NCBI RefSeq assembly: GCF_014803895.1 | Contig: NZ_JAAVAU010000023.1 | Span: 1-64,000 of the forward strand | Direction: 5' to 3' | DNA: 64,000 nt | Origin: Lactobacillus sp. | GTDB lineage: Bacteria > Bacillota > Bacilli > Lactobacillales > Lactobacillaceae | Part shown: one piece after another, positions 1 through 64,000 of the stretch | How the letters are laid out: every line of letters begins with the position of its first letter | How positions within the stretch are numbered: the stretch's first letter is position 1 | Made by a program: the position numbers and the translations under genes | Notes under the pieces: generated by a model | Told to the model about the DNA's origin: nothing | The model's input: only the letters and a program-made list of their open reading frames with translations | Databases searched by the model: none

Positions 1-299
1 TGGGGTCTACCACCTTTATGTTGAAAGAATTTCTTCCAAGAATTATTCAAAGTCTCATTTATAACTTGCAAACTTGAGGAATCACTATTCTTCAAAAATG
101 GAAATTCTAATTTCATCGATGGCAAAAGATAGTTTAACTTATACTTTCCTAGAAATGGCAAGTGATGATTATTTTTATACCTTTCATTCATCATCGCTAA
201 CATTTGGTTCCAAACGAATCTATCATTACCAAACATTTGGGCTAATTTATCTTTTTGAATTTGATTGGGATAGAGTCTTAATTTAATTCCAGCTAACAT
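1..299 (-). CDS. tnpB: IS200/IS605-family TnpB (OrfB), N-terminal part, cut by window edge
   Basis: Reading the minus strand from the ATG at 297-299 gives 99 codons that stay open to base 1. The protein begins MLAGIKLRLYPNQIQ and continues through RFVWNQML, LPSMKLEFPFLKN and a final QHKGGRP. This is the usual N-terminus of TnpB proteins: a wedge-like first strand, the conserved W-N, then the K-GGRP-F-K segment. TnpB is an RNA-guided DNA endonuclease carried by IS200/IS605 elements and is related to Cas12. A strong ribosome site (GGAGGTG, about 306-312) fixes the start. No tnpA lies upstream, so this is either a tnpB-only element or one with its other parts outside the window. The RuvC-like catalytic domain and any guide RNA at the 3' end are beyond base 1, so activity cannot be judged. 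Confidence 0.85.
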   Translation of the reverse strand, partial: MLAGIKLRLYPNQIQKDKLAQMFGNDRFVWNQMLAMMNERYKNNHHLPFLGKYKLNYLLPSMKLEFPFLKNSDSSSLQVINETLNNSWKKFFQHKGGRP

Positions 300-368
300 T
301 TTTTCACCTCCTCGTAGCAAAAATTATAGCAAATTCAAAAATATACTAAATAAAATAGAAAATCACCG

Positions 369-430
369 AAAAAGCTGGTTTCATCTCGGCAATGAATTAC
401 CGAGTTTTCACCAGCTCGTAATATTATAAA
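369..430 (-). repeat. Dispersed hairpin repeat, copy A
   Basis: On the minus strand this 62-nt unit starts TTTATAATATTAC and contains a two-part stem: outer arms AGCTGGT/ACCAGCT and inner arms CTCGG/CCGAG, followed by a T-run. Copy B at 37198-37259 matches it at 53 of 62 positions, and the left half of copy C lies at 42170-42209. It sits between the terminator of the uracil permease gene and tnpB, about 70 nt before the tnpB start. It can act as a terminator, or it may be the left-end hairpin of the insertion sequence, because TTAC precedes the hairpin as in the targets of some IS200/IS605 elements. The first role is plausible from the sequence; the second is inference. Confidence 0.75.
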
Positions 431-440
431 ATTTTGAAAT

Positions 441-471
441 AAAAAAGCATCCTGTCAGGGATGCTTTTTTT
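441..471. terminator. Rho-independent terminator behind the uracil permease gene
   Basis: The stem is GCATCC/GGATGC with a six-base loop, flanked by A-runs and T-runs on both sides, so it can work in both directions. It lies 10 bp beyond the stop codon of the uracil permease gene. Confidence 0.85.
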
Positions 472-480
472 AGTAAAAAT

Positions 481-1797
481 TTATTTTTTCTTATTTTGCT
501 CTAGTTCTTTTTGATGACTTACTTCGCTAGCTGCATGTTGGGGTAAAATCCAGTTTAAAAGCATTCCCATGATAGTACAAAGGGCAACAGAAGTTAACTG
601 AAAGTTACCAAGTTGAAGATATGCCCCACCAATTCCGATAACTAAGATAACTGAAGCAATCAACATATTTCTTTTTTCATCAAAGTTTATTTTATTATCT
701 ACCAAAATTTTCAAGCCACTTGAAGCAATTGTACCAAAAAGAAGAAAAGAGATTCCTCCGATAACTGGCATTGGAATTGAATCGATAATAGCAGCAACTT
801 TCCCGATAAAGGAGAAAATAATTGCAAATACTGCTGCACCAGCTAAAACCCAAACGGAATGAACTTTAGTCATAGCTAAAACACCAATATTTTCACCGTA
901 GGAGGTAGTTGGAGGTCCACCGATAAATCCAGCGATAATTGTTGAAAGACCGTCACCCATTAGAGTTCTATGAAGACCAGGATTTTTAAAGTAATCACGT
1001 TTAGTCAGAGAGTTAAGTACCATGATGTGGCCCATATGTTCTGACATGGTCACAAAGGCAATTGGCGCCATTGTTAGAATTGCGGCAGGGTAGAATTTTA
1101 ATTTGTAAGAAATACCGGGCACATCAAGTGCTGGCCAAGAGAACCAAGCGGCTTTGGCAACTGATGAGAAATCAACAACTCCTAAGAAGCATGAAAGGAT
1201 GTAACCACATACAATTCCTAAAAGAATGGACACTAGGGATGTAAAGCCTTTGAAGAACATTTGGAAAAATAGGGTAATTGCTAGAGTAAAAATGGCAATT
1301 CCAAAAAATTTTAAATCGTATTTGGAATTATTCATCATGGCGTCATTTGCGGCAGTTGTTGCTAATGATAAACCAATAACGATGATCACAGGTCCAACAA
1401 CAATTGGTGGCAGAACTTTATCCACCCAGGCTGAGCCAATTTTAGCTACGACTAAAGCCACAATTACGTAAACAAGTCCAGCAGCAATCGCACCTTGACC
1501 AATTGCGGGATAGCCATCTTGCTTCATTAGGGCTTGCATAGTTGCAACGAATGCAAAACTTGATCCTAAATATGCCGGGATCTTAAATCGAGTCAATACC
1601 ATGTGCACTAATGTACCGATCCCCGAAGAAAGTAGAGCAATACTTGGACTAATACCAACTAAGATTGGTACTAAAACGGTTGAACCAAACATTGCAAACA
1701 AGTGCTGGAGTGCTAATAGAATTCCTTGGCTAGGACCCGGTTTTTCATAAACATCTAAAATAGCATCGGGATTGCGAAAATTATCCTGATTTTTCAT
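481..1797 (-). CDS. pyrP: Uracil permease (NCS2 nucleobase:cation symporter)
   Basis: A 438-residue polytopic membrane protein that imports uracil for pyrimidine salvage. The N-terminal segment QHLFAMFGSTVLVP is the hallmark of the nucleobase-ascorbate (NCS2) family. The centre has SEHMGH and the conserved GGPPTTSYGENIG substrate-site loop (about residues 293-305), and the length is typical. The NCS2 family also contains xanthine and uric acid permeases. The choice of uracil rests on the PyrR-binding attenuator directly upstream, which in Firmicutes controls pyr genes and uracil permease. Ribosome site AAAGGA precedes the ATG. The gene is monocistronic, with its own leader and terminator. Confidence 0.92.
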   Translation of the reverse strand: MKNQDNFRNPDAILDVYEKPGPSQGILLALQHLFAMFGSTVLVPILVGISPSIALLSSGIGTLVHMVLTRFKIPAYLGSSFAFVATMQALMKQDGYPAIGQGAIAAGLVYVIVALVVAKIGSAWVDKVLPPIVVGPVIIVIGLSLATTAANDAMMNNSKYDLKFFGIAIFTLAITLFFQMFFKGFTSLVSILLGIVCGYILSCFLGVVDFSSVAKAAWFSWPALDVPGISYKLKFYPAAILTMAPIAFVTMSEHMGHIMVLNSLTKRDYFKNPGLHRTLMGDGLSTIIAGFIGGPPTTSYGENIGVLAMTKVHSVWVLAGAAVFAIIFSFIGKVAAIIDSIPMPVIGGISFLLFGTIASSGLKILVDNKINFDEKRNMLIASVILVIGIGGAYLQLGNFQLTSVALCTIMGMLLNWILPQHAASEVSHQKELEQNKKK

Positions 1798-1821
1798 AAA
1801 AATTCCTTTCTATGGATGACC

Positions 1822-1997
1822 AAAAGAAAAAGACTATCTGACGATAGAGTCTAAGATAGTCTTCCTGTATTTAGGCTTGCACAAAAAAGAATTGTGTAGC
1901 TAACGCAGACTTCCTTCTTAGCCTCACGGGACTAACATTAAAGGTCATCACTTATTTACTTGTCTTATATTTAACAATTTTTTAAAAATGAAGTCAA
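1822..1997 (-). promoter_or_regulatory. Promoter and PyrR-dependent attenuator of pyrP
   Basis: Read on the minus strand. A promoter TTGACT-17-TTAAAT occupies 1997-1969. It is followed by a PyrR-binding hairpin (1944-1913) with the diagnostic loop AGTCCCGTGAGGCT closed by CCTT/AAGG, and then by a terminator hairpin (1862-1831) with arms AGACTATCT/AGATAGTCT and a T-rich tail. PyrR bound to UMP stabilises the first hairpin, which blocks the antiterminator and lets the terminator form. This predicts repression of uracil uptake when pyrimidines are plentiful. The motif is seen; the mechanism is established for this RNA element in Bacillus and lactic acid bacteria. Confidence 0.88.
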
Positions 1998-2033
1998 GTT
2001 AAAGCAAGAAATCATGAAAATTAGCAACTTTTG

Positions 2034-3242
2034 TTAGTTTAAGTTTTTTACAACATTAGCTCTAAATAAAATTAAGTTTATCACCACAATTATAGCAGTA
2101 ACAATAAAGACCATGCTATAACTAGAAAGTCCAGCAACGGTTGAACCTAAAAGCGGACCGACAATATTCCCAATATACATGGCACTTTGATTCCAAGAAA
2201 AGATACGTCCGGTTACTTGTGCTGGAGAATTTTTAGTAAGAAGAGTCTGAACTTGAGGAAAAAGACAGGCATCGGTAAAGCCAACAAGAAAACGTAAAAT
2301 TCCAAGTTGCCAAGTATTTTGAACAAATGCAGTTAAAAAGAAAAGAATAGTTGCTCCGATAAATCCACCAATAATAATTTTATGAGTTCCGATTTTATCG
2401 CCTAAAGCACCAAAACGGGAAGCAGCTAAGAAAGTAGCAATCCCTGGCATGGCTGCGATGACACCTGAGACAAAAACGACGTTACCTTGATTATGCATTA
2501 ATTGCTGCACGTATAAGGAAACGATAGGGTTGATAGAATTATTAGCTGCCTGAATAATAAGAGTAGTCAATAAAAGTCCAAAAATTAACATGGGTGAGCG
2601 TAGGGATGAAATAACTCCCTTAGTACTTTCAAGTTTCTTTTCAGTGATAGGTTTGAAATCATCTTCATGAACAAAAAATAATGATAAGAAGAAAGCAATC
2701 AATAATAATGCGCCGGTAATAAAGAAGGTGATTCTGTAACTAAATGCAGAAGCTAAAGCACCACCTACGAATGGTCCTAGTAAGTTACCTGCAGTAAATG
2801 CAGAAGCCATTGTTCCTAAAGCCTGACCGGATTTTTCTTTAGGCGTTTCTGTAGCAATTAAGGCATTAGAGTTGGAAACAAATCCAGCAAAAAATCCCTG
2901 AGTCATTCTTAGAAAAAACAATTGCCAAACATTTGTAACTAATCCCATAGCAGCTAATACAATTGACATTCCCAAGGATGCTCGTAAAATCATTAATTTA
3001 CGTCCTTTTTTATCAGCTAGTTTACCCCACCAAGGTGAGACAATTGCAGAAACAAAATAAATTCCTGAAAAAACAAATCCTGACCAAAAGTTTAGTTGTG
3101 CATGTGTAAATTTACCTAAAGTATCGATATAAAGTGATAAAAAAGGCATAACTTCTGAAAAGGCAATCCCTGCAATAAAAACTGCAACAGAGAGGACTCT
3201 TAAATTTCTTTTCCAAAGTTCAGGTTTTCCTTGTTCACTCAT
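2034..3242 (-). CDS. MFS multidrug efflux transporter, PmrA type
   Basis: A 402-residue protein with twelve predicted membrane segments, in the drug:H+ antiporter-1 group. MFS motif A, GKLADKKGRK, lies between segments 2 and 3 (residues 73-82). The motif C-like AGNLLGPFVGG (151-161) is typical of exporters, and TETPKEKSGQALGT (131-144) closely resembles the same loop in pneumococcal PmrA. It probably expels lipophilic cations or quinolone-like drugs by proton antiport; the substrate cannot be told from sequence. Ribosome site GAAGGGAAG precedes the ATG. It is a single gene, and an ACTAGT direct repeat lies about 100 bp upstream. Confidence 0.85.
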   Translation of the reverse strand: MSEQGKPELWKRNLRVLSVAVFIAGIAFSEVMPFLSLYIDTLGKFTHAQLNFWSGFVFSGIYFVSAIVSPWWGKLADKKGRKLMILRASLGMSIVLAAMGLVTNVWQLFFLRMTQGFFAGFVSNSNALIATETPKEKSGQALGTMASAFTAGNLLGPFVGGALASAFSYRITFFITGALLLIAFFLSLFFVHEDDFKPITEKKLESTKGVISSLRSPMLIFGLLLTTLIIQAANNSINPIVSLYVQQLMHNQGNVVFVSGVIAAMPGIATFLAASRFGALGDKIGTHKIIIGGFIGATILFFLTAFVQNTWQLGILRFLVGFTDACLFPQVQTLLTKNSPAQVTGRIFSWNQSAMYIGNIVGPLLGSTVAGLSSYSMVFIVTAIIVVINLILFRANVVKNLN

Positions 3243-3335
3243 CTTTTCTTCCCTTCGTTTATGACAATTATTTAATAGAATATTTTGTAGGAATATAATC
3301 TACATTTTCTATAACGACAGAGATTACTATAAGTC

Positions 3336-3365
3336 AAACTAGTTTTAAGCACAACTAGTTTTAGC
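3336..3365. repeat. Direct repeat with ACTAGT cores, possible operator
   Basis: Two copies of AACTAGTTTTA(A)GC at 3337-3350 and 3353-3365. Each is centred on the palindrome ACTAGT. They lie 94-124 bp upstream of the PmrA-type gene, where a regulator could bind. No matching regulator gene adjoins it. Confidence 0.4.
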
Positions 3366-3408
3366 AAAAATAAAAGCACATCTCTAGGTTGGGGAAGAGA
3401 GATGTGCT
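3366..3408 (-). terminator. Terminator of the AraJ-like efflux gene
   Basis: A perfect 11-bp stem (AGCACATCTCT/AGAGATGTGCT) with a 12-nt loop. On the minus strand it is followed by TTTTATTTTT. It lies about 145 bp after the stop of the minus-strand gene 3554-4741. Confidence 0.7.
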
Positions 3409-3553
3409 AATGTGTATTTTATTTATCAATGGGGGAAAGTAACAAATAAAGTAAGAGTTTGATTATCTTGCTCTTGACTATAAGAATACACTCGTTTTTT
3501 TAAATAACAGTAAGCAATTTTTATAAAAAATAATAAGAAATTATTTAGAAAGT

Positions 3554-4741
3554 CTAAAGTTTAATGTTTATGCGTCTATTCTCCATTTTTATTTCAAAGT
3601 AAATAAGTAAGATGGCTAGAGTTACTAATATCCCAGCAGCGATTGTAGTATGGGCCAGATCAATATTTGAAATAACTTTACCTCCTATAAATGAACCAAG
3701 AACTATTCCAAAACTAAAGGAAGAAATATTAAGTGATGATGCTATCTCAACAGCGTCAGGTTGATAACTTTTTGCTAAAGAAAGAACATAAGATTGTAAA
3801 ACAGGAACACTCATAAATGCAACTAATCCTAAAACTATAATATTGATAATTGCTAAAGTAGCATTAGTCTCAGTAAAAAAGAAGGTAAAGAGAGCAATAG
3901 CTTGAATAATAAATATGATAAGTAAAATTTTTATAGGGTTATTATTGCCAAGTTTTCCGCCCAGGCTGTTACCAACTGCAATTGCAATTCCATAAATAAC
4001 TAAAATAAAGCTAATATAGTTAACTTGAATATGAGTTATTTTTTCTAAAATTGGAGAAAGATAGGTAAATGCTGCAAAAGTTCCACCGTAGCCAAGGATT
4101 GTTATTAAAAGCGTAAGTATGATGTGGGGATGGATAACTAACTTTAATTGGGACAATAAGTTAATTTTTTTAAAAGAAGGTTGGGTGATTGGTAATATCA
4201 TCGTATTGAGAATAAAAGCAATAAATCCTAAAATTGCTATTATAAAGAAGGGAATCCTCCAGCCAAAGTAGACACTAACTGACGTACCAAGTGGAGCACC
4301 AATAGCAGTGGCAATTGTGAATCCCGAAAAGATAAAGGCAATTGCACTTGCTTGCTTAGATTCTCCAACTAATTCAGCAGCTATTGTTGAACTAAGCGCA
4401 AATAGTAGGCCATGTGCCGATCCAGCAATAAATCGGCCAATTAAGATTGTATTAAAATTAGGTGCAAATGTAATCAAGAGGTGTCCTATTACAAAAATTA
4501 TTAGGCCACCTGAAATTACTCTTTTTTTGACTAGGTTAACAGTCACTAATGTTAGAATAGGAGCACCTAAAGCAACTCCTAGCGCATAGATAGTAGTAAT
4601 TAAACCTGCTGTTGAAGTTGAAATATGGAACTCATGTGCTACTGAGGGAAGTACCCCCACACTAATAAACTCTGTCACCCCAACGGCAAAAAATGTAACA
4701 GACAGTGCAAATAAAGCAATTTTTATTTTTTTGTTAGACAT
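3554..4741 (-). CDS. MFS efflux transporter, DHA1 family (AraJ/PbuE-like)
   Basis: 395 residues, twelve predicted membrane segments, very hydrophobic. The opening FFAVGVTEFISVGVLP and the fifth-segment motif GFTIATAIGAPLG are characteristic of the AraJ/YdhP/PbuE branch (sugar, purine or chloramphenicol-like exporters). The start is placed at MSNKKIK because GGAGG lies six bases upstream; an in-frame ATG eight codons earlier lacks a ribosome site. It is transcribed away from an HxlR regulator across a 119-bp region that holds a tandem 19-bp operator. The arrangement suggests induction by a toxic compound sensed by HxlR, with the pump as the response. The substrate is unknown. Confidence 0.83.
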   Translation of the reverse strand: MSNKKIKIALFALSVTFFAVGVTEFISVGVLPSVAHEFHISTSTAGLITTIYALGVALGAPILTLVTVNLVKKRVISGGLIIFVIGHLLITFAPNFNTILIGRFIAGSAHGLLFALSSTIAAELVGESKQASAIAFIFSGFTIATAIGAPLGTSVSVYFGWRIPFFIIAILGFIAFILNTMILPITQPSFKKINLLSQLKLVIHPHIILTLLITILGYGGTFAAFTYLSPILEKITHIQVNYISFILVIYGIAIAVGNSLGGKLGNNNPIKILLIIFIIQAIALFTFFFTETNATLAIINIIVLGLVAFMSVPVLQSYVLSLAKSYQPDAVEIASSLNISSFSFGIVLGSFIGGKVISNIDLAHTTIAAGILVTLAILLIYFEIKMENRRINIKL

Positions 4742-4787
4742 AAAATACCTCCGTTTAATCAACAAAAATTATTTTATCTATCAAACT

Positions 4788-4838
4788 AACAAAAAGTAAG
4801 TAGGCACTTAAGAGTAATATAGGTACTTGAAAGTAATA
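4788..4838. promoter_or_regulatory. Tandem 19-bp operator between efflux gene and HxlR regulator
   Basis: TAGGCACTTAAGAGTAATA (4801-4819) is followed without a gap by TAGGTACTTGAAAGTAATA (4820-4838), with 16 of 19 positions identical. A partial third unit AAAAAGTAAG lies at 4791-4800. Each unit contains an inverted half-site pair, clearest in TACTT-GA-AAGTA. The position between the divergent start codons marks it as the likely binding site of the adjacent HxlR protein. Confidence 0.7.
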
Positions 4839-4860
4839 ATTTGAAAGGAACAAGGTTTTA

Positions 4861-5238
4861 ATGACTAAAAAAATTTATCATCTAGCAGTTGAAGCTACTC
4901 TTGATGTAATTGGAGGTAAATGGAAGCCTATTATTCTATGTCATTTAGGAGGTAGTAAGCTACGAAATGGAGAATTGAAGAAATTAATTCCTAATATTTC
5001 TCAAAAAGTTTTGACTCAACAATTAAGAGAACTGGAGCATGATGGAATTATAGAACGGAAAGTTTATAATCAAATTCCTCCTAAAGTTGAGTATTATCTA
5101 ACAAATGAAGGAAAAAGTTTAAGAGATATTTTATTGGCAATGTCTGAATGGGGAGAAAATCGAGTAATTAGAAAGCAACAAGCTGGACAGGATGTAAAAA
5201 TTTTGGACCATAATATGGATGGATTCAAAAAGATGTAA
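4861..5238 (+). CDS. HxlR-family winged-helix transcriptional regulator
   Basis: 125 residues, the usual HxlR length. It has the family signature [14 protein letters not shown] (about residues 16-29), the recognition-helix region [20 protein letters not shown] (45-64) and the wing sequence [14 protein letters not shown] (68-81). HxlR proteins are dimeric repressors or redox and electrophile sensors. This one has a single cysteine (C27), so disulfide sensing within one chain is impossible, but thiol modification is not excluded. It is divergent from the MFS pump at 3554-4741, and the tandem operator between them probably serves both genes. Ribosome site AAAGGAACAAGG precedes the ATG. Confidence 0.9.
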
Positions 5239-5398
5239 AAGTTTTATTATTTCTAAGATTTAAGAGCAAGATATAACAAAAAATACTTGCTATTGAACGG
5301 ATGATAGTCCTCTTTTTTGTAAGCAAAAAAATTGAATATTGGTTAGTGTAAGACTATGGTTAACGTAATTAGAATACCTAGATTAGGGAGGCTTTTAG

Positions 5399-5815
5399 AT
5401 GAATGAAAGAAATCTTGATAAATTAACTCCTGAACAATATGAAGTAACTCAACATGGGGCGACTGAAATACCGTTTACTGGTAAGTATGATAATTTTTAT
5501 CAAAAGGGAATCTACATTGATGTAGTGTCAGGTGAACCACTGTTTTCTAGTGCAGATAAATATGATGCTGGGTGTGGTTGGCCTTCGTTTACCAAACCGA
5601 TTGAAAAGTTAAAATATCGCCGTGATACTAGTCACAATATGGAAAGAACAGAGGTTAGGAGTCCGCAGGCTAATTCCCATTTAGGACATGTGTTTACTGA
5701 TGGCCCCCAAGATAAGGGAGGATTAAGATATTGCATCAATTCAGCAGCTTTAGATTTTATTCCTTATGATGAATTAGATGAAAAAGGCTACGGTGAATAT
5801 AAAAAATTATTTTAG
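5399..5815 (+). CDS. msrB: Peptide-methionine (R)-S-oxide reductase MsrB
   Basis: 138 residues. It reduces methionine-R-sulfoxide in proteins and so repairs oxidative damage. It shows the domain landmarks GCGWPSF (58-64), the HLGHVF metal/active-site block (94-99) and the catalytic cysteine in RYCINS (C112). The two CxxC zinc motifs of many MsrB proteins are absent, as in other lactic acid bacteria. The recycling cysteine is probably C59. It starts at an ATG behind GGGAGG and is followed 15 bp later by msrA, so the two stereospecific repair enzymes form an operon ending at a strong terminator. Confidence 0.95.
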
Positions 5816-5830
5816 GCAGAGGGTGCGATT

Positions 5831-6367
5831 ATGGTAAAAAGTAAAAAGAGATATGATACCGCAATTTTTGCTGGGGGATGCTTTTGGTGTATGGTGGAGC
5901 CTTTTGATACTTTGAAGGGTGTAGAAAAAGTAGTTAGTGGTTATACTGGTGGACATCTTGTTAATCCCACTTATCAAGATGTTTGTACAGGAACGACTGG
6001 GCACACTGAAGCGGTTGAAATTACTTATGATCCGGAACAAATGCCGTATAAAAAGTTATTACAATATTACTGGCAAGTAACTGATCCAACGGATGCAATG
6101 GGGCAATTTCAAGATCGAGGTGACCAATATCGTCCAATAATTTACTATAATTCTCCTGAACAAAAAATACTTGCTGAGAAATCTAAGCAAGAATTAGAAG
6201 CTAGTGGTAGGTTTGACAAACCAATTGTTACTAAAATCGAGCCGGCTCAACCATTTTATCCTGCTGAAGAGTATCATCAACATTTTTATAAAAAAGATCC
6301 GTTTCGGTATGCAATTGAAGAATCAGGTGGACGGGCTGAATTTATAAAAAAATATTGGAAAAATTAA
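5831..6367 (+). CDS. msrA: Peptide-methionine (S)-S-oxide reductase MsrA
   Basis: 178 residues. It reduces the S-epimer of methionine sulfoxide and so complements MsrB. The catalytic motif GCFWC (residues 16-20, with nucleophile C17), GYTGG (about 38-42), GHTEAV (57-62) and the C-terminal EEYHQHF are all intact. It lies second in the msrBA operon, 15 bp after msrB. The ribosome site is weak (GCAGAGGGTG), which fits translation partly coupled to msrB. Confidence 0.96.
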
Positions 6368-6371
6368 TTAT

Positions 6372-6413
6372 AAAAAACGTTAAGGAATTAAAATTATTCC
6401 TTAACGTTTTTTT
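6372..6413. terminator. Bidirectional terminator between msrA and the ABC exporter
   Basis: A long stem (AAAAACGTTAAGGAAT paired with its complement) with T-runs on both strands. It serves the converging msrBA and ABC exporter operons and touches the stop codon of the latter. Confidence 0.88.
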
Positions 6414-8169
6414 ACTCTTTAAATTGATTTTTTACATATTCGGCATAAAGAGGAGTTGACTTGATTAATTCTTGATGAGTACCAGAGCCTGAAACGGTTC
6501 CATGGTCAATAAAATAAATTTTATCTGCGTCAACTATAGTTGAAAGACGGTGAGCAATTACTAAAGTCATTCTATTTTTCATTAAATCAGTTAAAGCTTT
6601 TTGGACCATTGCTTCAGATTCGGAATCAAGACTAGCTGTTGCTTCATCAAGCATTAGTATTTTTGGATTACGTAAAAATGCTCGAGCAATAGCAATACGC
6701 TGTCTTTGACCACCAGAAAGTTTAATACCGCGTTCACCAATTTGAGTATCAAGTCCATCCTCCATTTCTTTAACAAATTTATCAGCATAAGCCATTTTAA
6801 GAACATGCCATAATTCATCATCAGTAAACTCTTTATCGAGACCATAGATTAAATTTTCACGTATACTTCCTGGCATTACAGCTGAATTTTGCCCAACAAG
6901 ACCGATTTGTTTACGCCAGTACGCTAAATCAATATTTTCAATGTTTTCATCACCAATTTTAATTTTACCGGAAGTAGGTTTGTAGAAACGTTCGATTAAC
7001 GAGAAGATAGTAGATTTGCCGCCGCCAGATGGACCAGCAAATGCAACAATGGTATTGGGCTTTGCTGTAACATTAACATTGTGTAAGATTTGCTTACCAT
7101 CTTCGTAAGAAAAGTTGATGTGATTTAAAGTCAATTCTTGACTAGAAAGATCATCAGTTTTGTTATCTTGAGAAAATTCCTCAGGCTCGTCAAGTATTTG
7201 CTTAATTCTTTGCGTAGAGCCGCTAGTTTTTGATAACTCGGTGAAGAACTGACTAATAATCAAAACAGGTGACATAATTTGGAAAAGATACATTAAAAAT
7301 GAAATTAGTGCCCCCATAGTTAAGCTGCCGTTCATAACTCTTATAGCACCGTAGCCTAAAATTCCTAAGAAAAGGATCATCATTAACATATTAGTTAATG
7401 GTTGAGTTAAAGAGTTGATTAAGGCTTCTTTTTTTCCAATGTTGAACAAGGAATTGATTCTATAGTATCCCGTATTTAATTCTTTGTTTTCAGCATTTGA
7501 AGATTTGACTAATCGAATTTCACTCAGTGTACTTGTTGAGTCACTGGAAAAATTAGCTAATTCATCTTGACGTTTTCTACCAATGCTTCGTGACTGACGC
7601 ATAATAGGGAGCATTGCCAGTAAGACTATCGGAACAGCAATAAACATAATTAAAGTCATTTGCCAATCCATTGTAAGCATAATGACGAGTGCCCCAAAGA
7701 ATTGAAGTAAACTGGTCATGGCGTTGGGTAAGGTATTGGCAAGTAAGTTTTTAACTTGTGAAGTATCGTTAACTAATCTAGAAGAAATTTCACCAGTCTT
7801 AGTATTATCAAAATAGGAGACAGGTAGATGAAGTAACTTTTGCCATAATTTTTTTCTTAAATTGGCAACAACATTTTCTCCAAAAATACCTAAAATTAAA
7901 CCTGATAAAGCGCTAATTAATAATCCACCAATAAAAACAATAATTGCAATAACTATTAAAGTAGAACTAATATTTTTGAAATTATTGATTAATTTTTGAG
8001 CTAGCTGGGGAACAAATAGGTTAGCGGCTGTAGCAATGAGTCCTAAAATTGTCCCTAAAATTAGTTGCCAATAGTGCGGATGAGTTTGACCAACTAAATT
8101 AAAAAAGCTAGAGAACTTAAATTTCTCTTTTGAATTTTCAACAGATGAAAATGATCTTGGTCTATCCAT
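6412..8169 (-). CDS. ABC multidrug exporter, full half-transporter (BmrA/LmrA-like)
   Basis: 585 residues: six membrane segments in the first 320 or so, then one ATPase domain. The ATPase is canonical, with Walker A GPSGGGKST, signature LSGGQRQR, Walker B ILMLDEATASLD and switch histidine in IAHRL. It can therefore work as a homodimer, unlike the split exporter at 11889-15384. The start at MDRPRS is chosen for the GGAGG seven bases upstream; the longer in-frame start has none. It is the second gene of an operon behind a MarR regulator, with operator palindromes in the 78-bp gap between them. The likely role is efflux of lipophilic toxins or drugs; the substrate is not known. Confidence 0.88.
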   Translation of the reverse strand: MDRPRSFSSVENSKEKFKFSSFFNLVGQTHPHYWQLILGTILGLIATAANLFVPQLAQKLINNFKNISSTLIVIAIIVFIGGLLISALSGLILGIFGENVVANLRKKLWQKLLHLPVSYFDNTKTGEISSRLVNDTSQVKNLLANTLPNAMTSLLQFFGALVIMLTMDWQMTLIMFIAVPIVLLAMLPIMRQSRSIGRKRQDELANFSSDSTSTLSEIRLVKSSNAENKELNTGYYRINSLFNIGKKEALINSLTQPLTNMLMMILFLGILGYGAIRVMNGSLTMGALISFLMYLFQIMSPVLIISQFFTELSKTSGSTQRIKQILDEPEEFSQDNKTDDLSSQELTLNHINFSYEDGKQILHNVNVTAKPNTIVAFAGPSGGGKSTIFSLIERFYKPTSGKIKIGDENIENIDLAYWRKQIGLVGQNSAVMPGSIRENLIYGLDKEFTDDELWHVLKMAYADKFVKEMEDGLDTQIGERGIKLSGGQRQRIAIARAFLRNPKILMLDEATASLDSESEAMVQKALTDLMKNRMTLVIAHRLSTIVDADKIYFIDHGTVSGSGTHQELIKSTPLYAEYVKNQFKE

Positions 8170-8190
8170 TTTGTAACCTCCAAATAACAA

Positions 8191-8202
8191 TTAGATATCT
8201 AA
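8191..8202. promoter_or_regulatory. MarR operator site 1 (TTAGATATCTAA)
   Basis: A perfect 12-bp palindrome 22 bp upstream of the ABC exporter start. The same motif recurs at 8233-8244 and 8710-8721 around the marR gene. Confidence 0.7.
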
Positions 8203-8232
8203 CTAATTAGTTGATGGATAACATTAAAACAG

Positions 8233-8244
8233 ATAGATATCTAA
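8233..8244. promoter_or_regulatory. MarR operator site 2 (ATAGATATCTAA)
   Basis: Matches 11 of 12 bases of the palindrome at 8191-8202 and lies three bases beyond the marR stop codon. This implies a second regulated promoter, or a roadblock, between marR and the exporter gene. Confidence 0.65.
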
Positions 8245-8247
8245 CTG

Positions 8248-8691
8248 TCAACTATTTATTTTTTCTAAATAGTCATTTAAATCAGAGAGTAGGTTAGTCA
8301 ATTGTTCGATTATGTCTGTAGGAAGATCGTGAGTAATTTTTTCAGCAGTAATTTTGAAAACTTTATAGACTTCGTTTACTTTTTCTGCTCCTTTTTCTGT
8401 AATGTAGATACGTTTAATACGAGCAGAATTCGGATCACTCTTTCTAATAATAAGGCCATCGCGTTCCAAGTTTTTGACCATATTAGCAATACTAGCTCCA
8501 CGTAAATGAAAATTATCAGCTAATTCACGTTGAATAATTCCAGGGTTTCGCTTAATAAAACCAAGTGTGCGTGCTTGTTGTGGAGTAAGATGTAAAGAAG
8601 CTGTACTTTCGGCAAACAAACGTTGAGAATTTTTCATATAAAGGCGTAATTGTTGATTCATTTGATCAAATTTTTGAGATTTAGTTGTCAT
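8248..8691 (-). CDS. MarR-family transcriptional regulator of the adjacent ABC exporter
   Basis: 147 residues with a winged helix: LTPQQARTLGFIKRNPG, then NFHLRGASIANMVKNLERDGLI (recognition helix, about residues 61-82) and a wing SARIKRIYIT. MarR proteins are dimeric repressors released by small aromatic or toxic ligands. The gene precedes the ABC exporter at 6412-8169 on the same strand. Three copies of TTAGATATCTAA lie upstream of marR and between the two genes, which fits autorepression plus control of the pump. The specific inducer is unknown. Confidence 0.9.
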   Translation of the reverse strand: MTTKSQKFDQMNQQLRLYMKNSQRLFAESTASLHLTPQQARTLGFIKRNPGIIQRELADNFHLRGASIANMVKNLERDGLIIRKSDPNSARIKRIYITEKGAEKVNEVYKVFKITAEKITHDLPTDIIEQLTNLLSDLNDYLEKINS

Positions 8692-8709
8692 GATTTTTCT
8701 CCTTGATTG

Positions 8710-8721
8710 TTAGGTATCTAA
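8710..8721. promoter_or_regulatory. MarR operator site 3 (TTAGGTATCTAA)
   Basis: Matches 11 of 12 bases of the exporter operator and lies 19 bp upstream of the marR start. It is the likely autoregulatory site. Confidence 0.68.
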
Positions 8722-8852
8722 TAATTGAAATTATAGCTTACTAATTTAGGACTGACAACAAATAATAATTTGTAGTAGGTTAAAAGATAGCTCTTATAAA
8801 AATAACCGAGTAAAATTAAGTTAGTATAATTGATATTATCGAGGTTAGGAAA

Positions 8853-10040
8853 ATGAAATTTAACAAAAAATTTTTAGCAGCGTCTGCAGCTGCGTTATTA
8901 GCAATCAGCCCTAGCGTGTTGGGATTGGTGGAGAACAATATTGTAACTGTCCAAGCTGCAACTAAATCAACTTCAACTCAAGAAGGAACAATTAAGTTAG
9001 TTAGCGGAATTAGTAGTGAAAATTTTCCAGTTTATGACAAAAATGGCAAAAAGATTTCTAGTTCTACTTTTAAGGTAGACCCAGGTACAACCATCAAGAC
9101 TTATGGCGACCCTGTAATTATCAAGGGGCAAAAATACTATAGCCAACAATTTCCAACTTTAACGATTATTAAGGATACACGTTATGTATGGCTCGGCGAT
9201 AATGGCTACATTAAAGCCAAAAATATGGGTACAAGTAACGAAAAAACTGGTGTCATTGGTATTTCACGCAATTCTTATGTTTACGATAAGAATGGCAAGA
9301 GATTGAGCACTTATCGCGGAGGCAAAGCTTATATCAAAGCAGGTACTAAGATTACTTCTAAAGAAAGCAGAGTATATTACTTGCCACAAACTTATTTCAA
9401 CATTGGTGATGGTCACTACATTCGTGCTAGTTATGTAACCGAATATAACGGTAAGAGTTTGTTAGGTTTGAATCATAACTCTTACGTTTACGACAAAAAT
9501 GGTAAGCGTCTTAAGAACTATAACGGTCAAAAGAATGTTGTTTTGAAGGCTAACGGTATTGTCAGCTACTCTGGCACAATAAAGGATGCTACAGATAGCT
9601 CATTGTATTACTTCTATAGTGATAATGATGAAAAGACGGTTAAGACCTTAACTACCAAGACAATTAAAGGCCAAGAATACTATGCAATTGGTAATGGTGG
9701 CTACATCAAGGTAGCTAATGTAAATATGATCAATGGTCGAACAATTTTTACTACTAAATCAACTTATGTAACTCTTAAGTCTGATACTTATGGCTACGAC
9801 GAAAACTTTAAGCAAAATAAAGTTGTCTATAAACGTGGTCAAAAGGTCAAGATTTCTAAATCAGTAATTGATACTAGTGGTGAAGATCCACAATTGTACT
9901 TCCAAGTTGCTGGTAAGAAGAACAAATTGATCTACTGGGGCGATTATGGTGAATATCCAGGCGCAAGTGCTACTTATGATCCAAACTTCAATGCAATTTA
10001 TAGTGCAGTCCCAAGAGAATTTTTATTAACTAGAAATTAA
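8853..10040 (+). CDS. Secreted SLAP-domain surface protein (copy 1)
   Basis: 395 residues with a classical signal peptide (MKFNKK, then a hydrophobic run ending VTVQAA; cleavage about residue 36). The mature part is built from repeated S-layer-protein (SLAP, PF03217-type) units, each marked by VYDKNGK at residues 60-66, 143-149 and 212-218 and by the diverged YGYDENFK at 313-320. Such lysine-rich domains bind anionic wall polymers non-covalently; no LPXTG anchor is present. It forms a pair with the next gene, 16 bp downstream. It is probably an S-layer-associated or wall-bound protein rather than the S-layer lattice itself, given its size and single tandem pair. A consensus -10 (TATAAT, 8825-8830) precedes it. 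Confidence 0.85.
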   Translation: MKFNKKFLAASAAALLAISPSVLGLVENNIVTVQAATKSTSTQEGTIKLVSGISSENFPVYDKNGKKISSSTFKVDPGTTIKTYGDPVIIKGQKYYSQQFPTLTIIKDTRYVWLGDNGYIKAKNMGTSNEKTGVIGISRNSYVYDKNGKRLSTYRGGKAYIKAGTKITSKESRVYYLPQTYFNIGDGHYIRASYVTEYNGKSLLGLNHNSYVYDKNGKRLKNYNGQKNVVLKANGIVSYSGTIKDATDSSLYYFYSDNDEKTVKTLTTKTIKGQEYYAIGNGGYIKVANVNMINGRTIFTTKSTYVTLKSDTYGYDENFKQNKVVYKRGQKVKISKSVIDTSGEDPQLYFQVAGKKNKLIYWGDYGEYPGASATYDPNFNAIYSAVPREFLLTRN

Positions 10041-10056
10041 TTTCTGAGGTTGAAAA

Positions 10057-11241
10057 ATGAAGTTTAACAAGAAAATTGCAGCAGTTTCAATTGCTGCTTT
10101 GTTAACAGTAAGTCCCAGTGTTTTAGGTTTAGTAGAAAATAATATTACTGTTCAAGCAGCAACTAAATCTAGCGAAAAGCAAGTAAATACAATTAAATTA
10201 ACGAATAACCTTAATGGTGTAAGTATTCCTGTTTATGATAAAAATGGAAAGAAAATTTCAAAGCCCACTACTAAATTAGAAGTTGGTAAAACGATTAAGA
10301 TTATCGGTGAACCCGTCCTTCTTAATGGTGAGAAATATTATAGTGGATGGTTCCCATCTGTAGCCATTATCAAAGAAAACACCTATGTTTGGTTAGGCGA
10401 TAATGGTTACATCAAATCTAGAAATATGGGCACTAGTAATGAAAAAACTGGTGTAATTACTATTTCACGTAATTCCTATGTTTATGATAAAAATGGCCAA
10501 AGATTGAAGACTTATCGTGGTGGAAAGGCCTATATTAAAGCTGGGACTAAGATTACTTCTAAGCAAAAGCGAACTTACTATATTCCTCAAACTTACTTTG
10601 AAGTTGGGAAAGGCGAATATGTTCGTGCTGCTTATGTGACTGAATATAATGGTAAAGGTTTGTTGGGATTAAGTCATAATTCTTATATTTATGATAAGAA
10701 TGGTAAACGATTAAATAATTTTAATGGTCAAAAGAATGTGGTTTTAAAAGCTGGTAGTATTGTTAGCTATACTGGCAAGATAACTAATGCAACGAATAGT
10801 TCATCATATTATTTCTACAATACTAGTGACGACGGGACTGCTAAAACTTCAACTATCAAAACCATTAAAGGCCAAGAATACTATGCAATTGGTAATGGTG
10901 GTTATATTAAAGCAGCTAACGTTAATACGATTAACGGACATGTAATGTATACTAATAAGCCAACTTATGTAACTTTAGAAACAGATGTATATGGCTATGA
11001 TGAAAACTTCAAGCAAAATAAAACTGTTTACAAGCGTGGTCAAAAAGTAAAAGTGTCTAAGTCAGTCATTGATAGAAGTGGCGAAGATCCCCAATTATAC
11101 TTCCAAGTTTCAGGTAAGAAAAACCAACTAATCTACTGGGGTGACTATGGTGAATATCCTGGAGTAGGTTTAGATACAATTTACGATCCAAATAGTAATT
11201 ATCAAATAATTCCCAGAGAATTCTTGTTGAATAGAAATTAA
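10057..11241 (+). CDS. Secreted SLAP-domain surface protein (copy 2)
   Basis: 394 residues, clearly a tandem duplicate of the previous gene. It shares the signal peptide, the VYDKNGK repeats, the block GNGGYIK and the near-identical C-terminus from YGYDENFKQNK through REFLLNRN. Divergence is greatest just after the signal peptide and in the loop before YYFYN. Translated from the same mRNA (16-bp gap, weak GAGG ribosome site), it gives a two-component surface layer module that ends at a strong terminator. Its function beyond wall attachment is unknown. Confidence 0.85.
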   Translation: MKFNKKIAAVSIAALLTVSPSVLGLVENNITVQAATKSSEKQVNTIKLTNNLNGVSIPVYDKNGKKISKPTTKLEVGKTIKIIGEPVLLNGEKYYSGWFPSVAIIKENTYVWLGDNGYIKSRNMGTSNEKTGVITISRNSYVYDKNGQRLKTYRGGKAYIKAGTKITSKQKRTYYIPQTYFEVGKGEYVRAAYVTEYNGKGLLGLSHNSYIYDKNGKRLNNFNGQKNVVLKAGSIVSYTGKITNATNSSSYYFYNTSDDGTAKTSTIKTIKGQEYYAIGNGGYIKAANVNTINGHVMYTNKPTYVTLETDVYGYDENFKQNKTVYKRGQKVKVSKSVIDRSGEDPQLYFQVSGKKNQLIYWGDYGEYPGVGLDTIYDPNSNYQIIPREFLLNRN

Positions 11242-11282
11242 AAAATAACCTAGGTACAAGTAAGAGTACCTGGGTTATTTTT
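11242..11282 (+). terminator. Terminator of the SLAP gene pair
   Basis: Stem AAATAACCTAGGTAC paired with GTACCTGGGTTATTT (one G-T pair), then a T-run. Confidence 0.88.
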
Positions 11283-11374
11283 GTTTTATCTTATTTTTCT
11301 AATTTATTGATTAATTTAACAAGAACACAACAGTTGTCAAAGCTATTCATTTGAGTGTATTTTTGATTCTCAAT

Positions 11375-11426
11375 TTGACAATTAGTCCACTTGTATACTA
11401 ATATTATAAAAGTACACAGGTAGACT
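11375..11426 (+). promoter_or_regulatory. Promoter with paired MarR operators
   Basis: A -35 TTGACA (11375-11380) and a -10 TAATAT (11399-11404) are 18 bp apart. Two related imperfect palindromes overlap or follow them: AGTCCACTTGTATACT (11384-11399) and AGTACACAGGTAGACT (11411-11426). They agree at 12 of 16 positions, are also inverted relative to each other, and are 27 bp apart. Position and symmetry fit autorepression by the MarR protein encoded next. Confidence 0.72.
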
Positions 11427-11450
11427 ATTTTTAGAAAGGCTAGAACAATC

Positions 11451-11885
11451 ATGGAAGTAAGTGACACAGAAGAATTAAATTTAGCAATAATTCGCGGGAA
11501 TAAGGCTTATGACTATTGGTCTGAAAAAGCTAACCTTTCGAATTATTTATCAGTCATCCTTTATGAGTTATTAATTCGTCCAAAATTATCTCAAAAAGAA
11601 CTGACTAAATTGTCTGATTTACCTAAACAATCAATTAATAAGGGAATTCATCTTTTATATGAGCAAGGTTTCATTAATTTGACGCCGTCTGAGAAAGATA
11701 ATCGTGTTAAATATTGTGAACTAACCGCAGAAGGGAAAGATTATGCTAAGCGCGTGATGACTCCATTAATGGAATTGGAAGAAAAAACCGCTGAAAAGAT
11801 GGGCAAAGAAAAAATGGAACAATTAACACTTTTGATGACTGAATGGAGCGATACTTTTTGGAAATTAATGAAAGAAAGGAAGTAA
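11451..11885 (+). CDS. MarR-family regulator of the heterodimeric ABC exporter
   Basis: 144 residues. The winged helix runs LSQKELTKLSDLPKQSINKG (about 46-65), then IHLLYEQGFINL and a wing with EKDNRVKYCELTAEG. It is the first gene of a three-gene operon: its stop codon is followed three bases later by the start of the first ABC half-transporter, whose ribosome site AAGGAAG lies inside the marR end. It probably represses its own operon through the operator pair at 11384-11426. It is only distantly similar to the MarR protein at 8248-8691 and has a different operator. Confidence 0.9.
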   Translation: MEVSDTEELNLAIIRGNKAYDYWSEKANLSNYLSVILYELLIRPKLSQKELTKLSDLPKQSINKGIHLLYEQGFINLTPSEKDNRVKYCELTAEGKDYAKRVMTPLMELEEKTAEKMGKEKMEQLTLLMTEWSDTFWKLMKERK

Positions 11886-11888
11886 TGG

Positions 11889-13622
11889 ATGAAGATTTTA
11901 GTACCGCATTTAAAAAATTATAAAAAAGAAATTGTTGGTGCGATAGTCTCCGTTTTGATTTCTGCATTTGCGACCTTATGGCAACCACGCTTACTTGAAG
12001 ATATTCAAAAAGCTATTTTGGCTGATAAGCATAATAGTATTTTGCGTGATGGTATTGGCTTAGTAGTTCTAGCTATCTTGGCTATTGGAGCGGGGATTTT
12101 TAATATTTATTTTGCTGCTAAGCTCGCGCAAGGTGTGACTTCAGATTTACGTGAACAAACTTATGCTAAAATTCAAAGTTTTTCATTTGGCAATATTGAA
12201 AAATTTTCTAGCGGTTCATTAGTGGTACGTTTAATTAACGACATGAACCAAATCATGAATATGATTATTATTTTCTTCATGCAGTTATTACGATTGCCTC
12301 TTATTCTGGGCGGTTCATTAGTTTTAGCGATTGTAACTATTCCTCGTTATTGGTGGGCTCCAATTGTTATGCTGGTAGGAATGGTTGTTGTAGGCTATTT
12401 TGTTTTAAAAAGAATGAATAGCCTTTTTGATAAAATGCAGAAATATATGGATCGTATCTCAACTAGCGTTAAAGAGGACCTCCAGGGTATGCGGGTTGTG
12501 AAGTCATTTAACCAAGAAAGTAGTGAAATTAATAAATTTAATCATACTTCTGATAAGTTAAATGATGTTAATATTCAGATTGGTTACTGGTTCTCAGCAA
12601 TCATGCCCGCTTTTATGTTGATTGCTTATATCATTATTTCCCTGGTTATATTTTTAGTTGGGAAAAGCATCATGGCTCATCCAAGTGATGTAGCAGTGGT
12701 GTCGCCATATGTTTCCTATATTTTGACTTTATTATTTGCCATTTTAAATGGTGGAATGATGATGATGAGTTTTTCTCGTGGGATGATTTCTTTAGGACGT
12801 ATCAAGGAAGTATTGGATACAGAACCTGATGTTAAATTTGTAAAAAGTGATTCCGACAAGCCAGTAAAAGGCAGCATTGAGTTTGACCACGTATCTTTTA
12901 CTTACCCGGGAAATAATCAACCAACTTTAACGGATATTTCTTTTAAGGCTGAACCTGGACAAATGGTTGGTATAGTTGGGGCGACAGGATCTGGTAAGAG
13001 TACCTTAGCTCAACTAATCCCTCGTTTATATGATCCAACTACAGGTACAATCAAGATTGGCGGTAAAAATTTAAAAGATATTGGTGAAAAGTCACTGAGA
13101 AAGACTGTTTCAATGGTCTTACAAAAAGCAATTCTATTTTCAGGTACGATTGCTTCTAATCTCCGTCAAGGTAAAGAAGATGCGACTAATTATGAACTAA
13201 AACGTGCTTCTGAGATAGCACAAGCTCAAGAATTCGTTGGTCAATATCCTGATGAGTTTGATCATGAAGTTGAAGAGAGATCAGCAAACTTTTCTGGTGG
13301 TCAAAAGCAGCGACTTTCAATTGCGCGTGGAGTTATTAGTCAACCGCCAATTTTGATTTTAGATGATTCGACTTCAGCTTTGGATGCTAAGTCAGAAAAG
13401 TTAGTTCAAGAAGCACTAGAGCATGATCTAAAAGAAACGACAACGATGATTATTGCGGAAAAAATCGTTTCAGTGATGCATGCAGATAAAATTTTAGTTC
13501 TAGATGATGGAAAATTAGTCGCTCAAGGAACTCATGAAGAGTTATTGAAAACTTCACCGATTTATCAAGATATTTATAAGACTCAAAAGGCTAAAGAAAA
13601 CAGAGGTGAATTGAATGACTGA
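11889..13622 (+). CDS. Heterodimeric ABC exporter subunit with degenerate catalytic site (YheI/LmrC-like)
   Basis: 577 residues, six membrane segments plus an ATPase domain. Walker A GATGSGKST (about 363-371) and signature FSGGQKQR (about 467) are canonical. The Walker B glutamate is replaced by aspartate (ILILDDSTSALD, about 487), and the switch histidine is replaced by glutamate (IIAEK, about 522). These are the marks of the catalytically impaired half of asymmetric exporters such as LmrCD, BmrCD and TM287/288. Its intact signature completes the active site of the partner encoded next, with which it overlaps by 8 bp. It is probably a multidrug or lipid-linked substrate exporter. Confidence 0.9.
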   Translation: MKILVPHLKNYKKEIVGAIVSVLISAFATLWQPRLLEDIQKAILADKHNSILRDGIGLVVLAILAIGAGIFNIYFAAKLAQGVTSDLREQTYAKIQSFSFGNIEKFSSGSLVVRLINDMNQIMNMIIIFFMQLLRLPLILGGSLVLAIVTIPRYWWAPIVMLVGMVVVGYFVLKRMNSLFDKMQKYMDRISTSVKEDLQGMRVVKSFNQESSEINKFNHTSDKLNDVNIQIGYWFSAIMPAFMLIAYIIISLVIFLVGKSIMAHPSDVAVVSPYVSYILTLLFAILNGGMMMMSFSRGMISLGRIKEVLDTEPDVKFVKSDSDKPVKGSIEFDHVSFTYPGNNQPTLTDISFKAEPGQMVGIVGATGSGKSTLAQLIPRLYDPTTGTIKIGGKNLKDIGEKSLRKTVSMVLQKAILFSGTIASNLRQGKEDATNYELKRASEIAQAQEFVGQYPDEFDHEVEERSANFSGGQKQRLSIARGVISQPPILILDDSTSALDAKSEKLVQEALEHDLKETTTMIIAEKIVSVMHADKILVLDDGKLVAQGTHEELLKTSPIYQDIYKTQKAKENRGELND

Positions 13623-15384
13623 TACTAAAAAAGCATTGGCCTATTTTGCTCGCTATCTGAAAAAATACTGGAAAGGCATCACAATTGTGATTGTGTTATC
13701 ACTTGTTTCAACTCTTTCGCAAGTGATTGGACCACTATTTTTAGGTAATGCAGTACGTGACTTAACCAATGCTGTGACTCACTTAGGTAGTGGTAATTAT
13801 TCGTTAAATAAGTTCTATAGTGCGTTAGCTTACATGTTAGGTTCCTACGCGTTAGGAATAATTGCAATATTTATTGCTTGGATGGTAATGTCCAAATTTA
13901 ACGCTGATGCAACTAATGATATGCGTGAAAATTTGTTTTCTAAGTTTCAAAGAATGCTAATTCGATATTTTGACACCCATCAAGATGGTAAGTTGTTGTC
14001 ACTATTTAACTCAGATTTAGATAATATTTTTAACGCTATGAATAACGCCGTCTTTGAAGTGATTTCTCAGGGTACTTTATTTATTGGAACAATCATCATG
14101 ATGTTTGTGATTAATGTGAAGATGGCTTTTTTCACGGTAGTTACGACGCCATTTATCATAATTATTAGTTTGATTATTATGAAAAAAGCGCGCTTTTACC
14201 TAGATAAGCAACAAGATAAAATCGGTGATTTGAATGGTTATGTCAATGAGCAGATCAATGGGCAAAAAGTAATAATTACTAATGGTTTGCAAAAAGAATC
14301 AGTTGCTGTTTTTAGAAAGTATAACAATAGTGTTCGTAGGACTATGTTCAAAGGGCAATTTTATTCGGGGATGCTTTTTCCATTACTTCAAGGATTATCA
14401 CTTTTGAATTTGGCAATTGTAATTGCTGGGGGAGCTTGGTTAATTATGAGCGGCCAAGTTTCTAGTGCTGTAGGCTTAGGATTGATTGTTGCCTTTGTAG
14501 AATATTCTCAAACTTATTTCCAACCGTTGACCCAATTAACTTCAATTTATTCAATGATCCAATTAGCTTTAACTGGTGGTAAGAGATTAGCTAAAGTTGA
14601 AGAACAAGATGAAGAAGACACTGTACCTAACGGTAAGGTTTTAAAAGGGATTGAAAAAGGCGTTAAACTTGAAGATGTTCATTTTGGTTATGTCCCTGGA
14701 AAAGAAGTCTTGCATGGCGTAAGTATTGACGTTGATAGAGAAAAATCAGTTGCTGTAGTTGGTCCAACGGGTTCTGGGAAAACAACAATCATGAACTTGG
14801 TTAATCGGTTTTATGATGTAAATTCAGGAAGAATAACTTTTGATGATGTAGATATCAGAGATATTACTTTAGAATCACTTCGAAATAATGTTGGTATTGT
14901 TTTGCAAGAATCAGTTTTATTTACTGGAACGATCGAAGATAATATCAAATATGGTAAGCCTAATGCTAGTCGCGAGGAAGTAATTGCTGCCGCTAAGGAA
15001 GCAAATATTCATGATTTTATTATGACTTTGCCTGATGGATATGATACGCATGTGTCAGAAGAAAATTCGATTTTTTCAACTGGTCAAAAACAGTTAATTT
15101 CAATTGCACGAACAATTTTGATTGATCCAGAATTTTTAATTTTAGATGAGGCTACTTCTAATGTGGATACTGTTACTGAAGAAAAGATTCAAAGAGCAAT
15201 GGATGCAGTTATTGCAGGAAGAACAAGTTTTATCATTGCCCATAGATTGAAGACAATTTTAAATTCAGATAAAATTGTTGTATTGAAAGATGGAAATGTG
15301 ATTGAAGAGGGTAATCATCAACAACTTTTGAAGAAAAAGGGCTTTTATTATGGACTTTATACTAATCAAATGGCATTTGAATAA
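13615..15384 (+). CDS. Heterodimeric ABC exporter subunit with intact Walker B (YheH/LmrD-like)
   Basis: 589 residues, six membrane segments plus an ATPase domain. Walker A GPTGSGKTT (about 382-390), Walker B FLILDEATSNVD with the catalytic glutamate, and switch histidine IIAHRL (about 540) are intact. The signature is degenerate: FSTGQKQ instead of SGGQ (about 486). The changes complement those of the upstream subunit exactly, so one composite ATP site is consensus and the other is degenerate. The 8-bp overlap with the upstream gene implies coupled translation in equal amounts. It is the last gene of the marR-ABC-ABC operon. Confidence 0.9.
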   Translation: MTDTKKALAYFARYLKKYWKGITIVIVLSLVSTLSQVIGPLFLGNAVRDLTNAVTHLGSGNYSLNKFYSALAYMLGSYALGIIAIFIAWMVMSKFNADATNDMRENLFSKFQRMLIRYFDTHQDGKLLSLFNSDLDNIFNAMNNAVFEVISQGTLFIGTIIMMFVINVKMAFFTVVTTPFIIIISLIIMKKARFYLDKQQDKIGDLNGYVNEQINGQKVIITNGLQKESVAVFRKYNNSVRRTMFKGQFYSGMLFPLLQGLSLLNLAIVIAGGAWLIMSGQVSSAVGLGLIVAFVEYSQTYFQPLTQLTSIYSMIQLALTGGKRLAKVEEQDEEDTVPNGKVLKGIEKGVKLEDVHFGYVPGKEVLHGVSIDVDREKSVAVVGPTGSGKTTIMNLVNRFYDVNSGRITFDDVDIRDITLESLRNNVGIVLQESVLFTGTIEDNIKYGKPNASREEVIAAAKEANIHDFIMTLPDGYDTHVSEENSIFSTGQKQLISIARTILIDPEFLILDEATSNVDTVTEEKIQRAMDAVIAGRTSFIIAHRLKTILNSDKIVVLKDGNVIEEGNHQQLLKKKGFYYGLYTNQMAFE

Positions 15385-15393
15385 TTAGTGAGC

Positions 15394-15442
15394 GTTATAA
15401 GTGCTATAACTATATTAAGGAAGTTCATTTAATTGTTATAAC
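15394..15442 (+). repeat. GTTATA half-site repeats upstream of the orphan amino-acid binding protein
   Basis: An inverted repeat GTTATA-5-TATAAC (15394-15410) is followed by the 8-bp palindrome GTTATAAC (15435-15442), all within 75 bp of the start codon. The same short sequence three times in a promoter region suggests a regulator site. No match is seen before the glnQ operon, so the orphan gene seems separately controlled. Confidence 0.4.
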
Positions 15443-15466
15443 TAAAAATACTGCGGAGGTGGAGTA

Positions 15467-16297
15467 ATGCCGAGAAAAAAAGTCAAAGCATTTTTATTAG
15501 TTTTAATTGGTTTGTTTTTCTTTACTCTCACAGCTTGTGGTAAAGCAAGTAATCGAAATGCGTATGAAGAAATTAAACAATCTAAAAAAATTGTTTGGGG
15601 TGTAAAAGCCGATACTCGTTTATTTGGTTTAATGAGTATTAAAACAGGTAAAATTGAAGGCTTTGAAATTGATTTAGCTAATGCATTAACGAAAGAAATT
15701 TTAGGAAAAAATGGTCAGGCTGATTTTGTTCAAACAACTACTAAATCAAAAATTCCATTACTAAAAAATGGTAATATTGATGCAGTTCTAGCAGCAATGA
15801 CTATTACACCAGAACGAAAAAAAGAAGTGTTGTTTACAAATCCATACTTTAATGCTGGTCAGTCGCTCTTAGTACATAAAAATTCTAAAATTAAGTCAAT
15901 CAAAGACTTAAATAAAAAGGGAATGGTTGTTTTGGCTGTTAAAGGAACAACTGCTGTAGCCAATATTAAAAAGTTTGCACCAAAAGCTAAGACGCTTGAG
16001 TATGATGATTATGGTCAAGCTTTTACGGCATTAAAGGCTCATCAAGGTGAAGCTCTAACTACGGATAGTGGTATTTTGGCTGGTCTAGCTAAAGAAAGCA
16101 AAGGTTATAAGTTAGTTGGTGGAAACTTTACTAGTGATCCGTATGGAATTGCCGTTAATAAAGGGCAAACAAAATTTGCTTCTGCATTAAATAAAGCTTT
16201 AACTCGTTTGAGAAAAAATGGTACTTATAATAAACTTGTGAAAAAATGGTTTGGTAATATTCCAGGTTTTGATGTTAAATACGCCGAAAAGGAATAA
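15467..16297 (+). CDS. Orphan glutamine/glutamate ABC transporter binding lipoprotein
   Basis: 276 residues. It is a lipoprotein, with signal peptide and lipobox LTAC (cysteine at residue 25). The mature part is a family-3 amino-acid-binding fold: IVWGVKADTRLFG, IEGFEIDLANALT, DAVLAAMTITPERK, VKGTTAV and YGIAVNKG. It is very close to the binding protein of the following operon (17198-18013), with the same motifs in the same order. It stands alone with its own ribosome site (GGAGGTGG) and terminator, with no permease of its own. It therefore probably delivers a related amino acid to the neighbouring permease, and looks like a duplicated glnH with altered specificity or expression. Confidence 0.88.
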   Translation: MPRKKVKAFLLVLIGLFFFTLTACGKASNRNAYEEIKQSKKIVWGVKADTRLFGLMSIKTGKIEGFEIDLANALTKEILGKNGQADFVQTTTKSKIPLLKNGNIDAVLAAMTITPERKKEVLFTNPYFNAGQSLLVHKNSKIKSIKDLNKKGMVVLAVKGTTAVANIKKFAPKAKTLEYDDYGQAFTALKAHQGEALTTDSGILAGLAKESKGYKLVGGNFTSDPYGIAVNKGQTKFASALNKALTRLRKNGTYNKLVKKWFGNIPGFDVKYAEKE

Positions 16298-16345
16298 TAA
16301 AAAGGGAACATTTATTTCTTAACTGAAGAAATTTGTTCCTTTTTT
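16298..16345 (+). terminator. Terminator of the orphan binding-protein gene
   Basis: A long hairpin: GGAACA outer arm, ATTTCTT/AAGAAAT inner arm, GTTCC closing, followed by six T residues. Confidence 0.88.
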
Positions 16346-16450
16346 AATTAAAATCTCAAACTTATTGTATTAATTTCATGATTTTTAAAGCCAAAATGTT
16401 AAACATAGGGTAAAATAGGAAACGTGAAAACAAAAGAGAGGGGAATAAGC

Positions 16451-17188
16451 ATGGCTGCGATTATTGAATTTAAAGATGTTAATAAATATTATGGAAAACT
16501 TCATGCTTTAAAAAATATTAACTTGTCCATTGAAGAAGGACAAGTTGTAAGTATTATTGGGCCATCCGGTTCAGGTAAAAGTACTTTAATTAGAACAATG
16601 AATGGACTTGAAAAGATTAATTCAGGTCAACTAATTGTTACTGGATATGATATTGCTGATAAGAAGACTGATTTGAATAAAATTCGCAAGAATGTTGGTA
16701 TGGTATTCCAGCACTTTAATTTATATGAAAATCACACTGTGCTTGAAAATATTACCTTAGCTCCTAAAATTGTCTTACATCGTGATGATAAAGAAAATCA
16801 TCAAATTGCAATGGATCTTTTAAAAAAGGTAGGATTATCTGATAAAGCTGATTATTATCCACGCCAACTTTCTGGTGGTCAAAAGCAACGTGTAGCAATT
16901 GCAAGGTCACTTGCTATGAAACCAAAGGCAATTTTATTTGATGAACCAACTAGTGCACTTGATCCTGAAATGATTCAAGATGTATTGAACGTCATGAAGC
17001 TTGTTGCTGAGGAAGGATTAACTATGGTTGTTGTGACTCATGAAATGGGTTTTGCACGTGAAGTTGGTGATCGGGTGATCTTCTTTGATAAAGGTGAAGT
17101 TATTGAAGACGAAAATCCTGATGAATTTTTTGATCATCCAAAAAGTGAACGAGCACGTCAATTCTTAAGTAAAGTTATTACTGACTAG
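16451..17188 (+). CDS. glnQ: Glutamine ABC transporter ATPase
   Basis: 245 residues. ATP-binding subunit of a polar amino acid importer (GlnQ/HisP family). Walker [11 protein letters not shown]-loop [12 protein letters not shown], signature LSGGQKQR, Walker [15 protein letters not shown] and switch VTHEMGFA are all canonical. The start is placed at the ATG at 16451, which has GAGGGG upstream; the in-frame GTG nine codons earlier has none. It is the first gene of a four-gene operon (ATPase, binding protein, two permeases) with gaps of 9, -4 and 15 bp. Confidence 0.93.
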
Positions 17189-17197
17189 GTGGTTACT

Positions 17198-18013
17198 ATG
17201 AAAAAATATCGTAGGATTTTGCTAGTGCCGCTAGTTTTAGCATTAATTCTTACTTTAGCGGGATGTGGAAAGAAGAGTTCTAAAAATGTGTATCAAGAAG
17301 TCAAGCAATCTAAGACAATTGTTTGGGGCGTACGAGCAGATACACGTTTATTTGGGTTAATGAGTGTTAATAACGGTCAAATTGAAGGCTTTGAGATTGA
17401 TTTAGCAAAGGCTTTAACCAAACAGATGTTAGGTAAAAATGCAAAAGCTAAGTTTGTTCAGACTACTCCTAAGACAAGAATTCCACTTTTAAAAAATGGT
17501 AACATTGATGCTATTTTAGCTACAATGACAATTACACCAGAGCGTGCAAAGCAAGTAGATTTTACTGAATCTTATTTTCCATCAGGTCAGTCACTTTTAG
17601 TGCCAGATAATTCAAAAATAAAAAGTGTAAAAGATTTAAATGGAAAAACCGTTTTAGCAGTTAAAGGAACTACAGCGGTTGATAATATCGCCAAGTTTGC
17701 TCCAAAAGCCAAAGTTCTTGAATATGATGATTATGGTCAAGCTTTTACTGCTTTAAAAGCAGGTCAAGGTCAAGCAATGACTACAGATAATGGTGTTTTA
17801 GCAGGCATTGCTAATGAGAATCATGGCTATAAGCTTGTTGGCGGAACATTTACTAAAGAACCATATGGGATCGCTGTAAATAAAGGTCAAACAGAGATGC
17901 TTAAGAAAATCAATCAGGCTTTAGCACAAATTAAGAAAAATGGTACGTATCATAAGCTTATACAAAAATGGTTTGGTGGAGTACCAGGTTTTAAGGAGGT
18001 TGAAAATGAATGA
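17198..18013 (+). CDS. glnH: Glutamine/glutamate ABC transporter binding lipoprotein
   Basis: 271 residues. Lipoprotein with lipobox LAGC (cysteine about residue 23) and an amino-acid-binding domain sharing IVWGVRADTRLFG, IEGFEIDLAKALT, ATMTITPERAKQVDF and VKGTTAV with the orphan paralog at 15467-16297. The ATG at 17198 is preferred over the GTG at 17189 because AGGTGG precedes it. The last codons overlap the next permease start by 4 bp (ATGA), a sign of translational coupling. Ligand assignment to glutamine or glutamate is by family and operon context only. Confidence 0.9.
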   Translation: MKKYRRILLVPLVLALILTLAGCGKKSSKNVYQEVKQSKTIVWGVRADTRLFGLMSVNNGQIEGFEIDLAKALTKQMLGKNAKAKFVQTTPKTRIPLLKNGNIDAILATMTITPERAKQVDFTESYFPSGQSLLVPDNSKIKSVKDLNGKTVLAVKGTTAVDNIAKFAPKAKVLEYDDYGQAFTALKAGQGQAMTTDNGVLAGIANENHGYKLVGGTFTKEPYGIAVNKGQTEMLKKINQALAQIKKNGTYHKLIQKWFGGVPGFKEVENE

Positions 18014-18648
18014 TAGGGATTTTAACTAGTCACTGGTCTGAATTCATTACTGGGTTTGGAAATACAATTTTATGTAGTTTAATTGCCTTATTTTTTAGTT
18101 TAGTTTTGGGGATTGGCTTTGCATTATTGGAAGTTTCTCCAATTAAATTTTTGCGCGTAATTGCTAAGATTTATATTGAACTGTTTCGTAATATTCCGTT
18201 ACTAGTTATTACAATGGTATTTTACCTAGTTATTCCGCAATTTTTCTTTAAAATTTCTGGATTTGTTGCCGGTACAATTGGTTTGAGCTTATATACATCA
18301 GCTTTTATTGCTGAAAATATTCGTGCCGGCATTAACTCCGTTGGTGAAGGACAAATGGAAGGGGCTCTCTCCAATGGTATGACTTATACCCAAGCAATGA
18401 GATACGTTGTTTTGCCTCAAGCTATGAAAATTGTCATTCCACCATTAGGTAACCAATTTGTTAACTTGATAAAAAATTCATCAGTTTTAGCCTTTGTTGC
18501 TGGATTTGATTTAATGTATCAAGCTGATGTGGTAGCATTATCTTCCTTCCAAACAATTAATACGTATATAATTGTTGGGGTATTTTATTTGATTTTGACT
18601 TTGCCACTTAGTTACTATATGCGTTATCTTGAAAAGAAATTGAATTAG
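18010..18648 (+). CDS. glnM: Glutamine ABC transporter permease (first)
   Basis: 212 residues with about five membrane segments, HisM/GlnP family. The EAA loop AEGQMEGALSNGMTYTQAM-like segment (about residues 113-135) contacts the ATPase, and the N-terminal ELFRNIPLLVI motif is typical of polar amino acid permeases. A strong AAGGAGG lies 10 bp before the start codon inside the end of the binding protein gene. It pairs with the following permease to form the membrane channel. The symbol follows the usual lactobacillus naming glnQHMP. Confidence 0.88.
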   Translation: MIGILTSHWSEFITGFGNTILCSLIALFFSLVLGIGFALLEVSPIKFLRVIAKIYIELFRNIPLLVITMVFYLVIPQFFFKISGFVAGTIGLSLYTSAFIAENIRAGINSVGEGQMEGALSNGMTYTQAMRYVVLPQAMKIVIPPLGNQFVNLIKNSSVLAFVAGFDLMYQADVVALSSFQTINTYIIVGVFYLILTLPLSYYMRYLEKKLN

Positions 18649-18663
18649 AAGGAGGAAGAATAG

Positions 18664-19317
18664 ATGGGAAATTTTGCTCAAGCATATTCATGGGTTGATA
18701 TTCGCTTCCTCTTACAAGGACTTTGGGTGACAATCTATGTGTCTTTGATTTCAATTGCTTTAAGTTTTGTAGTTGGACTAGTCTTTGGTTTTATTAGAAA
18801 TATGAAAATCAAGTATGTCTCTGCCATTGTTGGTTTTTGTATTGATATTATCAGAAATTTACCATTGCTTTTGATTATCTTCTTTACTTATTTTGGTTTA
18901 CCAGAATTAGGAATAGTTACTAATCCAACAGTTGCTTCAATTATTGCCCTGGTAGTATTTGAAGGTGCCATGTTAGCAGAAATTGTTCGTAGTGGGATCA
19001 ATGCTGTGCCAAAAGGCCAAATGGAAGGTGCTCGTTCAAATGGTATGACTTACATGCAAGCTATGATTCATGTTATCTTACCACAAGCACTTCACAAGAT
19101 GATTCCTGCCTTATTATCACAATTTGTCTCATTAATTAAGGATACTTCTTTGGCTACAATTATCGTTTTACCGGAATTGTTGTTCCATGCGCAAATTATT
19201 TATAGTCAAAATTCAACCTACTTGATTCCAATGTACTTAATAATTTCTGTAATGTATTTTGTAGTATGTTTTTCACTTTCTATGGTAGCAAGTCATCTAC
19301 AAAAGAAATTTAATTAA
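18664..19317 (+). CDS. glnP: Glutamine ABC transporter permease (second)
   Basis: 217 residues with about five membrane segments. It contains IIRNLPLLLIIFF near the N-terminus and the EAA loop VPKGQMEGARSNGM (about 115-128), as in its partner. It is the last gene of the operon, 15 bp after the first permease behind AGGAGG, and ends at a bidirectional terminator. Confidence 0.88.
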   Translation: MGNFAQAYSWVDIRFLLQGLWVTIYVSLISIALSFVVGLVFGFIRNMKIKYVSAIVGFCIDIIRNLPLLLIIFFTYFGLPELGIVTNPTVASIIALVVFEGAMLAEIVRSGINAVPKGQMEGARSNGMTYMQAMIHVILPQALHKMIPALLSQFVSLIKDTSLATIIVLPELLFHAQIIYSQNSTYLIPMYLIISVMYFVVCFSLSMVASHLQKKFN

Positions 19318-19326
19318 TTATTAAAT

Positions 19327-19369
19327 AAAAAGAGACCCAGTTATGTTTTTCATAACGAGGTCTCTTTTT
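19327..19369. terminator. Bidirectional terminator between the glutamine operon and udk
   Basis: Stem AAAAGAGACC...TTATG paired with CATAA...GGTCTCTTTT. T-runs on both strands serve the converging genes. Confidence 0.88.
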
Positions 19370-19376
19370 ACTTTTA

Positions 19377-20006
19377 TTAAGCTAAAACTGAACGAATCTT
19401 GGTAGTAAGCATATCAATGGCAACATCATTTTCTCCACCTTCTGGCACAATGATATCAGCATAACGCTTAGTAGGTTCGATAAATTGATGATACATTGGT
19501 TTAACAGTAGCTAAGTATTGTTTAATTACTGAGTTTACTGAACGACCACGTTCTTCAGTATCACGTTCAAGACGTCTGATAAAACGAATGTCATCATCTG
19601 TGTCAACGAATACTTTGATGCTCATCAGGTCGCGTAATTTTTCATCAGAAAGAACTAAAATTCCTTCTAATAAGATAATATCGGCAGGCTCAGTATGAAT
19701 TGTTTCATCACTACGAGTATGAGCTGTAAAATCATAAACTGGCATTTCTATAGATTGCCGATTCATTAATTGACTTAATTGATTAATCAATAAAGGCATG
19801 TCGAAGGCATCAGGGTGATCATAATTAATTTTTTGACGTTCTGACATTGGTAGATGGTCATTATTCTTATAATAAGAATCTTGCGTAACAATCAAAATAT
19901 GATCATCTTGGTGTAAGGTTTCATAAATTTCATGGGCAATAGTAGTTTTACCACTACCAGAACCACCGGCAATACCAATAATAATGGGACGTTTATTTGT
20001 TTGCAT
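19377..20006 (-). CDS. udk: Uridine kinase
   Basis: 209 residues. It phosphorylates uridine and cytidine with ATP or GTP in pyrimidine salvage. P-loop GGSGSGKTT (about 14-22), [16 protein letters not shown] and [17 protein letters not shown] are all family landmarks. The start at MQTNKRP is supported by GGAGC upstream; a longer in-frame start has no ribosome site. It is monocistronic on the minus strand, functionally linked to the uracil permease at 481-1797 and the nucleoside hydrolase at 29847. Confidence 0.95.
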
Positions 20007-20150
20007 TGGGAAGCTCCTTTTTTTAACTATTACCATGATACCCTATTATTTCAATAAAATCGCGTTAATAAAAAATTTTTCTTTAAAAATTTAAAAATAA
20101 ATACTTATAAATTAGAAGAATCTATAAAATTAGTTTGTTGAGAAGGAAGC

Positions 20151-20166
20151 TATCCTATCTAGGATA
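20151..20166. promoter_or_regulatory. 16-bp palindrome upstream of the glutamine leader promoter
   Basis: TATCCTA-TC-TAGGATA is a perfect inverted repeat 36 bp upstream of the -35 box at 20202. It could bind a dimeric regulator of the downstream transporter or of the divergent udk. No other copy was noticed in the window. Confidence 0.4.
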
Positions 20167-20201
20167 ATTATCAGATATGTTGCAAAAGTTACTAAATAAT
20201 G

Positions 20202-20230
20202 TTGCAATTTAAAAAATAGTAATGTAACAT
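20202..20230 (+). promoter_or_regulatory. Promoter of the glutamine transporter leader
   Basis: TTGCAA, 17-bp spacer, TAACAT. It predicts transcription from about 20237 and hence a leader of about 285 nt before the transporter start at 20524. Confidence 0.6.
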
Positions 20231-20273
20231 TAAGCGTAGCTTAAATTTAACTGAACGAAAGGAAGGGGAAATC

Positions 20274-20372
20274 ATGTTCAAATCTTTATTAACTATTGAT
20301 CAACTACGACGAATCATGGGTTACATGTCATCAGATTTATTTGGTAAAGATTTTGGCATGGTCTCTTCCTGA
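20274..20372 (+). CDS. Putative 32-residue leader peptide of the glutamine transporter
   Basis: A short ORF with a strong ribosome site (AAAGGAAGGGG) seven bases before the ATG: MFKSLLTIDQLRRIMGYM, then SSDLFGKDFGMVSS and a TGA stop. It lies in the leader between the predicted promoter and the transporter gene and is followed by a small hairpin (20402-20416) and a terminator (20436-20484). Codons 19-22 (bases 20328-20338) can pair with the left arm of that terminator, which is the layout of a translation-coupled attenuator. No run of glutamine or other control codons is evident, so the sensed signal is not clear. It may instead be a functional small protein. I do not recognise a family. Confidence 0.55.
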   Translation: MFKSLLTIDQLRRIMGYMSSDLFGKDFGMVSS

Positions 20373-20435
20373 TTCCATTGCTTAAAATTTAAATAATCAA
20401 ACTTCAGCAACTGAAGCTTTAAATATCTTTTCTAA

Positions 20436-20484
20436 AAAATCGATGATGTCTAACCCTGAACTCAGTAACATCACCGATTTTTTT
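20436..20484 (+). terminator. Terminator/attenuator in the glutamine transporter leader
   Basis: AAAATCGATGATGT pairs with ACATCACCGATTTT (13 of 14 pairs) around an 18-nt loop and runs into seven T residues. It lies 40 bp upstream of the transporter start, so its activity would decide whether the transporter is transcribed. Bases 20437-20446 can alternatively pair with 20328-20338 inside the leader ORF. Confidence 0.65.
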
Positions 20485-20523
20485 GTATTATTATGCATTT
20501 TTATTCATGAGAGGAATTTATTA

Positions 20524-22026
20524 ATGGAAAAAGGAAAGCTATTTAAATGCTTGTTAGTAATTATAGCAGTGTTTGCAATGTGTTTTTCAACCGCAGCTCC
20601 TAGTTATGCAGCTAGCTCTAGTCAAACAAAGACCACTAAAAAAGTGGCTAGAGGATCTGTTTTAAAGAAAATCAAGGCAAAAAAAGAATTAGTGGTAGGT
20701 ACTTCTGCAGACTATCCACCCCTTGAATTTACAACAAATATTAATGGTAAAACTAAATATGTTGGGATTGATATCGAATTAGCTAAAGAAATTGCTAAGG
20801 GCATGGGAGTAAAGCTTGTAATTAAAAATATGAGTTTTGACTCATTATTGGTTGCTTTGGAAACTGGCAAGATTGATATGGTTATTTCTGCAATGACGCC
20901 AACGCCAGAGCGTAAACAAAGTGTTGATTTTTCTAAAATTTATTACAAGCCAAGTGGTGAATATTTCTTAATTAATAAAAAAGATGCTACCAAGTATACA
21001 AGTGTGAAGAGCCTTAAAGGAAAAACTGTAGGTGCTCAAACTGGTAGTATTCAATACAGTGAAGTTAAATCACAAATGAAAGGATCAACTGTTAAGGGTT
21101 TAGGCAAGCTTAATAACTTGGTTTTAGCCCTCCAAACTGGTAAAGTTTCTGCAGTATTGATGGAAGAATTAACTGCTAAAGCTTATGCAGAAAATAACAA
21201 AAGTTTAAAGGCAGTTAAAGCTGACATTAAAGATAATGCTTCTGGAAACGCGATTGCTATTGCTAAAGGTCAATCAGATTTAGTAGCAGCAGTTAATAAA
21301 ACTGTTGATAAAGTTAAAAAAGAAGATTTAGTTAATAAAAAATACTTGCCAGAAGCTGCTAAATATATGAAGACAGCAAGCAAGACTAATAAGATGAGCC
21401 AGTACTGGAGCTATTTTGTTAAGGGTATTTGGTACACTATTGTTATTACTATTTTTTCAGTAGTAATTGGTATCATTTTAGGTGTTATTTTAGCTTTAAT
21501 GCGTTTATCTAAGAATAAGGTTATTCATTGGATTGCTGTAGCTTACATTGAATTTATTCGTGGTACGCCACAAATGGTACAAATTTTGTTTGTTTATTTT
21601 GGAATAGGTTATCTGATTTCTAATCTTTCTGCTATTGTGGCTGGTATTATCGCAATCGGACTTAATTCTGGAGCTTATGTAGCTGAAGATATTCGGTCAG
21701 GAATTGATTCTCTTCCTAAAGGGCAGATTGAAGCAGCGCGTTCACTTGGACTTAGTCAAGCTAAGGCATACCGTTATGTAATTATTCCCCAGGCAATTAG
21801 AAATATTTGGCCAGCATTAGGTAATGAGTTTATTACGTTATTGAAAGATAGCTCGTTAGTTTCGGTTATTGGGGTTTCTGAATTAATGTATCAAACGCAA
21901 TTAGTTCAAACATCAACTTATCGTGGTGTGTTGCCATTATTTATTGCTATGATTATTTATTTCATCATGACATTTTCATTAACTAGATTATTGAATTACT
22001 TTGAAAGACGGATGAAGAATGACTAA
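20524..22026 (+). CDS. Fused glutamine-binding protein and permease (GlnP type)
   Basis: 500 residues in one chain: signal peptide (cleavage near SYAASS), a family-3 amino-acid-binding domain (about residues 50-275, with [13 protein letters not shown] and [18 protein letters not shown]), then an ABC permease (about 290-500) with the coupling loop [14 protein letters not shown]. This is the lactic acid bacterial GlnPQ architecture, in which a covalently attached receptor feeds the permease dimer; lactococcal GlnP has two receptor domains, this one has one. The start at 20524 follows GAGAGGA; the upstream in-frame ATG at 20443 lies inside the leader terminator and is rejected. Its ATPase follows with an 8-bp overlap. 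Confidence 0.92.
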
Positions 22027-22756
22027 AATACTCGATATACAACACTTAAAGAAAAATTTTGGTAAAAATGAGGTTCTTAAAGATATCTCAGCTAGTGTGA
22101 AGAAAGGACAAGTTATTACAATTATTGGCCCCTCTGGTTCTGGGAAAAGTACCTTACTTCGCTGTTTAAATGTGTTAGAACAGCCAACTTCTGGTAAAGT
22201 AATTTTTGATGGTAAAGATCTAACGCATATTGATGAAAAAGAACTAGATCAATTACGCGAAAAAATGGGAATGGTATTTCAAAATTTTAATCTTTTCCCA
22301 AATATGAACGTAGTTGAAAATGTAAAGTTAGCACCAATGAAGGTTAAAGGAATGAGTGATGGAGAAGCTGAAAAGATAGCTTTAGATTTACTTGAGAAAG
22401 TAGGATTAAAGGATCGTGCTACTCAATCACCGGCGAGTCTTTCAGGAGGACAACAACAACGTGTTGCTATTGCAAGAGCATTGGCAATGAAGCCAGAAGT
22501 AATGTTGTTTGATGAACCAACGAGTGCTCTTGATCCGGAAATGGTTGGGGAAGTTTTAAAAACTATGCAAGATTTAGCAGATTCTGGGATGACAATGGTC
22601 ATTGTTACTCATGAAATGGGATTTGCTAAAGAAGTTTCTGATGTTGTCTGGTTTATGGCTGACGGGTATCTTCAAGAAACTGGAACTCCTGAGGAAATTT
22701 TTGATAATCCACAATCCAATCGGGCTAAAGATTTTTTATCTAAGGTTCTTAAATAG
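22019..22756 (+). CDS. Amino-acid ABC transporter ATPase partnering the fused permease
   Basis: 245 residues, canonical GlnQ-type ATPase. Walker [11 protein letters not shown]-loop [11 protein letters not shown], signature LSGGQQQR, Walker [15 protein letters not shown] and VTHEMGFA are intact. The gene overlaps the fused receptor-permease gene by 8 bp, so the two form a complete GlnPQ-type importer. It is paralogous to the ATPase at 16451-17188, giving this region two separate polar amino acid importers. Confidence 0.93.
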
Positions 22757-22788
22757 AAGTTATACTAATCTTATATTTCATTTATCAC

Positions 22789-22816
22789 AAAAAAGAGATT
22801 TAAAAATCTCTTTTTT
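22789..22816 (+). terminator. Terminator of the fused glutamine transporter operon
   Basis: AAAAAAGAGATT-TAAA-AATCTCTTTTTT, 12-bp stem and T-run. Confidence 0.88.
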
Positions 22817-22902
22817 GTTTGTTCGCCTCAGGGTATTGTTGGAGGCGGTTTATATGATAGAATAAAAATGATTATTTTTATAAATTTATCTTGGAGAATC
22901 AA

Positions 22903-23772
22903 ATGACTAAACAAAGATTACGCAAATTTATTATTTTCTTTGTTTCAATCTTAATGGCTTTTGTCATAACGGGATGTGCGAGAAATAATGATAAGAAGAT
23001 AACCATTGTCGGTTCAAGTGCGATGCAACTTTTAGCAGAACAGGCCGGTAACGATTACCGCTTAACTCACACGGATAGTAACATCGTTGTTCAAGGTGGT
23101 GGATCTGGTACAGGATTAAGCCAAGTTCAAGCTGGAGCTGTTGAAATTGGAACTTCTGATGTTTTTGCAGAAACTCAAAAGGGAATCAGTGCACATAAAT
23201 TAACAGATTATAAAATTGCTGTGGTCGGAATTGTACCAATTGTTAATAAAAACGTTGGAGTCAAAAATTTAACCACCCAACAATTAAAAGATATTTTTAC
23301 TGGTAAAATTAAAAATTGGAAAGAAGTTGGCGGTAAAGATTTAGCAATTACAGTAATTAATCGTTCTAAAGGTAGTGGTACACGTTCTACTTTTGAAAGT
23401 ATTGTCTTAAAAGGAGCTACTCCAATTAAGGCTCAAGAGCAAGATTCTAATGGTACTGTAAGAAAGATTGTAAGTTCAACACCAGGAACAATATCTTATA
23501 TTTCCTTCCCATATGCTAGTGACAAAAATATTCAAAAATTAAGTTTAAATGGTGTTGCACCAACTAATGCAAATGTTACTACTAATAAGTGGCAACTTTG
23601 GTCTTATGAACACATGTATGTTCAAAAAGATGCACCAAAGTATGTTAAAGATTTCATCAAATATATGCTTTCTTCTAAAGTTCAAAAAGATTTAGTACCA
23701 AAGTTAGGCTATATCAGTATTGATGATATGAAAATTGTCAGAGATAGTGACAATAAGGTAGTAAAAGAATAG
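22903..23772 (+). CDS. pstS: Phosphate ABC transporter binding lipoprotein
   Basis: 289 residues. Lipoprotein with lipobox ITGC (cysteine about residue 25) that captures inorganic phosphate outside the membrane. Phosphate-site segments GSSAMQ, GGGSGTGLSQV, GTSDVF and SKGSGTRSTFE are clear. The start is the ATG at 22903 with GGAG upstream. It is the first gene of pstSCAB1B2-phoU. A possible promoter (TTGTTG-16-TAGAAT, about 22838-22865) precedes it. No PhoP box could be assigned by eye. Confidence 0.95.
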   Translation: MTKQRLRKFIIFFVSILMAFVITGCARNNDKKITIVGSSAMQLLAEQAGNDYRLTHTDSNIVVQGGGSGTGLSQVQAGAVEIGTSDVFAETQKGISAHKLTDYKIAVVGIVPIVNKNVGVKNLTTQQLKDIFTGKIKNWKEVGGKDLAITVINRSKGSGTRSTFESIVLKGATPIKAQEQDSNGTVRKIVSSTPGTISYISFPYASDKNIQKLSLNGVAPTNANVTTNKWQLWSYEHMYVQKDAPKYVKDFIKYMLSSKVQKDLVPKLGYISIDDMKIVRDSDNKVVKE

Positions 23773-23784
23773 GATAGCTTTTAA

Positions 23785-24780
23785 ATGAATAATAAAAAAG
23801 ATTTAAAGCAAGTGGTAAATCAAGCTTTAGCAGAGCAAAAAGTACCACATGTTAAGCTGAAGAAAATAGGAGCTGATAAGGTCGATGTTGATAAGCTGAC
23901 CAAACCTTCTAAGGAAACCCATCAAGAATATTGGGGTAAAGGTTTAACTTATGCAGCAATTATCCTAATCATTATATTGGTAGTTTCTATTATTGGTTTT
24001 ATTGCTGTACATGGTTTAGCGACATTTTTCCAAGATCATGTTAATGTTCTTCACTTTTTGACTTCAACAGATTGGAATCCAGGTGATGGTAAGAATCATG
24101 TTGGGGCCGCTGCAATGATTGTAACCTCCTTTGCTGTAACTATTCTAGCAGCTTTAGTAGCAACTCCGTTTGCTATTGCAGTTGCTTTATTCATGACTGA
24201 ATATTCAAGTAAAAAAGGTGGACGCTTCCTCCAATCAGTTATGGAGTTATTAGTGGGTATTCCTTCAGTTGTTTATGGTTTTTTAGGATTAACAATTATT
24301 GTACCTTTTATTAGAAATATCTTTGGTGGTACTGGTTTTGGTATTTTAGCAGCTACTTTAGTTTTGTTTGTGATGGTTTTACCAACTATAACTTCATTAA
24401 CTGTTGATAGTTTAAAGGCTGTACCTAACCATTATCGTAAAGCTTCTGCAGCTTTAGGTGCTACTCATTGGCAAACTATTTATAAAGTGGTTTTACGTGT
24501 GGCTGCTCCTAGAATTATGACAGCAGTCATCTTTGGTATGGCAAGAGCTTTTGGGGAAGCGTTAGCTGTACAAATGGTCATTGGTAATGCAGTACTTATG
24601 CCATATAATTTAGTCAGTCCATCAGCAACTTTGACAAGTCAATTAACGAGCCAAATGGGAAATACAGTTATGGGTACTTTACCTAATAATGCTTTGTGGT
24701 CACTTGCATTATTGTTACTGATTATGGCATTATTCTTTAACTTCTTAGTCCGCTTGATTGGTAAGAAAGGACAGAAATAA
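23785..24780 (+). CDS. pstC: Phosphate ABC transporter permease PstC
   Basis: 331 residues, six membrane segments after a cytoplasmic N-terminal extension of about 50 residues. Markers are ELLVGIPSVVYGFLG (about 152-166) and the coupling loop with YRKASAALGATHWQT. It forms the channel with PstA. It follows pstS by 12 bp. Confidence 0.94.
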   Translation: MNNKKDLKQVVNQALAEQKVPHVKLKKIGADKVDVDKLTKPSKETHQEYWGKGLTYAAIILIIILVVSIIGFIAVHGLATFFQDHVNVLHFLTSTDWNPGDGKNHVGAAAMIVTSFAVTILAALVATPFAIAVALFMTEYSSKKGGRFLQSVMELLVGIPSVVYGFLGLTIIVPFIRNIFGGTGFGILAATLVLFVMVLPTITSLTVDSLKAVPNHYRKASAALGATHWQTIYKVVLRVAAPRIMTAVIFGMARAFGEALAVQMVIGNAVLMPYNLVSPSATLTSQLTSQMGNTVMGTLPNNALWSLALLLLIMALFFNFLVRLIGKKGQK

Positions 24781-24781
24781 T

Positions 24782-25672
24782 ATGAATGCAAAAGCAAAAG
24801 ACAAAGTAGCTACTGCGGTTATTTATGCTTTAGTGAGCATTGTTGTGGTTATTCTTGTTGGAATTGTTGGCAATATTTTAGTTTCAGGTGTACCGCACTT
24901 ATCATGGCATTTTTTGACATCGGAAGCTTCTTCTTATCAAGCCGGTGGAGGGGTAAGAGATCAACTTTTTAACTCATTGTATTTGTTAGTTTTAACTATG
25001 ATTATATCTTTACCAATTGCATTAGGTGCCGCAATTTATTTGGCAGAATATGCAAAAGATAATTGGTTTACTAACCTAATTAGAACTACAATTGAAATAT
25101 TAAGTTCATTACCATCCATTGTTGTGGGTTTATTCGGATATTTACTATTTGTTGTTCAATTTGGCTTTGGCTTTTCTATTATTTCAGGTGCCTTAGCTTT
25201 AACTTTTTTTAATTTACCAACTTTAACAAGTAATATTGAACAAGCAATCAAAGGTGTACCACAAGCTCAACATGATGCTGGCTTGGCCCTGGGCCTTTCT
25301 AATTGGAAGACTATTCGAGGAATTGTACTTCCTGCAGCACTTCCAGGAATTTTAACAGGAATAATTCTAAGCGCTGGACGAATTTTTGGTGAAGCAGCTG
25401 CTCTAATTTATACAGCAGGTCAAAGTGGTTCGACAATTGATTATAGTAATTGGAATCCATTGAGTCCGACTAGTTTTTTGAATGTGATGCGTCCAGCAGA
25501 AACTTTAGCTGTTCATATTTGGAAAGTTAATACTGAAGGTATTATTCCTGATGCTGATATAGTTTCAGCTGCAACTTCGGCTTTGTTGATTATTGTAGTA
25601 ATTTTATTCAATTTAGGTGCTCGTGCTTTAGGTAATCACTTATACCGTAAGTTAACTGCAGCTAAATCTTAA
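24782..25672 (+). CDS. pstA: Phosphate ABC transporter permease PstA
   Basis: 296 residues, six membrane segments. It contains EILSSLPSIVVGLFGY and the coupling loop QAQHDAGLALGLSNWKT, the counterparts of those in PstC. The start is the ATG one base after the pstC stop, with GAAAGGA inside the end of pstC; a longer frame reading through that stop region is not used. Confidence 0.94.
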   Translation: MNAKAKDKVATAVIYALVSIVVVILVGIVGNILVSGVPHLSWHFLTSEASSYQAGGGVRDQLFNSLYLLVLTMIISLPIALGAAIYLAEYAKDNWFTNLIRTTIEILSSLPSIVVGLFGYLLFVVQFGFGFSIISGALALTFFNLPTLTSNIEQAIKGVPQAQHDAGLALGLSNWKTIRGIVLPAALPGILTGIILSAGRIFGEAAALIYTAGQSGSTIDYSNWNPLSPTSFLNVMRPAETLAVHIWKVNTEGIIPDADIVSAATSALLIIVVILFNLGARALGNHLYRKLTAAKS

Positions 25673-25684
25673 GGAGAATTTTTG

Positions 25685-26485
25685 ATGCAAGATGTAAGTG
25701 AAGCAAAAACCCATATTAAAACATTTGATCCTGATGATGAAATTCTTTCTACAAAAGATTTGAGCGTTTTTTATGGTGGAACAATTCAAAAGTTATTTAA
25801 TGCGAGTCTCCAATTTAAAAAAAATTCAATTACTGCCTTAATAGGTGGGTCTGGTTCAGGTAAGTCTACTTTTCTACGTTCAATTAATCGTATGAATGAC
25901 AAAGTTGCTAAAGTAACTGGAGAAATTTGGTACCACGGCTTGGATATTAATAAAAACAATATTAATGTTTATGAGTTAAGAAAGAATATTGGAATGGTTT
26001 TTCAAAAACCTAATCCATTTCCAAAATCAATTAGAGAAAATATTGTTTATGCCTTAAAAGCTAATGGTGAAAAGGATAAAAAAGAGCTTGATAAAATTGT
26101 TGAAGAGAGTTTGCGTGCTGCAGCTCTCTGGGATGAAGTAAAGGATGATTTGGATAAAAGTGCCTTGGCACTGTCAGGTGGTCAGCAACAAAGATTATGT
26201 ATAGCAAGGGCTTTAGCTCTTAAGCCAGAAGTAATTTTGTTAGATGAGCCAGCAAGTGCTTTGGATCCAGTATCAACATCTAAGCTTGAAGATACGCTAA
26301 AGCAGTTGCGCAGTGATTATACAATGATTATGGTTACACACAATATGCAGCAGGCTTCGCGTATCAGCGATTATACTGCGTTCTTTCATTTAGGCCATGT
26401 GCTTGAATATGATAAAACAGAAAATATTTTTACTAACCCACAAGGTAAAATTACAGAAGATTATATTCGTGGTAGTTTTGGATAG
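25685..26485 (+). CDS. pstB: Phosphate ABC transporter ATPase PstB (first copy)
   Basis: 266 residues. ATPase of the phosphate importer: Walker [11 protein letters not shown]-loop VFQKPNPFPKSI, signature LSGGQQQR, Walker B ILLDEPASALDPVS, switch VTHNMQQASR. The Walker A loop begins GG rather than the usual GP, a minor variant. It carries a 25-residue N-terminal extension relative to the second copy. AAGGAG lies 8 bp before the ATG. Two consecutive pstB genes are usual in lactic acid bacteria. Confidence 0.94.
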   Translation: MQDVSEAKTHIKTFDPDDEILSTKDLSVFYGGTIQKLFNASLQFKKNSITALIGGSGSGKSTFLRSINRMNDKVAKVTGEIWYHGLDINKNNINVYELRKNIGMVFQKPNPFPKSIRENIVYALKANGEKDKKELDKIVEESLRAAALWDEVKDDLDKSALALSGGQQQRLCIARALALKPEVILLDEPASALDPVSTSKLEDTLKQLRSDYTMIMVTHNMQQASRISDYTAFFHLGHVLEYDKTENIFTNPQGKITEDYIRGSFG

Positions 26486-26497
26486 GGGGATCCTCTG

Positions 26498-27253
26498 TTG
26501 ACAAATATTATGACCGCTAACGATGTTCATTTAAGTTATGGACCCGTTGAAGCTTTACACGGTATTAGTATGGATTTTCAAGAAAAAGAGTTGACAGCTC
26601 TTTTAGGACCATCTGGTTGTGGTAAATCCACATTTTTACGTTGTTTGAACCGCATGAATGATGATATTGATAACATCAAAATTACTGGGATAATTACTTT
26701 TGAAGATGAAGATATCTACAGTCCTAAAATGGATTTAGTTAAGTTGAGAAAAGAAGTTGGGATGGTTTTTCAACAGCCCACACCATTTCCTTTTTCTATT
26801 TATAATAATATTGCTTATGGTTTGCGTTTGGCTGGTATAAAAGATAAGGAATTGATTGATCAACGAGTTGAGGAAAGCTTAAAGCAAGCTGCAATTTGGA
26901 ATGAAGTAAAAGACGATTTAAATAAAAATGCTCAAGCACTTTCGGGTGGCCAGCAGCAAAGAATTTGTATTGCACGTGCTTTAGCAGTTCATCCCAAAGT
27001 GGTGTTACTGGATGAACCTACTAGTGCTCTTGATCCAATTTCTAGTTCAGAAATTGAAGAAACCCTTTTGCATCTTAAGCATGAATTTACTTTTATTATG
27101 GTTACACATAATTTGCAGCAAGCAAGTAGAATTTCAGATAAAACAGCTTTTTTGATGAATGGTAACTTGATTGAATATGGATCAACAGAAGAAATGTTTA
27201 TGAATCCTAAAAAACAAATAACTAGTGATTATCTTAATGGACGGTTCGGATAA
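26498..27253 (+). CDS. pstB: Phosphate ABC transporter ATPase PstB (second copy)
   Basis: 251 residues. Walker [11 protein letters not shown]-loop [12 protein letters not shown], signature LSGGQQQR, Walker [15 protein letters not shown] and [10 protein letters not shown]. Its closest relative in the window is the preceding gene, from which it probably arose by duplication; the two may form a heterodimer. The start is taken as TTG at 26498 because GGGGG lies 8 bp upstream. The next ATG (26510) is too far from any ribosome site but cannot be excluded. Confidence 0.93.
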
Positions 27254-27271
27254 TAAAAGGAGAATTTTAAA

Positions 27272-27952
27272 ATGCATGAAGTCTTTCTTGATGAATTAAA
27301 AAAATTAAACACGCGTTTTATGAATTTAGGTATCGATGTGAGTGAACAAATTGATGAAGCAACGCAGGCTTACATTGACCATGATAAAAAATTAGCCCAA
27401 GAATTAGTTTCAGATGATAAAAAGTTCTCTAATACCGCTTTAAAAGTAGAAAAACGTACTTTAAAATTAATGGCCTTACAGCAGCCAGTAGCTACTGATT
27501 TTAGAACTGTGATTAGCATTTTAGAAGCAACTAGTGATCTTGAACGTATTGGTGAAAATTCAATGTCGATTGCGTGGGAAACTATTCGAGTAAAAGGAAA
27601 TCGTCGTATTCCTGAAGTTGAAGAAATAATTACAAGTATGTCTAAAAAGGTTAACTTTATGCTTGACCAAATTTTGAAGGCTTATGTTCAAGATGATGAA
27701 AAACTAGCTCGTGACGTGGCTAAGAAAGATGATGAAGTGGACGCCGATTTTGTTAAAGCAAAAACTGCTGCAATTGAAGGTGTTCAAAAAGATCCAGAGG
27801 CAGCAGTTGCTTCTGCAAGTTACTTTATGATTATCCGTTTGCTTGAGAGAATCGGTGATCATATTGTTAATTTAGCCCAATGGGTAGTTTATAAAACTAG
27901 TGGTGAGTTAGTAGACTTAAATAATACTCGTCGTAATTTTGATTTTGAATAA
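27272..27952 (+). CDS. phoU: Phosphate transport regulator PhoU
   Basis: 226 residues, all-helical, made of two PhoU repeats. Each has a metal-binding E/D-rich motif, seen at EATSDLERIGENSMSIA (about residues 89-105) and MIIRLLERIGDHIVNLA (about 189-205). PhoU restrains phosphate uptake and signals the Pst state to a histidine kinase; no phoPR-type pair is in the window. It is the last gene of the operon, preceded by AAAGGAG. Confidence 0.95.
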   Translation: MHEVFLDELKKLNTRFMNLGIDVSEQIDEATQAYIDHDKKLAQELVSDDKKFSNTALKVEKRTLKLMALQQPVATDFRTVISILEATSDLERIGENSMSIAWETIRVKGNRRIPEVEEIITSMSKKVNFMLDQILKAYVQDDEKLARDVAKKDDEVDADFVKAKTAAIEGVQKDPEAAVASASYFMIIRLLERIGDHIVNLAQWVVYKTSGELVDLNNTRRNFDFE

Positions 27953-28046
27953 AAACATAAGCTTAATTTTGAATTTTGGTTGTTGAATGTAAGAAGCTTT
28001 TAACTGTTTACTTAGTTGTGAATAAAATTTTTGTTAATAATTATGC

Positions 28047-28074
28047 AAAGCATCCATTTAGTGGGTGCTTTTTT
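28047..28074 (+). terminator. Terminator of the pst operon
   Basis: AAGCATCCA-TTTAG-TGGGTGCTT hairpin plus six T residues. Its T-run merges with the extended -10 promoter of rbsK. Confidence 0.85.
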
Positions 28075-28108
28075 GATATAATGAACTTGTTTAATGAAAA
28101 CGCTATAG
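28074..28108 (+). promoter_or_regulatory. Extended -10 promoter of rbsK with cre-like site
   Basis: TGATATAAT (28074-28082) is an extended -10 element without a recognisable -35. Just downstream of the expected start, TGAAAACGCTATAG (28095-28108) agrees with 12 of 14 positions of the catabolite-responsive consensus TGWAANCGNTNWCA. The position fits glucose repression of ribose use; the last two bases deviate, so this is tentative. Confidence 0.5.
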
Positions 28109-28121
28109 AGAGGTATTAATT

Positions 28122-29054
28122 ATGAATAAAATTACTATTGTTGGCTCTATTAATGTTGACAGTATTTTACATATTAAAAATTTACCCCACCCTGGTGAAA
28201 CAATTGCTATGTCTAAGTTTTCAAAAGCTGCTGGTGGTAAGGGAGCAAACCAAGCGGTAGCTGGTGCGCGTGCGGGTAGTAAAGTAGTATTTGTTGGCCG
28301 CGTTGGTGATGATGATCATGGGCGTTTTATGCTTAAAGAATTTAAAGATAATAATATTGATACGACTTATGTGACTGTAACTCCAAATCAACAAACTGGT
28401 CAGGCTTATATTTTGCTTCAAGAAAGTGGTCAAAATTCAATTATTATTCAACATGGGGCTAACTTTGATGTAACGGCAGATGATGTTAGAAATGCTAAAG
28501 ATGAAATTGCCTCCAGTGATTTTGTGGTAGCACAGTTTGAAACTCCAGTAGAAGCAACTATTGAAGCTTTTAAAATTGCTCGTGCCGCTGGTAAAAAAAC
28601 TGTTTTGAATCCTGCCCCAGCAATGAAAGAAATTCCAGAAAAATTATTAGAATTAACTGATTTAATTACTCCTAATGAAACCGAAAGTCAGGGAATTACT
28701 GGCATTGAAATAACTGATGAAGAATCAATGAAGAAGAGCGCTGATTACTTCCACAATCTTGGTGTAAAAGGTGTAATTATTACTATTGGTTCACATGGAT
28801 CTTATGTTTCAATGGGTGAGTTAAATGAAATTGTTCCAGCATTTAAAGTGGAAGCAATTGATACCACTGCAGCAGGTGATACTTTCCTTGGTGCTCTAAC
28901 TAGTGAATTAAACAGTGATTTGAGCAATTTAAGAGATAGCGTAGTTTATGCTTCTAAGTCCTCGTCATTCACTGTCCAAAAGCTGGGTGCCTTTCCATCA
29001 ATTCCTAAGCGTAGTGTTGTAGAAGAATCATTAAAGGGTCAAAATAATGGATAA
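28122..29054 (+). CDS. rbsK: Ribokinase
   Basis: 310 residues. PfkB-family sugar kinase making ribose-5-phosphate from ribose and ATP. GGKGANQAVAGARAG (about residues 37-51) is the first family signature and DTTAAGDTFLGAL (about 247-259) the second, with the catalytic aspartate and anion hole. No ribose transporter adjoins it. Instead, a nucleoside hydrolase follows, so the ribose probably comes from nucleosides. It overlaps rpiA by 8 bp. Confidence 0.95.
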   Translation: MNKITIVGSINVDSILHIKNLPHPGETIAMSKFSKAAGGKGANQAVAGARAGSKVVFVGRVGDDDHGRFMLKEFKDNNIDTTYVTVTPNQQTGQAYILLQESGQNSIIIQHGANFDVTADDVRNAKDEIASSDFVVAQFETPVEATIEAFKIARAAGKKTVLNPAPAMKEIPEKLLELTDLITPNETESQGITGIEITDEESMKKSADYFHNLGVKGVIITIGSHGSYVSMGELNEIVPAFKVEAIDTTAAGDTFLGALTSELNSDLSNLRDSVVYASKSSSFTVQKLGAFPSIPKRSVVEESLKGQNNG

Positions 29055-29745
29055 GAAACAACAAGATCAATTAAAAAGAGAAGCTGCAACCCAAGCAGCA
29101 ATGATGGTTGAACCAAATTCAATCTTAGGGGTTGGTACTGGGTCAACAGTAGCATTTTTTATTGATGCATTAGGTAAAAGAAAAAGTGAAGAAAATTTTT
29201 CTTTAAAGTATATTGTAACTACATCAAACCGTAGCAAACAACAGCTTGAAAGTTTGGGATTTAAAGTTGATGAATTAGCTGACGTTGATGAAGTAGATTT
29301 AACGGTTGATGGTGCTGACCGTGTTGATGATCATTTAGATGGTATCAAAGGTGGCGGAGGTGCATTAACTTTAGAAAAAAACGTTGCTATTAATTCTAAA
29401 AAGATTATTTGGATAGTTGATGAAAGTAAGTTAGTTAATCGCCTTGGTAACTTTCCATTACCCGTTGAAGTTTTACCAATTTCTTGTGAACAAAATTTCA
29501 AAAAATTCCAAGAACAAGGTCTAAAACCAAAGTTTAGACTTGATAGTAATGGTAAACGTTATGTAACTCATTATGGTAATTATATTATTGATTTATATGT
29601 TGATCCTGTGCCAATTCCGGAGGGCTTAGCTGACTATCTTGATCATACTGTTGGTGTGGTTGAACATGGTTTGTTTTTAAATATGTGTGATGAAGTGATT
29701 ATTGCTCATAGTAATGGTACGATTGAAGATAAAAAACGTAAATAA
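29047..29745 (+). CDS. rpiA: Ribose-5-phosphate isomerase A
   Basis: 232 residues. It interconverts ribose-5-phosphate and ribulose-5-phosphate. GVGTGSTVAFFIDAL (about residues 25-39), TVDGADRVD (about 88-96, active-site aspartates), KGGGGALTLEK (about 101-111) and PLPVEVLP are all present. It overlaps rbsK by 8 bp, so kinase and isomerase are translated together and hand ribose into the pentose phosphate route. It ends at a terminator. Confidence 0.96.
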   Translation: MDKKQQDQLKREAATQAAMMVEPNSILGVGTGSTVAFFIDALGKRKSEENFSLKYIVTTSNRSKQQLESLGFKVDELADVDEVDLTVDGADRVDDHLDGIKGGGGALTLEKNVAINSKKIIWIVDESKLVNRLGNFPLPVEVLPISCEQNFKKFQEQGLKPKFRLDSNGKRYVTHYGNYIIDLYVDPVPIPEGLADYLDHTVGVVEHGLFLNMCDEVIIAHSNGTIEDKKRK

Positions 29746-29750
29746 ATAAT

Positions 29751-29785
29751 AAAAAGACTTGGGAAATTCTTTCAAGTCTTTTTTT
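29751..29785 (+). terminator. Terminator of rbsK-rpiA
   Basis: AAAAAGACTTG and CAAGTCTTTTTTT form a 9-10 bp stem with T-run. Confidence 0.87.
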
Positions 29786-29822
29786 GTTGTAAAAGATAGT
29801 TCATAATAAAATTAAACGTTTA
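29784..29822 (+). promoter_or_regulatory. Promoter and LacI-type operator of the nucleoside hydrolase gene
   Basis: TTGTTG (29784-29789), 17-bp spacer, TAAAAT (29807-29812). The palindrome TAAACGTTTA (29813-29822) directly follows the -10 and covers the expected start site. Its centre AAACGTTT is the core bound by LacI-family regulators including CcpA and RbsR, though the outer bases do not match the full cre consensus. Confidence 0.6.
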
Positions 29823-29846
29823 TGTGAAGAAAGGAAATATAATTTT

Positions 29847-30770
29847 ATGTCAAAGAAGCCCGTAATTTTTAGTACCGATCCAGGCATTGATGATGTAGCT
29901 GCAATGACTATTAGCTTATTCGATAAGGAAATCGATTTAAGAATGATTGTTGCAACCTGGGGTAATGTTGGATTAGAGTATACTTTAAAAAATACTTTAG
30001 GTCTTGAAACTTTTTTACATACTAAAGTTCCTGTAGTAAAGGGAGCTAATCAACCATTAGTGCGTCCTGCTATTAGTGCTGCAAGTGTGCACGGCAAAAC
30101 AGGTATTGCAGGCTTTGAATTTTCAGAAATTGATGAAAGCTTGCTTAAACCTGGTTTGGCAGCAACTTTAATGCATGAAGAAATTCAAAATAGTAAAGAA
30201 AAAATGATTTTAATGGGAGTAGGTCCATTAACAGATTTTGCTTTATTATTTAAGCAGTATCCAGAAGATTTAGAAAAAATTGAGAAGGTTATTATCATGG
30301 GTGGAAATATCGGTCATGGTAATCACAGTCCTTTTGCAGAATACAATATTGCTGGAGATCCAGAAGCTGCTCAAGTAGTTTTTCAATCCGGACTTCCAAT
30401 TCAAGTAGCCCCTCTTGAAATTGGTAATCAAGCTCACATGACTGCTGATCAAATGAAAAGAATCAAAGCATGTGGGGAAGTGGGTAACATGCTCTACAGT
30501 ATGTTTTCTAATATCCATGAAACTGATGGTAGTGATCAAATTAAAATTTATGATCCAACTGCTGTGGGTATTTTGGTACGTCCAGAGTTATATACCTTTA
30601 AGCCCGCATATGTAGAAATTGAATTAGCTGGTAAATTTACTGCGGGTGCTAGTGCAATGGACTTTTTAAGTGATCAGCCAAATGCAGAGATTGCAACGGA
30701 AGTCGACACTACTAAGTTTGCAGATTGGTTCATTGAAGCAATTAAGGCAGCTGATAAAGGAAGAAAGTAA
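29847..30770 (+). CDS. Ribonucleoside hydrolase (inosine-uridine hydrolase family)
   Basis: 307 residues. It splits nucleosides into base and ribose. The calcium-site motif STDPGIDDVAAM (about residues 9-20) defines the family. VIIMGGNIGHGN (about 149-160) and AEYNIAGDPEAAQ (about 165-177) hold further metal and ribose ligands, and the C-terminal IKIYDPTAVG supplies the last aspartate. Which nucleosides it prefers cannot be read out. It overlaps the next gene, a GntR regulator, by 1 bp. Together with rbsK and rpiA it forms a nucleoside-ribose salvage route. Confidence 0.93.
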   Translation: MSKKPVIFSTDPGIDDVAAMTISLFDKEIDLRMIVATWGNVGLEYTLKNTLGLETFLHTKVPVVKGANQPLVRPAISAASVHGKTGIAGFEFSEIDESLLKPGLAATLMHEEIQNSKEKMILMGVGPLTDFALLFKQYPEDLEKIEKVIIMGGNIGHGNHSPFAEYNIAGDPEAAQVVFQSGLPIQVAPLEIGNQAHMTADQMKRIKACGEVGNMLYSMFSNIHETDGSDQIKIYDPTAVGILVRPELYTFKPAYVEIELAGKFTAGASAMDFLSDQPNAEIATEVDTTKFADWFIEAIKAADKGRK

Positions 30771-31498
30771 TGGCAGATTTAGTTTATCGGGTAGTAATGC
30801 ACGATATTAAGAAGAAGATTTTAAATAATGAATATCCCGAGATGCGTTTACCTGATGAACGTAGTTTAAGTGAACAATATCAAGTAAGTCGTTCCTCAAT
30901 GAAACGTGCGTTGGGTTTGCTTGCTCAACAGGGAATTATTTTTAAAAAACGTGGAAGTGGTACCTTTATTAATCCTTTGTACTTAAAAAATCAGTCTTTG
31001 TTTAAGTATGAGGGTTCTAATTTGGGAATTACAGATTCGTTTAAGATGCCAGGCAAAAAACAGAGCATTGAATTACTTGATTATCAGGTAGTTAAGGCTG
31101 ATGAAGAATTAAAACAAGATTTATTTTTGAAAGATTCTGATTTTGTTTATAAAATTAAACGGTTGCGTTTACTAGACGATCAACCATTTTTGATTGAAAC
31201 AGGATATATTCCAATTAAGATTGCTCCAGAACTTAATCCAAATATTTTGAAGAGTTCTCTTTTTAATTATTTAGAAGATGCTCAAGGTAAGACTGTTACA
31301 AGATCATTTTTAACAATTACAGTTGAGCCTTCTACTTTGGATGATCAATCAAAATTAGTTTTAGCACCTAATGAACCTGTAGGGATTATGTCAGGAATCT
31401 TTTTCTTGGATGATGGAACGCCATTTGAAGTTTCAAATATGAGAATTCATTATAAATATATGAAATACAATACTTTTGTAAATTTGAGTCAAGAGTAA
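30770..31498 (+). CDS. GntR/HutC-family regulator with UTRA ligand domain
   Basis: 242 residues: an N-terminal winged helix (LPDERSLSEQYQVSRSSMKR, about 25-44; GSGTFINP wing, about 63-70) and a C-terminal UTRA sensor domain (from about residue 90; IKRLRLLDDQPFLIETGYIP). Such proteins are ligand-released repressors, often of sugar or nucleoside genes. Its start codon overlaps the stop of the nucleoside hydrolase gene. Likely targets are its own operon and perhaps the phosphoketolase gene downstream, which has a palindrome at 31553-31568; both are inference. Confidence 0.9.
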   Translation: MADLVYRVVMHDIKKKILNNEYPEMRLPDERSLSEQYQVSRSSMKRALGLLAQQGIIFKKRGSGTFINPLYLKNQSLFKYEGSNLGITDSFKMPGKKQSIELLDYQVVKADEELKQDLFLKDSDFVYKIKRLRLLDDQPFLIETGYIPIKIAPELNPNILKSSLFNYLEDAQGKTVTRSFLTITVEPSTLDDQSKLVLAPNEPVGIMSGIFFLDDGTPFEVSNMRIHYKYMKYNTFVNLSQE

Positions 31499-31500
31499 GG

Positions 31501-31537
31501 AAAACAAGCATACAGTAAAGGGTATGCTTGTTTTTTT
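31501..31537 (+). terminator. Terminator of the nucleoside hydrolase-gntR operon
   Basis: AAAACAAGCATAC and GTATGCTTGTTTT, a 13-bp stem with T-run. Confidence 0.9.
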
Positions 31538-31552
31538 ATCTTATTGCCAAAA

Positions 31553-31568
31553 ATTGGAACGGTCCAAT
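31553..31568 (+). promoter_or_regulatory. Palindrome upstream of the phosphoketolase promoter
   Basis: ATTGGA-ACGG-TCCAAT, 6-bp arms, ending 11 bp before the -35 box of xpkA. A candidate operator for a dimeric regulator such as the GntR protein encoded just upstream. Confidence 0.5.
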
Positions 31569-31579
31569 AATTTAAATGG

Positions 31580-31608
31580 TTGAATTTGTACTCCGTCTGC
31601 TTTAAAAT
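31580..31608 (+). promoter_or_regulatory. Promoter of the phosphoketolase gene
   Basis: TTGAAT, 17-bp spacer, TAAAAT, followed by a 35-bp leader with the ribosome site GAGGAG before the ATG at 31644. Confidence 0.65.
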
Positions 31609-31643
31609 TATAGATAACAAGATTAATTCGAGGAGAAAAAATT

Positions 31644-34049
31644 ATGGCAGTAAATTACGATACTAAAGATTACTTAAAGAGTGTTGACGCTTACTGGCGC
31701 GCTGCAAATTACTTATCTGTTGGTCAGTTATTCTTGATGAACAATCCACTTTTAAAGCGTGAATTAAAATCTGAAGATGTTAAGCCTAAGCCAATTGGTC
31801 ACTGGGGCACAATTGTACCGCAGAATTTCATTTATGCTCACTTAAATCGTGCAATTAAAAAGTATGATTTGAATATGTTCTATATTGAAGGTTCGGGTCA
31901 TGGTGGTCAAGTGATGGTTTCTAACTCCTATCTTGATGGCTCTTATACTGAAAGATATCCAGAAATTACTCAAGATGAAAAAGGAATGGCTAAGCTATTT
32001 AAGCAATTTAGTTTCCCAGGTGGTGTAGCAAGTCACGCTGCCCCTGAAACTCCAGGTTCAATTCATGAAGGTGGAGAATTGGGTTACTCACTTTCTCATG
32101 GTGTCGGTGCAATTTTAGATAATCCTGATGTAATTGCTGCTGTTGAAATTGGTGATGGTGAATCAGAAACAGGTCCATTGGCTGCCAGTTGGTTCTCAAG
32201 TAAATTTATCAATCCAATTAAAGATGGTGCCGTTATTCCTATTTTACAAATTAACGGTTACAAAATTTCTAACCCAACTATCGTTTCAAGAATGAGTGAT
32301 GACGAATTAACTAAGTATTTTGAAGGTATGGGTTGGAAGCCTTACTTTGTGTCTGCCTATGCTGGTGGAGAATTTGATGGTTATAAGGACCATATGGAAG
32401 TACACGAAGAAATGGCAAAGACTATGGATAAGGTTGTTGAAGATATCAAGGCTATCCAAAAAAATGCTCGTGAAAATAATGATAGTTCTCAAGTACAATG
32501 GCCAATGATTGTCTTCAGAGTACCTAAGGGTTGGACTGGTCCTAAATTTGATTTAGATGGTAATCCAATTGAAAATAGCTTCCGTGCTCACCAAATTCCA
32601 ATTCCAGTTGCTCAAGATGATATGACTCATAAAGAAATGCTTACTGATTGGATGGAAAGTTATAAACCTGAAGAATTATTTAATGAAGATGGTTCACCAA
32701 CAGAAATTGTATTAGAAAATACTCTTGATGGTGATCAAAGAATGGCAATGAATCCTGTAACTAATGGCGGTATTGATCCAAAGAGTTTAGATATGCCAGA
32801 ATACAGAGACTTTGCAATTAAGTTCGATAAGCCAGGTTCAGTTGAAAAGCAAGATATGGCTGAATGGGCTAAATACTTAGATAAGATGGCTGAACTAAAT
32901 CCAAATAACTTCCGTGGTTTTGGTCCAGATGAATCTAAGTCAAATCGTTTGTTTAAATTACTTGATGGTCAAAAACGTCAATGGATGGAAAGTATCCATA
33001 CTCCAAATGATGAAAACTTGAATCATGAAGGACGATTGATTGATTCACAATTATCTGAACATCAAGATGAAGGATGGCTTGAAGGATATGTCTTAACTGG
33101 TCGTCATGGCTTCTTTGCTACTTATGAAGCATTTGGTCGTGTAGTTGATTCAATGCTTACTCAACATATGAAATGGTTGCGTAAGGCTAAGGAACAAACT
33201 TGGCGTCATGATTATCCATCATTGAATTTAGTAGATACTTCTACTGTTTTCCAACAAGATCATAATGGTTATACGCACCAAGATCCAGGTATGCTTACCC
33301 ACCTATATGAAAAGAATCGTCCAGATTTGATTCATGAATACTTACCAGCTGATACTAATTCGTTATTGGCAGTCTCTGATAAGGCATTTAGAGATCGTGA
33401 ATGTATTAATGTGTTGGTAACTTCTAAGCAACCTCGTCCACAATGGTTCTCAATTGAAGAAGCTAAGAAATTAGTTGATAAAGGTTTAGGTTATATTGAC
33501 TGGGCTTCAACTGACCAAGGTGATAAGCCAGATGTTATCTTTGCCTCCACTGGTACTGAACCAACTATTGAATCATTAGCTGCAATTGATTTACTTCATA
33601 AGAAGTTTCCGGAGTTAAAGATTCGCTACATTAATGTCATTGATGTAATGAAGTTAATGAGCCCAGAAAAGAATCCAAATGCTATCAGTGATAAAGAGTT
33701 CAACAGACTCTTTCCTAAGGATACTCCAGTTATCTTTGCATGGCATGGCTTTAAACCAATGATGGAATCCATTTGGTTTGATAGAGGTCGTGGTAAAGAT
33801 GATGTCCATATTCATGGCTATGAAGAAAATGGTGATATCACTACTCCATTTGATATGCGTGTACTTAACCACATGGATAGATTTAACCTAGCTAAGGATG
33901 TGGTTCAATCTGTACCATCATTAGCAGAAAAGAATATGGACTTCATTAGTGAAATGGATGACTTGCTTGCAAAGCATCACCAATATATTCGTGATAATGG
34001 TAAGGATATTCCTGAAGTTACCGAATGGAAATGGGAAGGTTTAAAGTAA
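31644..34049 (+). CDS. xpkA: Xylulose-5-phosphate/fructose-6-phosphate phosphoketolase
   Basis: 801 residues, the usual length. The thiamine-diphosphate enzyme cleaves xylulose-5-phosphate (and perhaps fructose-6-phosphate) with phosphate to acetyl-phosphate and glyceraldehyde-3-phosphate. HGGQVM (about residue 85), [14 protein letters not shown] (about 169-182, cofactor diphosphate and metal) and [10 protein letters not shown] (about 538-547) are the family motifs. In this otherwise homofermentative lineage the enzyme serves pentose use, which fits the ribose genes directly upstream. Codon use is biased towards the common codons of highly expressed genes. It is monocistronic with its own promoter and terminator. 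Confidence 0.96.
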
Positions 34050-34070
34050 GTTTTTAAAATAACAAATTCA

Positions 34071-34110
34071 GAAAGAGACAAGGAAAATAAATTATTCTTT
34101 GTCTTTTTTT
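34071..34110 (+). terminator. Terminator of xpkA
   Basis: GACAAGGAA paired with TTCTTTGTC around an AT-rich loop, flanked by A- and T-runs. Confidence 0.8.
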
Positions 34111-34202
34111 GATGTAGGTTAGATTAACTGGTAAAATGATGTTATATTATTAAAAATTGGATAAATGTAATTAATTATTAGGGATTGAGTGGAGACGATA
34201 AT

Positions 34203-34853
34203 ATGGATTTTAAGGATACTCTTGATCAAGAAAGAGCTACTAGAAGATTTACTGATGAAGAAATCACTGAAGAGGAAATTAGAGCAATAATTACTGATGC
34301 CCAACGCTCACCATCACTTTTAAATTCACAACCATGGCGCGTATATGTAGTCCAGGGTGAAGCTGTTAAAAAGATTAGAGCAGAGTTCAAAAAAATGATT
34401 GAAGCTGGCGAACAACCTCGTGAAGATTTTTCAAAGATAATGAATGTCGAGTGGGATACATTCCCAAGTAAAAATATGGCTACAATGAGTGATACATTGA
34501 ATTATTTTTTACGTGGAGAATTAGAACAGTTTTCTGAAGCACAAGTAAATCTTTTTAATGCACCAACTCTGGTATTTATGACTATTCCTAAAAAGTCTCC
34601 AGCATGGTCAATCTTTGACTTAGGTTCTTTTTCTCAAACTTTAATGCTTTCGGCACAATCACGTGGAATTAATACTATGCCAGCCCATGCAATTGTTAAA
34701 TTCCCAGATGTTATTAGAAAGTATGTCCCAATTCCTGATGAAGAATCCATTGGGATGGGAATAGGTTTAGGCTATCGCGATAAAAAGGCCTCTATTAATG
34801 GTTATCGTGCTAAACGTTTACCAGTAGATTCTATCTTAACAATTACTAAATAA
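34203..34853 (+). CDS. Nitroreductase-family flavoprotein
   Basis: 216 residues. NAD(P)H- and FMN-dependent oxidoreductase of the NfnB/NfsB fold. RATRRFTDEEIT (about 11-22) and SPSLLNSQPWRVYVV (about 37-51) bind the flavin phosphate. The C-terminal GMGIGLGYRDKKASING is typical. Substrates of the family include nitroaromatics, quinones and flavins; the physiological one is unknown. The start at 34203 is preferred over a TTG six codons earlier because GGAG lies between them. Single gene between two terminators. Confidence 0.9.
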   Translation: MDFKDTLDQERATRRFTDEEITEEEIRAIITDAQRSPSLLNSQPWRVYVVQGEAVKKIRAEFKKMIEAGEQPREDFSKIMNVEWDTFPSKNMATMSDTLNYFLRGELEQFSEAQVNLFNAPTLVFMTIPKKSPAWSIFDLGSFSQTLMLSAQSRGINTMPAHAIVKFPDVIRKYVPIPDEESIGMGIGLGYRDKKASINGYRAKRLPVDSILTITK

Positions 34854-34858
34854 TTTTT

Positions 34859-34885
34859 AAGGAGAGATATTGCTCTCCTTTTTTT
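34859..34885 (+). terminator. Terminator of the nitroreductase gene
   Basis: AAGGAGAG-ATATTG-CTCTCCTT plus T-run. Confidence 0.87.
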
Positions 34886-35125
34886 AATGAAGGTAAGGAT
34901 TGCTAAAGTTATAGGTAAATTATTAGTGCAAGAAAATAATTAGAGATTAATGTTTTGTTAGTCTCTTTTTTAGTCATGAATAAAAAAGAAAAGTATAATT
35001 AAATTAGTCAAATTTTATAAAAATTAAGTGAATTCTTGATTTATCTAGAGTTAGAACCTGTTTTTTGCGTAAGAAATGCTAAAATATAGGTGGATTATTT
35101 TATATATATAAAAAGGTGAAATCAA

Positions 35126-36487
35126 TTGTCTTCGAAAGATATAACTACTAATTTAATAATTATTGTTATTACTTTTGCAATTGCGATATTCTTTGTAGTT
35201 GCAGAGTTTGCATTGGTTCAAACAAGGGCTAGCCAGCTTGAAGATATGGAGGCCAATGGTCAAGGAAATCCTAAAAAGTTAAAACGTGCCTTGCATATGA
35301 TTCATAACCTAAATGAATCCTTGTCCACCACACAAGTAGGAACAACTTTAGTTGGTGTTATTTTAGGTTGGGTTGGTCAAGGTACTATTGAACAATTGCT
35401 AACTAATTTATTTGGTATGACACATCTTTTAGGTGAAAAAACTAGCGGATTTTTAGGGGCAACAGTTGGTGTTATTCTTTTAACTTATCTAGAGGTTGTT
35501 GTTACAGAAATTGTTCCTAAAAATGTGGCTATTGATATGCCAGTAAAATGTTTAATGGCTGTTGTAAATCCATTAACAGCGTTCCATACGATTGTATACC
35601 CATTTGTTTGGTTGCTTAACCATAGTGCTAATGGCTTGCTTCATTTAATGGGGATGCAATCAGCTGATGAAGAAAATGAAGTATACTCTCAATCAGAAAT
35701 TTTACGGTTATCAAGAAATGCCGTAACTGGTGGATCATTGGATAAAGATGATCTGCTTTATATGGAACGTGCTTTTGAGTTAAACGATAAAGTTGCTAAA
35801 GACATCATGACTGATAGAACGCAATTAGAGGTTCTTAATTATAAGGATGATGTAAAGACGGCACTTAAAAAGTACATTCAAGATGGTTTTAGTAGATTTC
35901 CTGTTGTTCGAGATAACAATAAAGACGATGTGGTTGGTTATGTCTATGCTTATGATATTGTTTCTCAAGCTCAAGAAAATCCCAATGTACCAATTACAAG
36001 AATTATCAGGGCAATTATTACTGTTCCGGAGTCAATGCTTATTCAAGATATTTTGAAATTAATGATTAAAAAACATACTCCGATTGTATTGGTTGTAGAT
36101 GAGTACGGTGGTACTAGCGGGATAGTAACTGATAAAGATATTTATGAAGAACTTTTTGGTTCAATTAAAGATGAAATTGATGATGTTTCAGATGAATATA
36201 TCGTTAAAGATGATCATGGTCAAATTCATGTTTCAGGTAAAACTACTCTTTATGATTTTGAACGGTATTTCCACAAAAAGATTAAGAGTTTTGAAGATAG
36301 TGATATTATCACTATTGGTGGCTATATGATGGAACATTATCCAAATTTAGAAAAGGATCAATCAGTAGAGTTTGAAGGTTTTAAATTCAAGCTAGTAAAC
36401 CTTGAGCAGGGATTTATGCGTTGGTTCTTGGTTTCTGAAATTCCGAATGAAAAAGAAGAAAAAACTACAGAAGATAATAAAAAGTAG
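35126..36487 (+). CDS. CNNM/CorC-type membrane transporter with CBS domains
   Basis: 453 residues: a DUF21 (CNNM) membrane domain of about four segments (residues 8-195, with TQVGTTLVGVILGW), two CBS domains (about 215-340, with MTDRTQLEVLNY and GYVYAYDIV) and a C-terminal CorC/HlyC domain (about 360-435). Relatives mediate magnesium or cobalt efflux or related cation homeostasis, although often annotated as hemolysins. It starts with TTG behind AAAAGGTG; no ATG with a ribosome site is nearby. A second CorC-type protein, lacking the membrane part, is encoded at 57270-58145. Confidence 0.9.
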   Translation: MSSKDITTNLIIIVITFAIAIFFVVAEFALVQTRASQLEDMEANGQGNPKKLKRALHMIHNLNESLSTTQVGTTLVGVILGWVGQGTIEQLLTNLFGMTHLLGEKTSGFLGATVGVILLTYLEVVVTEIVPKNVAIDMPVKCLMAVVNPLTAFHTIVYPFVWLLNHSANGLLHLMGMQSADEENEVYSQSEILRLSRNAVTGGSLDKDDLLYMERAFELNDKVAKDIMTDRTQLEVLNYKDDVKTALKKYIQDGFSRFPVVRDNNKDDVVGYVYAYDIVSQAQENPNVPITRIIRAIITVPESMLIQDILKLMIKKHTPIVLVVDEYGGTSGIVTDKDIYEELFGSIKDEIDDVSDEYIVKDDHGQIHVSGKTTLYDFERYFHKKIKSFEDSDIITIGGYMMEHYPNLEKDQSVEFEGFKFKLVNLEQGFMRWFLVSEIPNEKEEKTTEDNKK

Positions 36488-36488
36488 C

Positions 36489-36516
36489 AAAAAGCACCCG
36501 TAAGCGGTGCTTTTTT
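36489..36516 (+). terminator. Terminator of the CNNM gene
   Basis: AAAAAGCACC-CGTAAGC-GGTGCTTTTTT, a 10-bp stem with T-run. Confidence 0.9.
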
Positions 36517-36581
36517 GTGTAACAAAATGTTATAATTCTACTATCGGTTAAAGCTTTTTATAGGAATACAGGGGAATAAAT

Positions 36582-37151
36582 ATGACTAAAAGTGACAATA
36601 TTACAGACATTATTGACCATGTTTTATACAGTCAAGAAGATATTCAAGCAATGTGTAAACGTTTGGGTAAACAATTAACTGAAGACTATGCTGGTAAAAA
36701 CCCCATTGTTATTGGTGTTTTAAAAGGTGCTGTCTTTTTTATGACTGATCTTGTGAGAGAAATGGACGTTGTGATGCAAAATGACTTCATGGACGTTTCT
36801 AGTTATGGAGATGGCTTTGAATCTACTGGTAAAGTAAGATTAGACATTGATGTTCAAGCTGATGTCAAGGGACGTGATGTCCTATTGGTAGAGGATATTG
36901 TTGATACTGGTCATACTTTGAAATTTATGGAAGATTTATTGACTAAACGTGGTGCTAAGAGCGTTAAATGCTGTGCTTTACTTAATAAGACTGCTCGTCG
37001 AGTTGATGATGTAACAGTTGATTATTATGGTGCTAATGTTGAAAATGAATTTGTAGTGGGTTATGGCTTGGATTATTTAAATAAGTATCGTAATATTCCT
37101 TATATTGGTGTGTTGAAGCAAGAAGTTATTGATTCTAATTCTAATAAATAA
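36582..37151 (+). CDS. hpt: Hypoxanthine-guanine phosphoribosyltransferase
   Basis: 189 residues. It makes IMP and GMP from free bases and PRPP. The PRPP loop LLVEDIVDTGHTLKFM (about residues 103-118) and the N-terminal PIVIGVLKGAVFFMTDL (about 41-57) are diagnostic. It is the salvage partner of the nucleoside hydrolase at 29847, which releases bases. Single gene, preceded by GGGGAA and ended by a terminator that abuts a hairpin repeat. Confidence 0.95.
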   Translation: MTKSDNITDIIDHVLYSQEDIQAMCKRLGKQLTEDYAGKNPIVIGVLKGAVFFMTDLVREMDVVMQNDFMDVSSYGDGFESTGKVRLDIDVQADVKGRDVLLVEDIVDTGHTLKFMEDLLTKRGAKSVKCCALLNKTARRVDDVTVDYYGANVENEFVVGYGLDYLNKYRNIPYIGVLKQEVIDSNSNK

Positions 37152-37158
37152 TTGAATT

Positions 37159-37200
37159 AAAAAGATAGGAAATCAAATTTGAAATCCTATCTTTTCTTTT
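37159..37200 (+). terminator. Terminator of hpt
   Basis: AAAAGATAGGA and TCCTATCTTTT form an 11-bp stem, followed by TCTTTT. Repeat copy B begins inside this T-run. Confidence 0.87.
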
Positions 37201-37259
37201 ATAATATTACAAGCTGGTGAAAACTTGGCAACTGATTGACAAGCTGAAACCGGCTTTTT
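37198..37259 (+). repeat. Dispersed hairpin repeat, copy B
   Basis: A 62-nt unit, 53 of 62 identical to copy A (369-430, minus). Outer stem AGCTGGT/ACCGGCT keeps pairing through a G-T pair; inner stem CTTG/CAAG replaces the CTCG/CGAG of copy A, a compensatory change. It lies between converging hpt and the amino-acid permease gene, two bases from the latter's stop codon, and its T-run makes it a possible second terminator. Confidence 0.78.
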
Positions 37260-37261
37260 AA

Positions 37262-38575
37262 TTAATTCTCTGTTTTTAGTTTATATTTCATGTAGTAGTA
37301 AACTGGTAATCCAATAAGTGTTAACCCAATTCCCGTCATTGATAACCAAAATTCATTAATAATAGTTGAAATAATAATAAAGAGACCGCCACCGATTGAA
37401 ATTATAGGTACAATTGGATACCAGGGAACAATATATGGACGCTGAAGTTTAGGTTCGCGCAATCGAAGAATAATAACAGCAATTGAAATAAGTGTTGTAA
37501 AAGTCCACATAACAAATACTAGCATATTAGTTAATAAATCAAATGTTCCTAATAGAATCATTACTAGGGACACCACTAAAATAATTAATGCACTAACAGT
37601 AGGAACTCCTGTATTAACGTTAACTTTACCAATTTTATTAGAGAAAGGTAGCATTTTTTCTTTAGCCAGTGTATAAGGAATTCGCATCCCTGTGAGCATA
37701 AAACCATTAATTGCTCCGTAAACTGAAATTAAGATACCAATTGTAACTAATTTACCTCCTAAATTACCGAATAATTTCAAAGAAGTAAGATAGGCAGTAT
37801 TTTGGTTGCCAACAATTTCTTTAAAAGGCAGTACTGACATAAAGGTATAGTTAATTAATACATAAATTAAAGTAATTAGTGATAATCCTAAAATAATAGC
37901 ACGAGATAAGTCTTTGTCTGGATGTTTTACTTCTCCTGCAAGATTAGTTACGTTAATCCAACCATCATAAGCAAATAAGGCTGCAAGTAGACCTCCACTA
38001 AAAGCACTCCAAAATGGTTGATTTGCGCCTGACTGAAGTGGTAAAAGTTGTACATGTATTTTTTCTTGATTGAATAGACCAAAGACAACAATTAAAGCGA
38101 GCGGAACTATCTTTAAGATTGTAGTAAAGGATTGCATCTTACTTGAAAATTTAGTGGAAATAAAATTTAATCCCATTAAAAATATAGCTAGAAATAATGC
38201 TACTGCTGTAGCATATTTAGTTGGCCAATTAAATAGTACTACAAATTGTTGACCAAAAATTACACTTAAAGCACCAATGTTAGCGGGAAAGTAGACTAAC
38301 ATTTGGGCCCAGCCAAATAAGAATCCCCATGTTTTTCCATAGGTATATTCGATATACTTGATACTGCCTCCAGTTACTGGAAGAGCAGCTGCAATTTCTG
38401 AGACGGTTAGTCCTGATGCAATCGAAACTATTCCTGCTATAATCCAGACAAAAATGGTAAGTGAAGTACTTTGAGTTTTTTGAGTAATTGTACCAATTTT
38501 AAAAAATACTCCGCCACCAATTACTGTTCCAATAACTGTTGCTAGTGCTTGAGTAAAACTAATCTGTCTTTTCAT
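37262..38575 (-). CDS. APC-family amino acid permease/exchanger (SteT-like)
   Basis: 437 residues with twelve predicted membrane segments. The first segment has TVIGTVIGGGVFF, the G-rich loop that binds the amino acid amine and carboxylate. EIAAALPVTGGSIKYIEYTYG (read as two halves around residue 65-85) and FAYDGWINV are typical of the L-amino acid transporter subgroup of the APC family, which includes the B. subtilis serine/threonine exchanger SteT. The substrate is not certain. The gene is transcribed divergently from the GH25-like gene at 38693 and converges on hpt. Confidence 0.88.
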   Translation of the reverse strand: MKRQISFTQALATVIGTVIGGGVFFKIGTITQKTQSTSLTIFVWIIAGIVSIASGLTVSEIAAALPVTGGSIKYIEYTYGKTWGFLFGWAQMLVYFPANIGALSVIFGQQFVVLFNWPTKYATAVALFLAIFLMGLNFISTKFSSKMQSFTTILKIVPLALIVVFGLFNQEKIHVQLLPLQSGANQPFWSAFSGGLLAALFAYDGWINVTNLAGEVKHPDKDLSRAIILGLSLITLIYVLINYTFMSVLPFKEIVGNQNTAYLTSLKLFGNLGGKLVTIGILISVYGAINGFMLTGMRIPYTLAKEKMLPFSNKIGKVNVNTGVPTVSALIILVVSLVMILLGTFDLLTNMLVFVMWTFTTLISIAVIILRLREPKLQRPYIVPWYPIVPIISIGGGLFIIISTIINEFWLSMTGIGLTLIGLPVYYYMKYKLKTEN

Positions 38576-38692
38576 GAGTTCACCTTCTTCTTTCTTAACT
38601 AGTCACAAGATTAATTATACAATTAATACATTAAGTATAGCTGGTAAGATATTATATTCTTAGGCTAAAATATCCATTAGGAGGATTTTATT

Positions 38693-39421
38693 TTGCATCG
38701 CTATCGTCATAGGTATCATCATAAATATACATTACCATCGATTATTATTTTACTTGTTATTGCAGTTGCCGCTCTATTATTAAGCTTTTATAATTTACAA
38801 AAAACTACGAGTACTACTGTGCCGCGTGGATCTAACATGAGTGTTTTAGGAATTGAGTTAGATCAGACTAAAAATGATATCGATTTACAAAAGATACAAA
38901 AAAATGGCATTTCTTTTGTTTATTTACGTTCAACACAGGGTAAAACATACTTTGATGATAATTTCTTGCTTTATCGCGATCAATTGCAAGGAACTCGTTT
39001 ATCATGGGGCTCGATTGTAACTTATAGTAATGAAAGTACAGCATTACAACAATATCGATATTTTATGAAAAAAGTTGGACAAAATAGTGGTAATCTTCCT
39101 GTAATGATTGTGCCAGCTGTTGAAAGTCAAAGTAAAAAATATTGGCAATCTATGGCAAATTTTGCTCAATATTTACAAGCAGCGGGTAAAAAAGTTTTAG
39201 TTGCCGATAACCACCATTGGCAAAAGTTATTTTTACCTCAGACACAATTTTTGTATACAGGTGCTAGTTTGAAAAATCGTAAGGATTATTCATTTTGGTG
39301 TTATACCCAAAATGGTCGAGTTAAGAATATTGATTATCTAAAAAAAGGCACGACAATGTTTGCCTTTATCGGAAGTATGTCAAGTTATCAACAATTATAT
39401 GGTTCTAGTTTAACCCAATAA
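38693..39421 (+). CDS. Membrane-anchored GH25-like protein, probably non-catalytic
   Basis: 242 residues: a basic N-terminus, one membrane segment (about residues 16-33), then a domain that follows the GH25 lysozyme pattern. GIELDQTKNDIDLQKI stands where lysozymes have GIDVS, then FVYLRSTQGKTYFDDNF where they have the RATEG block, and MIVPAVESQ where they have the DVE motif. The first catalytic aspartate is E, the second-motif E is Q, and the aspartate of DVE is A, so muramidase activity is doubtful. It starts with TTG seven bases after AGGAGG. It is the first gene of an operon with a DEAD-box helicase (14-bp gap) and a PTS IIC. The GH25 call is by eye. Confidence 0.65.
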   Translation: MHRYRHRYHHKYTLPSIIILLVIAVAALLLSFYNLQKTTSTTVPRGSNMSVLGIELDQTKNDIDLQKIQKNGISFVYLRSTQGKTYFDDNFLLYRDQLQGTRLSWGSIVTYSNESTALQQYRYFMKKVGQNSGNLPVMIVPAVESQSKKYWQSMANFAQYLQAAGKKVLVADNHHWQKLFLPQTQFLYTGASLKNRKDYSFWCYTQNGRVKNIDYLKKGTTMFAFIGSMSSYQQLYGSSLTQ

Positions 39422-39435
39422 GAAAGAGAGAAAAA

Positions 39436-40671
39436 ATGTATCCAAAACAAGTTCAACAAGTATTAGATAAAGAACAGAAAAATCATCCAACCTTAATTCA
39501 AGAAAAAACCTATGATGCTGTTGTCTCTGGGGCTAGTATTATTGGTTTAGCAAAGACGGGAACAGGTAAAACTTTGGCGTATGGATTGCCTACAATTGTT
39601 AGAACAGCAGAAATTAATGGCTTAGCGGTAATTTTAGAACCGACTACTGAATTAGCTGTTCAAACCCGTAATGCGCTTTTACCTTATGTAAAAGCAATGG
39701 GTTTACAGGCTATGGCATTAGTAGGTGCAGGTAATCGTAAACGTCAATTAGAACGATTAAGAAAAGAAAAGCCCCAAGTTTTAATTTGTACACCTGGACG
39801 TTTTTTTGACTTTTTATCAGAAAATAGAATTAAGTTCGATAAAATTACTTCTTTAGTAATTGACGAGGCTGATGACATTTTAGAATTTGCTAAGATAGAT
39901 TTGCTTTCTTCATTAGGCCAAAATCTTGAGCCACAGGCTCAAATTCTTTTATTTGGTGCTTCTGAATCTTCAATTACGCAAGATTCAGAAAAATTATTTG
40001 ATCGTAATTTTTTATTGATCGATGTTCGTCCTGATCAAAAATCAGTAGTAAAACATGAATTTCTACAAGTCTCTAATCAATATAAGATACAATTTTTACA
40101 AAGACTTGCTAAATTAGATAAGTTTAAAGGAATTTTATTTTTTGATTCTACAGAAACTGAAATGAAGTTTGCACGAATTTTTGCGCATAGCAAGACTCCA
40201 TTTTCTGTGTTGAGTAGTCAAACTAATAAGCAAGAAAGAGAGAAGATTCTTAGTCAATTTAAAGCAGGTAGAAGTAAGCTTTTATTTGCAACAGATTTAG
40301 CAGCTCGTGGCTTGGATATTCCTGATGTGACTTATGTTATTAATTTTGAAATTCCTAGTGAAGTAAATACATACATGCATCGGAGTGGTCGTACAGGACG
40401 AATGAATAAAGAAGGGCAAGTTGTAACTTTGGGCGATGATCATGACTTTAGAAATTTGCGAAAGTTATTAGACGGTACTTATAAAGTAAGTCGTGTGTAC
40501 TTTGCTGGTTACCATTTAACTAGTGAAAAGCCTGATAAATCAAAGCCTAAAACTGAAGAAAAACAAGAAGTAGCTACCTCTAAGCCAATTACTAAGCATA
40601 AAAAGAAGAGATGGCGTAATAAGAAAAATAAAGGCTATCATCCTCATAAAAGAAGAAAAGAAGGTAAGTAA
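39436..40671 (+). CDS. DEAD-box ATP-dependent RNA helicase
   Basis: 411 residues, RecA-like helicase pair. Q/I motif region with AKTGTGKTLAYGLP (about 35-48), Ia EPTTELAVQTR, Ib TPGRFFDFL, II VIDEADDILEF (about 144-154), motif V ATDLAARGLDIPDV and motif VI HRSGRTGR (about 315-322) are present. Motif III is unusual: FGASESS instead of SAT. A lysine/arginine-rich tail (from about residue 365) probably adds RNA affinity. It is similar in size to B. subtilis CshB/YfmL-class helicases that help ribosome assembly or cold adaptation; the exact role is not known. Its stop codon overlaps the start of the PTS IIC gene by one base. Confidence 0.92.
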   Translation: MYPKQVQQVLDKEQKNHPTLIQEKTYDAVVSGASIIGLAKTGTGKTLAYGLPTIVRTAEINGLAVILEPTTELAVQTRNALLPYVKAMGLQAMALVGAGNRKRQLERLRKEKPQVLICTPGRFFDFLSENRIKFDKITSLVIDEADDILEFAKIDLLSSLGQNLEPQAQILLFGASESSITQDSEKLFDRNFLLIDVRPDQKSVVKHEFLQVSNQYKIQFLQRLAKLDKFKGILFFDSTETEMKFARIFAHSKTPFSVLSSQTNKQEREKILSQFKAGRSKLLFATDLAARGLDIPDVTYVINFEIPSEVNTYMHRSGRTGRMNKEGQVVTLGDDHDFRNLRKLLDGTYKVSRVYFAGYHLTSEKPDKSKPKTEEKQEVATSKPITKHKKKRWRNKKNKGYHPHKRRKEGK

Positions 40672-42002
40672 TGTCGCGACTTGTAAAATGGTTAGAAACG
40701 TATGTCCTACCCGTCGCTACTAAATTAGGCCAAATTCGTTGGCTAGTAGCCCTAAGAGATACATTTGTCTCGCTTTTGCCAATAACAATGGCTGGTTCTT
40801 TGGCAATGTTATTTAGTAGTTTAATTAAAGCTGCTAAAATCCAATTAGGCTGGAATAATTTTTATCATGTAATGAAGCCTTTACTATTGATGGACAATAT
40901 TGTCTGGAATGGTACTTTTGCTTTATTTGCCATTTATTTTGCTATGTCTTGGGGCTATCATTTAGCTAAAACCTATGAAGTAAACCGTTTTGCTGGTTCA
41001 ATCATTGCACTTGTTTCTTTTACGATGAGTATTAGTGACATGGTTAAGCTAAAAATAGATGGGGATGTCATTGATATTAAAAATGCAGTAGATACGAGTC
41101 AATTTTCTACTTCAGGATTATTTACGGCAATTATCTTTGGCTTGTTAGGAACTGTAATTTTTATTTTGGCATATCGGGCAAGATTAACCTTAAAATTTTC
41201 GACGAATAGTATGCCACATTCTGAGTGGGTAGCTTTTAGTACATTAATTCCATCATTGATTGCAGTTTTTGCGGTAGCTGCTCTTAATTGTCTTTTTCAA
41301 GAAGTGGCCGGTACTTACTTTGGTAATTGGCTTTTGACTAGTATTCAATCACCATTAGTAAGAATGGGACAAGGGTTTGGAGTTGTATTGCTGATTACAT
41401 TTTTAGTTCAAATTTTTTGGTTTTTTGGTATAAATGGAATTGGTGTATTAACTCCGGTGATTGATTCTCTTTGGCTTACTCCAGAAAATATAAATGTAAC
41501 AGCTGTCAGAAATGGGGGTACAGTCCCTTATATTTGGGTACGTGATTCATTTAGTGTATTTGCTTGGTTTGGTGGAGCAGGTGGTACTTTAGCTTTAGTT
41601 ATTGCAATTTTAATTTTTTCAAAAAGGACAGATTTAAGAACTATTGCTAAAATGGCATTAGCGCCTGCTGTATTTAATATTAATGAACCAATTTTATTTG
41701 GATTACCGGTTGTCTTTAATCCGGTATATTTGATTCCCTTTGTTTTAGCACCTATGGTTAATGTTTCATTAGCATATTGGGTAACTAAAATGGGGTTAGT
41801 AAATCCTGTGCAAATTTTTGTTCCTGGGGTAATGCCTCCGTTTTTAAATTCATTTTTAGCATGTAATTATGATTGGCGGGCAATTGTCTTAACTCTAGTA
41901 AATATAGTGATTGCTTTGTTTATTTGGATGCCATTTGTTTTCGCTGCGGATAAAATTGCGCAAGATAATAATCAACGTAGTTTTTATATGAAACAATATT
42001 AG
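40671..42002 (+). CDS. Orphan PTS IIC permease, lactose/cellobiose family
   Basis: 443 residues, about ten membrane segments. The family motif FNINEPILFGLPVVFNP (about residues 328-344) and the opening LPVATKLGQIRWLVALRDTF are typical of the CelB-type EIIC of the lactose/N,N'-diacetylchitobiose/beta-glucoside group. No IIA or IIB gene adjoins it, so it must borrow those subunits from another PTS. The ATG overlaps the helicase stop codon by one base, an odd partnership that suggests translational coupling without an obvious functional link. The sugar is not predictable. Confidence 0.88.
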   Translation: MSRLVKWLETYVLPVATKLGQIRWLVALRDTFVSLLPITMAGSLAMLFSSLIKAAKIQLGWNNFYHVMKPLLLMDNIVWNGTFALFAIYFAMSWGYHLAKTYEVNRFAGSIIALVSFTMSISDMVKLKIDGDVIDIKNAVDTSQFSTSGLFTAIIFGLLGTVIFILAYRARLTLKFSTNSMPHSEWVAFSTLIPSLIAVFAVAALNCLFQEVAGTYFGNWLLTSIQSPLVRMGQGFGVVLLITFLVQIFWFFGINGIGVLTPVIDSLWLTPENINVTAVRNGGTVPYIWVRDSFSVFAWFGGAGGTLALVIAILIFSKRTDLRTIAKMALAPAVFNINEPILFGLPVVFNPVYLIPFVLAPMVNVSLAYWVTKMGLVNPVQIFVPGVMPPFLNSFLACNYDWRAIVLTLVNIVIALFIWMPFVFAADKIAQDNNQRSFYMKQY

Positions 42003-42053
42003 AAAAAATATTAGGTAAATGATTAGTTTTATGGTAAAGTTAAAACTGGTCAT

Positions 42054-42126
42054 GACCCCGTAGTTCATCTGGATAGAACAATGGTCTCCTAAACCGTAGA
42101 GGTGAGTTCGAATCTCACCGGGGTCA
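42054..42126 (+). tRNA. tRNA-Arg (anticodon CCU)
   Basis: A complete 73-nt cloverleaf: acceptor GACCCCG/CGGGGTC, D-stem GTTC/GAAC, anticodon stem ATGGT/ACCGT around loop CTCCTAA (anticodon CCT, reading AGG), T-arm GTGAG-TTCGAAT-CTCAC, discriminator A. The CCA end is not encoded. A terminator follows at 42137. Confidence 0.96.
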
Positions 42127-42136
42127 TAGTTAAGTT

Positions 42137-42172
42137 AAAGACTGCTAGTGCTTTAGCGCTAGCAGTCTTTTT
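42137..42172 (+). terminator. Terminator of the tRNA-Arg gene
   Basis: AAAGACTGCTAG and CTAGCAGTCTTT form a 12-bp stem with a 10-nt loop and T-run. Confidence 0.92.
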
Positions 42173-42209
42173 ATAATCTTACAAGTTGGTGAAAATTTGG
42201 TAATTTCTT
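42170..42209 (+). repeat. Dispersed hairpin repeat, copy C (half, decayed)
   Basis: The first 40 bases match copy B at 33 of 40 positions (TTTATAATCTTAC, then AAGTTGGTGAAAA). Beyond 42209 the similarity and the right arm of the hairpin are lost. As with copies A and B it begins inside the T-run of a terminator. Confidence 0.65.
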
Positions 42210-42272
42210 CCCGATTATAGTTCATAATTTGACTATTTTAGGTTATAGTTAATTTAACAAATGGAGGTTTCT

Positions 42273-43412
42273 ATGGACAAAATCAAGGTAATGACTGTTT
42301 TTGGTACACGACCAGAAGCGATTAAGATGGCACCACTTGTTTTAAAATTAAAAAATGATGATCGTTTTGAAGAAATTACTGTGGTTACTGCACAGCATCG
42401 TGAAATGCTTGACCAAGTATTAAAAATTTTTAAAATTAAACCCGACTATGACTTTGATATTATGCATAAAAATCAAACTTTAGAAGAAATCACCTCTAAA
42501 GTTATGATTGATTTGTCCAAAGTTATTAAGAAAGAAAAGCCTGATATTGTGTTAGTTCACGGTGATACTACAACTAGCTTTGCAGCAGGATTAGCTACTT
42601 TTTATCAACAAACAACATTGGGACATGTAGAAGCGGGTTTGCGGACGTGGGAGAAGTATTCACCTTTTCCTGAAGAAATGAACCGCCAAATGACGGATGA
42701 TTTAGCAGATTTATATTTTGCTCCAACTGAATTAAGTAAGGCTAATTTAATTAAAGAAAACCATCCTGCGGACAATATTTTTGTAACTGGTAATACTGCA
42801 ATTGATGCTTTGCAACAAACAGTACAAAAGGATTATCACCATGATGTACTTGATAAAATTACTCCAAGTAACCGTGTTATCTTGGTAACCATGCACCGTC
42901 GTGAAAACCAGGGCGAACCAATGGAACGCGTCTTCAAGGTAATGAAGCAAGTAGTGGATAATCATGATGATGTTGAAATCATCTACCCAGTGCATTTGTC
43001 ACCAAGAGTGCAAGAAGTTGCTAAGCGTGTCTTAGGTGGCGATTCACGTATTCACTTGATTGATCCACTTGATGTGGTTGATTTTCATAATTTGGCCAAG
43101 CGGAGCTATTTCATTATGACTGATTCAGGTGGTGTCCAAGAAGAAGCACCAAGTCTTGGAAAACCAGTTCTTGTTTTACGAGATACTACTGAAAGACCAG
43201 AAGGTGTAGAAGCTGGTACTTTAAAATTAGTTGGTACTCAAGTTGATACAGTTAGAGAAGAAATGACACGTCTGCTTGAAGATCAAGCTGCTTATAATGC
43301 TATGGCTAATGCTAAGAACCCTTATGGTGATGGTCACGCTAGTGACAGAATTATGGATGCAATTGCTTATTACTTTGATAAAGAAAACTTGGATAAACCT
43401 CAAGATTTCTAG
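42273..43412 (+). CDS. wecB: UDP-N-acetylglucosamine 2-epimerase (non-hydrolysing)
   Basis: 379 residues. It interconverts UDP-GlcNAc and UDP-ManNAc for wall teichoic acid or polysaccharide linkage units. FGTRPEAIKMAPL (about 10-22), HGDTTTSFAAGLA (about 91-103), HVEAGLRT (about 112-119) and MTDSGGVQEEAP (about 284-295) are canonical; the last contains active-site residues. The start at 42273 follows GGAGG; an ATG four codons earlier precedes that ribosome site and is rejected. It is also known as mnaA. A small lipoprotein gene follows 15 bp downstream. Confidence 0.95.
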   Translation: MDKIKVMTVFGTRPEAIKMAPLVLKLKNDDRFEEITVVTAQHREMLDQVLKIFKIKPDYDFDIMHKNQTLEEITSKVMIDLSKVIKKEKPDIVLVHGDTTTSFAAGLATFYQQTTLGHVEAGLRTWEKYSPFPEEMNRQMTDDLADLYFAPTELSKANLIKENHPADNIFVTGNTAIDALQQTVQKDYHHDVLDKITPSNRVILVTMHRRENQGEPMERVFKVMKQVVDNHDDVEIIYPVHLSPRVQEVAKRVLGGDSRIHLIDPLDVVDFHNLAKRSYFIMTDSGGVQEEAPSLGKPVLVLRDTTERPEGVEAGTLKLVGTQVDTVREEMTRLLEDQAAYNAMANAKNPYGDGHASDRIMDAIAYYFDKENLDKPQDF

Positions 43413-43427
43413 AATGGCGGAAGAAGA

Positions 43428-44120
43428 ATGAAAAAAATAGTCCCCAAAATATTTTCTTTTTTAGGGATATTAGTGATTTTTACTTTAATTACTGGATGTA
43501 GTAAAAATGCTACTCAAAAAAGTTCAAAAGTAACTACTCAAAGTACTCCCAAGCAAGAATCAAAACATGTAACTAAGGTTTTAACAAGCAAAAAGTTTTC
43601 TAACTTAAAAATTATTAGTCAAAATATAGATATAGTACTTGAAACGGGTAAAAGTTATAAGGTAACTTATCAGGGCAAGAACACTACTATACCTATAGTT
43701 AAGCAAGGTAAGAGTAAGTTAACTGTTAACCAAGTTAAAGCTCAGCATTCCCTCGGTCTTATGCGTTTGCCGATGATTATCATAACTGTTCCTAAAAAAG
43801 CTAAATTAAATAAGGTAACAATAAATAATGGAAGTGCTGATGTAAGAATTAATAACTTGAATTTAAAGCGAGGGGTTATTTCGACAGATAGTGGGGATAT
43901 TATTATTTCCAATAGTAAATCAGTTAATGGAATGAATTTAAAGTCAACTACAGGAAGCATTAAAGTTCGTAATACTAAATTCACTGGTTATAAATTGACG
44001 ACTAATGATGGACAAATTCAAGTTAAAGATGAAGCTAGTGCAACGTCATATACAAAGAATGCAAAAAGTAAAAATGTTTTAGTTGCCAAATCCGGTTCAA
44101 AAGAAATTTGGGTAAATTAA
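43428..44120 (+). CDS. Lipoprotein with DUF4097-type beta-helix domain
   Basis: 230 residues. Signal peptide with lipobox ITGC (cysteine about residue 24), a Ser/Thr/Lys-rich linker, then repeating short strands (KVTINNGSADVRINN, GVISTDSGDIIISNS, LKSTTGSIKVRNT, LTTNDGQIQVKD) of about 20 residues per turn. This spacing is that of the DUF4097 putative adhesin family. The protein would be anchored outside the membrane. It probably shares the wecB transcript (15-bp gap). Function is unknown; the strand pattern is seen, the family assignment is by recognition. Confidence 0.75.
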   Translation: MKKIVPKIFSFLGILVIFTLITGCSKNATQKSSKVTTQSTPKQESKHVTKVLTSKKFSNLKIISQNIDIVLETGKSYKVTYQGKNTTIPIVKQGKSKLTVNQVKAQHSLGLMRLPMIIITVPKKAKLNKVTINNGSADVRINNLNLKRGVISTDSGDIIISNSKSVNGMNLKSTTGSIKVRNTKFTGYKLTTNDGQIQVKDEASATSYTKNAKSKNVLVAKSGSKEIWVN

Positions 44121-44153
44121 AATCCTAGGCTAAGAAGCTTAGGATTTTTTTTT
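44120..44153. terminator. Terminator between the DUF4097 lipoprotein gene and gtrA
   Basis: AATCCTAGGCT and AGCTTAGGATT pair with one mismatch, followed by nine T residues. It overlaps the last codons of the converging GtrA gene. Confidence 0.82.
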
Positions 44154-44654
44154 ATTATCAAAATGACTTTTTAATTTTTCTGCGAATTTACTACTCGTAT
44201 CTGAAAAAATCGACTTAGTAGTAAGATAGTTGAAAATACCAACAAGAATTTGATCTAGTATTTTTACAAATAATGTATTCCAATGAAGCCAAGAAAGGCC
44301 AATTAACATAATTAAGTTATCTGGAATTAGACTTATAATACGATAAACAAAGAATAGTCCTAATTGATAGAGGGTGCCATGTTTTTTATCAACATTTTCA
44401 ATAAAAACTCCATGTTTGTTAAAAAAGAACGAGGCTAAATTAGAAATAATAAAGGCTACCGTATTTGCATAAATTAAAGGTATCTTCCACCAATTATGAA
44501 AAATCATAAAAGTTACGATATTAATCAAAGCAGCCAAAAAGCCAAAAATTGTATAAGCATAAAAACTTCTGTGTCTGGCTACTAATCGTGAACCTAACTT
44601 TCGTAATTGTGCTTTTGTGACTTTTTGATTGTCTCTTTGATGTTTTTTAGTCAT
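44139..44654 (-). CDS. GtrA-family membrane protein
   Basis: 171 residues with four membrane segments. FGFLAALINIVTFMIF, NTVAFIISNLASFFFNKHGVF (core NKHGVF) and a closing IFNYLTTKSIF follow the GtrA pattern. GtrA-like proteins are thought to flip polyprenyl-linked sugars or assist wall polymer glycosylation. The start is the ATG at 44654, with GAGG upstream, and overlaps the 3' end of the flavodoxin gene by 8 bp, so the two are translationally coupled. Confidence 0.87.
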   Translation of the reverse strand: MTKKHQRDNQKVTKAQLRKLGSRLVARHRSFYAYTIFGFLAALINIVTFMIFHNWWKIPLIYANTVAFIISNLASFFFNKHGVFIENVDKKHGTLYQLGLFFVYRIISLIPDNLIMLIGLSWLHWNTLFVKILDQILVGIFNYLTTKSIFSDTSSKFAEKLKSHFDNKKKS

Positions 44655-45093
44655 TGAATGCCTCAATCATTTGCGTCGCTGCTTGATCAATTAATACAAT
44701 ATCATCATCATCTACTGCATTTTCAATTTTTACTGGGTCAGCAACTTCGATTGCACCGCAATTTTTGAATGCTTTTTCAAAATCATCAACATTTTCACAA
44801 TAATGTTCTTTATAAGTTTTATCTCCTGATCCCATTACTGCAAACTTTTTACCAGTAAGATTTAGTCCGATTAATTGGTCATAAAAATCTTTTAATTCGT
44901 CAGTCATTACCCCTTCACCGTAGGTGTAAGTAACCATAATGCAGAGGTCACTGTCTAAGTAGTTACTAGCATCTGCAAAACTTACATCAGTTGATTCCAC
45001 ATCAAAACCGGCATCTTGAAGATTTTCTTCCAAGATGTCAGCCATATCTTCGTTATTGCCAGTCATGCTAGCAAAAACAATTTGTGCTTTCAT
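44647..45093 (-). CDS. Flavodoxin
   Basis: 148 residues, acidic. Small FMN electron carrier: phosphate-binding loop ASMTGNNEDMA (about 8-18), flavin-stacking region TYTYGEGVMTD (about 54-64) and MGSGDKTYKEHYC (about 84-96). The start at MKAQIVF is preferred because AAAGAAG precedes it and flavodoxins begin with this strand. The partner enzyme is not evident nearby. Confidence 0.9.
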   Translation of the reverse strand: MKAQIVFASMTGNNEDMADILEENLQDAGFDVESTDVSFADASNYLDSDLCIMVTYTYGEGVMTDELKDFYDQLIGLNLTGKKFAVMGSGDKTYKEHYCENVDDFEKAFKNCGAIEVADPVKIENAVDDDDIVLIDQAATQMIEAFND

Positions 45094-45238
45094 TTGAATT
45101 GCTTCTTTCATTCATTATTTTTTCTATTATTATACTAAAGCATTCTAAGATTGTGTAAACAGAAGAAGAAAATCTTTTAAAAAAGCTTTATAATAGAGAA
45201 GATAATTTTAATTCTAAAAATAAAGGAGAATTATTAAA

Positions 45239-46060
45239 TTGATTACAATCAAATCCAAGCGTGAATTAGAAGGTATGCAAAAGTCAGGACGTTTACTAGC
45301 TTCTATGTTTGAAGGCTTACGTGACGTTATTAAGCCAGGTATTTCTACTTGGGAAATTGAAAAATTTGCTCAAAAGTTTGTTAAGAGTCGTGGTGGGCGC
45401 TTATCTGAACAAGGTTTTGAAGGTTACAAGTATGGTACTTGTATTTCTGTGAACGATGAAATTGCTCACGCCATTCCTAGAAAGAATAAAATTTTGCAAG
45501 AAGGCGATTTAGTTAGTGTTGACGTAACTTGCAACTTAGATGGTTATGAAACTGATTCATGTACTACTTATGCAGTAGGTAAAATTTCTGAAGAAGATCA
45601 AAAACTATTAGACGTTACTGAAAAAGCAATGTACATGGGGATTGACCAAGCTGTAGTAGGTAATCGTATTGGAGATATCGGTAGTGTTATTCAAAATTAT
45701 GTTGAAGATGAAAATGGTTTTGGTGACGTTCGTGAATTAGTAGGACATGGTATTCAGCCTACTATCCATGAAGATCCAGAAGTTCCTCACTATGGTAAGG
45801 CTGGTCATGGTTTACGTTTACGCGAAGGGATGACTATTACTGTTGAACCAATGGTTGAAGCTGGAGGGGATTGGAGAATTACCCAGCATACTGTTTCTGA
45901 TCCTAATGATGATTGGATTTACTACGCAACTCCAGATGGTTCTAAGGCGGCTCAATTTGAACATACATTTGCAATTACTAAGGATGGTCCTAAGATTTTT
46001 ACTTTACAAGAACCTTATGATGGCTTAGAAAAATACATCCCTCACTTTGATGAAGAATAA
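45239..46060 (+). CDS. map: Methionine aminopeptidase, type I
   Basis: 273 residues. It removes the initiator methionine. The metal ligands of the pita-bread fold are visible: SVDVTCNLDGYETDSCT (both aspartates), VGHGIQPTIHEDP (histidine), VEPM (glutamate) and AAQFEHTFAIT (last glutamate). It starts with TTG, preceded by AAGGAG at a spacing of 11. This is the reading that gives the usual MITIKS N-terminus. It stands 9 bp before a YihY-family gene with which it probably shares a transcript. Confidence 0.95.
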   Translation: MITIKSKRELEGMQKSGRLLASMFEGLRDVIKPGISTWEIEKFAQKFVKSRGGRLSEQGFEGYKYGTCISVNDEIAHAIPRKNKILQEGDLVSVDVTCNLDGYETDSCTTYAVGKISEEDQKLLDVTEKAMYMGIDQAVVGNRIGDIGSVIQNYVEDENGFGDVRELVGHGIQPTIHEDPEVPHYGKAGHGLRLREGMTITVEPMVEAGGDWRITQHTVSDPNDDWIYYATPDGSKAAQFEHTFAITKDGPKIFTLQEPYDGLEKYIPHFDEE

Positions 46061-46069
46061 TTAATTATT

Positions 46070-46990
46070 ATGAAGCATGTATTCTCTGAGATGAGAGCTC
46101 AGATAAATCCTTTTATAAAAGGTTTTTCAAAAGCAGTCTCAAGTGGAGAAATTACCCAGCACTCAATTATTATTGCTTATTATGTGCTATTTAGTATATT
46201 TCCAATCATTATTATTGTTGGAAATATTTTGCCTTTATTCCAAATTGATACTGGACCAATTGCTGATTATTTAAGTTTAATTTTACCTAGTCAGGTATCA
46301 CAATTTTTAATGCCAATGATCAGTAGTTTGTTGAGTAAACATTCAGGTGGCATTTTGTCGTTTGGTATTATTGTAGCGATTTGGTCTTTTTCTGGCTTGA
46401 TCAACTCTGTTAGAATTGCAATGAATAAAATTTATGGTGTTCATTTACAAGAAAAGCATGAACCTTGGTGGAATGCAATTGTAAGTCGGATACTTACATT
46501 AGCGATCACGGCTTTAATGATTTTTTTGTGGACCCTGTTAACTTTAGTTTTAACTTTTGGACGTCAAATAGTAGAATTTTTAGCGCCAATTTTTCAATTA
46601 CATTTAGATTGGATCTATAAAATTGAGAGTTATAAATGGCCATTAATTATTACAATGATGCTAATTGTTAATATATATTTAAATTATTTTTTGCCAAATA
46701 TTAGTGGTGTTAAGCGAGTTGTTTTTCCAGGGGCAATTTGGACTACAATAGGTTGGAGTGCATTATCTTATTTCTTTGGTTTATATTTAAAATCCTTTGG
46801 TACAAAGTGGCAAAACTATGGTATCGTTGGAACTTTTATTGTATTTATGCTCTGGATGAATATTAGTTCACTTATTTTTTTAATTGGTATTTGTATTAAT
46901 TCTAGCCTAAACACAATTAAATATGGAACAGCCCATTATACTAAGGCATCGGTATTATCGGCATTACGTCAAAGGCAAAGAAATAAATAA
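46070..46990 (+). CDS. YihY/BrkB-family membrane protein
   Basis: 306 residues with six membrane segments. AYYVLFSIFPIIIIVGNIL (about residues 31-49), GIIVAIWSFSGLINSVRIAMN and the late YGIVGTFIVFMLWMNISSLIFLIG are the family blocks. The family was once called ribonuclease BN; that name is wrong and the function remains unknown. It follows map by 9 bp. No strong ribosome site is seen, so expression may depend on coupling. Confidence 0.88.
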   Translation: MKHVFSEMRAQINPFIKGFSKAVSSGEITQHSIIIAYYVLFSIFPIIIIVGNILPLFQIDTGPIADYLSLILPSQVSQFLMPMISSLLSKHSGGILSFGIIVAIWSFSGLINSVRIAMNKIYGVHLQEKHEPWWNAIVSRILTLAITALMIFLWTLLTLVLTFGRQIVEFLAPIFQLHLDWIYKIESYKWPLIITMMLIVNIYLNYFLPNISGVKRVVFPGAIWTTIGWSALSYFFGLYLKSFGTKWQNYGIVGTFIVFMLWMNISSLIFLIGICINSSLNTIKYGTAHYTKASVLSALRQRQRNK

Positions 46991-47075
46991 TATATTAAGA
47001 ATGACTTAAGGTGTTCTTTTTGATAATATAAAAGTTAAGGGAAGATTTTATTTTTTGAGGAAAGAGATAAAGATA

Positions 47076-47987
47076 ATGAAAGTAAGAAAAGCAGTTATTC
47101 CTGCTGCAGGTTTAGGTACAAGATTTTTACCTGCTACTAAGGCCATGCCTAAAGAAATGTTACCTATTGTTGATAAGCCAACTATTCAATTTATAGTTGA
47201 AGAGGCTAAAAAGTCTGGTATCGAAGATATTTTAATTGTTACTGGTAAAAATAAACGTTCGATTGAAGATCATTTTGATGCTAATCCTGAATTGGAACAA
47301 GACTTGGAAGAAAAGCATAAGAATAAGTTATTAAAGTTAACTCAATCAATTACAGACTTGGGTGTTAACTTATACTATACTCGTCAACCCCATCCAGCAG
47401 GTTTGGGAGATGCAATTTCTCGTGCCCGTAGTTTTGTTGGTAATGAACCATTTGTTGTTATGCTTGGTGATGACTTAATGGTTGACAAAACTCCATTGAC
47501 AAAACAATTAATTAATCGCTATGATAAGACTCATGCATCAACTATTGCGGTTATGCAAGTGCCACATGAAGAAGTTTCTAAGTATGGTGTAATTAAGCCA
47601 GCTGGTGAAATTGAACCAGGTTTAATTAATGTTGAATCATTTGTTGAAAAACCAGCAGTTGAAGATGCTCCTAGTGACTTAGCTATTATTGGTCGTTACT
47701 TACTTACTCCAGAAATTTTTGATATTTTAGCAAGTCAAAAACCTGGTCGTGGTGGCGAAATTCAATTAACTGATGCAATTGATACTATGAACAAAACTCA
47801 ACGAGTTTTTGCTCATGAATTTAAGGGTGCACGTCATGATGTAGGTAACAAGGAAGGTTATCTTGAAACATCAATTGAATATGGTCTTACCCACCCAGAA
47901 ACAAAGGATGAATTGCGTCAATATATCATTAATTTAGGGCAACAATTATCTCAAGAAGATATTAAAAACAAAAAACAAAATAAATAA
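47076..47987 (+). CDS. galU: UTP-glucose-1-phosphate uridylyltransferase
   Basis: 303 residues. It makes UDP-glucose for galactose use, wall glycans and glycolipids. [19 protein letters not shown] (about residues 12-30) is the nucleotide-binding signature, with [21 protein letters not shown] and VEKP following. The start at MKVRKAV is supported by GAGGAAAGAG upstream; a TTG seven codons earlier precedes that site. Monocistronic with a terminator. Confidence 0.95.
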
Positions 47988-48002
47988 TTGAGTTTTAGCT
48001 CA

Positions 48003-48033
48003 AAAAAGAGAGACATTTGTCTCTCTTTTTTTC
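48003..48033. terminator. Terminator between galU and a small minus-strand gene
   Basis: AAAAAAGAGAGACA-TT-TGTCTCTCTTTTTTT, symmetrical and usable in both directions. Confidence 0.9.
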
Positions 48034-48037
48034 TGCT

Positions 48038-48331
48038 TCATAGCAAGTAAATTATATTTTTGCTTAAATCGATTTGAATACCATAGATAGTACTTTTTTC
48101 TTTTTTGTAATCAATTAACAAATTAATGTTAGTTTGATGAATATGGTGAAGAATTTTTTGAATATCAGCTAATGTTTTTGCATAGCTATTTTTAGTTTCA
48201 AAGATACATTCTTGACCAGAAATGGTAGCTTTGGTAATTGGATAAGATTTTCCTTTTTTGGATGGGCGATAATAAAGAGAATAATTGGGATTTAAATCTT
48301 TAGTTAATTGTAAGAATAAATTTAATTGCAT
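48038..48331 (-). CDS. Small hypothetical protein (97 residues)
   Basis: The protein begins MQLNLFLQLTKDLN and alternates polar strands and a helix; it is basic and has no signal peptide or membrane segment. It has no recognised motif. The ORF is bounded by a terminator on its 3' side and is divergent from the hydrolase at 48409, so it is placed like a real gene. However, the ribosome site is very poor, which lowers certainty. I do not recognise a family. Confidence 0.55.
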   Translation of the reverse strand: MQLNLFLQLTKDLNPNYSLYYRPSKKGKSYPITKATISGQECIFETKNSYAKTLADIQKILHHIHQTNINLLIDYKKEKSTIYGIQIDLSKNIIYLL

Positions 48332-48408
48332 ATCTATAAAAATAATGTTGAATACTATAAAAAATAGAATTAATATAGTTATTATACTTTATAAAAAGAA
48401 GGATAATA

Positions 48409-49356
48409 ATGTTCAAAAAACATAAAAAAGCTTGGATAATAATTATATCTATTATAGCAGTTGTAGGGGCAATTTTTGTTGGGGCAGGCATGTACTTTTA
48501 CAATGTAGCAATTGTTCCAGGACAAAAGAGTTTTCTTAGCCAGAAAAAGAATTTAACAAAAACTGATCCACTCTATGCACAAACTAAATGGTATCAAAAC
48601 GTTAAAAAACAAAAATGGACTATGACATCTGCTGATGATAATTTGAAACTTGATGCAAATTATATACCAGCTGGTCATTCGAAAAAGACTGTCATCATCT
48701 TACATGGTTATATGAATAATAAAGATACTATGGGACCATATGCAGCCATGTTTCATCAATTAGGTTATAATACTTTACTGCCAGATGCGCGCGGTCATGG
48801 TGATAGTCAAGGAAATTATGTTGGTTATGGGTGGCGTGAAAAAGTTGACGTTAGAAAATGGGTCCAAAAGGTTATTCAACATAATGGGAAAGATAGTAAA
48901 ATTGTGATTTTTGGCGTTAGCATGGGTGGAGCAACCACAATGATGACTAGTGGGCTTAAACTACCAAGTCAAGTAAAGGCATTTGTTGAAGATTGTGGTT
49001 ATACAAATGCTAAAGCAGAGATTGAACACGAAGCACAAGATTTATACAATATGCCAGCATTTCCAAGATTTCCATTAGTAGAAATTTTAAGTGGTATTAC
49101 ACGTGTGCGTGCAGGATATTTCTTAGGAGATGCAAGTTCAGTTAAGCAATTAGCTAAAAATAAGCGACCAATGATGTTTATTCATGGCTCGGAAGACACA
49201 TTTGTGCCAACTTCAATGGTTTATGAAAACTATAAGGCTACTAAAGGGCCGAAAGAGCTTTGGATTGTTAAGGGGGCTAAACATGCTAAGTCATTTCAAA
49301 CTAATCCTAAAGAATATCAAAAGAAAATTGGCCAATTTTTGAATAAATATGTTTAG
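48409..49356 (+). CDS. Membrane-anchored alpha/beta hydrolase
   Basis: 315 residues. An N-terminal membrane segment (about 8-30) is followed by an alpha/beta-hydrolase fold: oxyanion loop ILHGYMNNKDTMG (about 97-109), nucleophile elbow GVSMGGATT (about 168-176, serine), acid in HGSEDTFVP (about 263-271) and histidine in KGAKHAKS (about 285-292). The triad is complete. Relatives include esterases and YqkD-type hydrolases; cinnamoyl esterases of L. johnsonii are shorter and lack the anchor. The active site would face outwards. The substrate is unknown. Confidence 0.9.
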   Translation: MFKKHKKAWIIIISIIAVVGAIFVGAGMYFYNVAIVPGQKSFLSQKKNLTKTDPLYAQTKWYQNVKKQKWTMTSADDNLKLDANYIPAGHSKKTVIILHGYMNNKDTMGPYAAMFHQLGYNTLLPDARGHGDSQGNYVGYGWREKVDVRKWVQKVIQHNGKDSKIVIFGVSMGGATTMMTSGLKLPSQVKAFVEDCGYTNAKAEIEHEAQDLYNMPAFPRFPLVEILSGITRVRAGYFLGDASSVKQLAKNKRPMMFIHGSEDTFVPTSMVYENYKATKGPKELWIVKGAKHAKSFQTNPKEYQKKIGQFLNKYV

Positions 49357-49386
49357 AAAATGTCAGCGTGAGCTGGCATTTTTTGC
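49357..49386 (+). terminator. Terminator of the hydrolase gene
   Basis: AAAATGTCAGC-GTGA-GCTGGCATTTT (one G-T pair) and T-run. Confidence 0.87.
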
Positions 49387-49474
49387 TTTTTTTTTTAATA
49401 TAGAGTTGAAAAAGTGTTTTCTGTTTGTGTTTCAGGTATTATTTTATTAAAGACTAAGTTTAAGGAAGTAAAAA

Positions 49475-50638
49475 ATGAAAAATATTTATGTTGTTGGAGC
49501 TAAAAGAACTCCATTTGGTAAATATCGTGGATTTTTCAAGGACAAGTCTGCAGTCGACTTGGGTGTTATAGCATTAAAGGGATTGCTGGCTGAAAGTAAG
49601 GTGTCCCCAGACCAAATCGATGGAGTCTTAATTGGAAATGTTTTGAGTGCAGGCTTGGGTCAAAATATTGCACGCCAAATTGCCTTAGGAGCTGGCTTAC
49701 CTGAAAAGATTGTTGCTAGTGTAGTTGATGATGTATGTGGTTCTAGTTTAAAGGCATTACGGTTTGCGCAGGGACAAATGGAAATGAATGACTTAGGGCT
49801 TGCTGTAGTTGGTGGTACAGAAAGTATGACCAATGCACCATTACTTTTAGATAAAAGTGAAAAGCATAGTGATAATCAACATTTCCGTGATAGTTTACAA
49901 ATTGATGGAATTGGGGATGCATATTCACAAAAGCCAATGGGATTAACTGCTGAAAATGTTGCTACTAAGTATAAAGTAACACGCAAAGAAATGGATGAAT
50001 TTGCCTACAAGTCTCATGAAAAAGCTTATGCGGCAGTAAAAAATAACTGGTTTGAAAAAGAAATTATTCCAGTTACAATTGCTGGCCAAACTTTATCTAC
50101 AGATGAGTCCATTCGTCCTGATACTAGTGTTGAAGCTCTAAGTAACTTAAAACCTGTTTTTAAAGAAGACGGACTTGTTACTGCAGGTAATTCTTCCCCA
50201 TTAAATGATGGAGCAAGTATGCTTTTGATTGCTACGGAAGAAAAAGTAGAAGAGTTAAATTTACAACCACTTGCTCGTTTAGGAGATTTTAGTGAAGTAG
50301 GGTTTGATCCAGCTTACATGGGTTATGCACCTTACTTTGCAATTAAGAAGCTTTTGGAAAAGCGTAATACAACTATTGATGATTATGACTTAGTGGAAAT
50401 TAATGAAGCTTTTGCAGCTCAGGCTTATGCAGTAGCACGTGATTTAAATATCCCTCAGTCTAAATTGAATATCGCTGGTGGTGCAATTAGTCTAGGACAT
50501 CCGCTAGGAGCAACTGGTTCACGTTTAGTAATGGGTGCAATCAATAGTTTAGAAAAAATTAATGGTAAACGGGCAATTGTATCATTATGTATTGGTGGTG
50601 GACAGGCAATTGCTTATGAAATTGAGCGGAATTTCTAA
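49475..50638 (+). CDS. Acetyl-CoA acetyltransferase (biosynthetic thiolase)
   Basis: 387 residues. It condenses two acetyl-CoA into acetoacetyl-CoA, the first step of the mevalonate pathway. Catalytic cysteines and histidine are clear: VDDVCGSSLKALRFA (C about residue 88), GGAISLGHPLGATGSR (about 332-347) and CIGGGQA (about 375-381). AAGGAAG precedes the ATG. It is the first gene of a tight operon: its stop overlaps the mvaA start by one base. Confidence 0.94.
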   Translation: MKNIYVVGAKRTPFGKYRGFFKDKSAVDLGVIALKGLLAESKVSPDQIDGVLIGNVLSAGLGQNIARQIALGAGLPEKIVASVVDDVCGSSLKALRFAQGQMEMNDLGLAVVGGTESMTNAPLLLDKSEKHSDNQHFRDSLQIDGIGDAYSQKPMGLTAENVATKYKVTRKEMDEFAYKSHEKAYAAVKNNWFEKEIIPVTIAGQTLSTDESIRPDTSVEALSNLKPVFKEDGLVTAGNSSPLNDGASMLLIATEEKVEELNLQPLARLGDFSEVGFDPAYMGYAPYFAIKKLLEKRNTTIDDYDLVEINEAFAAQAYAVARDLNIPQSKLNIAGGAISLGHPLGATGSRLVMGAINSLEKINGKRAIVSLCIGGGQAIAYEIERNF

Positions 50639-51867
50639 TGAAGTTTTATAAATTAACTCCGCAACAACGTCGAGAAGTCTTAGCTGAAGAAAATATTAAT
50701 TTAGCAGATATTAATGAAAAAGAATTGGCTAAATTAAATAATCTTAGTGAAAATGTAGTTGGTCAGGTTAGTTTACCTCTAGGAGTAGTTGAAAATTTAA
50801 TTGTTAATGGAAAAAGTTATTGGGTCCCAATGTCTGTTGAAGAACCATCAGTAGTGGCGGCTGCTAATCATGGAGCTAGTATTTTTGCTCAAAATAGTGG
50901 TGTAGTGGCTGATAGTCAGCGAGATGGCATCTATGGTCAGATTGTTTTAAGGGTAAATAATAGTTTTTCACTTAATGAATTAAATGACAATTTTTCTGAA
51001 TATATTGCTTTAGCTAATAATGAATTTGCTAGTTTAGTCCATCATGGTGGTGGTGTGAGAAGTATTGAAGCTAGTCAAAAAGAAAATTTAGTATATTTAA
51101 AAGTTCTAGTTGATCCGGCGGAAGCAATGGGAGCTAATAAGACTAATAGTATCTTAGAGTTTTTAAGTCAAAAAATGACTAAGTTAGCAGGTGTAGAAGA
51201 AAAATTATTTGCAATTCTGTCTAACTATCCTAGCCAATTAACAACAGCTAAAGTTAAATTATCTGTTGATACGATTGGTGGCCTTGAAGTGGCTAAAAAA
51301 ATCGCTTTACTGGCAAAGATTGGTTATGATGATCCTTATAGAGCTGCTACGAATAATAAAGGTATTATGAATGGGGTAGACAGTGTACTGATTGCTACAG
51401 GAAATGATTACCGTGGTGTTGAAGCAGCTACAGCTGTTTTAGCTAGCCAATCAGGACAGTATCGTAGTTTAAGTTCTTGGAAAGTGGAGGGAAGTTATTT
51501 ACTTGGTAAATTAACTTTACCTTTAGCTATTGGTACTGTTGGTGGATCAATTTCTGTAAGGGAAGATATCCAACAAAGCTTTTCAATTTTAAAAAATGTT
51601 AATAGTACCGAATTAGCTAATATTATAACTGCAATTGGACTAGCTAATAATTTCGCAGCTTTACTGGCAATTTCTACTAAGGGTATTCAAGCTGGCCACA
51701 TGAAGTTACAGGCTAGAAATATTGTTGCAACTTTAAACGCTACGGATATCGAGCGAGAAAAAGTTTTGACTGAAATGATTACTAGCAAGGAATTTTCTCA
51801 AAGCAGTGCCCAAGAGCTATTATTAAAATTAAGAAAAGAAGAGGAATATAATGAGTATCGGAATTGA
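50638..51867 (+). CDS. mvaA: Hydroxymethylglutaryl-CoA reductase, class II
   Basis: 409 residues. It reduces HMG-CoA to mevalonate with NAD(P)H. The class II catalytic residues are visible: glutamate in VEEPSVVAAANHG (about 77-89), lysine in TNNKGIMNG (about 238-246), aspartate in GNDYRGVEA (about 256-264) and histidine in GHMKLQARN (about 353-361). VDPAEAMGANKTN is the cofactor-binding block. It overlaps both neighbours (1 bp with the thiolase gene, 17 bp with mvaS), so the three enzymes are translated as a unit. Confidence 0.95.
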   Translation: MKFYKLTPQQRREVLAEENINLADINEKELAKLNNLSENVVGQVSLPLGVVENLIVNGKSYWVPMSVEEPSVVAAANHGASIFAQNSGVVADSQRDGIYGQIVLRVNNSFSLNELNDNFSEYIALANNEFASLVHHGGGVRSIEASQKENLVYLKVLVDPAEAMGANKTNSILEFLSQKMTKLAGVEEKLFAILSNYPSQLTTAKVKLSVDTIGGLEVAKKIALLAKIGYDDPYRAATNNKGIMNGVDSVLIATGNDYRGVEAATAVLASQSGQYRSLSSWKVEGSYLLGKLTLPLAIGTVGGSISVREDIQQSFSILKNVNSTELANIITAIGLANNFAALLAISTKGIQAGHMKLQARNIVATLNATDIEREKVLTEMITSKEFSQSSAQELLLKLRKEEEYNEYRN

Positions 51868-53017
51868 TAAGATAGGATTTTTTACGCCAAATAAGTATGT
51901 AGATATGGTTGACTTAGCTCATGCAAGAAATCAGGATCCTAATAAGTTCTTAATCGGTATCGGTCAAACTACAATGAGTGTAGCTGATAAGACTCAAGAT
52001 GCAGTATCCATGGGAATTAATGCAACTTTGCGTTATTTGGATGAAATTGATAAAGATAAAGTTGGTTTATTAATTTTTGGTACTGAAAGTAGTGTTGATC
52101 AATCTAAGTCAGCATCACTTTTTGTAAAAAATGCATTAAAACTACCTCCTAGTATGCGTGCATTTGAAGTAAAAGAAGCTTGCTTTGGTTTGACTGCTGG
52201 TTTAATGATGGCACGTGATTTTGTTCGCGCTCATCCAGATAAAACCGCAATTGTAATTGGTAGTGATATTGCACGGTACGGTATTAATACTGCTGGAGAA
52301 GTTACTCAGGGTGCGGGGAGTATTAGTTTGCTTGTTAAGAGTAACCCAAGTATTTTAGAATTAAATGATGGTCATAGTGACTACAGTGAAGATATTAATG
52401 ATTTTTGGCGACCTAATAATTCTAAGTTAGCTAAAGTGGATGGTAAATATTCTACGCAAGTATATTTAGATTTCTTTACCAAGACTTTTGAAGATTATAA
52501 AAAGCAAAAGGGCCTTGATAATCAAGACTTTACAGCAATTACTTATCATATGCCTTTCACTAAGATGGCACTTAAGGCTAATCGTATTGCTGTTGAAAAT
52601 CAAAATGAAGAAACTAGTCAGCGCTTAATGAATAAGTTTGAAGCTGCAAAAAAATGGAGTAGTTTGGTAGGAAATATTTATACTGGATCTTTATACTTAA
52701 GTTTATTAAGTTTACTTGAAAATGGTAATCTTCAAGCTGGTGATCTTGTAGGATTATTTTCTTATGGTTCGGGCGCAATGGCTGAATTTTACTCAGGCAA
52801 TGTTGTTGATGGTTATGAGAAGCAATTAGATAAAATCAATGATGAAGCTTTAATTAATAACCGACAAAAACTCTCAATTAATGAATATGAAAAAATTTTT
52901 ACTGAAGCATTGGAAGATCCAGAAGATGGTGTAGAATTTTCTAGTGATGAAAAAACTGGCACTTGGTACTTTGCAGGTGTTAAAAATGATATTCGACAAT
53001 ATAGAGAAGTGCAATAA
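51851..53017 (+). CDS. mvaS: Hydroxymethylglutaryl-CoA synthase
   Basis: 388 residues. It joins acetyl-CoA and acetoacetyl-CoA into HMG-CoA. The catalytic glutamate in FGTESSVDQSK (about residues 76-86), cysteine in VKEACFGLTAG (about 107-117) and histidine in ITYHMPFTKMA (about 233-243) are in place. It is the last gene of the upper mevalonate operon. Three bases after its stop codon, the -35 box of a separate promoter begins for the RNA gene at 53051. Confidence 0.95.
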   Translation: MSIGIDKIGFFTPNKYVDMVDLAHARNQDPNKFLIGIGQTTMSVADKTQDAVSMGINATLRYLDEIDKDKVGLLIFGTESSVDQSKSASLFVKNALKLPPSMRAFEVKEACFGLTAGLMMARDFVRAHPDKTAIVIGSDIARYGINTAGEVTQGAGSISLLVKSNPSILELNDGHSDYSEDINDFWRPNNSKLAKVDGKYSTQVYLDFFTKTFEDYKKQKGLDNQDFTAITYHMPFTKMALKANRIAVENQNEETSQRLMNKFEAAKKWSSLVGNIYTGSLYLSLLSLLENGNLQAGDLVGLFSYGSGAMAEFYSGNVVDGYEKQLDKINDEALINNRQKLSINEYEKIFTEALEDPEDGVEFSSDEKTGTWYFAGVKNDIRQYREVQ

Positions 53018-53019
53018 TT

Positions 53020-53048
53020 TTGAAATCGTTTTCAAATACTGATATAAT
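53020..53048 (+). promoter_or_regulatory. Strong promoter with a perfect cre site in its spacer
   Basis: TTGAAA (53020-53025), 17-bp spacer, TATAAT (53043-53048). TGAAATCGTTTTCA (53021-53034) matches the catabolite-responsive consensus TGWAANCGNTNWCA at all 14 positions and overlaps the -35 box. CcpA bound here would block RNA polymerase, so the transcript should be low on glucose and high when preferred sugar is absent. The promoter and cre are seen; the regulation is inferred from known CcpA biology. Confidence 0.85.
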
Positions 53049-53050
53049 AA

Positions 53051-53272
53051 GAAGTGTGGATGAGGTAATATATAATTAATTTTTATCTCCAGATCGTAGT
53101 ATTTTAAAGACAGATTCTTTTAGTAAATCAATAGTCGTTATTCAATTCACAATGATAAGTGATGTTGATTATGCTGTAAGCTGTTTTTGAGCTTCTCTTT
53201 GCTTACAGCGCTAGATAGTTAAATTACCTTAACCACCCGCGCAGACTGACTGTTCTAGTCAGTCTGTTTTTA
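53051..53272 (+). ncRNA. Structured small RNA, about 220 nt, unassigned (6S-like shape possible)
   Basis: It starts at about 53051-53056 and has no ORF of substance. The 5' and 3' parts pair: GTGG (53056-53059) with CCAC (53233-53236) and AGGTAAT (53063-53069) with ATTACCT (53223-53229) around a 3x3 internal loop. Inside lie a 9-bp hairpin GCTGTAAGC/GCTTACAGC (53173-53209) with a pyrimidine-rich loop, and a stem AATCAA/TTGATT (53126-53170) capped by TCAC/GTGA. A terminator AGACTGACT/AGTCAGTCT (53243-53265) with T-run ends it. Closed ends around a bubble resemble 6S RNA, but a cre-controlled promoter would be unusual for 6S. CU-rich segments (ATCTCC at 53085-53090 and the hairpin loop) could pair with ribosome sites. 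Identity is open. Confidence 0.7.
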
Positions 53273-53275
53273 TTT

Positions 53276-53306
53276 ATAAAAAAAGCAACTCAATTGAGTT
53301 GCTTTT
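53276..53306. terminator. Terminator of the rRNA methyltransferase gene
   Basis: AAAAGCAACTCAA and TTGAGTTGCTTTT form a perfect palindrome. On the minus strand it is followed by seven T residues, just beyond the stop codon at 53311. Confidence 0.9.
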
Positions 53307-53310
53307 AAAA

Positions 53311-54690
53311 CTATTTATCTTTTCTTAAAACAAGCTTTGCGATACCTTCCCAACGTGGAGTTTGAGGCATCATATCTACTGGTTTAATTACCCGAACGTC
53401 ATATGCTTCACTAAGTAAAATCAGATCTTTTGCTAGGGTTGAAGGATTACATGAGATATAAACAAAAGTTTCTGGTTTAACTTCAAGAAGTGTCTTAATT
53501 AGTTTCTTGTTTAAACCGGTTCTTGGAGGATCAACAATAACAGCATCAATTGGTACACCTTGTTTTTTAAGGTCAGGTAGTACTTTTTCGACATTACCCT
53601 GAATATATTCTGCATTCTTAATATGATTTAATTCCGTATTATGTTGTGCATCAGTTACTGCTTCAGGGATGCTCTCGATTCCGATAACTTGATGAGCACG
53701 GTCACTTGCTAAAATACCTAAAGTTCCAACACCACTATAAGCATCAATTAGGACCTGATCTGGAGTTAAATCAAGATATTTTAATGCTTCGCTATAAAGG
53801 TTTGTGGTTTGTTTAGGATTTAATTGGAAGAAAGCGCGAGGAGAAAGCTTAAATTTTTTGCCTAAGATTTCTTCAGTAATTTCGTTTTTACCAAATAGCT
53901 TAGTTGTTTTATTACCCCAAACTTGTGGATTATTCCATTGAGTTTCATTTTGAAAAACGCTAACTACATTAGGAAGTTTCATAATTTCTTTAGCTAAAGG
54001 AATTAGATTTTTTATTTTTTTACCAATTGTAATTAAAGTTACTTGAATTTCCTTAGTAGAAAAGGATTCTCTTACTACAATTGTTTTAATACCATCAGAT
54101 TTTCTACGATAGTTTGCAACAGGAACTCTAAATTTAGAAATTAACTTTTTAATATCCCGCTCAGTTTTTTGCGTAGCTTTAGATTGGGTAGGCATTTCTG
54201 GTAAATCTATCAAATCACGTGAATTTGGTGCGTATAAACCAAGCTTACTTTTGCCCTTCAAAAATTCAATTTGGTATTGTGCCTTATTGCGGTAGTGCCA
54301 TTCTTCTGGGGCTGGGAGAGTATTTTTAACTTTAATTTTTTGGTAGTTACGTGGATGAAATTTACGCAAGGATTCTAGTATCAAATGTTTTTTAAATTCA
54401 AGTTGTTTAGGATAAGATAAGTGAGCGAGTTCTAATCCACCTACGCGAGGGTCAACACCTTTTGGAAAAGTAACTCGGTCGGGAGATTTTTCTTTAATTC
54501 TTACTAATTCTCCTTCAAGATAGTGTGGGAAGCGTTTAGTAATTTTAGCTACTACAACTTCATCAGGTAAAGCACCAGGAATAAAAATAATTTTCTTTTT
54601 GTAATAGCCAATGCCTTCACCATTGATGCCTAAACGTTTAATAGTAACAATGATGTCTTTTTCAGTTTTATTTTTTGTAAATTTTGTCAA
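53311..54690 (-). CDS. rlmCD: 23S rRNA (uracil-5)-methyltransferase, RumA/RlmCD family
   Basis: 459 residues. It methylates uridines of 23S rRNA at C5. An N-terminal TRAM domain (IKRLGINGEGIGYYKKKIIFIPG region, up to about residue 60) precedes a Rossmann methyltransferase with SAM loop DAYSGVGTLGI (about 331-341), VDPPRTGL (about 397-404) and catalytic cysteine in YISCNPSTLAKD (about 422-433). No four-cysteine iron-sulfur cluster is seen, as in other Firmicute members. The start is TTG at 54690 with GAGGA upstream, giving MTKFTKN; the 40-codon upstream extension lacks a ribosome site and runs into the promoter of divergent recX. Which uridines it modifies is not certain. Confidence 0.9.
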   Translation of the reverse strand: MTKFTKNKTEKDIIVTIKRLGINGEGIGYYKKKIIFIPGALPDEVVVAKITKRFPHYLEGELVRIKEKSPDRVTFPKGVDPRVGGLELAHLSYPKQLEFKKHLILESLRKFHPRNYQKIKVKNTLPAPEEWHYRNKAQYQIEFLKGKSKLGLYAPNSRDLIDLPEMPTQSKATQKTERDIKKLISKFRVPVANYRRKSDGIKTIVVRESFSTKEIQVTLITIGKKIKNLIPLAKEIMKLPNVVSVFQNETQWNNPQVWGNKTTKLFGKNEITEEILGKKFKLSPRAFFQLNPKQTTNLYSEALKYLDLTPDQVLIDAYSGVGTLGILASDRAHQVIGIESIPEAVTDAQHNTELNHIKNAEYIQGNVEKVLPDLKKQGVPIDAVIVDPPRTGLNKKLIKTLLEVKPETFVYISCNPSTLAKDLILLSEAYDVRVIKPVDMMPQTPRWEGIAKLVLRKDK

Positions 54691-54810
54691 AATTAAGTCC
54701 TCATTTCGATTAAACCTAAAAAAAGTGTCACAATTATCATAAGCGCTATTTATTTTTAGCACAAGCAAATTAATTACGTATTTATTATTATAAAGAAAAG
54801 AGGGATACAA

Positions 54811-55626
54811 TTGTCAGTAATTACTAAGGTTACAACCCAAAAAAGAAAAGGGTACTATAATATTTACTTAGATGGAGAGTTTGCGTTTGGGGTTAGTGAA
54901 AGAACTTTAGCAAATTTTCGTTTATTGCCCGGTAATGAATTAACTACAGAACAGATTAGAGAAATAAAGAACTTTGAATCAGATGCTAAGGCTGTTGAGA
55001 TAGCAATAAATTATTTGAGTTATCAACCTCGTAGTATTTATGAAGTTTTACGGTACTTAAAAAAGCATGAAGTTAGTGAGATAGCTGCTCAAAATGCAAT
55101 TACTCAACTTACTGATTTAGGGTACTTGGATGATAAAAAATTTGTTGAACTTTTTATTAAAAATAATATTCGAGTTGGCAAGGATGGTCCTAGAACTTTA
55201 GAGAGAAAACTTGCTCAAAAAGGTGTTGACTCTCAAATTATTATGCAAAGCTTAGCTGAGGTTGAAATAGAGGAGTGGCAAGATCCTGGCTTACGAGTGG
55301 TCCATTCGCTTGTATATCAGTCTGGTAAACTTTCTTTAAAGGAAATTAAACGTAAGGCAAAGACAAAATTAATGAGCCATGGTTTTATGGGTGAAATTGC
55401 AGATATGATAATTGAAAATCTGAACTTGTCTGAAGATGAAGATGAACAACTTGAAGCTTTAAGAACGCAAGGTATTAAAGCTTATCGTCGGTATCGGAAT
55501 CAGGATGATTTTTCGAGAAGACAAAAAGTGCGACGCTATCTTTTACAACATGGCTTCTCTAGTGATGAAGTTAATTCTTTCTTAAATGGTGACGTGTGTG
55601 ATTTAGAAGAACTTAATGATTATTAA
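54811..55626 (+). CDS. recX: Regulatory protein RecX
   Basis: 271 residues. RecX binds RecA filaments and limits recombination. It consists of three-helix RecX repeats, visible as SYQPRSIYEVLRYLKKH (about 70-86), LGYLDDKKFVELFIKN (about 107-122) and a C-terminal FSRRQKVRRYLLQHGFSSDEV (core RRYLLQHGF, about 239-247). The length is normal for lactobacilli. The start is TTG behind AGAGGG. It is divergent from the rRNA methyltransferase gene. Confidence 0.92.
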   Translation: MSVITKVTTQKRKGYYNIYLDGEFAFGVSERTLANFRLLPGNELTTEQIREIKNFESDAKAVEIAINYLSYQPRSIYEVLRYLKKHEVSEIAAQNAITQLTDLGYLDDKKFVELFIKNNIRVGKDGPRTLERKLAQKGVDSQIIMQSLAEVEIEEWQDPGLRVVHSLVYQSGKLSLKEIKRKAKTKLMSHGFMGEIADMIIENLNLSEDEDEQLEALRTQGIKAYRRYRNQDDFSRRQKVRRYLLQHGFSSDEVNSFLNGDVCDLEELNDY

Positions 55627-55671
55627 TAAGCTGTTATAATAATAGTGATGTTTTTGTGAGAAGGTGATTAT

Positions 55672-56274
55672 TTGATAGCACCAAAGGAAGGCGACTATAT
55701 TGCTATTAAAAGTTATAAACATAATGGCACGCTACACCGCACATGGCGCGACACAATGGTTGTTAAAACTGAGCAAAATATTTTGATTGGTGTTAATGAT
55801 CGTACTTTAATCACTGAAAGTGATGGACGTAAGTGGTATAGTCGTGAACCAGCGATTGTTTATTTTCATACTAAATATTGGTTTAATGTCATTGTAATGA
55901 TGCGACCAGATGGAATTGCATATTATAGTAATTTAGCGAGTCCTTTTGTTTTAGATAGAGAAGCTTTGAAGTATATTGATTATGATTTAGATATTAAAGT
56001 TTTTCCTGATGGTGAAAAAAGGCTGCTAGATGTGGATGAATATGCGATGCATAAAAAGTATTGGCAGTATGGTGAAAAAATAGATACGATTTTACGCTAT
56101 TCTAGTTTAGAATTATTAAAGTGGATTGATAATAAAACTGGACCTTTTGCCGATAATTTTGCCAAAATATGGTATGAACGGTACAATCAACTTCGTCCAG
56201 ATGAAAAATATGGTTATTTTAAAGGAAGAGAAAATGAAGAAAGAAATTATTTCAGCAAAGAACGTGATCGGTAA
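55672..56274 (+). CDS. DUF402-family nucleoside tri-/diphosphate phosphatase
   Basis: 200 residues, acidic, soluble. [15 protein letters not shown] (about residues 16-30), [18 protein letters not shown] (about 66-83), [20 protein letters not shown] (about 101-120) and [10 protein letters not shown] belong to the UPF0374/DUF402 family. Its staphylococcal and Bacillus members hydrolyse nucleoside tri- and diphosphates using metal ions held by the conserved aspartates and arginine. It starts with TTG behind GAAGGTG. The next gene overlaps its end by 41 bp. Confidence 0.87.
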
Positions 56275-56719
56275 GATTTTTATGCCTAGTCAAATTGATG
56301 AAAGAAGAACATTTGCTGCTTCGGTACAAGCAACGGAAAATGACCCAAAGTTTAAAAAGTTTATTGAAAAAAATGGTTATACTAATGATCGTGCAGGCTT
56401 AATTGTTTTTGGTGAAGGTACTTTCATGTTTGTTTATGGTGTTCTAACTGATGCTAATGTAGCTGCTCCTACTGGTTTAAATCGATATCAACTACCAGAA
56501 GCTGAGGTTGCAGAGGTTGAAACTGATAATATGGGACTGATTTACTTTAGTCAACCGGTCAATATCACTGTACCAACATTTTTAGATAAATTGACCAAAG
56601 AAAATGTAACTATTTATGAAAATATGGGTGATAGTGAAACACCATATATTTTATCTGATTTGAATTTATCTACAAAAAAACTGACTCAAATTTATTACAT
56701 TAGAGCCAGTAAAAATTAA
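56234..56719 (+). CDS. Conserved hypothetical protein (161 residues)
   Basis: Soluble protein beginning [16 protein letters not shown] and ending IYYIRASKN. It contains alternating strands and helices and a [18 protein letters not shown] core but no motif I recognise. The fold could resemble the effector-binding domains of small regulators, which is only an impression. The start at 56234 is chosen because AAAGGAAGAG precedes it; the longer frame from 56126 lies wholly within the preceding gene. The overlap of 41 bp indicates coupled expression with the DUF402 phosphatase. Confidence 0.75.
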
Positions 56720-57181
56720 TTAGTGTTGTTGTGGGTCAATTGAAAGATTGTCGTATTCTAGGTAGGCACCAATGCATGTGGAAATGAGCATTACTAGTAA
56801 TGTCCAACCAACGGCTGTGCCGACAATAATTTTTAGTGATAAAAATTGTCTTACTAAAATTGTTGCAACTGTGCATAGAATAAAATCTAATATAAAATTT
56901 CCTACTAGAAATAGTTTACGTCGTCTGATACTAAAAAAACGAAGTAATTGTTTAAAAAAACTGTAAGGGATTTGTTCCGAGAGTAAATCTAGCGGTCTTT
57001 GAATAGTTGCTTTAATAGCAAACATAATTAAAGCTCCTACGAAGGCTCCTACTAGGGTACGCCATACATTGCTTGAATGGCGTACTAGCGCATTATAGCA
57101 AATACCAACGATTGTTAAACTACAAAGATAGGGAATTAAAAGTAAAAAGATAAAAACTAAATAGATTCGTTCTCTTTTCAT
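56720..57181 (-). CDS. Hypothetical membrane protein with four membrane segments
   Basis: 153 residues. Segments at about 6-28, 42-60, 90-110 and 113-135, with a basic cytoplasmic loop (FFSIRRRKLF). No known motif. The stop codon abuts that of the converging gene at 56719 without any intergenic base, and no terminator lies between them, so the transcripts must overlap. The function is unknown. Confidence 0.75.
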   Translation of the reverse strand: MKRERIYLVFIFLLLIPYLCSLTIVGICYNALVRHSSNVWRTLVGAFVGALIMFAIKATIQRPLDLLSEQIPYSFFKQLLRFFSIRRRKLFLVGNFILDFILCTVATILVRQFLSLKIIVGTAVGWTLLVMLISTCIGAYLEYDNLSIDPQQH

Positions 57182-57269
57182 AATTTGACCTCATTTCTTG
57201 CTTTTTATTCTATCATAGAAAGCATAGCGACAGAATTGAATAATACCAAATAGAAAGTGAGAAGCAACT

Positions 57270-58145
57270 ATGAGTACTGACCCTAATGCGGGTGACTTAT
57301 TTAGTCGATTAAAAGCACGTTTTCGTAATGAAGAAAAGTTAGATGCTCCTGACCGACTAGCTAAAGAAATTGCTACTTTGCATAAAAACCATCTGCTTAA
57401 TGATCATGAATATGGCATGATGGAGGGAATTATCAATTTTCAAACCAAGATGGCTCGTGAAGTAATGGTTCCACGAACAGATGCCTTCATGGTTGATATC
57501 AATAAAGAGTTTAAAAAGAACCTTGCCGAAATTCTTAAAAAGCCATATTCTCGAATTCCCGTTTATGACGGTGAAAGAGATAAAATTGTGGGTGTAATTC
57601 ATATTAGAACTGTTTTACGTAAAGCTTGGGAAAACGGTTTTGATAAAATAAATTATGAAGATGTAATGTTTGAACCTTTATTTGCCCCTGAAACAATTGA
57701 TTTAGGAGAATTATTGGTTGAAATACAGCAGACCCAACGACAATTAGTGATTTTAACTGATGAGTTTGGTGGTGTTGTCGGACTAACTACCATCGAAGAC
57801 TTAATTGAAGAAATTGTTGGTGATATTGATGATGAAGCTGATCATGCACAAGTTTTATTTAGAAAAGTTGACGACCAACATTATATTATCTATGGCAAGA
57901 TGTTATTAACTGATTTTAATGAAGAATTTGGTACTGATTTAGAGATGGAAGATGTTGATACAATTGCGGGGTATGTTATCACTAGGTTGGGCTTAATTCC
58001 AGCTAAGGGTGAAAAACTAAGCGTAAAGTTAGCTAATGGTATGACACTAACTACGCGGAGAATGAAAGGATCAAGATTATTGACGCTTCTTCTTTCTATT
58101 CCAGATGAAAAGATAATGACTAAAGATGATAAGGTAGGAGAATAA
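57270..58145 (+). CDS. CorC-like protein with CBS pair, lacking a membrane domain
   Basis: 291 residues. A short helical N-terminus, two CBS domains (MVPRTDAFMVDI at about 68 and FGGVVGLTTIEDLIEEIVGDI at about 167-187, core EFGGVVGLTTIEDL), then a CorC/HlyC C-terminal domain. It is the soluble counterpart of the CNNM protein at 35126-36487 and matches the E. coli CorC layout. It probably takes part in divalent cation homeostasis. Its stop codon is directly followed by the prfC ATG, so the two share a transcript. Confidence 0.88.
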   Translation: MSTDPNAGDLFSRLKARFRNEEKLDAPDRLAKEIATLHKNHLLNDHEYGMMEGIINFQTKMAREVMVPRTDAFMVDINKEFKKNLAEILKKPYSRIPVYDGERDKIVGVIHIRTVLRKAWENGFDKINYEDVMFEPLFAPETIDLGELLVEIQQTQRQLVILTDEFGGVVGLTTIEDLIEEIVGDIDDEADHAQVLFRKVDDQHYIIYGKMLLTDFNEEFGTDLEMEDVDTIAGYVITRLGLIPAKGEKLSVKLANGMTLTTRRMKGSRLLTLLLSIPDEKIMTKDDKVGE

Positions 58146-59714
58146 ATGACAAAGTTAACAGATGAAGTAAATAAGCGTCGTACATTCGCTATTATTTCCC
58201 ACCCAGATGCTGGTAAGACGACAATTACTGAGCAGATGCTTTTATTTGGTGGTGTAATTCGCAGTGCTGGTACCGTTAAGGCAAGAAAAACAGGTCACTA
58301 CGCTACCAGTGACTGGATGGATATTGAAAAAAAGCGTGGTATCTCAGTTACTAGTTCTGTAATGCAATTTGAATATCAAGGTAAACGGATTAATATTTTG
58401 GATACACCGGGACACCAAGATTTTTCGGAAGATACATATCGTACTTTGATGGCTGTTGATGCTGCTGTAATGGTTATCGATTCAGCTAAGGGTATTGAAC
58501 CTCAAACTAAAAAATTGTTCAAAGTTGTAAAACAACGTGGTATCCCAATTTTTACTTTTATGAACAAGCTTGATCGTGATGGACGTGAACCACTTGATTT
58601 GATTGCTGAATTAGAAGATTTACTTGGTGTTGAAGGCGTAGCTATGAACTGGCCAATTGGTATGGGCAAGCAACTAAAGGGTCTGTATGATATTGCCAAT
58701 AATCGGGTAGAACTATATCGTAAAGATGATGAAGAGCGTTTTATTCCTTTAGATAAAGATGGTAAATTAGATCCTAGTCAACCTCTTGCTCAAGATAGTT
58801 TATTTGAAAGTACTTTAGGTGACATTGATCTTCTTAAAGAAGCAGGTAATCAGTTTGATAAAGAAAAAATCCTAAAGGGTGACCAAACTCCTGTATTCTT
58901 TGGATCAGCTTTAACTAATTTTGGAGTAGAGACTTTCTTAGATAGTTTTGTACAATTAGCTCCTGCACCTCAAGATCATGAGGTTAATGAAAATGAAAAA
59001 TTAGAACCGGATAATTCTGAATTCTCTGGCTTTGTATTTAAAATTCAAGCTAACATGAATCCTAACCACCGTGATCGTATTGCTTTCGTGCGTATTGGTT
59101 CTGGAGAATTTAAAAAGGGAATGGATGTTACCTTAGCTAGGACTAACAAGCCCGTTCGTTTAAATGGTGCAACTGAATTTATGTCTAGTGCACGTGTCCA
59201 AGTTTCTGAAGCTGTTGCGGGTGACATCGTTGGTTTATATGATACAGGTAACTTCCAAATTGGTGATAGCATCTATGCGGGTAAAAAGAAAATAGTTTAT
59301 CCTGAATTACCACAGTTTACACCAGAAATCTTTATGCGTGTAACAGCTAAAAATGTGATGAAGCAAAAATCATTCCACAAGGGAATGACGCAATTAGTCC
59401 AAGAAGGTGCAATTCAACTTTATCGTGGTTATACTACTGATGATTATATTTTGGGGGCTGTAGGTCAGTTGCAATTTGAAGTGTTTGCTTATCGAATGAA
59501 GAATGAATATAATTCGGAGGTAGAACTTCATAGTTTGGGTAACCGTGTAGCACGTTGGATTAATCCAGATCAACTTGATACTAAAATGTCTTCATCACGT
59601 AACTTGCTTGTTAAGGACCGTGAAGATGAACCATTATTCTTATTTGAAAATGCTTTTGCTGAGAGATGGTTTAAAGACAAGTATCCTGATGTTGAATTAA
59701 CTTCAAGATTATAA
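58146..59714 (+). CDS. prfC: Peptide chain release factor 3
   Basis: 522 residues. GTPase that recycles release factors 1 and 2 from the ribosome. G1 SHPDAGKTT (about residues 18-26), switch [10 protein letters not shown] (about 86-93) and G4 NKLD (about 141-144) are intact. [17 protein letters not shown] and [14 protein letters not shown] are RF3 landmarks that separate it from elongation factor G. It starts directly after the corC stop codon. Confidence 0.96.
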
Positions 59715-59717
59715 AAT

Positions 59718-59753
59718 AAAAAAACTAGAGCGCTTTGACGCTCTAGTTTTTTT
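59718..59753. terminator. Terminator between prfC and the DUF1827 gene
   Basis: AAAAACTAGAGCG and CGCTCTAGTTTTT, 13-bp stem, symmetrical. It touches the stop codon of the minus-strand gene. Confidence 0.9.
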
Positions 59754-60030
59754 ATTTCTCACAAGTAATAGAAATAATCTTTCTACTTTTATCAATTGTG
59801 ATATCGTAAATCTTATCTTCATGGATTAGTCGGTCAATCACGAATTCAATTTCATCTTGACGGATTGCACGCTTATGATTTTCCATTACGATTTCAATTT
59901 TATCAGTTGTTTCACTGTATACTACAGTAGTATTACCTAATGAATAAACTTTTACGTATTGACTATTGGTAGCAGCAAGTTGCTTCTCTACTAAATCTCT
60001 GTATGTATTGGTTACATCAATTAAATGCAT
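59752..60030 (-). CDS. DUF1827-like small protein
   Basis: 92 residues, soluble. The N-terminal MHLIDVTNTYRDLV and the centre VKVYSLGNTTVVYSE resemble the DUF1827 family of lactobacilli, streptococci and enterococci, whose function is unknown. It carries AAAGGATG before the ATG. It lies downstream of clpE on the same strand (91-bp gap) with a possible promoter of its own, so it may or may not be in the heat-shock transcript. Confidence 0.75.
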   Translation of the reverse strand: MHLIDVTNTYRDLVEKQLAATNSQYVKVYSLGNTTVVYSETTDKIEIVMENHKRAIRQDEIEFVIDRLIHEDKIYDITIDKSRKIISITCEK

Positions 60031-60121
60031 AATTTCACATCCTTTATTATCATGTATTCTCTTTATAGTATACGCTTTTTGTGGAGAATAGAAGAAAATT
60101 TTAGTTGTGAACTACTGATGA

Positions 60122-62284
60122 TTAGATGTTTTCACTGATTTTAACTTCGTTGTCTTGAGTTGAGGCAAATAATTCTTTAGCTTCTGGATGATCAAGTTTA
60201 TAATCGGCAACTTTATCTTCAATTTGCTCTTGAATTACACGACGAAGTGGTCGTGCTCCCATTGCTGGATCGTACCCTTTATCAACTAAAATTTCTTTAA
60301 CATCTGGGTTTACTGTGATATGTAAGCCTTCATCCTTGACCATTTCATTAGTGTCTTGAAGCATTAAGTCAACAATTTTAACTAAGTTTTCTTTTTCAAG
60401 GGATTTAAACTCAACAATATCATCCAACCGGTTTAAAAATTCAGGTTTGAAGTACTGGCCCATTACACGCTTGAATTGTTCTTGTTTACTGCTTTGTGCT
60501 GCAAATCCAACACTTGCTTCTTTGATACCTTGACCAGCATTAGAAGTCATAATGATAATTGTATCTTTAAATGAAACTGTGTGACCTTGAGAATCAGTTA
60601 GACGACCGTCATCTAAAATTTGTAAGAAAAGATGGAGAACGTCTGGGTGGGCTTTTTCAATTTCATCGAATAAAATCAAACTGTATGGATTATGACGAAC
60701 TCTTTCTGTTAATTGACCAGCTTCTTCGTAACCAACATAGCCAGGAGCTGAACCAATTAATTTAGATACGGAATATTGTTCCATATATTCACTCATATCA
60801 AAGCGAATCATAGCATCCTCAGTGCCGAAGATTTGCTTAGCAAGTTGCTTAGCTAGTTCAGTTTTACCCACACCGGTTGGGCCGACAAATAGAAATGAAC
60901 CAATTGGTCGACCAGATTTGTTGAAACCAACACGATTGCGACGAATGGCACGGGCAACAGTTTTAACAGCTTCATCTTGACCGATAACGTTTTCTTGTAG
61001 GTCATGAGCTAAGTTCTTTAATTGAGTTTGTTCTTGTTTCTGTAAATCACCAACAGGAATACCTGTTTTTTCTTCAACAATTTTATTCATAATTTTATCA
61101 GTGATTACAGGCGTTTTATCTGGATCAACTTTTTGATCTTTTAATTTATCATACTTCTCAATTTGATCACGATAGTAAGCTGCTTTTTCGTAATCTTCAT
61201 TTTTTAAGGCATCTTGCTTAAGTTGTTCGGCAGCGTCCATTCTTTCTTTAAGTTTTTCGCTATCCACGTAAGGGATAGTTAAATTCATTCGTGAACCAGC
61301 TTCATCTAATAAATCAATAGCTTTATCTGGTAAAAAACGATCCTGAATGTAACGAGAAGATAGTTTTACTGCCGCATCAATGGCTTCATCGTTATAATTT
61401 ACATGGTGGTAATCTTCATAACGACGTTTAATACCTTGTAAAATTTTAATTGTTTCTTCAATAGAAGGTTCTTTAACTTGAACTGGTTGGAAACGTCGAG
61501 CTAAAGCAGAATCCTTTTCAATATTACGATACTCTTTAATAGTAGTAGCACCGATTAATTGGAATTCTCCACGTGCTAAAGCAGGCTTAATGATATTACC
61601 AGCATCCATACCACCTTCGGCATTCCCTGCACCAACAATTTCATGAATTTCATCAATGAAAAGGATGATATTATCATTACTTTCTAGTTCTTTAATTAAT
61701 TGTTCCATTCTTTGTTCAAATTGACCCCGAACGCCAGTTCCTTGAACTAGAGATACCATATTTAAAGAAATGATCCGTTTATCTTGTAATTTAGCTGGAA
61801 CTGAGCCATCTACGATTTGTTGAGCTAAACCTTCAGCAACAGCAGTTTTACCGACCCCAGCTTCACCGATTAAGACTGGATTATTTTTTGTTCTTCGGTT
61901 TAAAATTTCGATTACACGAGCAATTTCTTTATCACGACCAATTACTGGGTCAATCTTTCCTTTTTTAGCTAGATCAGTTAAATCAGTCCCATATTGATCT
62001 AATAAAGATGGTCTCTTATGGCGACCACCACCACGACGACCACCACCCATATTCATTCTAGGATTTTGATTTTGGTTATCTGAATTTTGATTGCTGGAAT
62101 TAAAGGCATTAAACAAATCATCAAAGTTACCAAAAAATTCATTATTATTCATATTATTTTGTCCTTGTAAATTTTGTAATTCTTGATAGCAATTTTGACA
62201 TAAAGAAATTTCGCGGGTTTGTCCATTAATATTAGTATGTAAATGAATGGAAGCAGGCCGCTCATGACAGTTATCACATAGCAT
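60122..62284 (-). CDS. clpE: ATP-dependent Clp protease ATPase ClpE
   Basis: 720 residues. AAA+ unfoldase of the ClpP protease. The N-terminal zinc finger has four cysteines (C3, C6, C29, C32), which distinguishes ClpE from ClpC. An Asn/Gln/Gly-rich linker follows, then AAA-1 (Walker [10 protein letters not shown]), a UVR-type coiled coil (around [13 protein letters not shown]) and AAA-2 (Walker [10 protein letters not shown]). The start at MLCDNC is fixed by GGAGG; the earlier in-frame ATG lies in the promoter. Expression is predicted to be heat-inducible through the CIRCE element overlapping its promoter. Confidence 0.95.
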
Positions 62285-62333
62285 TTGGAAGACCTCCGTT
62301 TCCCCTATAATGAGATTAATAAATACTGAGACT

Positions 62334-62370
62334 ATTGTAATAGTTAGCACTCAATATAGTCAAGTGCTAA
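62334..62370 (-). promoter_or_regulatory. clpE promoter overlapped by a CIRCE (HrcA) operator
   Basis: On the plus strand 62344-62370 reads TTAGCACTC-N9-AAGTGCTAA, the CIRCE inverted repeat with one mismatch in 18. On the minus strand the promoter is TTGACT (62363-62358), 18-bp spacer, TACAAT (62339-62334). The operator covers the -35 box and most of the spacer, so HrcA binding would exclude polymerase. No CtsR heptamer repeat is seen. Confidence 0.9.
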
Positions 62371-62470
62371 AGATTAAAACTTACTTTTCGTAAGAAAAAC
62401 TTAATTTTTTTGCAAATAAATCATTAAATTTTTAGAATGAGTAGTGAAATAAATTTTGAAAGGTAAAATA

Positions 62471-62653
62471 ATGGATTACGAACAAATACTGAATGATTTG
62501 GTAGAAGGAAAAATTAAAGAATACAAAGTTGATACAACAAATGCTTTTGAGTTTCAAAAAGCATTACGTCAATTTGGTAAAAGACAAGATATTACCGGTG
62601 TAGCTCAAAGAGGTGGTAGTATAATATATAAAGTAGTGGGCGGTGACAAATAA
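62471..62653 (+). CDS. Small hypothetical protein (60 residues)
   Basis: Begins MDYEQILNDLVEGKI and ends YKVVGGDK; charged, soluble, with an N-terminal helix and a likely C-terminal strand pair (GVAQRGGSIIYKVV). GAAAGG precedes the ATG by seven bases, which selects this start over the in-frame TTG five codons earlier. It is divergent from clpE, about 100 bp beyond the CIRCE site. I do not recognise a family. Confidence 0.65.
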   Translation: MDYEQILNDLVEGKIKEYKVDTTNAFEFQKALRQFGKRQDITGVAQRGGSIIYKVVGGDK

Positions 62654-62665
62654 TTTTATAATTTT

Positions 62666-62714
62666 TGAAAACCATTACATTACTGTTGTTTTAACATCAA
62701 AAAAATGATAATCT
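62666..62714 (+). promoter_or_regulatory. ptsHI promoter with a cre-like site
   Basis: TTGTTT (62686-62691), 17-bp spacer, TAATCT (62709-62714). Six bases upstream, TGAAAACCATTACA (62666-62679) fits the cre consensus at 13 of 14 positions, but the miss is in the central CG. A position upstream of -35 would allow activation by CcpA; the site is doubtful. Confidence 0.5.
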
Positions 62715-62770
62715 AATAAACGAATGGGATTTAGCTCCCAGTTAATTTTGATTTTAAAGGAGATCCAAAA

Positions 62771-63037
62771 ATGGAAAAACGTGAATTTCATATTATTGCA
62801 GAAACTGGTATCCATGCACGTCCAGCAACTTTATTAGTACAAGCTGCTTCAAAGTTCGGTTCAGACGTTAACTTGGAATACAATGGCAAGTCTGTAAACT
62901 TGAAGTCAATCATGGGTGTTATGTCTTTAGGTGTTGGCCAAGGTGCTGATGTAACTATCACTGCTGAAGGTGATGACGAAAAGGAAGCAATTGAAGCAAT
63001 TGCTGATACAATGAAAAAGGAAGGCTTAGCTGAATAA
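62771..63037 (+). CDS. ptsH: Phosphocarrier protein HPr
   Basis: 88 residues. It carries phosphate from enzyme I to the sugar-specific PTS proteins and, when phosphorylated on serine, is the corepressor of CcpA. The active-site histidine lies in TGIHARPAT (H15) and the regulatory serine in [11 protein letters not shown] (S46). AAAGGAG precedes the ATG. The stop codon overlaps the ptsI start by one base. Confidence 0.97.
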
Positions 63038-64000
63038 TGACGAAAACTTTAAAAGGTATTGCAGCCAGCGACGGTATTGCTGTTGCACCAGCCTACCTTT
63101 TGGTAGAACCTGACCTTTCGTTTTCAAAAGATTCAGTTAGCGATGTTGATTCAGAAGTTGCTCGTTTTAAGAAGGCAGTTGAAGAATCAACTAAAGAACT
63201 TGAACAAGTTCGTGATAAAGCTAAGGAAAATTTAGGTGAGGATGAAGCACAAGTCTTCGATGCTCACCTTTTATTCTTAAGCGACCCAGAATTTACTGGG
63301 GCTATTGAACAAGAAATCAAAGATCAAAAAATTAATGCTGAAGCTGCATTAGATGAAACTGCTCAAAAGTATATTGCTATTTTTGAAGGTATGACTGATA
63401 ATGCATACATGCAAGAACGTGCTGCCGATGTGCGTGATGTTTCTAAACGTATTATGGCACACTTACTTGGTGTATCTCTTCCAGACCCAGCTACTATTGA
63501 TCATGAAGTTGTTGTAATTGCTCATGATTTAACTCCTAGTGATACTGCTCAACTTAATAAAAAGTATGTTAAGGGTTTTATTACTGATATTGGTGGTAGA
63601 ACTGCTCACTCAGCAATTATGGCTCGCTCCTTAGAAATTCCTGCAGTTGTTGGTACTAATACAATTACTGAAGATATTGCAGCAGGACAAATGGTTATTG
63701 CTGATGGATTAGACGGTAATGTAATTATTGAACCGACTGAAGCTCAAATTAAGGAGTACAATGAAAAGGGAGAAGCCTTTGCTAAGCAAAAGGCTGAATG
63801 GCAAAAGTTAAAGAATGAACCTTCAGTGACTGCTGACGGTAAGCACTTTACTATTGCAGCTAATATTGGTACTCCAAGTGATATGACAGGTGTAAAGGAA
63901 AACGGTGCTGAAGCTATAGGTCTTTACAGAACTGAGTTCTTATACATGGATTCTTCTGACTTCCCAACCGAAGATGAACAATTTAAGGCTTATAAGGAAG
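63037..64000 (+). CDS. ptsI: PTS enzyme I, N-terminal part, cut by window edge
   Basis: The reading frame is open from the ATG at 63037 to the window end (321 codons). [17 protein letters not shown] opens the protein, and the phospho-histidine site [13 protein letters not shown] (about residues 187-199) and [13 protein letters not shown] (about 291-303) follow. Enzyme I transfers phosphate from phosphoenolpyruvate to HPr. The C-terminal phosphoenolpyruvate-binding barrel continues beyond base 64000. One-base overlap with ptsH gives the standard ptsHI operon. Confidence 0.97.

Follow-up and report, generated by a model that had tools for sequence, protein, structure and literature searches.

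The region between mvaS and rlmD

In the window (the whole 64 kb stretch of DNA analysed), the mvaS gene (51851..53017, + strand; TIGR01835, 454.7 bits), which is the upstream gene here and in part of the genus, is followed by a predicted small RNA gene and then by the convergent rlmD gene encoding 23S rRNA uracil-1939 methyltransferase (53311..54810, − strand; TIGR00479, 384 bits for a cut-off of 183.55). The RNA gene and all its features described below lie on the + strand. A near-ideal promoter had been proposed right after mvaS, and the sequence agreed with this proposal: a TTGAAA box (53020-53025) and a TATAAT box (53043-53048), 17 nt apart, match the consensus at 11 of 12 positions and are accompanied by a TG before the −10 box, a layout (53020..53048) that was shared by 39 copies of the gene. 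Promoter-like sites as such were not in excess (4 per 700 bases vs. 3.5 in shuffled sequences), the TTGAAA-TATAAT site being the best of them. The predicted transcript of about 217 nt (53055..53271), the start of which was placed 7 nt past the −10 box, is supported by the promoter, the terminator, the fold, the absence of an ORF, and the conservation of the family. At its 3' end, the terminator scan detected the strong intrinsic terminator that had been expected (12 pairs, 53241..53271), and two overlapping terminator-like matches were found there vs. 0.2 expected.

The well-folded stretch of about 190 nt without a useful ORF was likewise recovered. The fold of 53050-53290 reached −58.5 kcal/mol (z −3.79), with none of 200 shuffled sequences as stable, and no ORF of at least 30 aa overlapped the small RNA on either strand of the window. 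A coding gene was rejected on the lack of such ORFs and because the lengths of the closed part, that is, the part enclosed by the paired ends, cover all three reading frames among the copies (in 37 copies, no ORF exceeds 39 aa).

The consensus of the cre site, the operator of CcpA, is TGWNANCGNTNWCA. The site TGAAATCGTTTTCA (53021..53034), which overlaps the −35 box and extends into the spacer, was the only exact match to this consensus in the 64 kb, in accordance with the 14-of-14 site of the original prediction; with up to one mismatch, eight matches were found vs. 6.45 expected.

Distribution of the RNA and its CcpA site

When mvaS was used as bait, 35 loci were obtained from Lactobacillus genomes. 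The RNA was found by motif search in 17 of them, and a diverged copy (locus L031, genome G006) brought the total to 18. The nearest copy was that of L. colini (L001), to which the species of the window also seems closer, its mvaS being 87% identical to that of L. colini vs. 79% for L. johnsonii. For the 5' domain, a model based on sequence alone (R1) was built from 19 sequences, that of the window among them. It matched 44 of 75 Lactobacillus genomes, with a single match per genome (41 at E <1e-7 and three weak ones). The weak matches in G104 and G425 were confirmed at their loci (L097 and L345), and G426 is counted among the 44 on its weak R1 match alone. With strict filters, R1 matched 24 of the 397 genomes of the host family, 23 of which are on the genus list, and an exact pattern was present in 14 of the 397 with no control match. 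No match to the RNA was found in the plasmid collection or in the viral contigs.

The constant neighbour of the RNA is the convergent rlmD gene, which ends shortly past the RNA terminator. Through this neighbour, 29 of the 31 genomes without an R1 match were viewed, the 30th handle being that of G425, and the rlmD locus was readable in 25 R1-negative genomes. Diverged copies were present in 19 of these 25; in 18, the same place beside rlmD was occupied by a cre promoter with a transcript and a terminator behind it, a cre with at most two mismatches having been part of the selection of these 18 copies. The RNA of locus L323, in which the cre appeared degraded by eye, is also counted among the 19. 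Five readable loci (L320, L341-L344) were empty of the RNA, and at L340 the RNA locus looked decayed by eye; G416, G424, G440, G443, and G446 were left out of the genomes settled for the RNA. At L324, the cre, promoter, and terminator are present, and the closing stem and the conserved segment described below are not recognisable. Outside the genus, the RNA was found at one of 28 rlmD loci (L352), with the 5' motif, the segment, and the 3' arm; past the RNA terminator of this locus, about 37 bases (TTAGTGCTCATTTTCACCCGGTTGTTGTCGCTACTTA) occur in two copies. The closed part of the RNA measures about 100 nt in the shortest forms (L321, L345), about 180-190 nt in the window and the johnsonii group, and up to 326 nt. 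It is this conservation across copies that sets the RNA gene beyond chance. As judged by sequence comparison, positions 53020-53271 of the window are thus a real, noncoding RNA gene with its own promoter and terminator, belonging to a single-copy gene family that is absent from Rfam and extends through most of Lactobacillus.

The cre site was analysed in 39 non-identical copies selected for the 5' motif and a loosely defined −10 box, regardless of cre. The best upstream site had no mismatch in six copies, one in 24, two in seven, and three in two (L028 and L048). Sites with at most two mismatches were thus found in 37 of the 39 copies vs. 6.5% of random 60-base stretches from the same loci (1.8% for at most one mismatch), percentages that are not independent trials because the copies are related. 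The −10 box starts 20-23 nt past the start of the cre, a near-fixed spacing. When the 20 copies found by locus were added, 23 distinct cre sequences were observed among 59 copies; positions 8 and 10 were invariant, positions 1, 2, 4, 11, and 14 varied once, and all four bases were seen at the free positions 6 and 9. This drift at the free positions, while the fixed ones are held, suggests that the site is selected as a cre, and sequence comparison thereby establishes a cre-bearing promoter. CcpA control of the small RNA is very likely on this evidence. For 6S RNA genes, a cre lying across the −35 box has been argued to predict repression (PMC8414754, in part), and we infer that the RNA is expressed and is repressed by CcpA. 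With the CcpA site in its promoter, it would probably be turned on once good sugars run out.

Fold, conserved segment, and possible switch

The ends of the RNA had been proposed to pair, and the closing stem was indeed found, formed by a 5' arm GTGGATGAGGTAAT (53056..53069), which contains a Shine-Dalgarno-like GAGGU, and a 3' arm ATTACCTTAACCAC (53223..53236), with one internal A/A mismatch. Relatives were aligned and analysed for covariation. In the long forms, which are multi-branched (alignment A4, 18 sequences), 97.7% of the cells of the closing stem and three helices were paired vs. 96.1% in shuffles. Four pairs were double-changed vs. 1.4 in shuffles, a value reached in 1 of 500, and the covariation score was 0.174 vs. 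0.142 (0 of 500); the pair-type count showed no excess over shuffles in this alignment. Sliding the structure by −2 also yielded four double-changed pairs, yet only 34% of the cells then pair. In the short forms (alignment A5, nine distinct rows, with L001 shifted by one column), a nine-pair hairpin had six double-changed pairs vs. 2.8 (5 of 500 shuffles) and a covariation score of 0.537 vs. 0.283 (0 of 500), again with no excess in the pair-type count of A5. The invariant pairs of the closing stem are uninformative for or against covariation; in L345, this stem is made from a different sequence (TTAGAGGGGAGC with GTTCCCCTCTAA).

The 9-bp hairpin with a CU-rich loop put forward for the window (53173..53209; arms 53173-53181 and 53201-53209) was recovered: its arms were found, and six of its nine pairs are double-changed in the short forms. 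It is absent from the minimum-energy structure predicted for the window by itself, so that it rests on covariation. The long forms also contain another unpaired stretch (AAAGACCCGAACAAGUGAAUGUU) that hardly varies among them (e.g., L004, approximately 6730-6770) and that is shorter in the short forms.

A segment TTTTTATCTCCA (53080..53091), with the ATCTCC of the original prediction at 53085-53090, is conserved and mostly unpaired and is a putative seed. In its general form, UUUUUAUCUCCA, it comes after the 5' arm in long forms as well as in short ones and varies little. As TATCTCCA had served to find the 39 copies, a fair test has to use the 19 diverged copies that were detected through their locus, the arms of which differ clearly from those of the window. 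The segment was often kept in them, as TATCTCC in nine, TATTTCC in two (by eye), and AATCTCT in five, with neither form in three. Its mean unpaired probability was 0.60 vs. 0.43 averaged over every 8-base window in these RNAs, in 53 of the 57 transcripts with a recognisable segment, some of which have crude ends (L352, L333). Both the fold and the conserved segment are thus established by comparison across copies.

The 5' arm may pair with this segment first and with the 3' arm later in most copies. In models of transcripts cut 25 nt past the segment, the 5' arm paired with the segment (mean 0.81, 37 copies), whereas in the full transcript it paired with the 3' arm (mean 0.93, 37 copies); the two remaining copies of the 39 have no recognised 3' arm. 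The model gives a mixed state for L009 and L068 and no nascent pairing for L028. Members of the bee-associated clade have a 5' arm that is mismatched to the segment, and the switch pairing is lost there (by eye). The putative switch is thus not universal, and since the segment is kept in this clade, its retention does not come from that pairing alone. Two copies (L331, L334) have the cre, promoter, and closing stem but no TATCTCC; in these, GTGGATGGGG forms the 5' arm, and its pairing partner is CCCTGTCCAC.

Candidate targets and interpretation

Ribosome sites were recognised by the Shine-Dalgarno rules, under which the seed AUCUCC could mask sites containing GGAGAU. The exact complement of the seed (TGGAGATAAAA) occurred outside the RNA at 29 places vs. 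18 for the reversed control (eight genomes). GGAGATA placed 2-8 bases before an ATG occurred at 206 places vs. 69 for the reversed control, in excess in all six genomes, as would be expected of any ribosome-site motif. At least 39 lines with a start ORF of more than 35 aa were read, some sites appearing twice. The genes behind these sites, which were identified by eye on the basis of their N-terminal sequences, included phosphoketolase, pyruvate oxidase, PTS components, HPr, a sugar permease, and a maltose-phosphorylase-like protein; sites were also present before housekeeping-like genes (dnaX-, gmk-, alaS-, and glmS-like, by eye).

Two candidate targets were followed across the genus. The phosphoketolase gene xpk matched in 72 genomes, with 66 of 70 fetched sites read, and the pyruvate oxidase gene pox in 68, with all 65 fetched sites read. 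GGAGATA was found at xpk in 11 of 40 R1-positive vs. 1 of 26 R1-negative genomes, and at pox in 1 of 40 vs. 6 of 25, but these splits are no valid test since the R1 labels are wrong for the bee-associated clade. In four of the five genomes with an empty rlmD locus (G447, G431, G262, and G435, not G423), pox keeps AAGGAGATG, which is evidence against pox as a specific target. Upstream of pyruvate oxidase, the ribosome site (AAGGAGATGCACTT or near it) is strikingly conserved genus-wide whether the RNA is present or not (L215-L244, L285-L319). As the target searches had no clear winner, the function of the RNA is argued from anatomy and analogy.

The RNA has the features of the class of CcpA-repressed small RNAs, namely a cre overlapping the promoter, its own promoter and terminator, and no ORF. 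RsaI (RsaOG) of Staphylococcus aureus is likewise a stand-alone, CcpA-repressed RNA, and it pairs with Shine-Dalgarno sequences and thereby blocks translation (PMC9266662, in part); the likeness lies in the cre-bearing promoter, from which repression is predicted here, in a putative pairing of the same kind, and in the C-rich and G-rich regions that RsaI also has (PMC8216469, in part). Unlike RsaOG, the Lactobacillus RNA has no Rfam match at gathering score, and it measures 100-330 nt with paired ends. RosA of Bacillus subtilis is also stand-alone and CcpA-repressed (PMC8216469, in part), a repression that the cre predicts here as well; RosA itself acts as a sponge for RoxS and FsrA, whereas the likeness drawn here covers its stand-alone nature and CcpA control. 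An abundant RNA of Lactobacillus salivarius is likewise noncoding and from a lactobacillus in the old sense, but differs in being 520 nt long, encoded on a megaplasmid, and species-specific (PMC5643018, in part). Besides 6S, no carbon-controlled regulatory RNA of Lactobacillus was found in the literature searched, mostly without subscription papers.

We favour, with about even confidence, the reading of a CcpA-repressed small RNA that is released as sugars run out and whose segment blocks GGAGAU(AAA)-type ribosome sites. CcpA would repress the gene while preferred sugars are plentiful and release it when these run out; the transcript would fold into a body with paired ends that leaves UUUUUAUCUCCA mostly unpaired, and the free segment would pair with the ribosome sites of a set of mRNAs, some of them probably of carbon metabolism, and block their translation. 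In most copies, the 5' arm could hold the segment at first and then change over to the 3' arm, which would leave the segment free in completed transcripts only. This mechanism is plausible in outline and unproven in detail. Lactobacillus comprises species of the gut, the vagina, dairy products, and honeybees, which depend on sugar supply for their way of life, and an RNA gene that is present once per genome and has retained its CcpA site across most of this genus would offer an entry point to a possible RNA layer of carbon control. A bolder version, which we consider unlikely, is a self-timed translation brake, in which the Shine-Dalgarno-like 5' arm of nascent or cut RNA hides the anti-Shine-Dalgarno-like segment until synthesis of the 3' arm allows the two arms to close and the segment to be set free. 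If this were true, only complete transcripts, made once CcpA lets go, would mask ribosome sites broadly in sugar-starved Lactobacillus.

Instead of mRNAs, the G-rich 5' arm or the CUCC segment might titrate small RNAs, as RosA does. Such a sponge would fit the CcpA control seen in RosA and RsaI (PMC8216469, PMC9266662, both in part) and the strong conservation of the G-rich arm GUGGAAGAGGUAG in most copies, but at full length the 3' arm occupies it (mean pairing 0.93, 37 copies), and we regard the sponge as improbable. The region could also be the mere 3' end of the mevalonate operon transcript, with a long structured terminator region. Indeed, mvaS stops three bases before the −35 box, and since the scan found no + strand terminator between them, transcripts of the operon would run through. 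However, among the 18 fetched mvaS loci holding the RNA, mvaS is directly upstream in eight and not in the other ten, where promoter and cre are kept. The same holds for the bee-associated species, in which the RNA is preceded by an alpha/beta hydrolase gene (a relative of the one at 48409-49356 of the window, both by eye), with no mevalonate operon between. This reading is accordingly very unlikely. A general mevalonate link was rejected, since rlmD is the constant neighbour and mvaS is directly upstream in just 8 of 18 loci; the position behind the operon holds in the window, and the mevalonate connection is positional. The original prediction thus stood as regards an RNA gene with its own promoter and terminator, a conserved CcpA site, and no useful ORF, which is not 6S, but lost its tie to the mevalonate operon.

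The main alternative had been 6S RNA, and this was not borne out. No Rfam family matched the RNA at gathering score in the window or in the 17 further loci holding it; the only such match of the window is a tRNA (42054-42126), and open thresholds gave only weak matches on the RNA. RF00013 is blind to this genus, missing even its own 6S (matches in 0 of 10 genomes). The 6S of this genus, Lacto-usp, was found elsewhere in nine of ten genomes holding the RNA, and in L. johnsonii it lies between rarA- and usp-like genes (L051; genes named by eye). Since no Rfam model matched and Lacto-usp occupies this other locus of the same genomes, while the RNA lies by rlmD, identity with 6S was rejected. Whether the RNA might be an additional, 6S-like one, binding RNA polymerase and expressed at sugar shortage, is a different matter: like Lacto-usp, the RNA is structured, with paired ends around a large open region, and about one third of the species of lactic acid bacteria carry a cre at the 6S gene (PMC8414754, in part). 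However, the long forms are multi-branched, Lacto-usp is present in its own place, and no Rfam model matches, blind as RF00013 is here, so that we consider such an RNA quite improbable compared with a blocker of ribosome sites. In eight 6S promoters (L051-L058, up to about 100 bases upstream of the Lacto-usp match), in contrast to the RNA by rlmD, no cre with at most one mismatch lay across the −35 box; two-mismatch matches touch it in L051 and L056, and a one-mismatch match lies just upstream in L052. Separately, locus L036 (genome G007) gave a sub-threshold match to Lacto-rpoB (RF01709), with 35.7 bits for a cut-off of 40.
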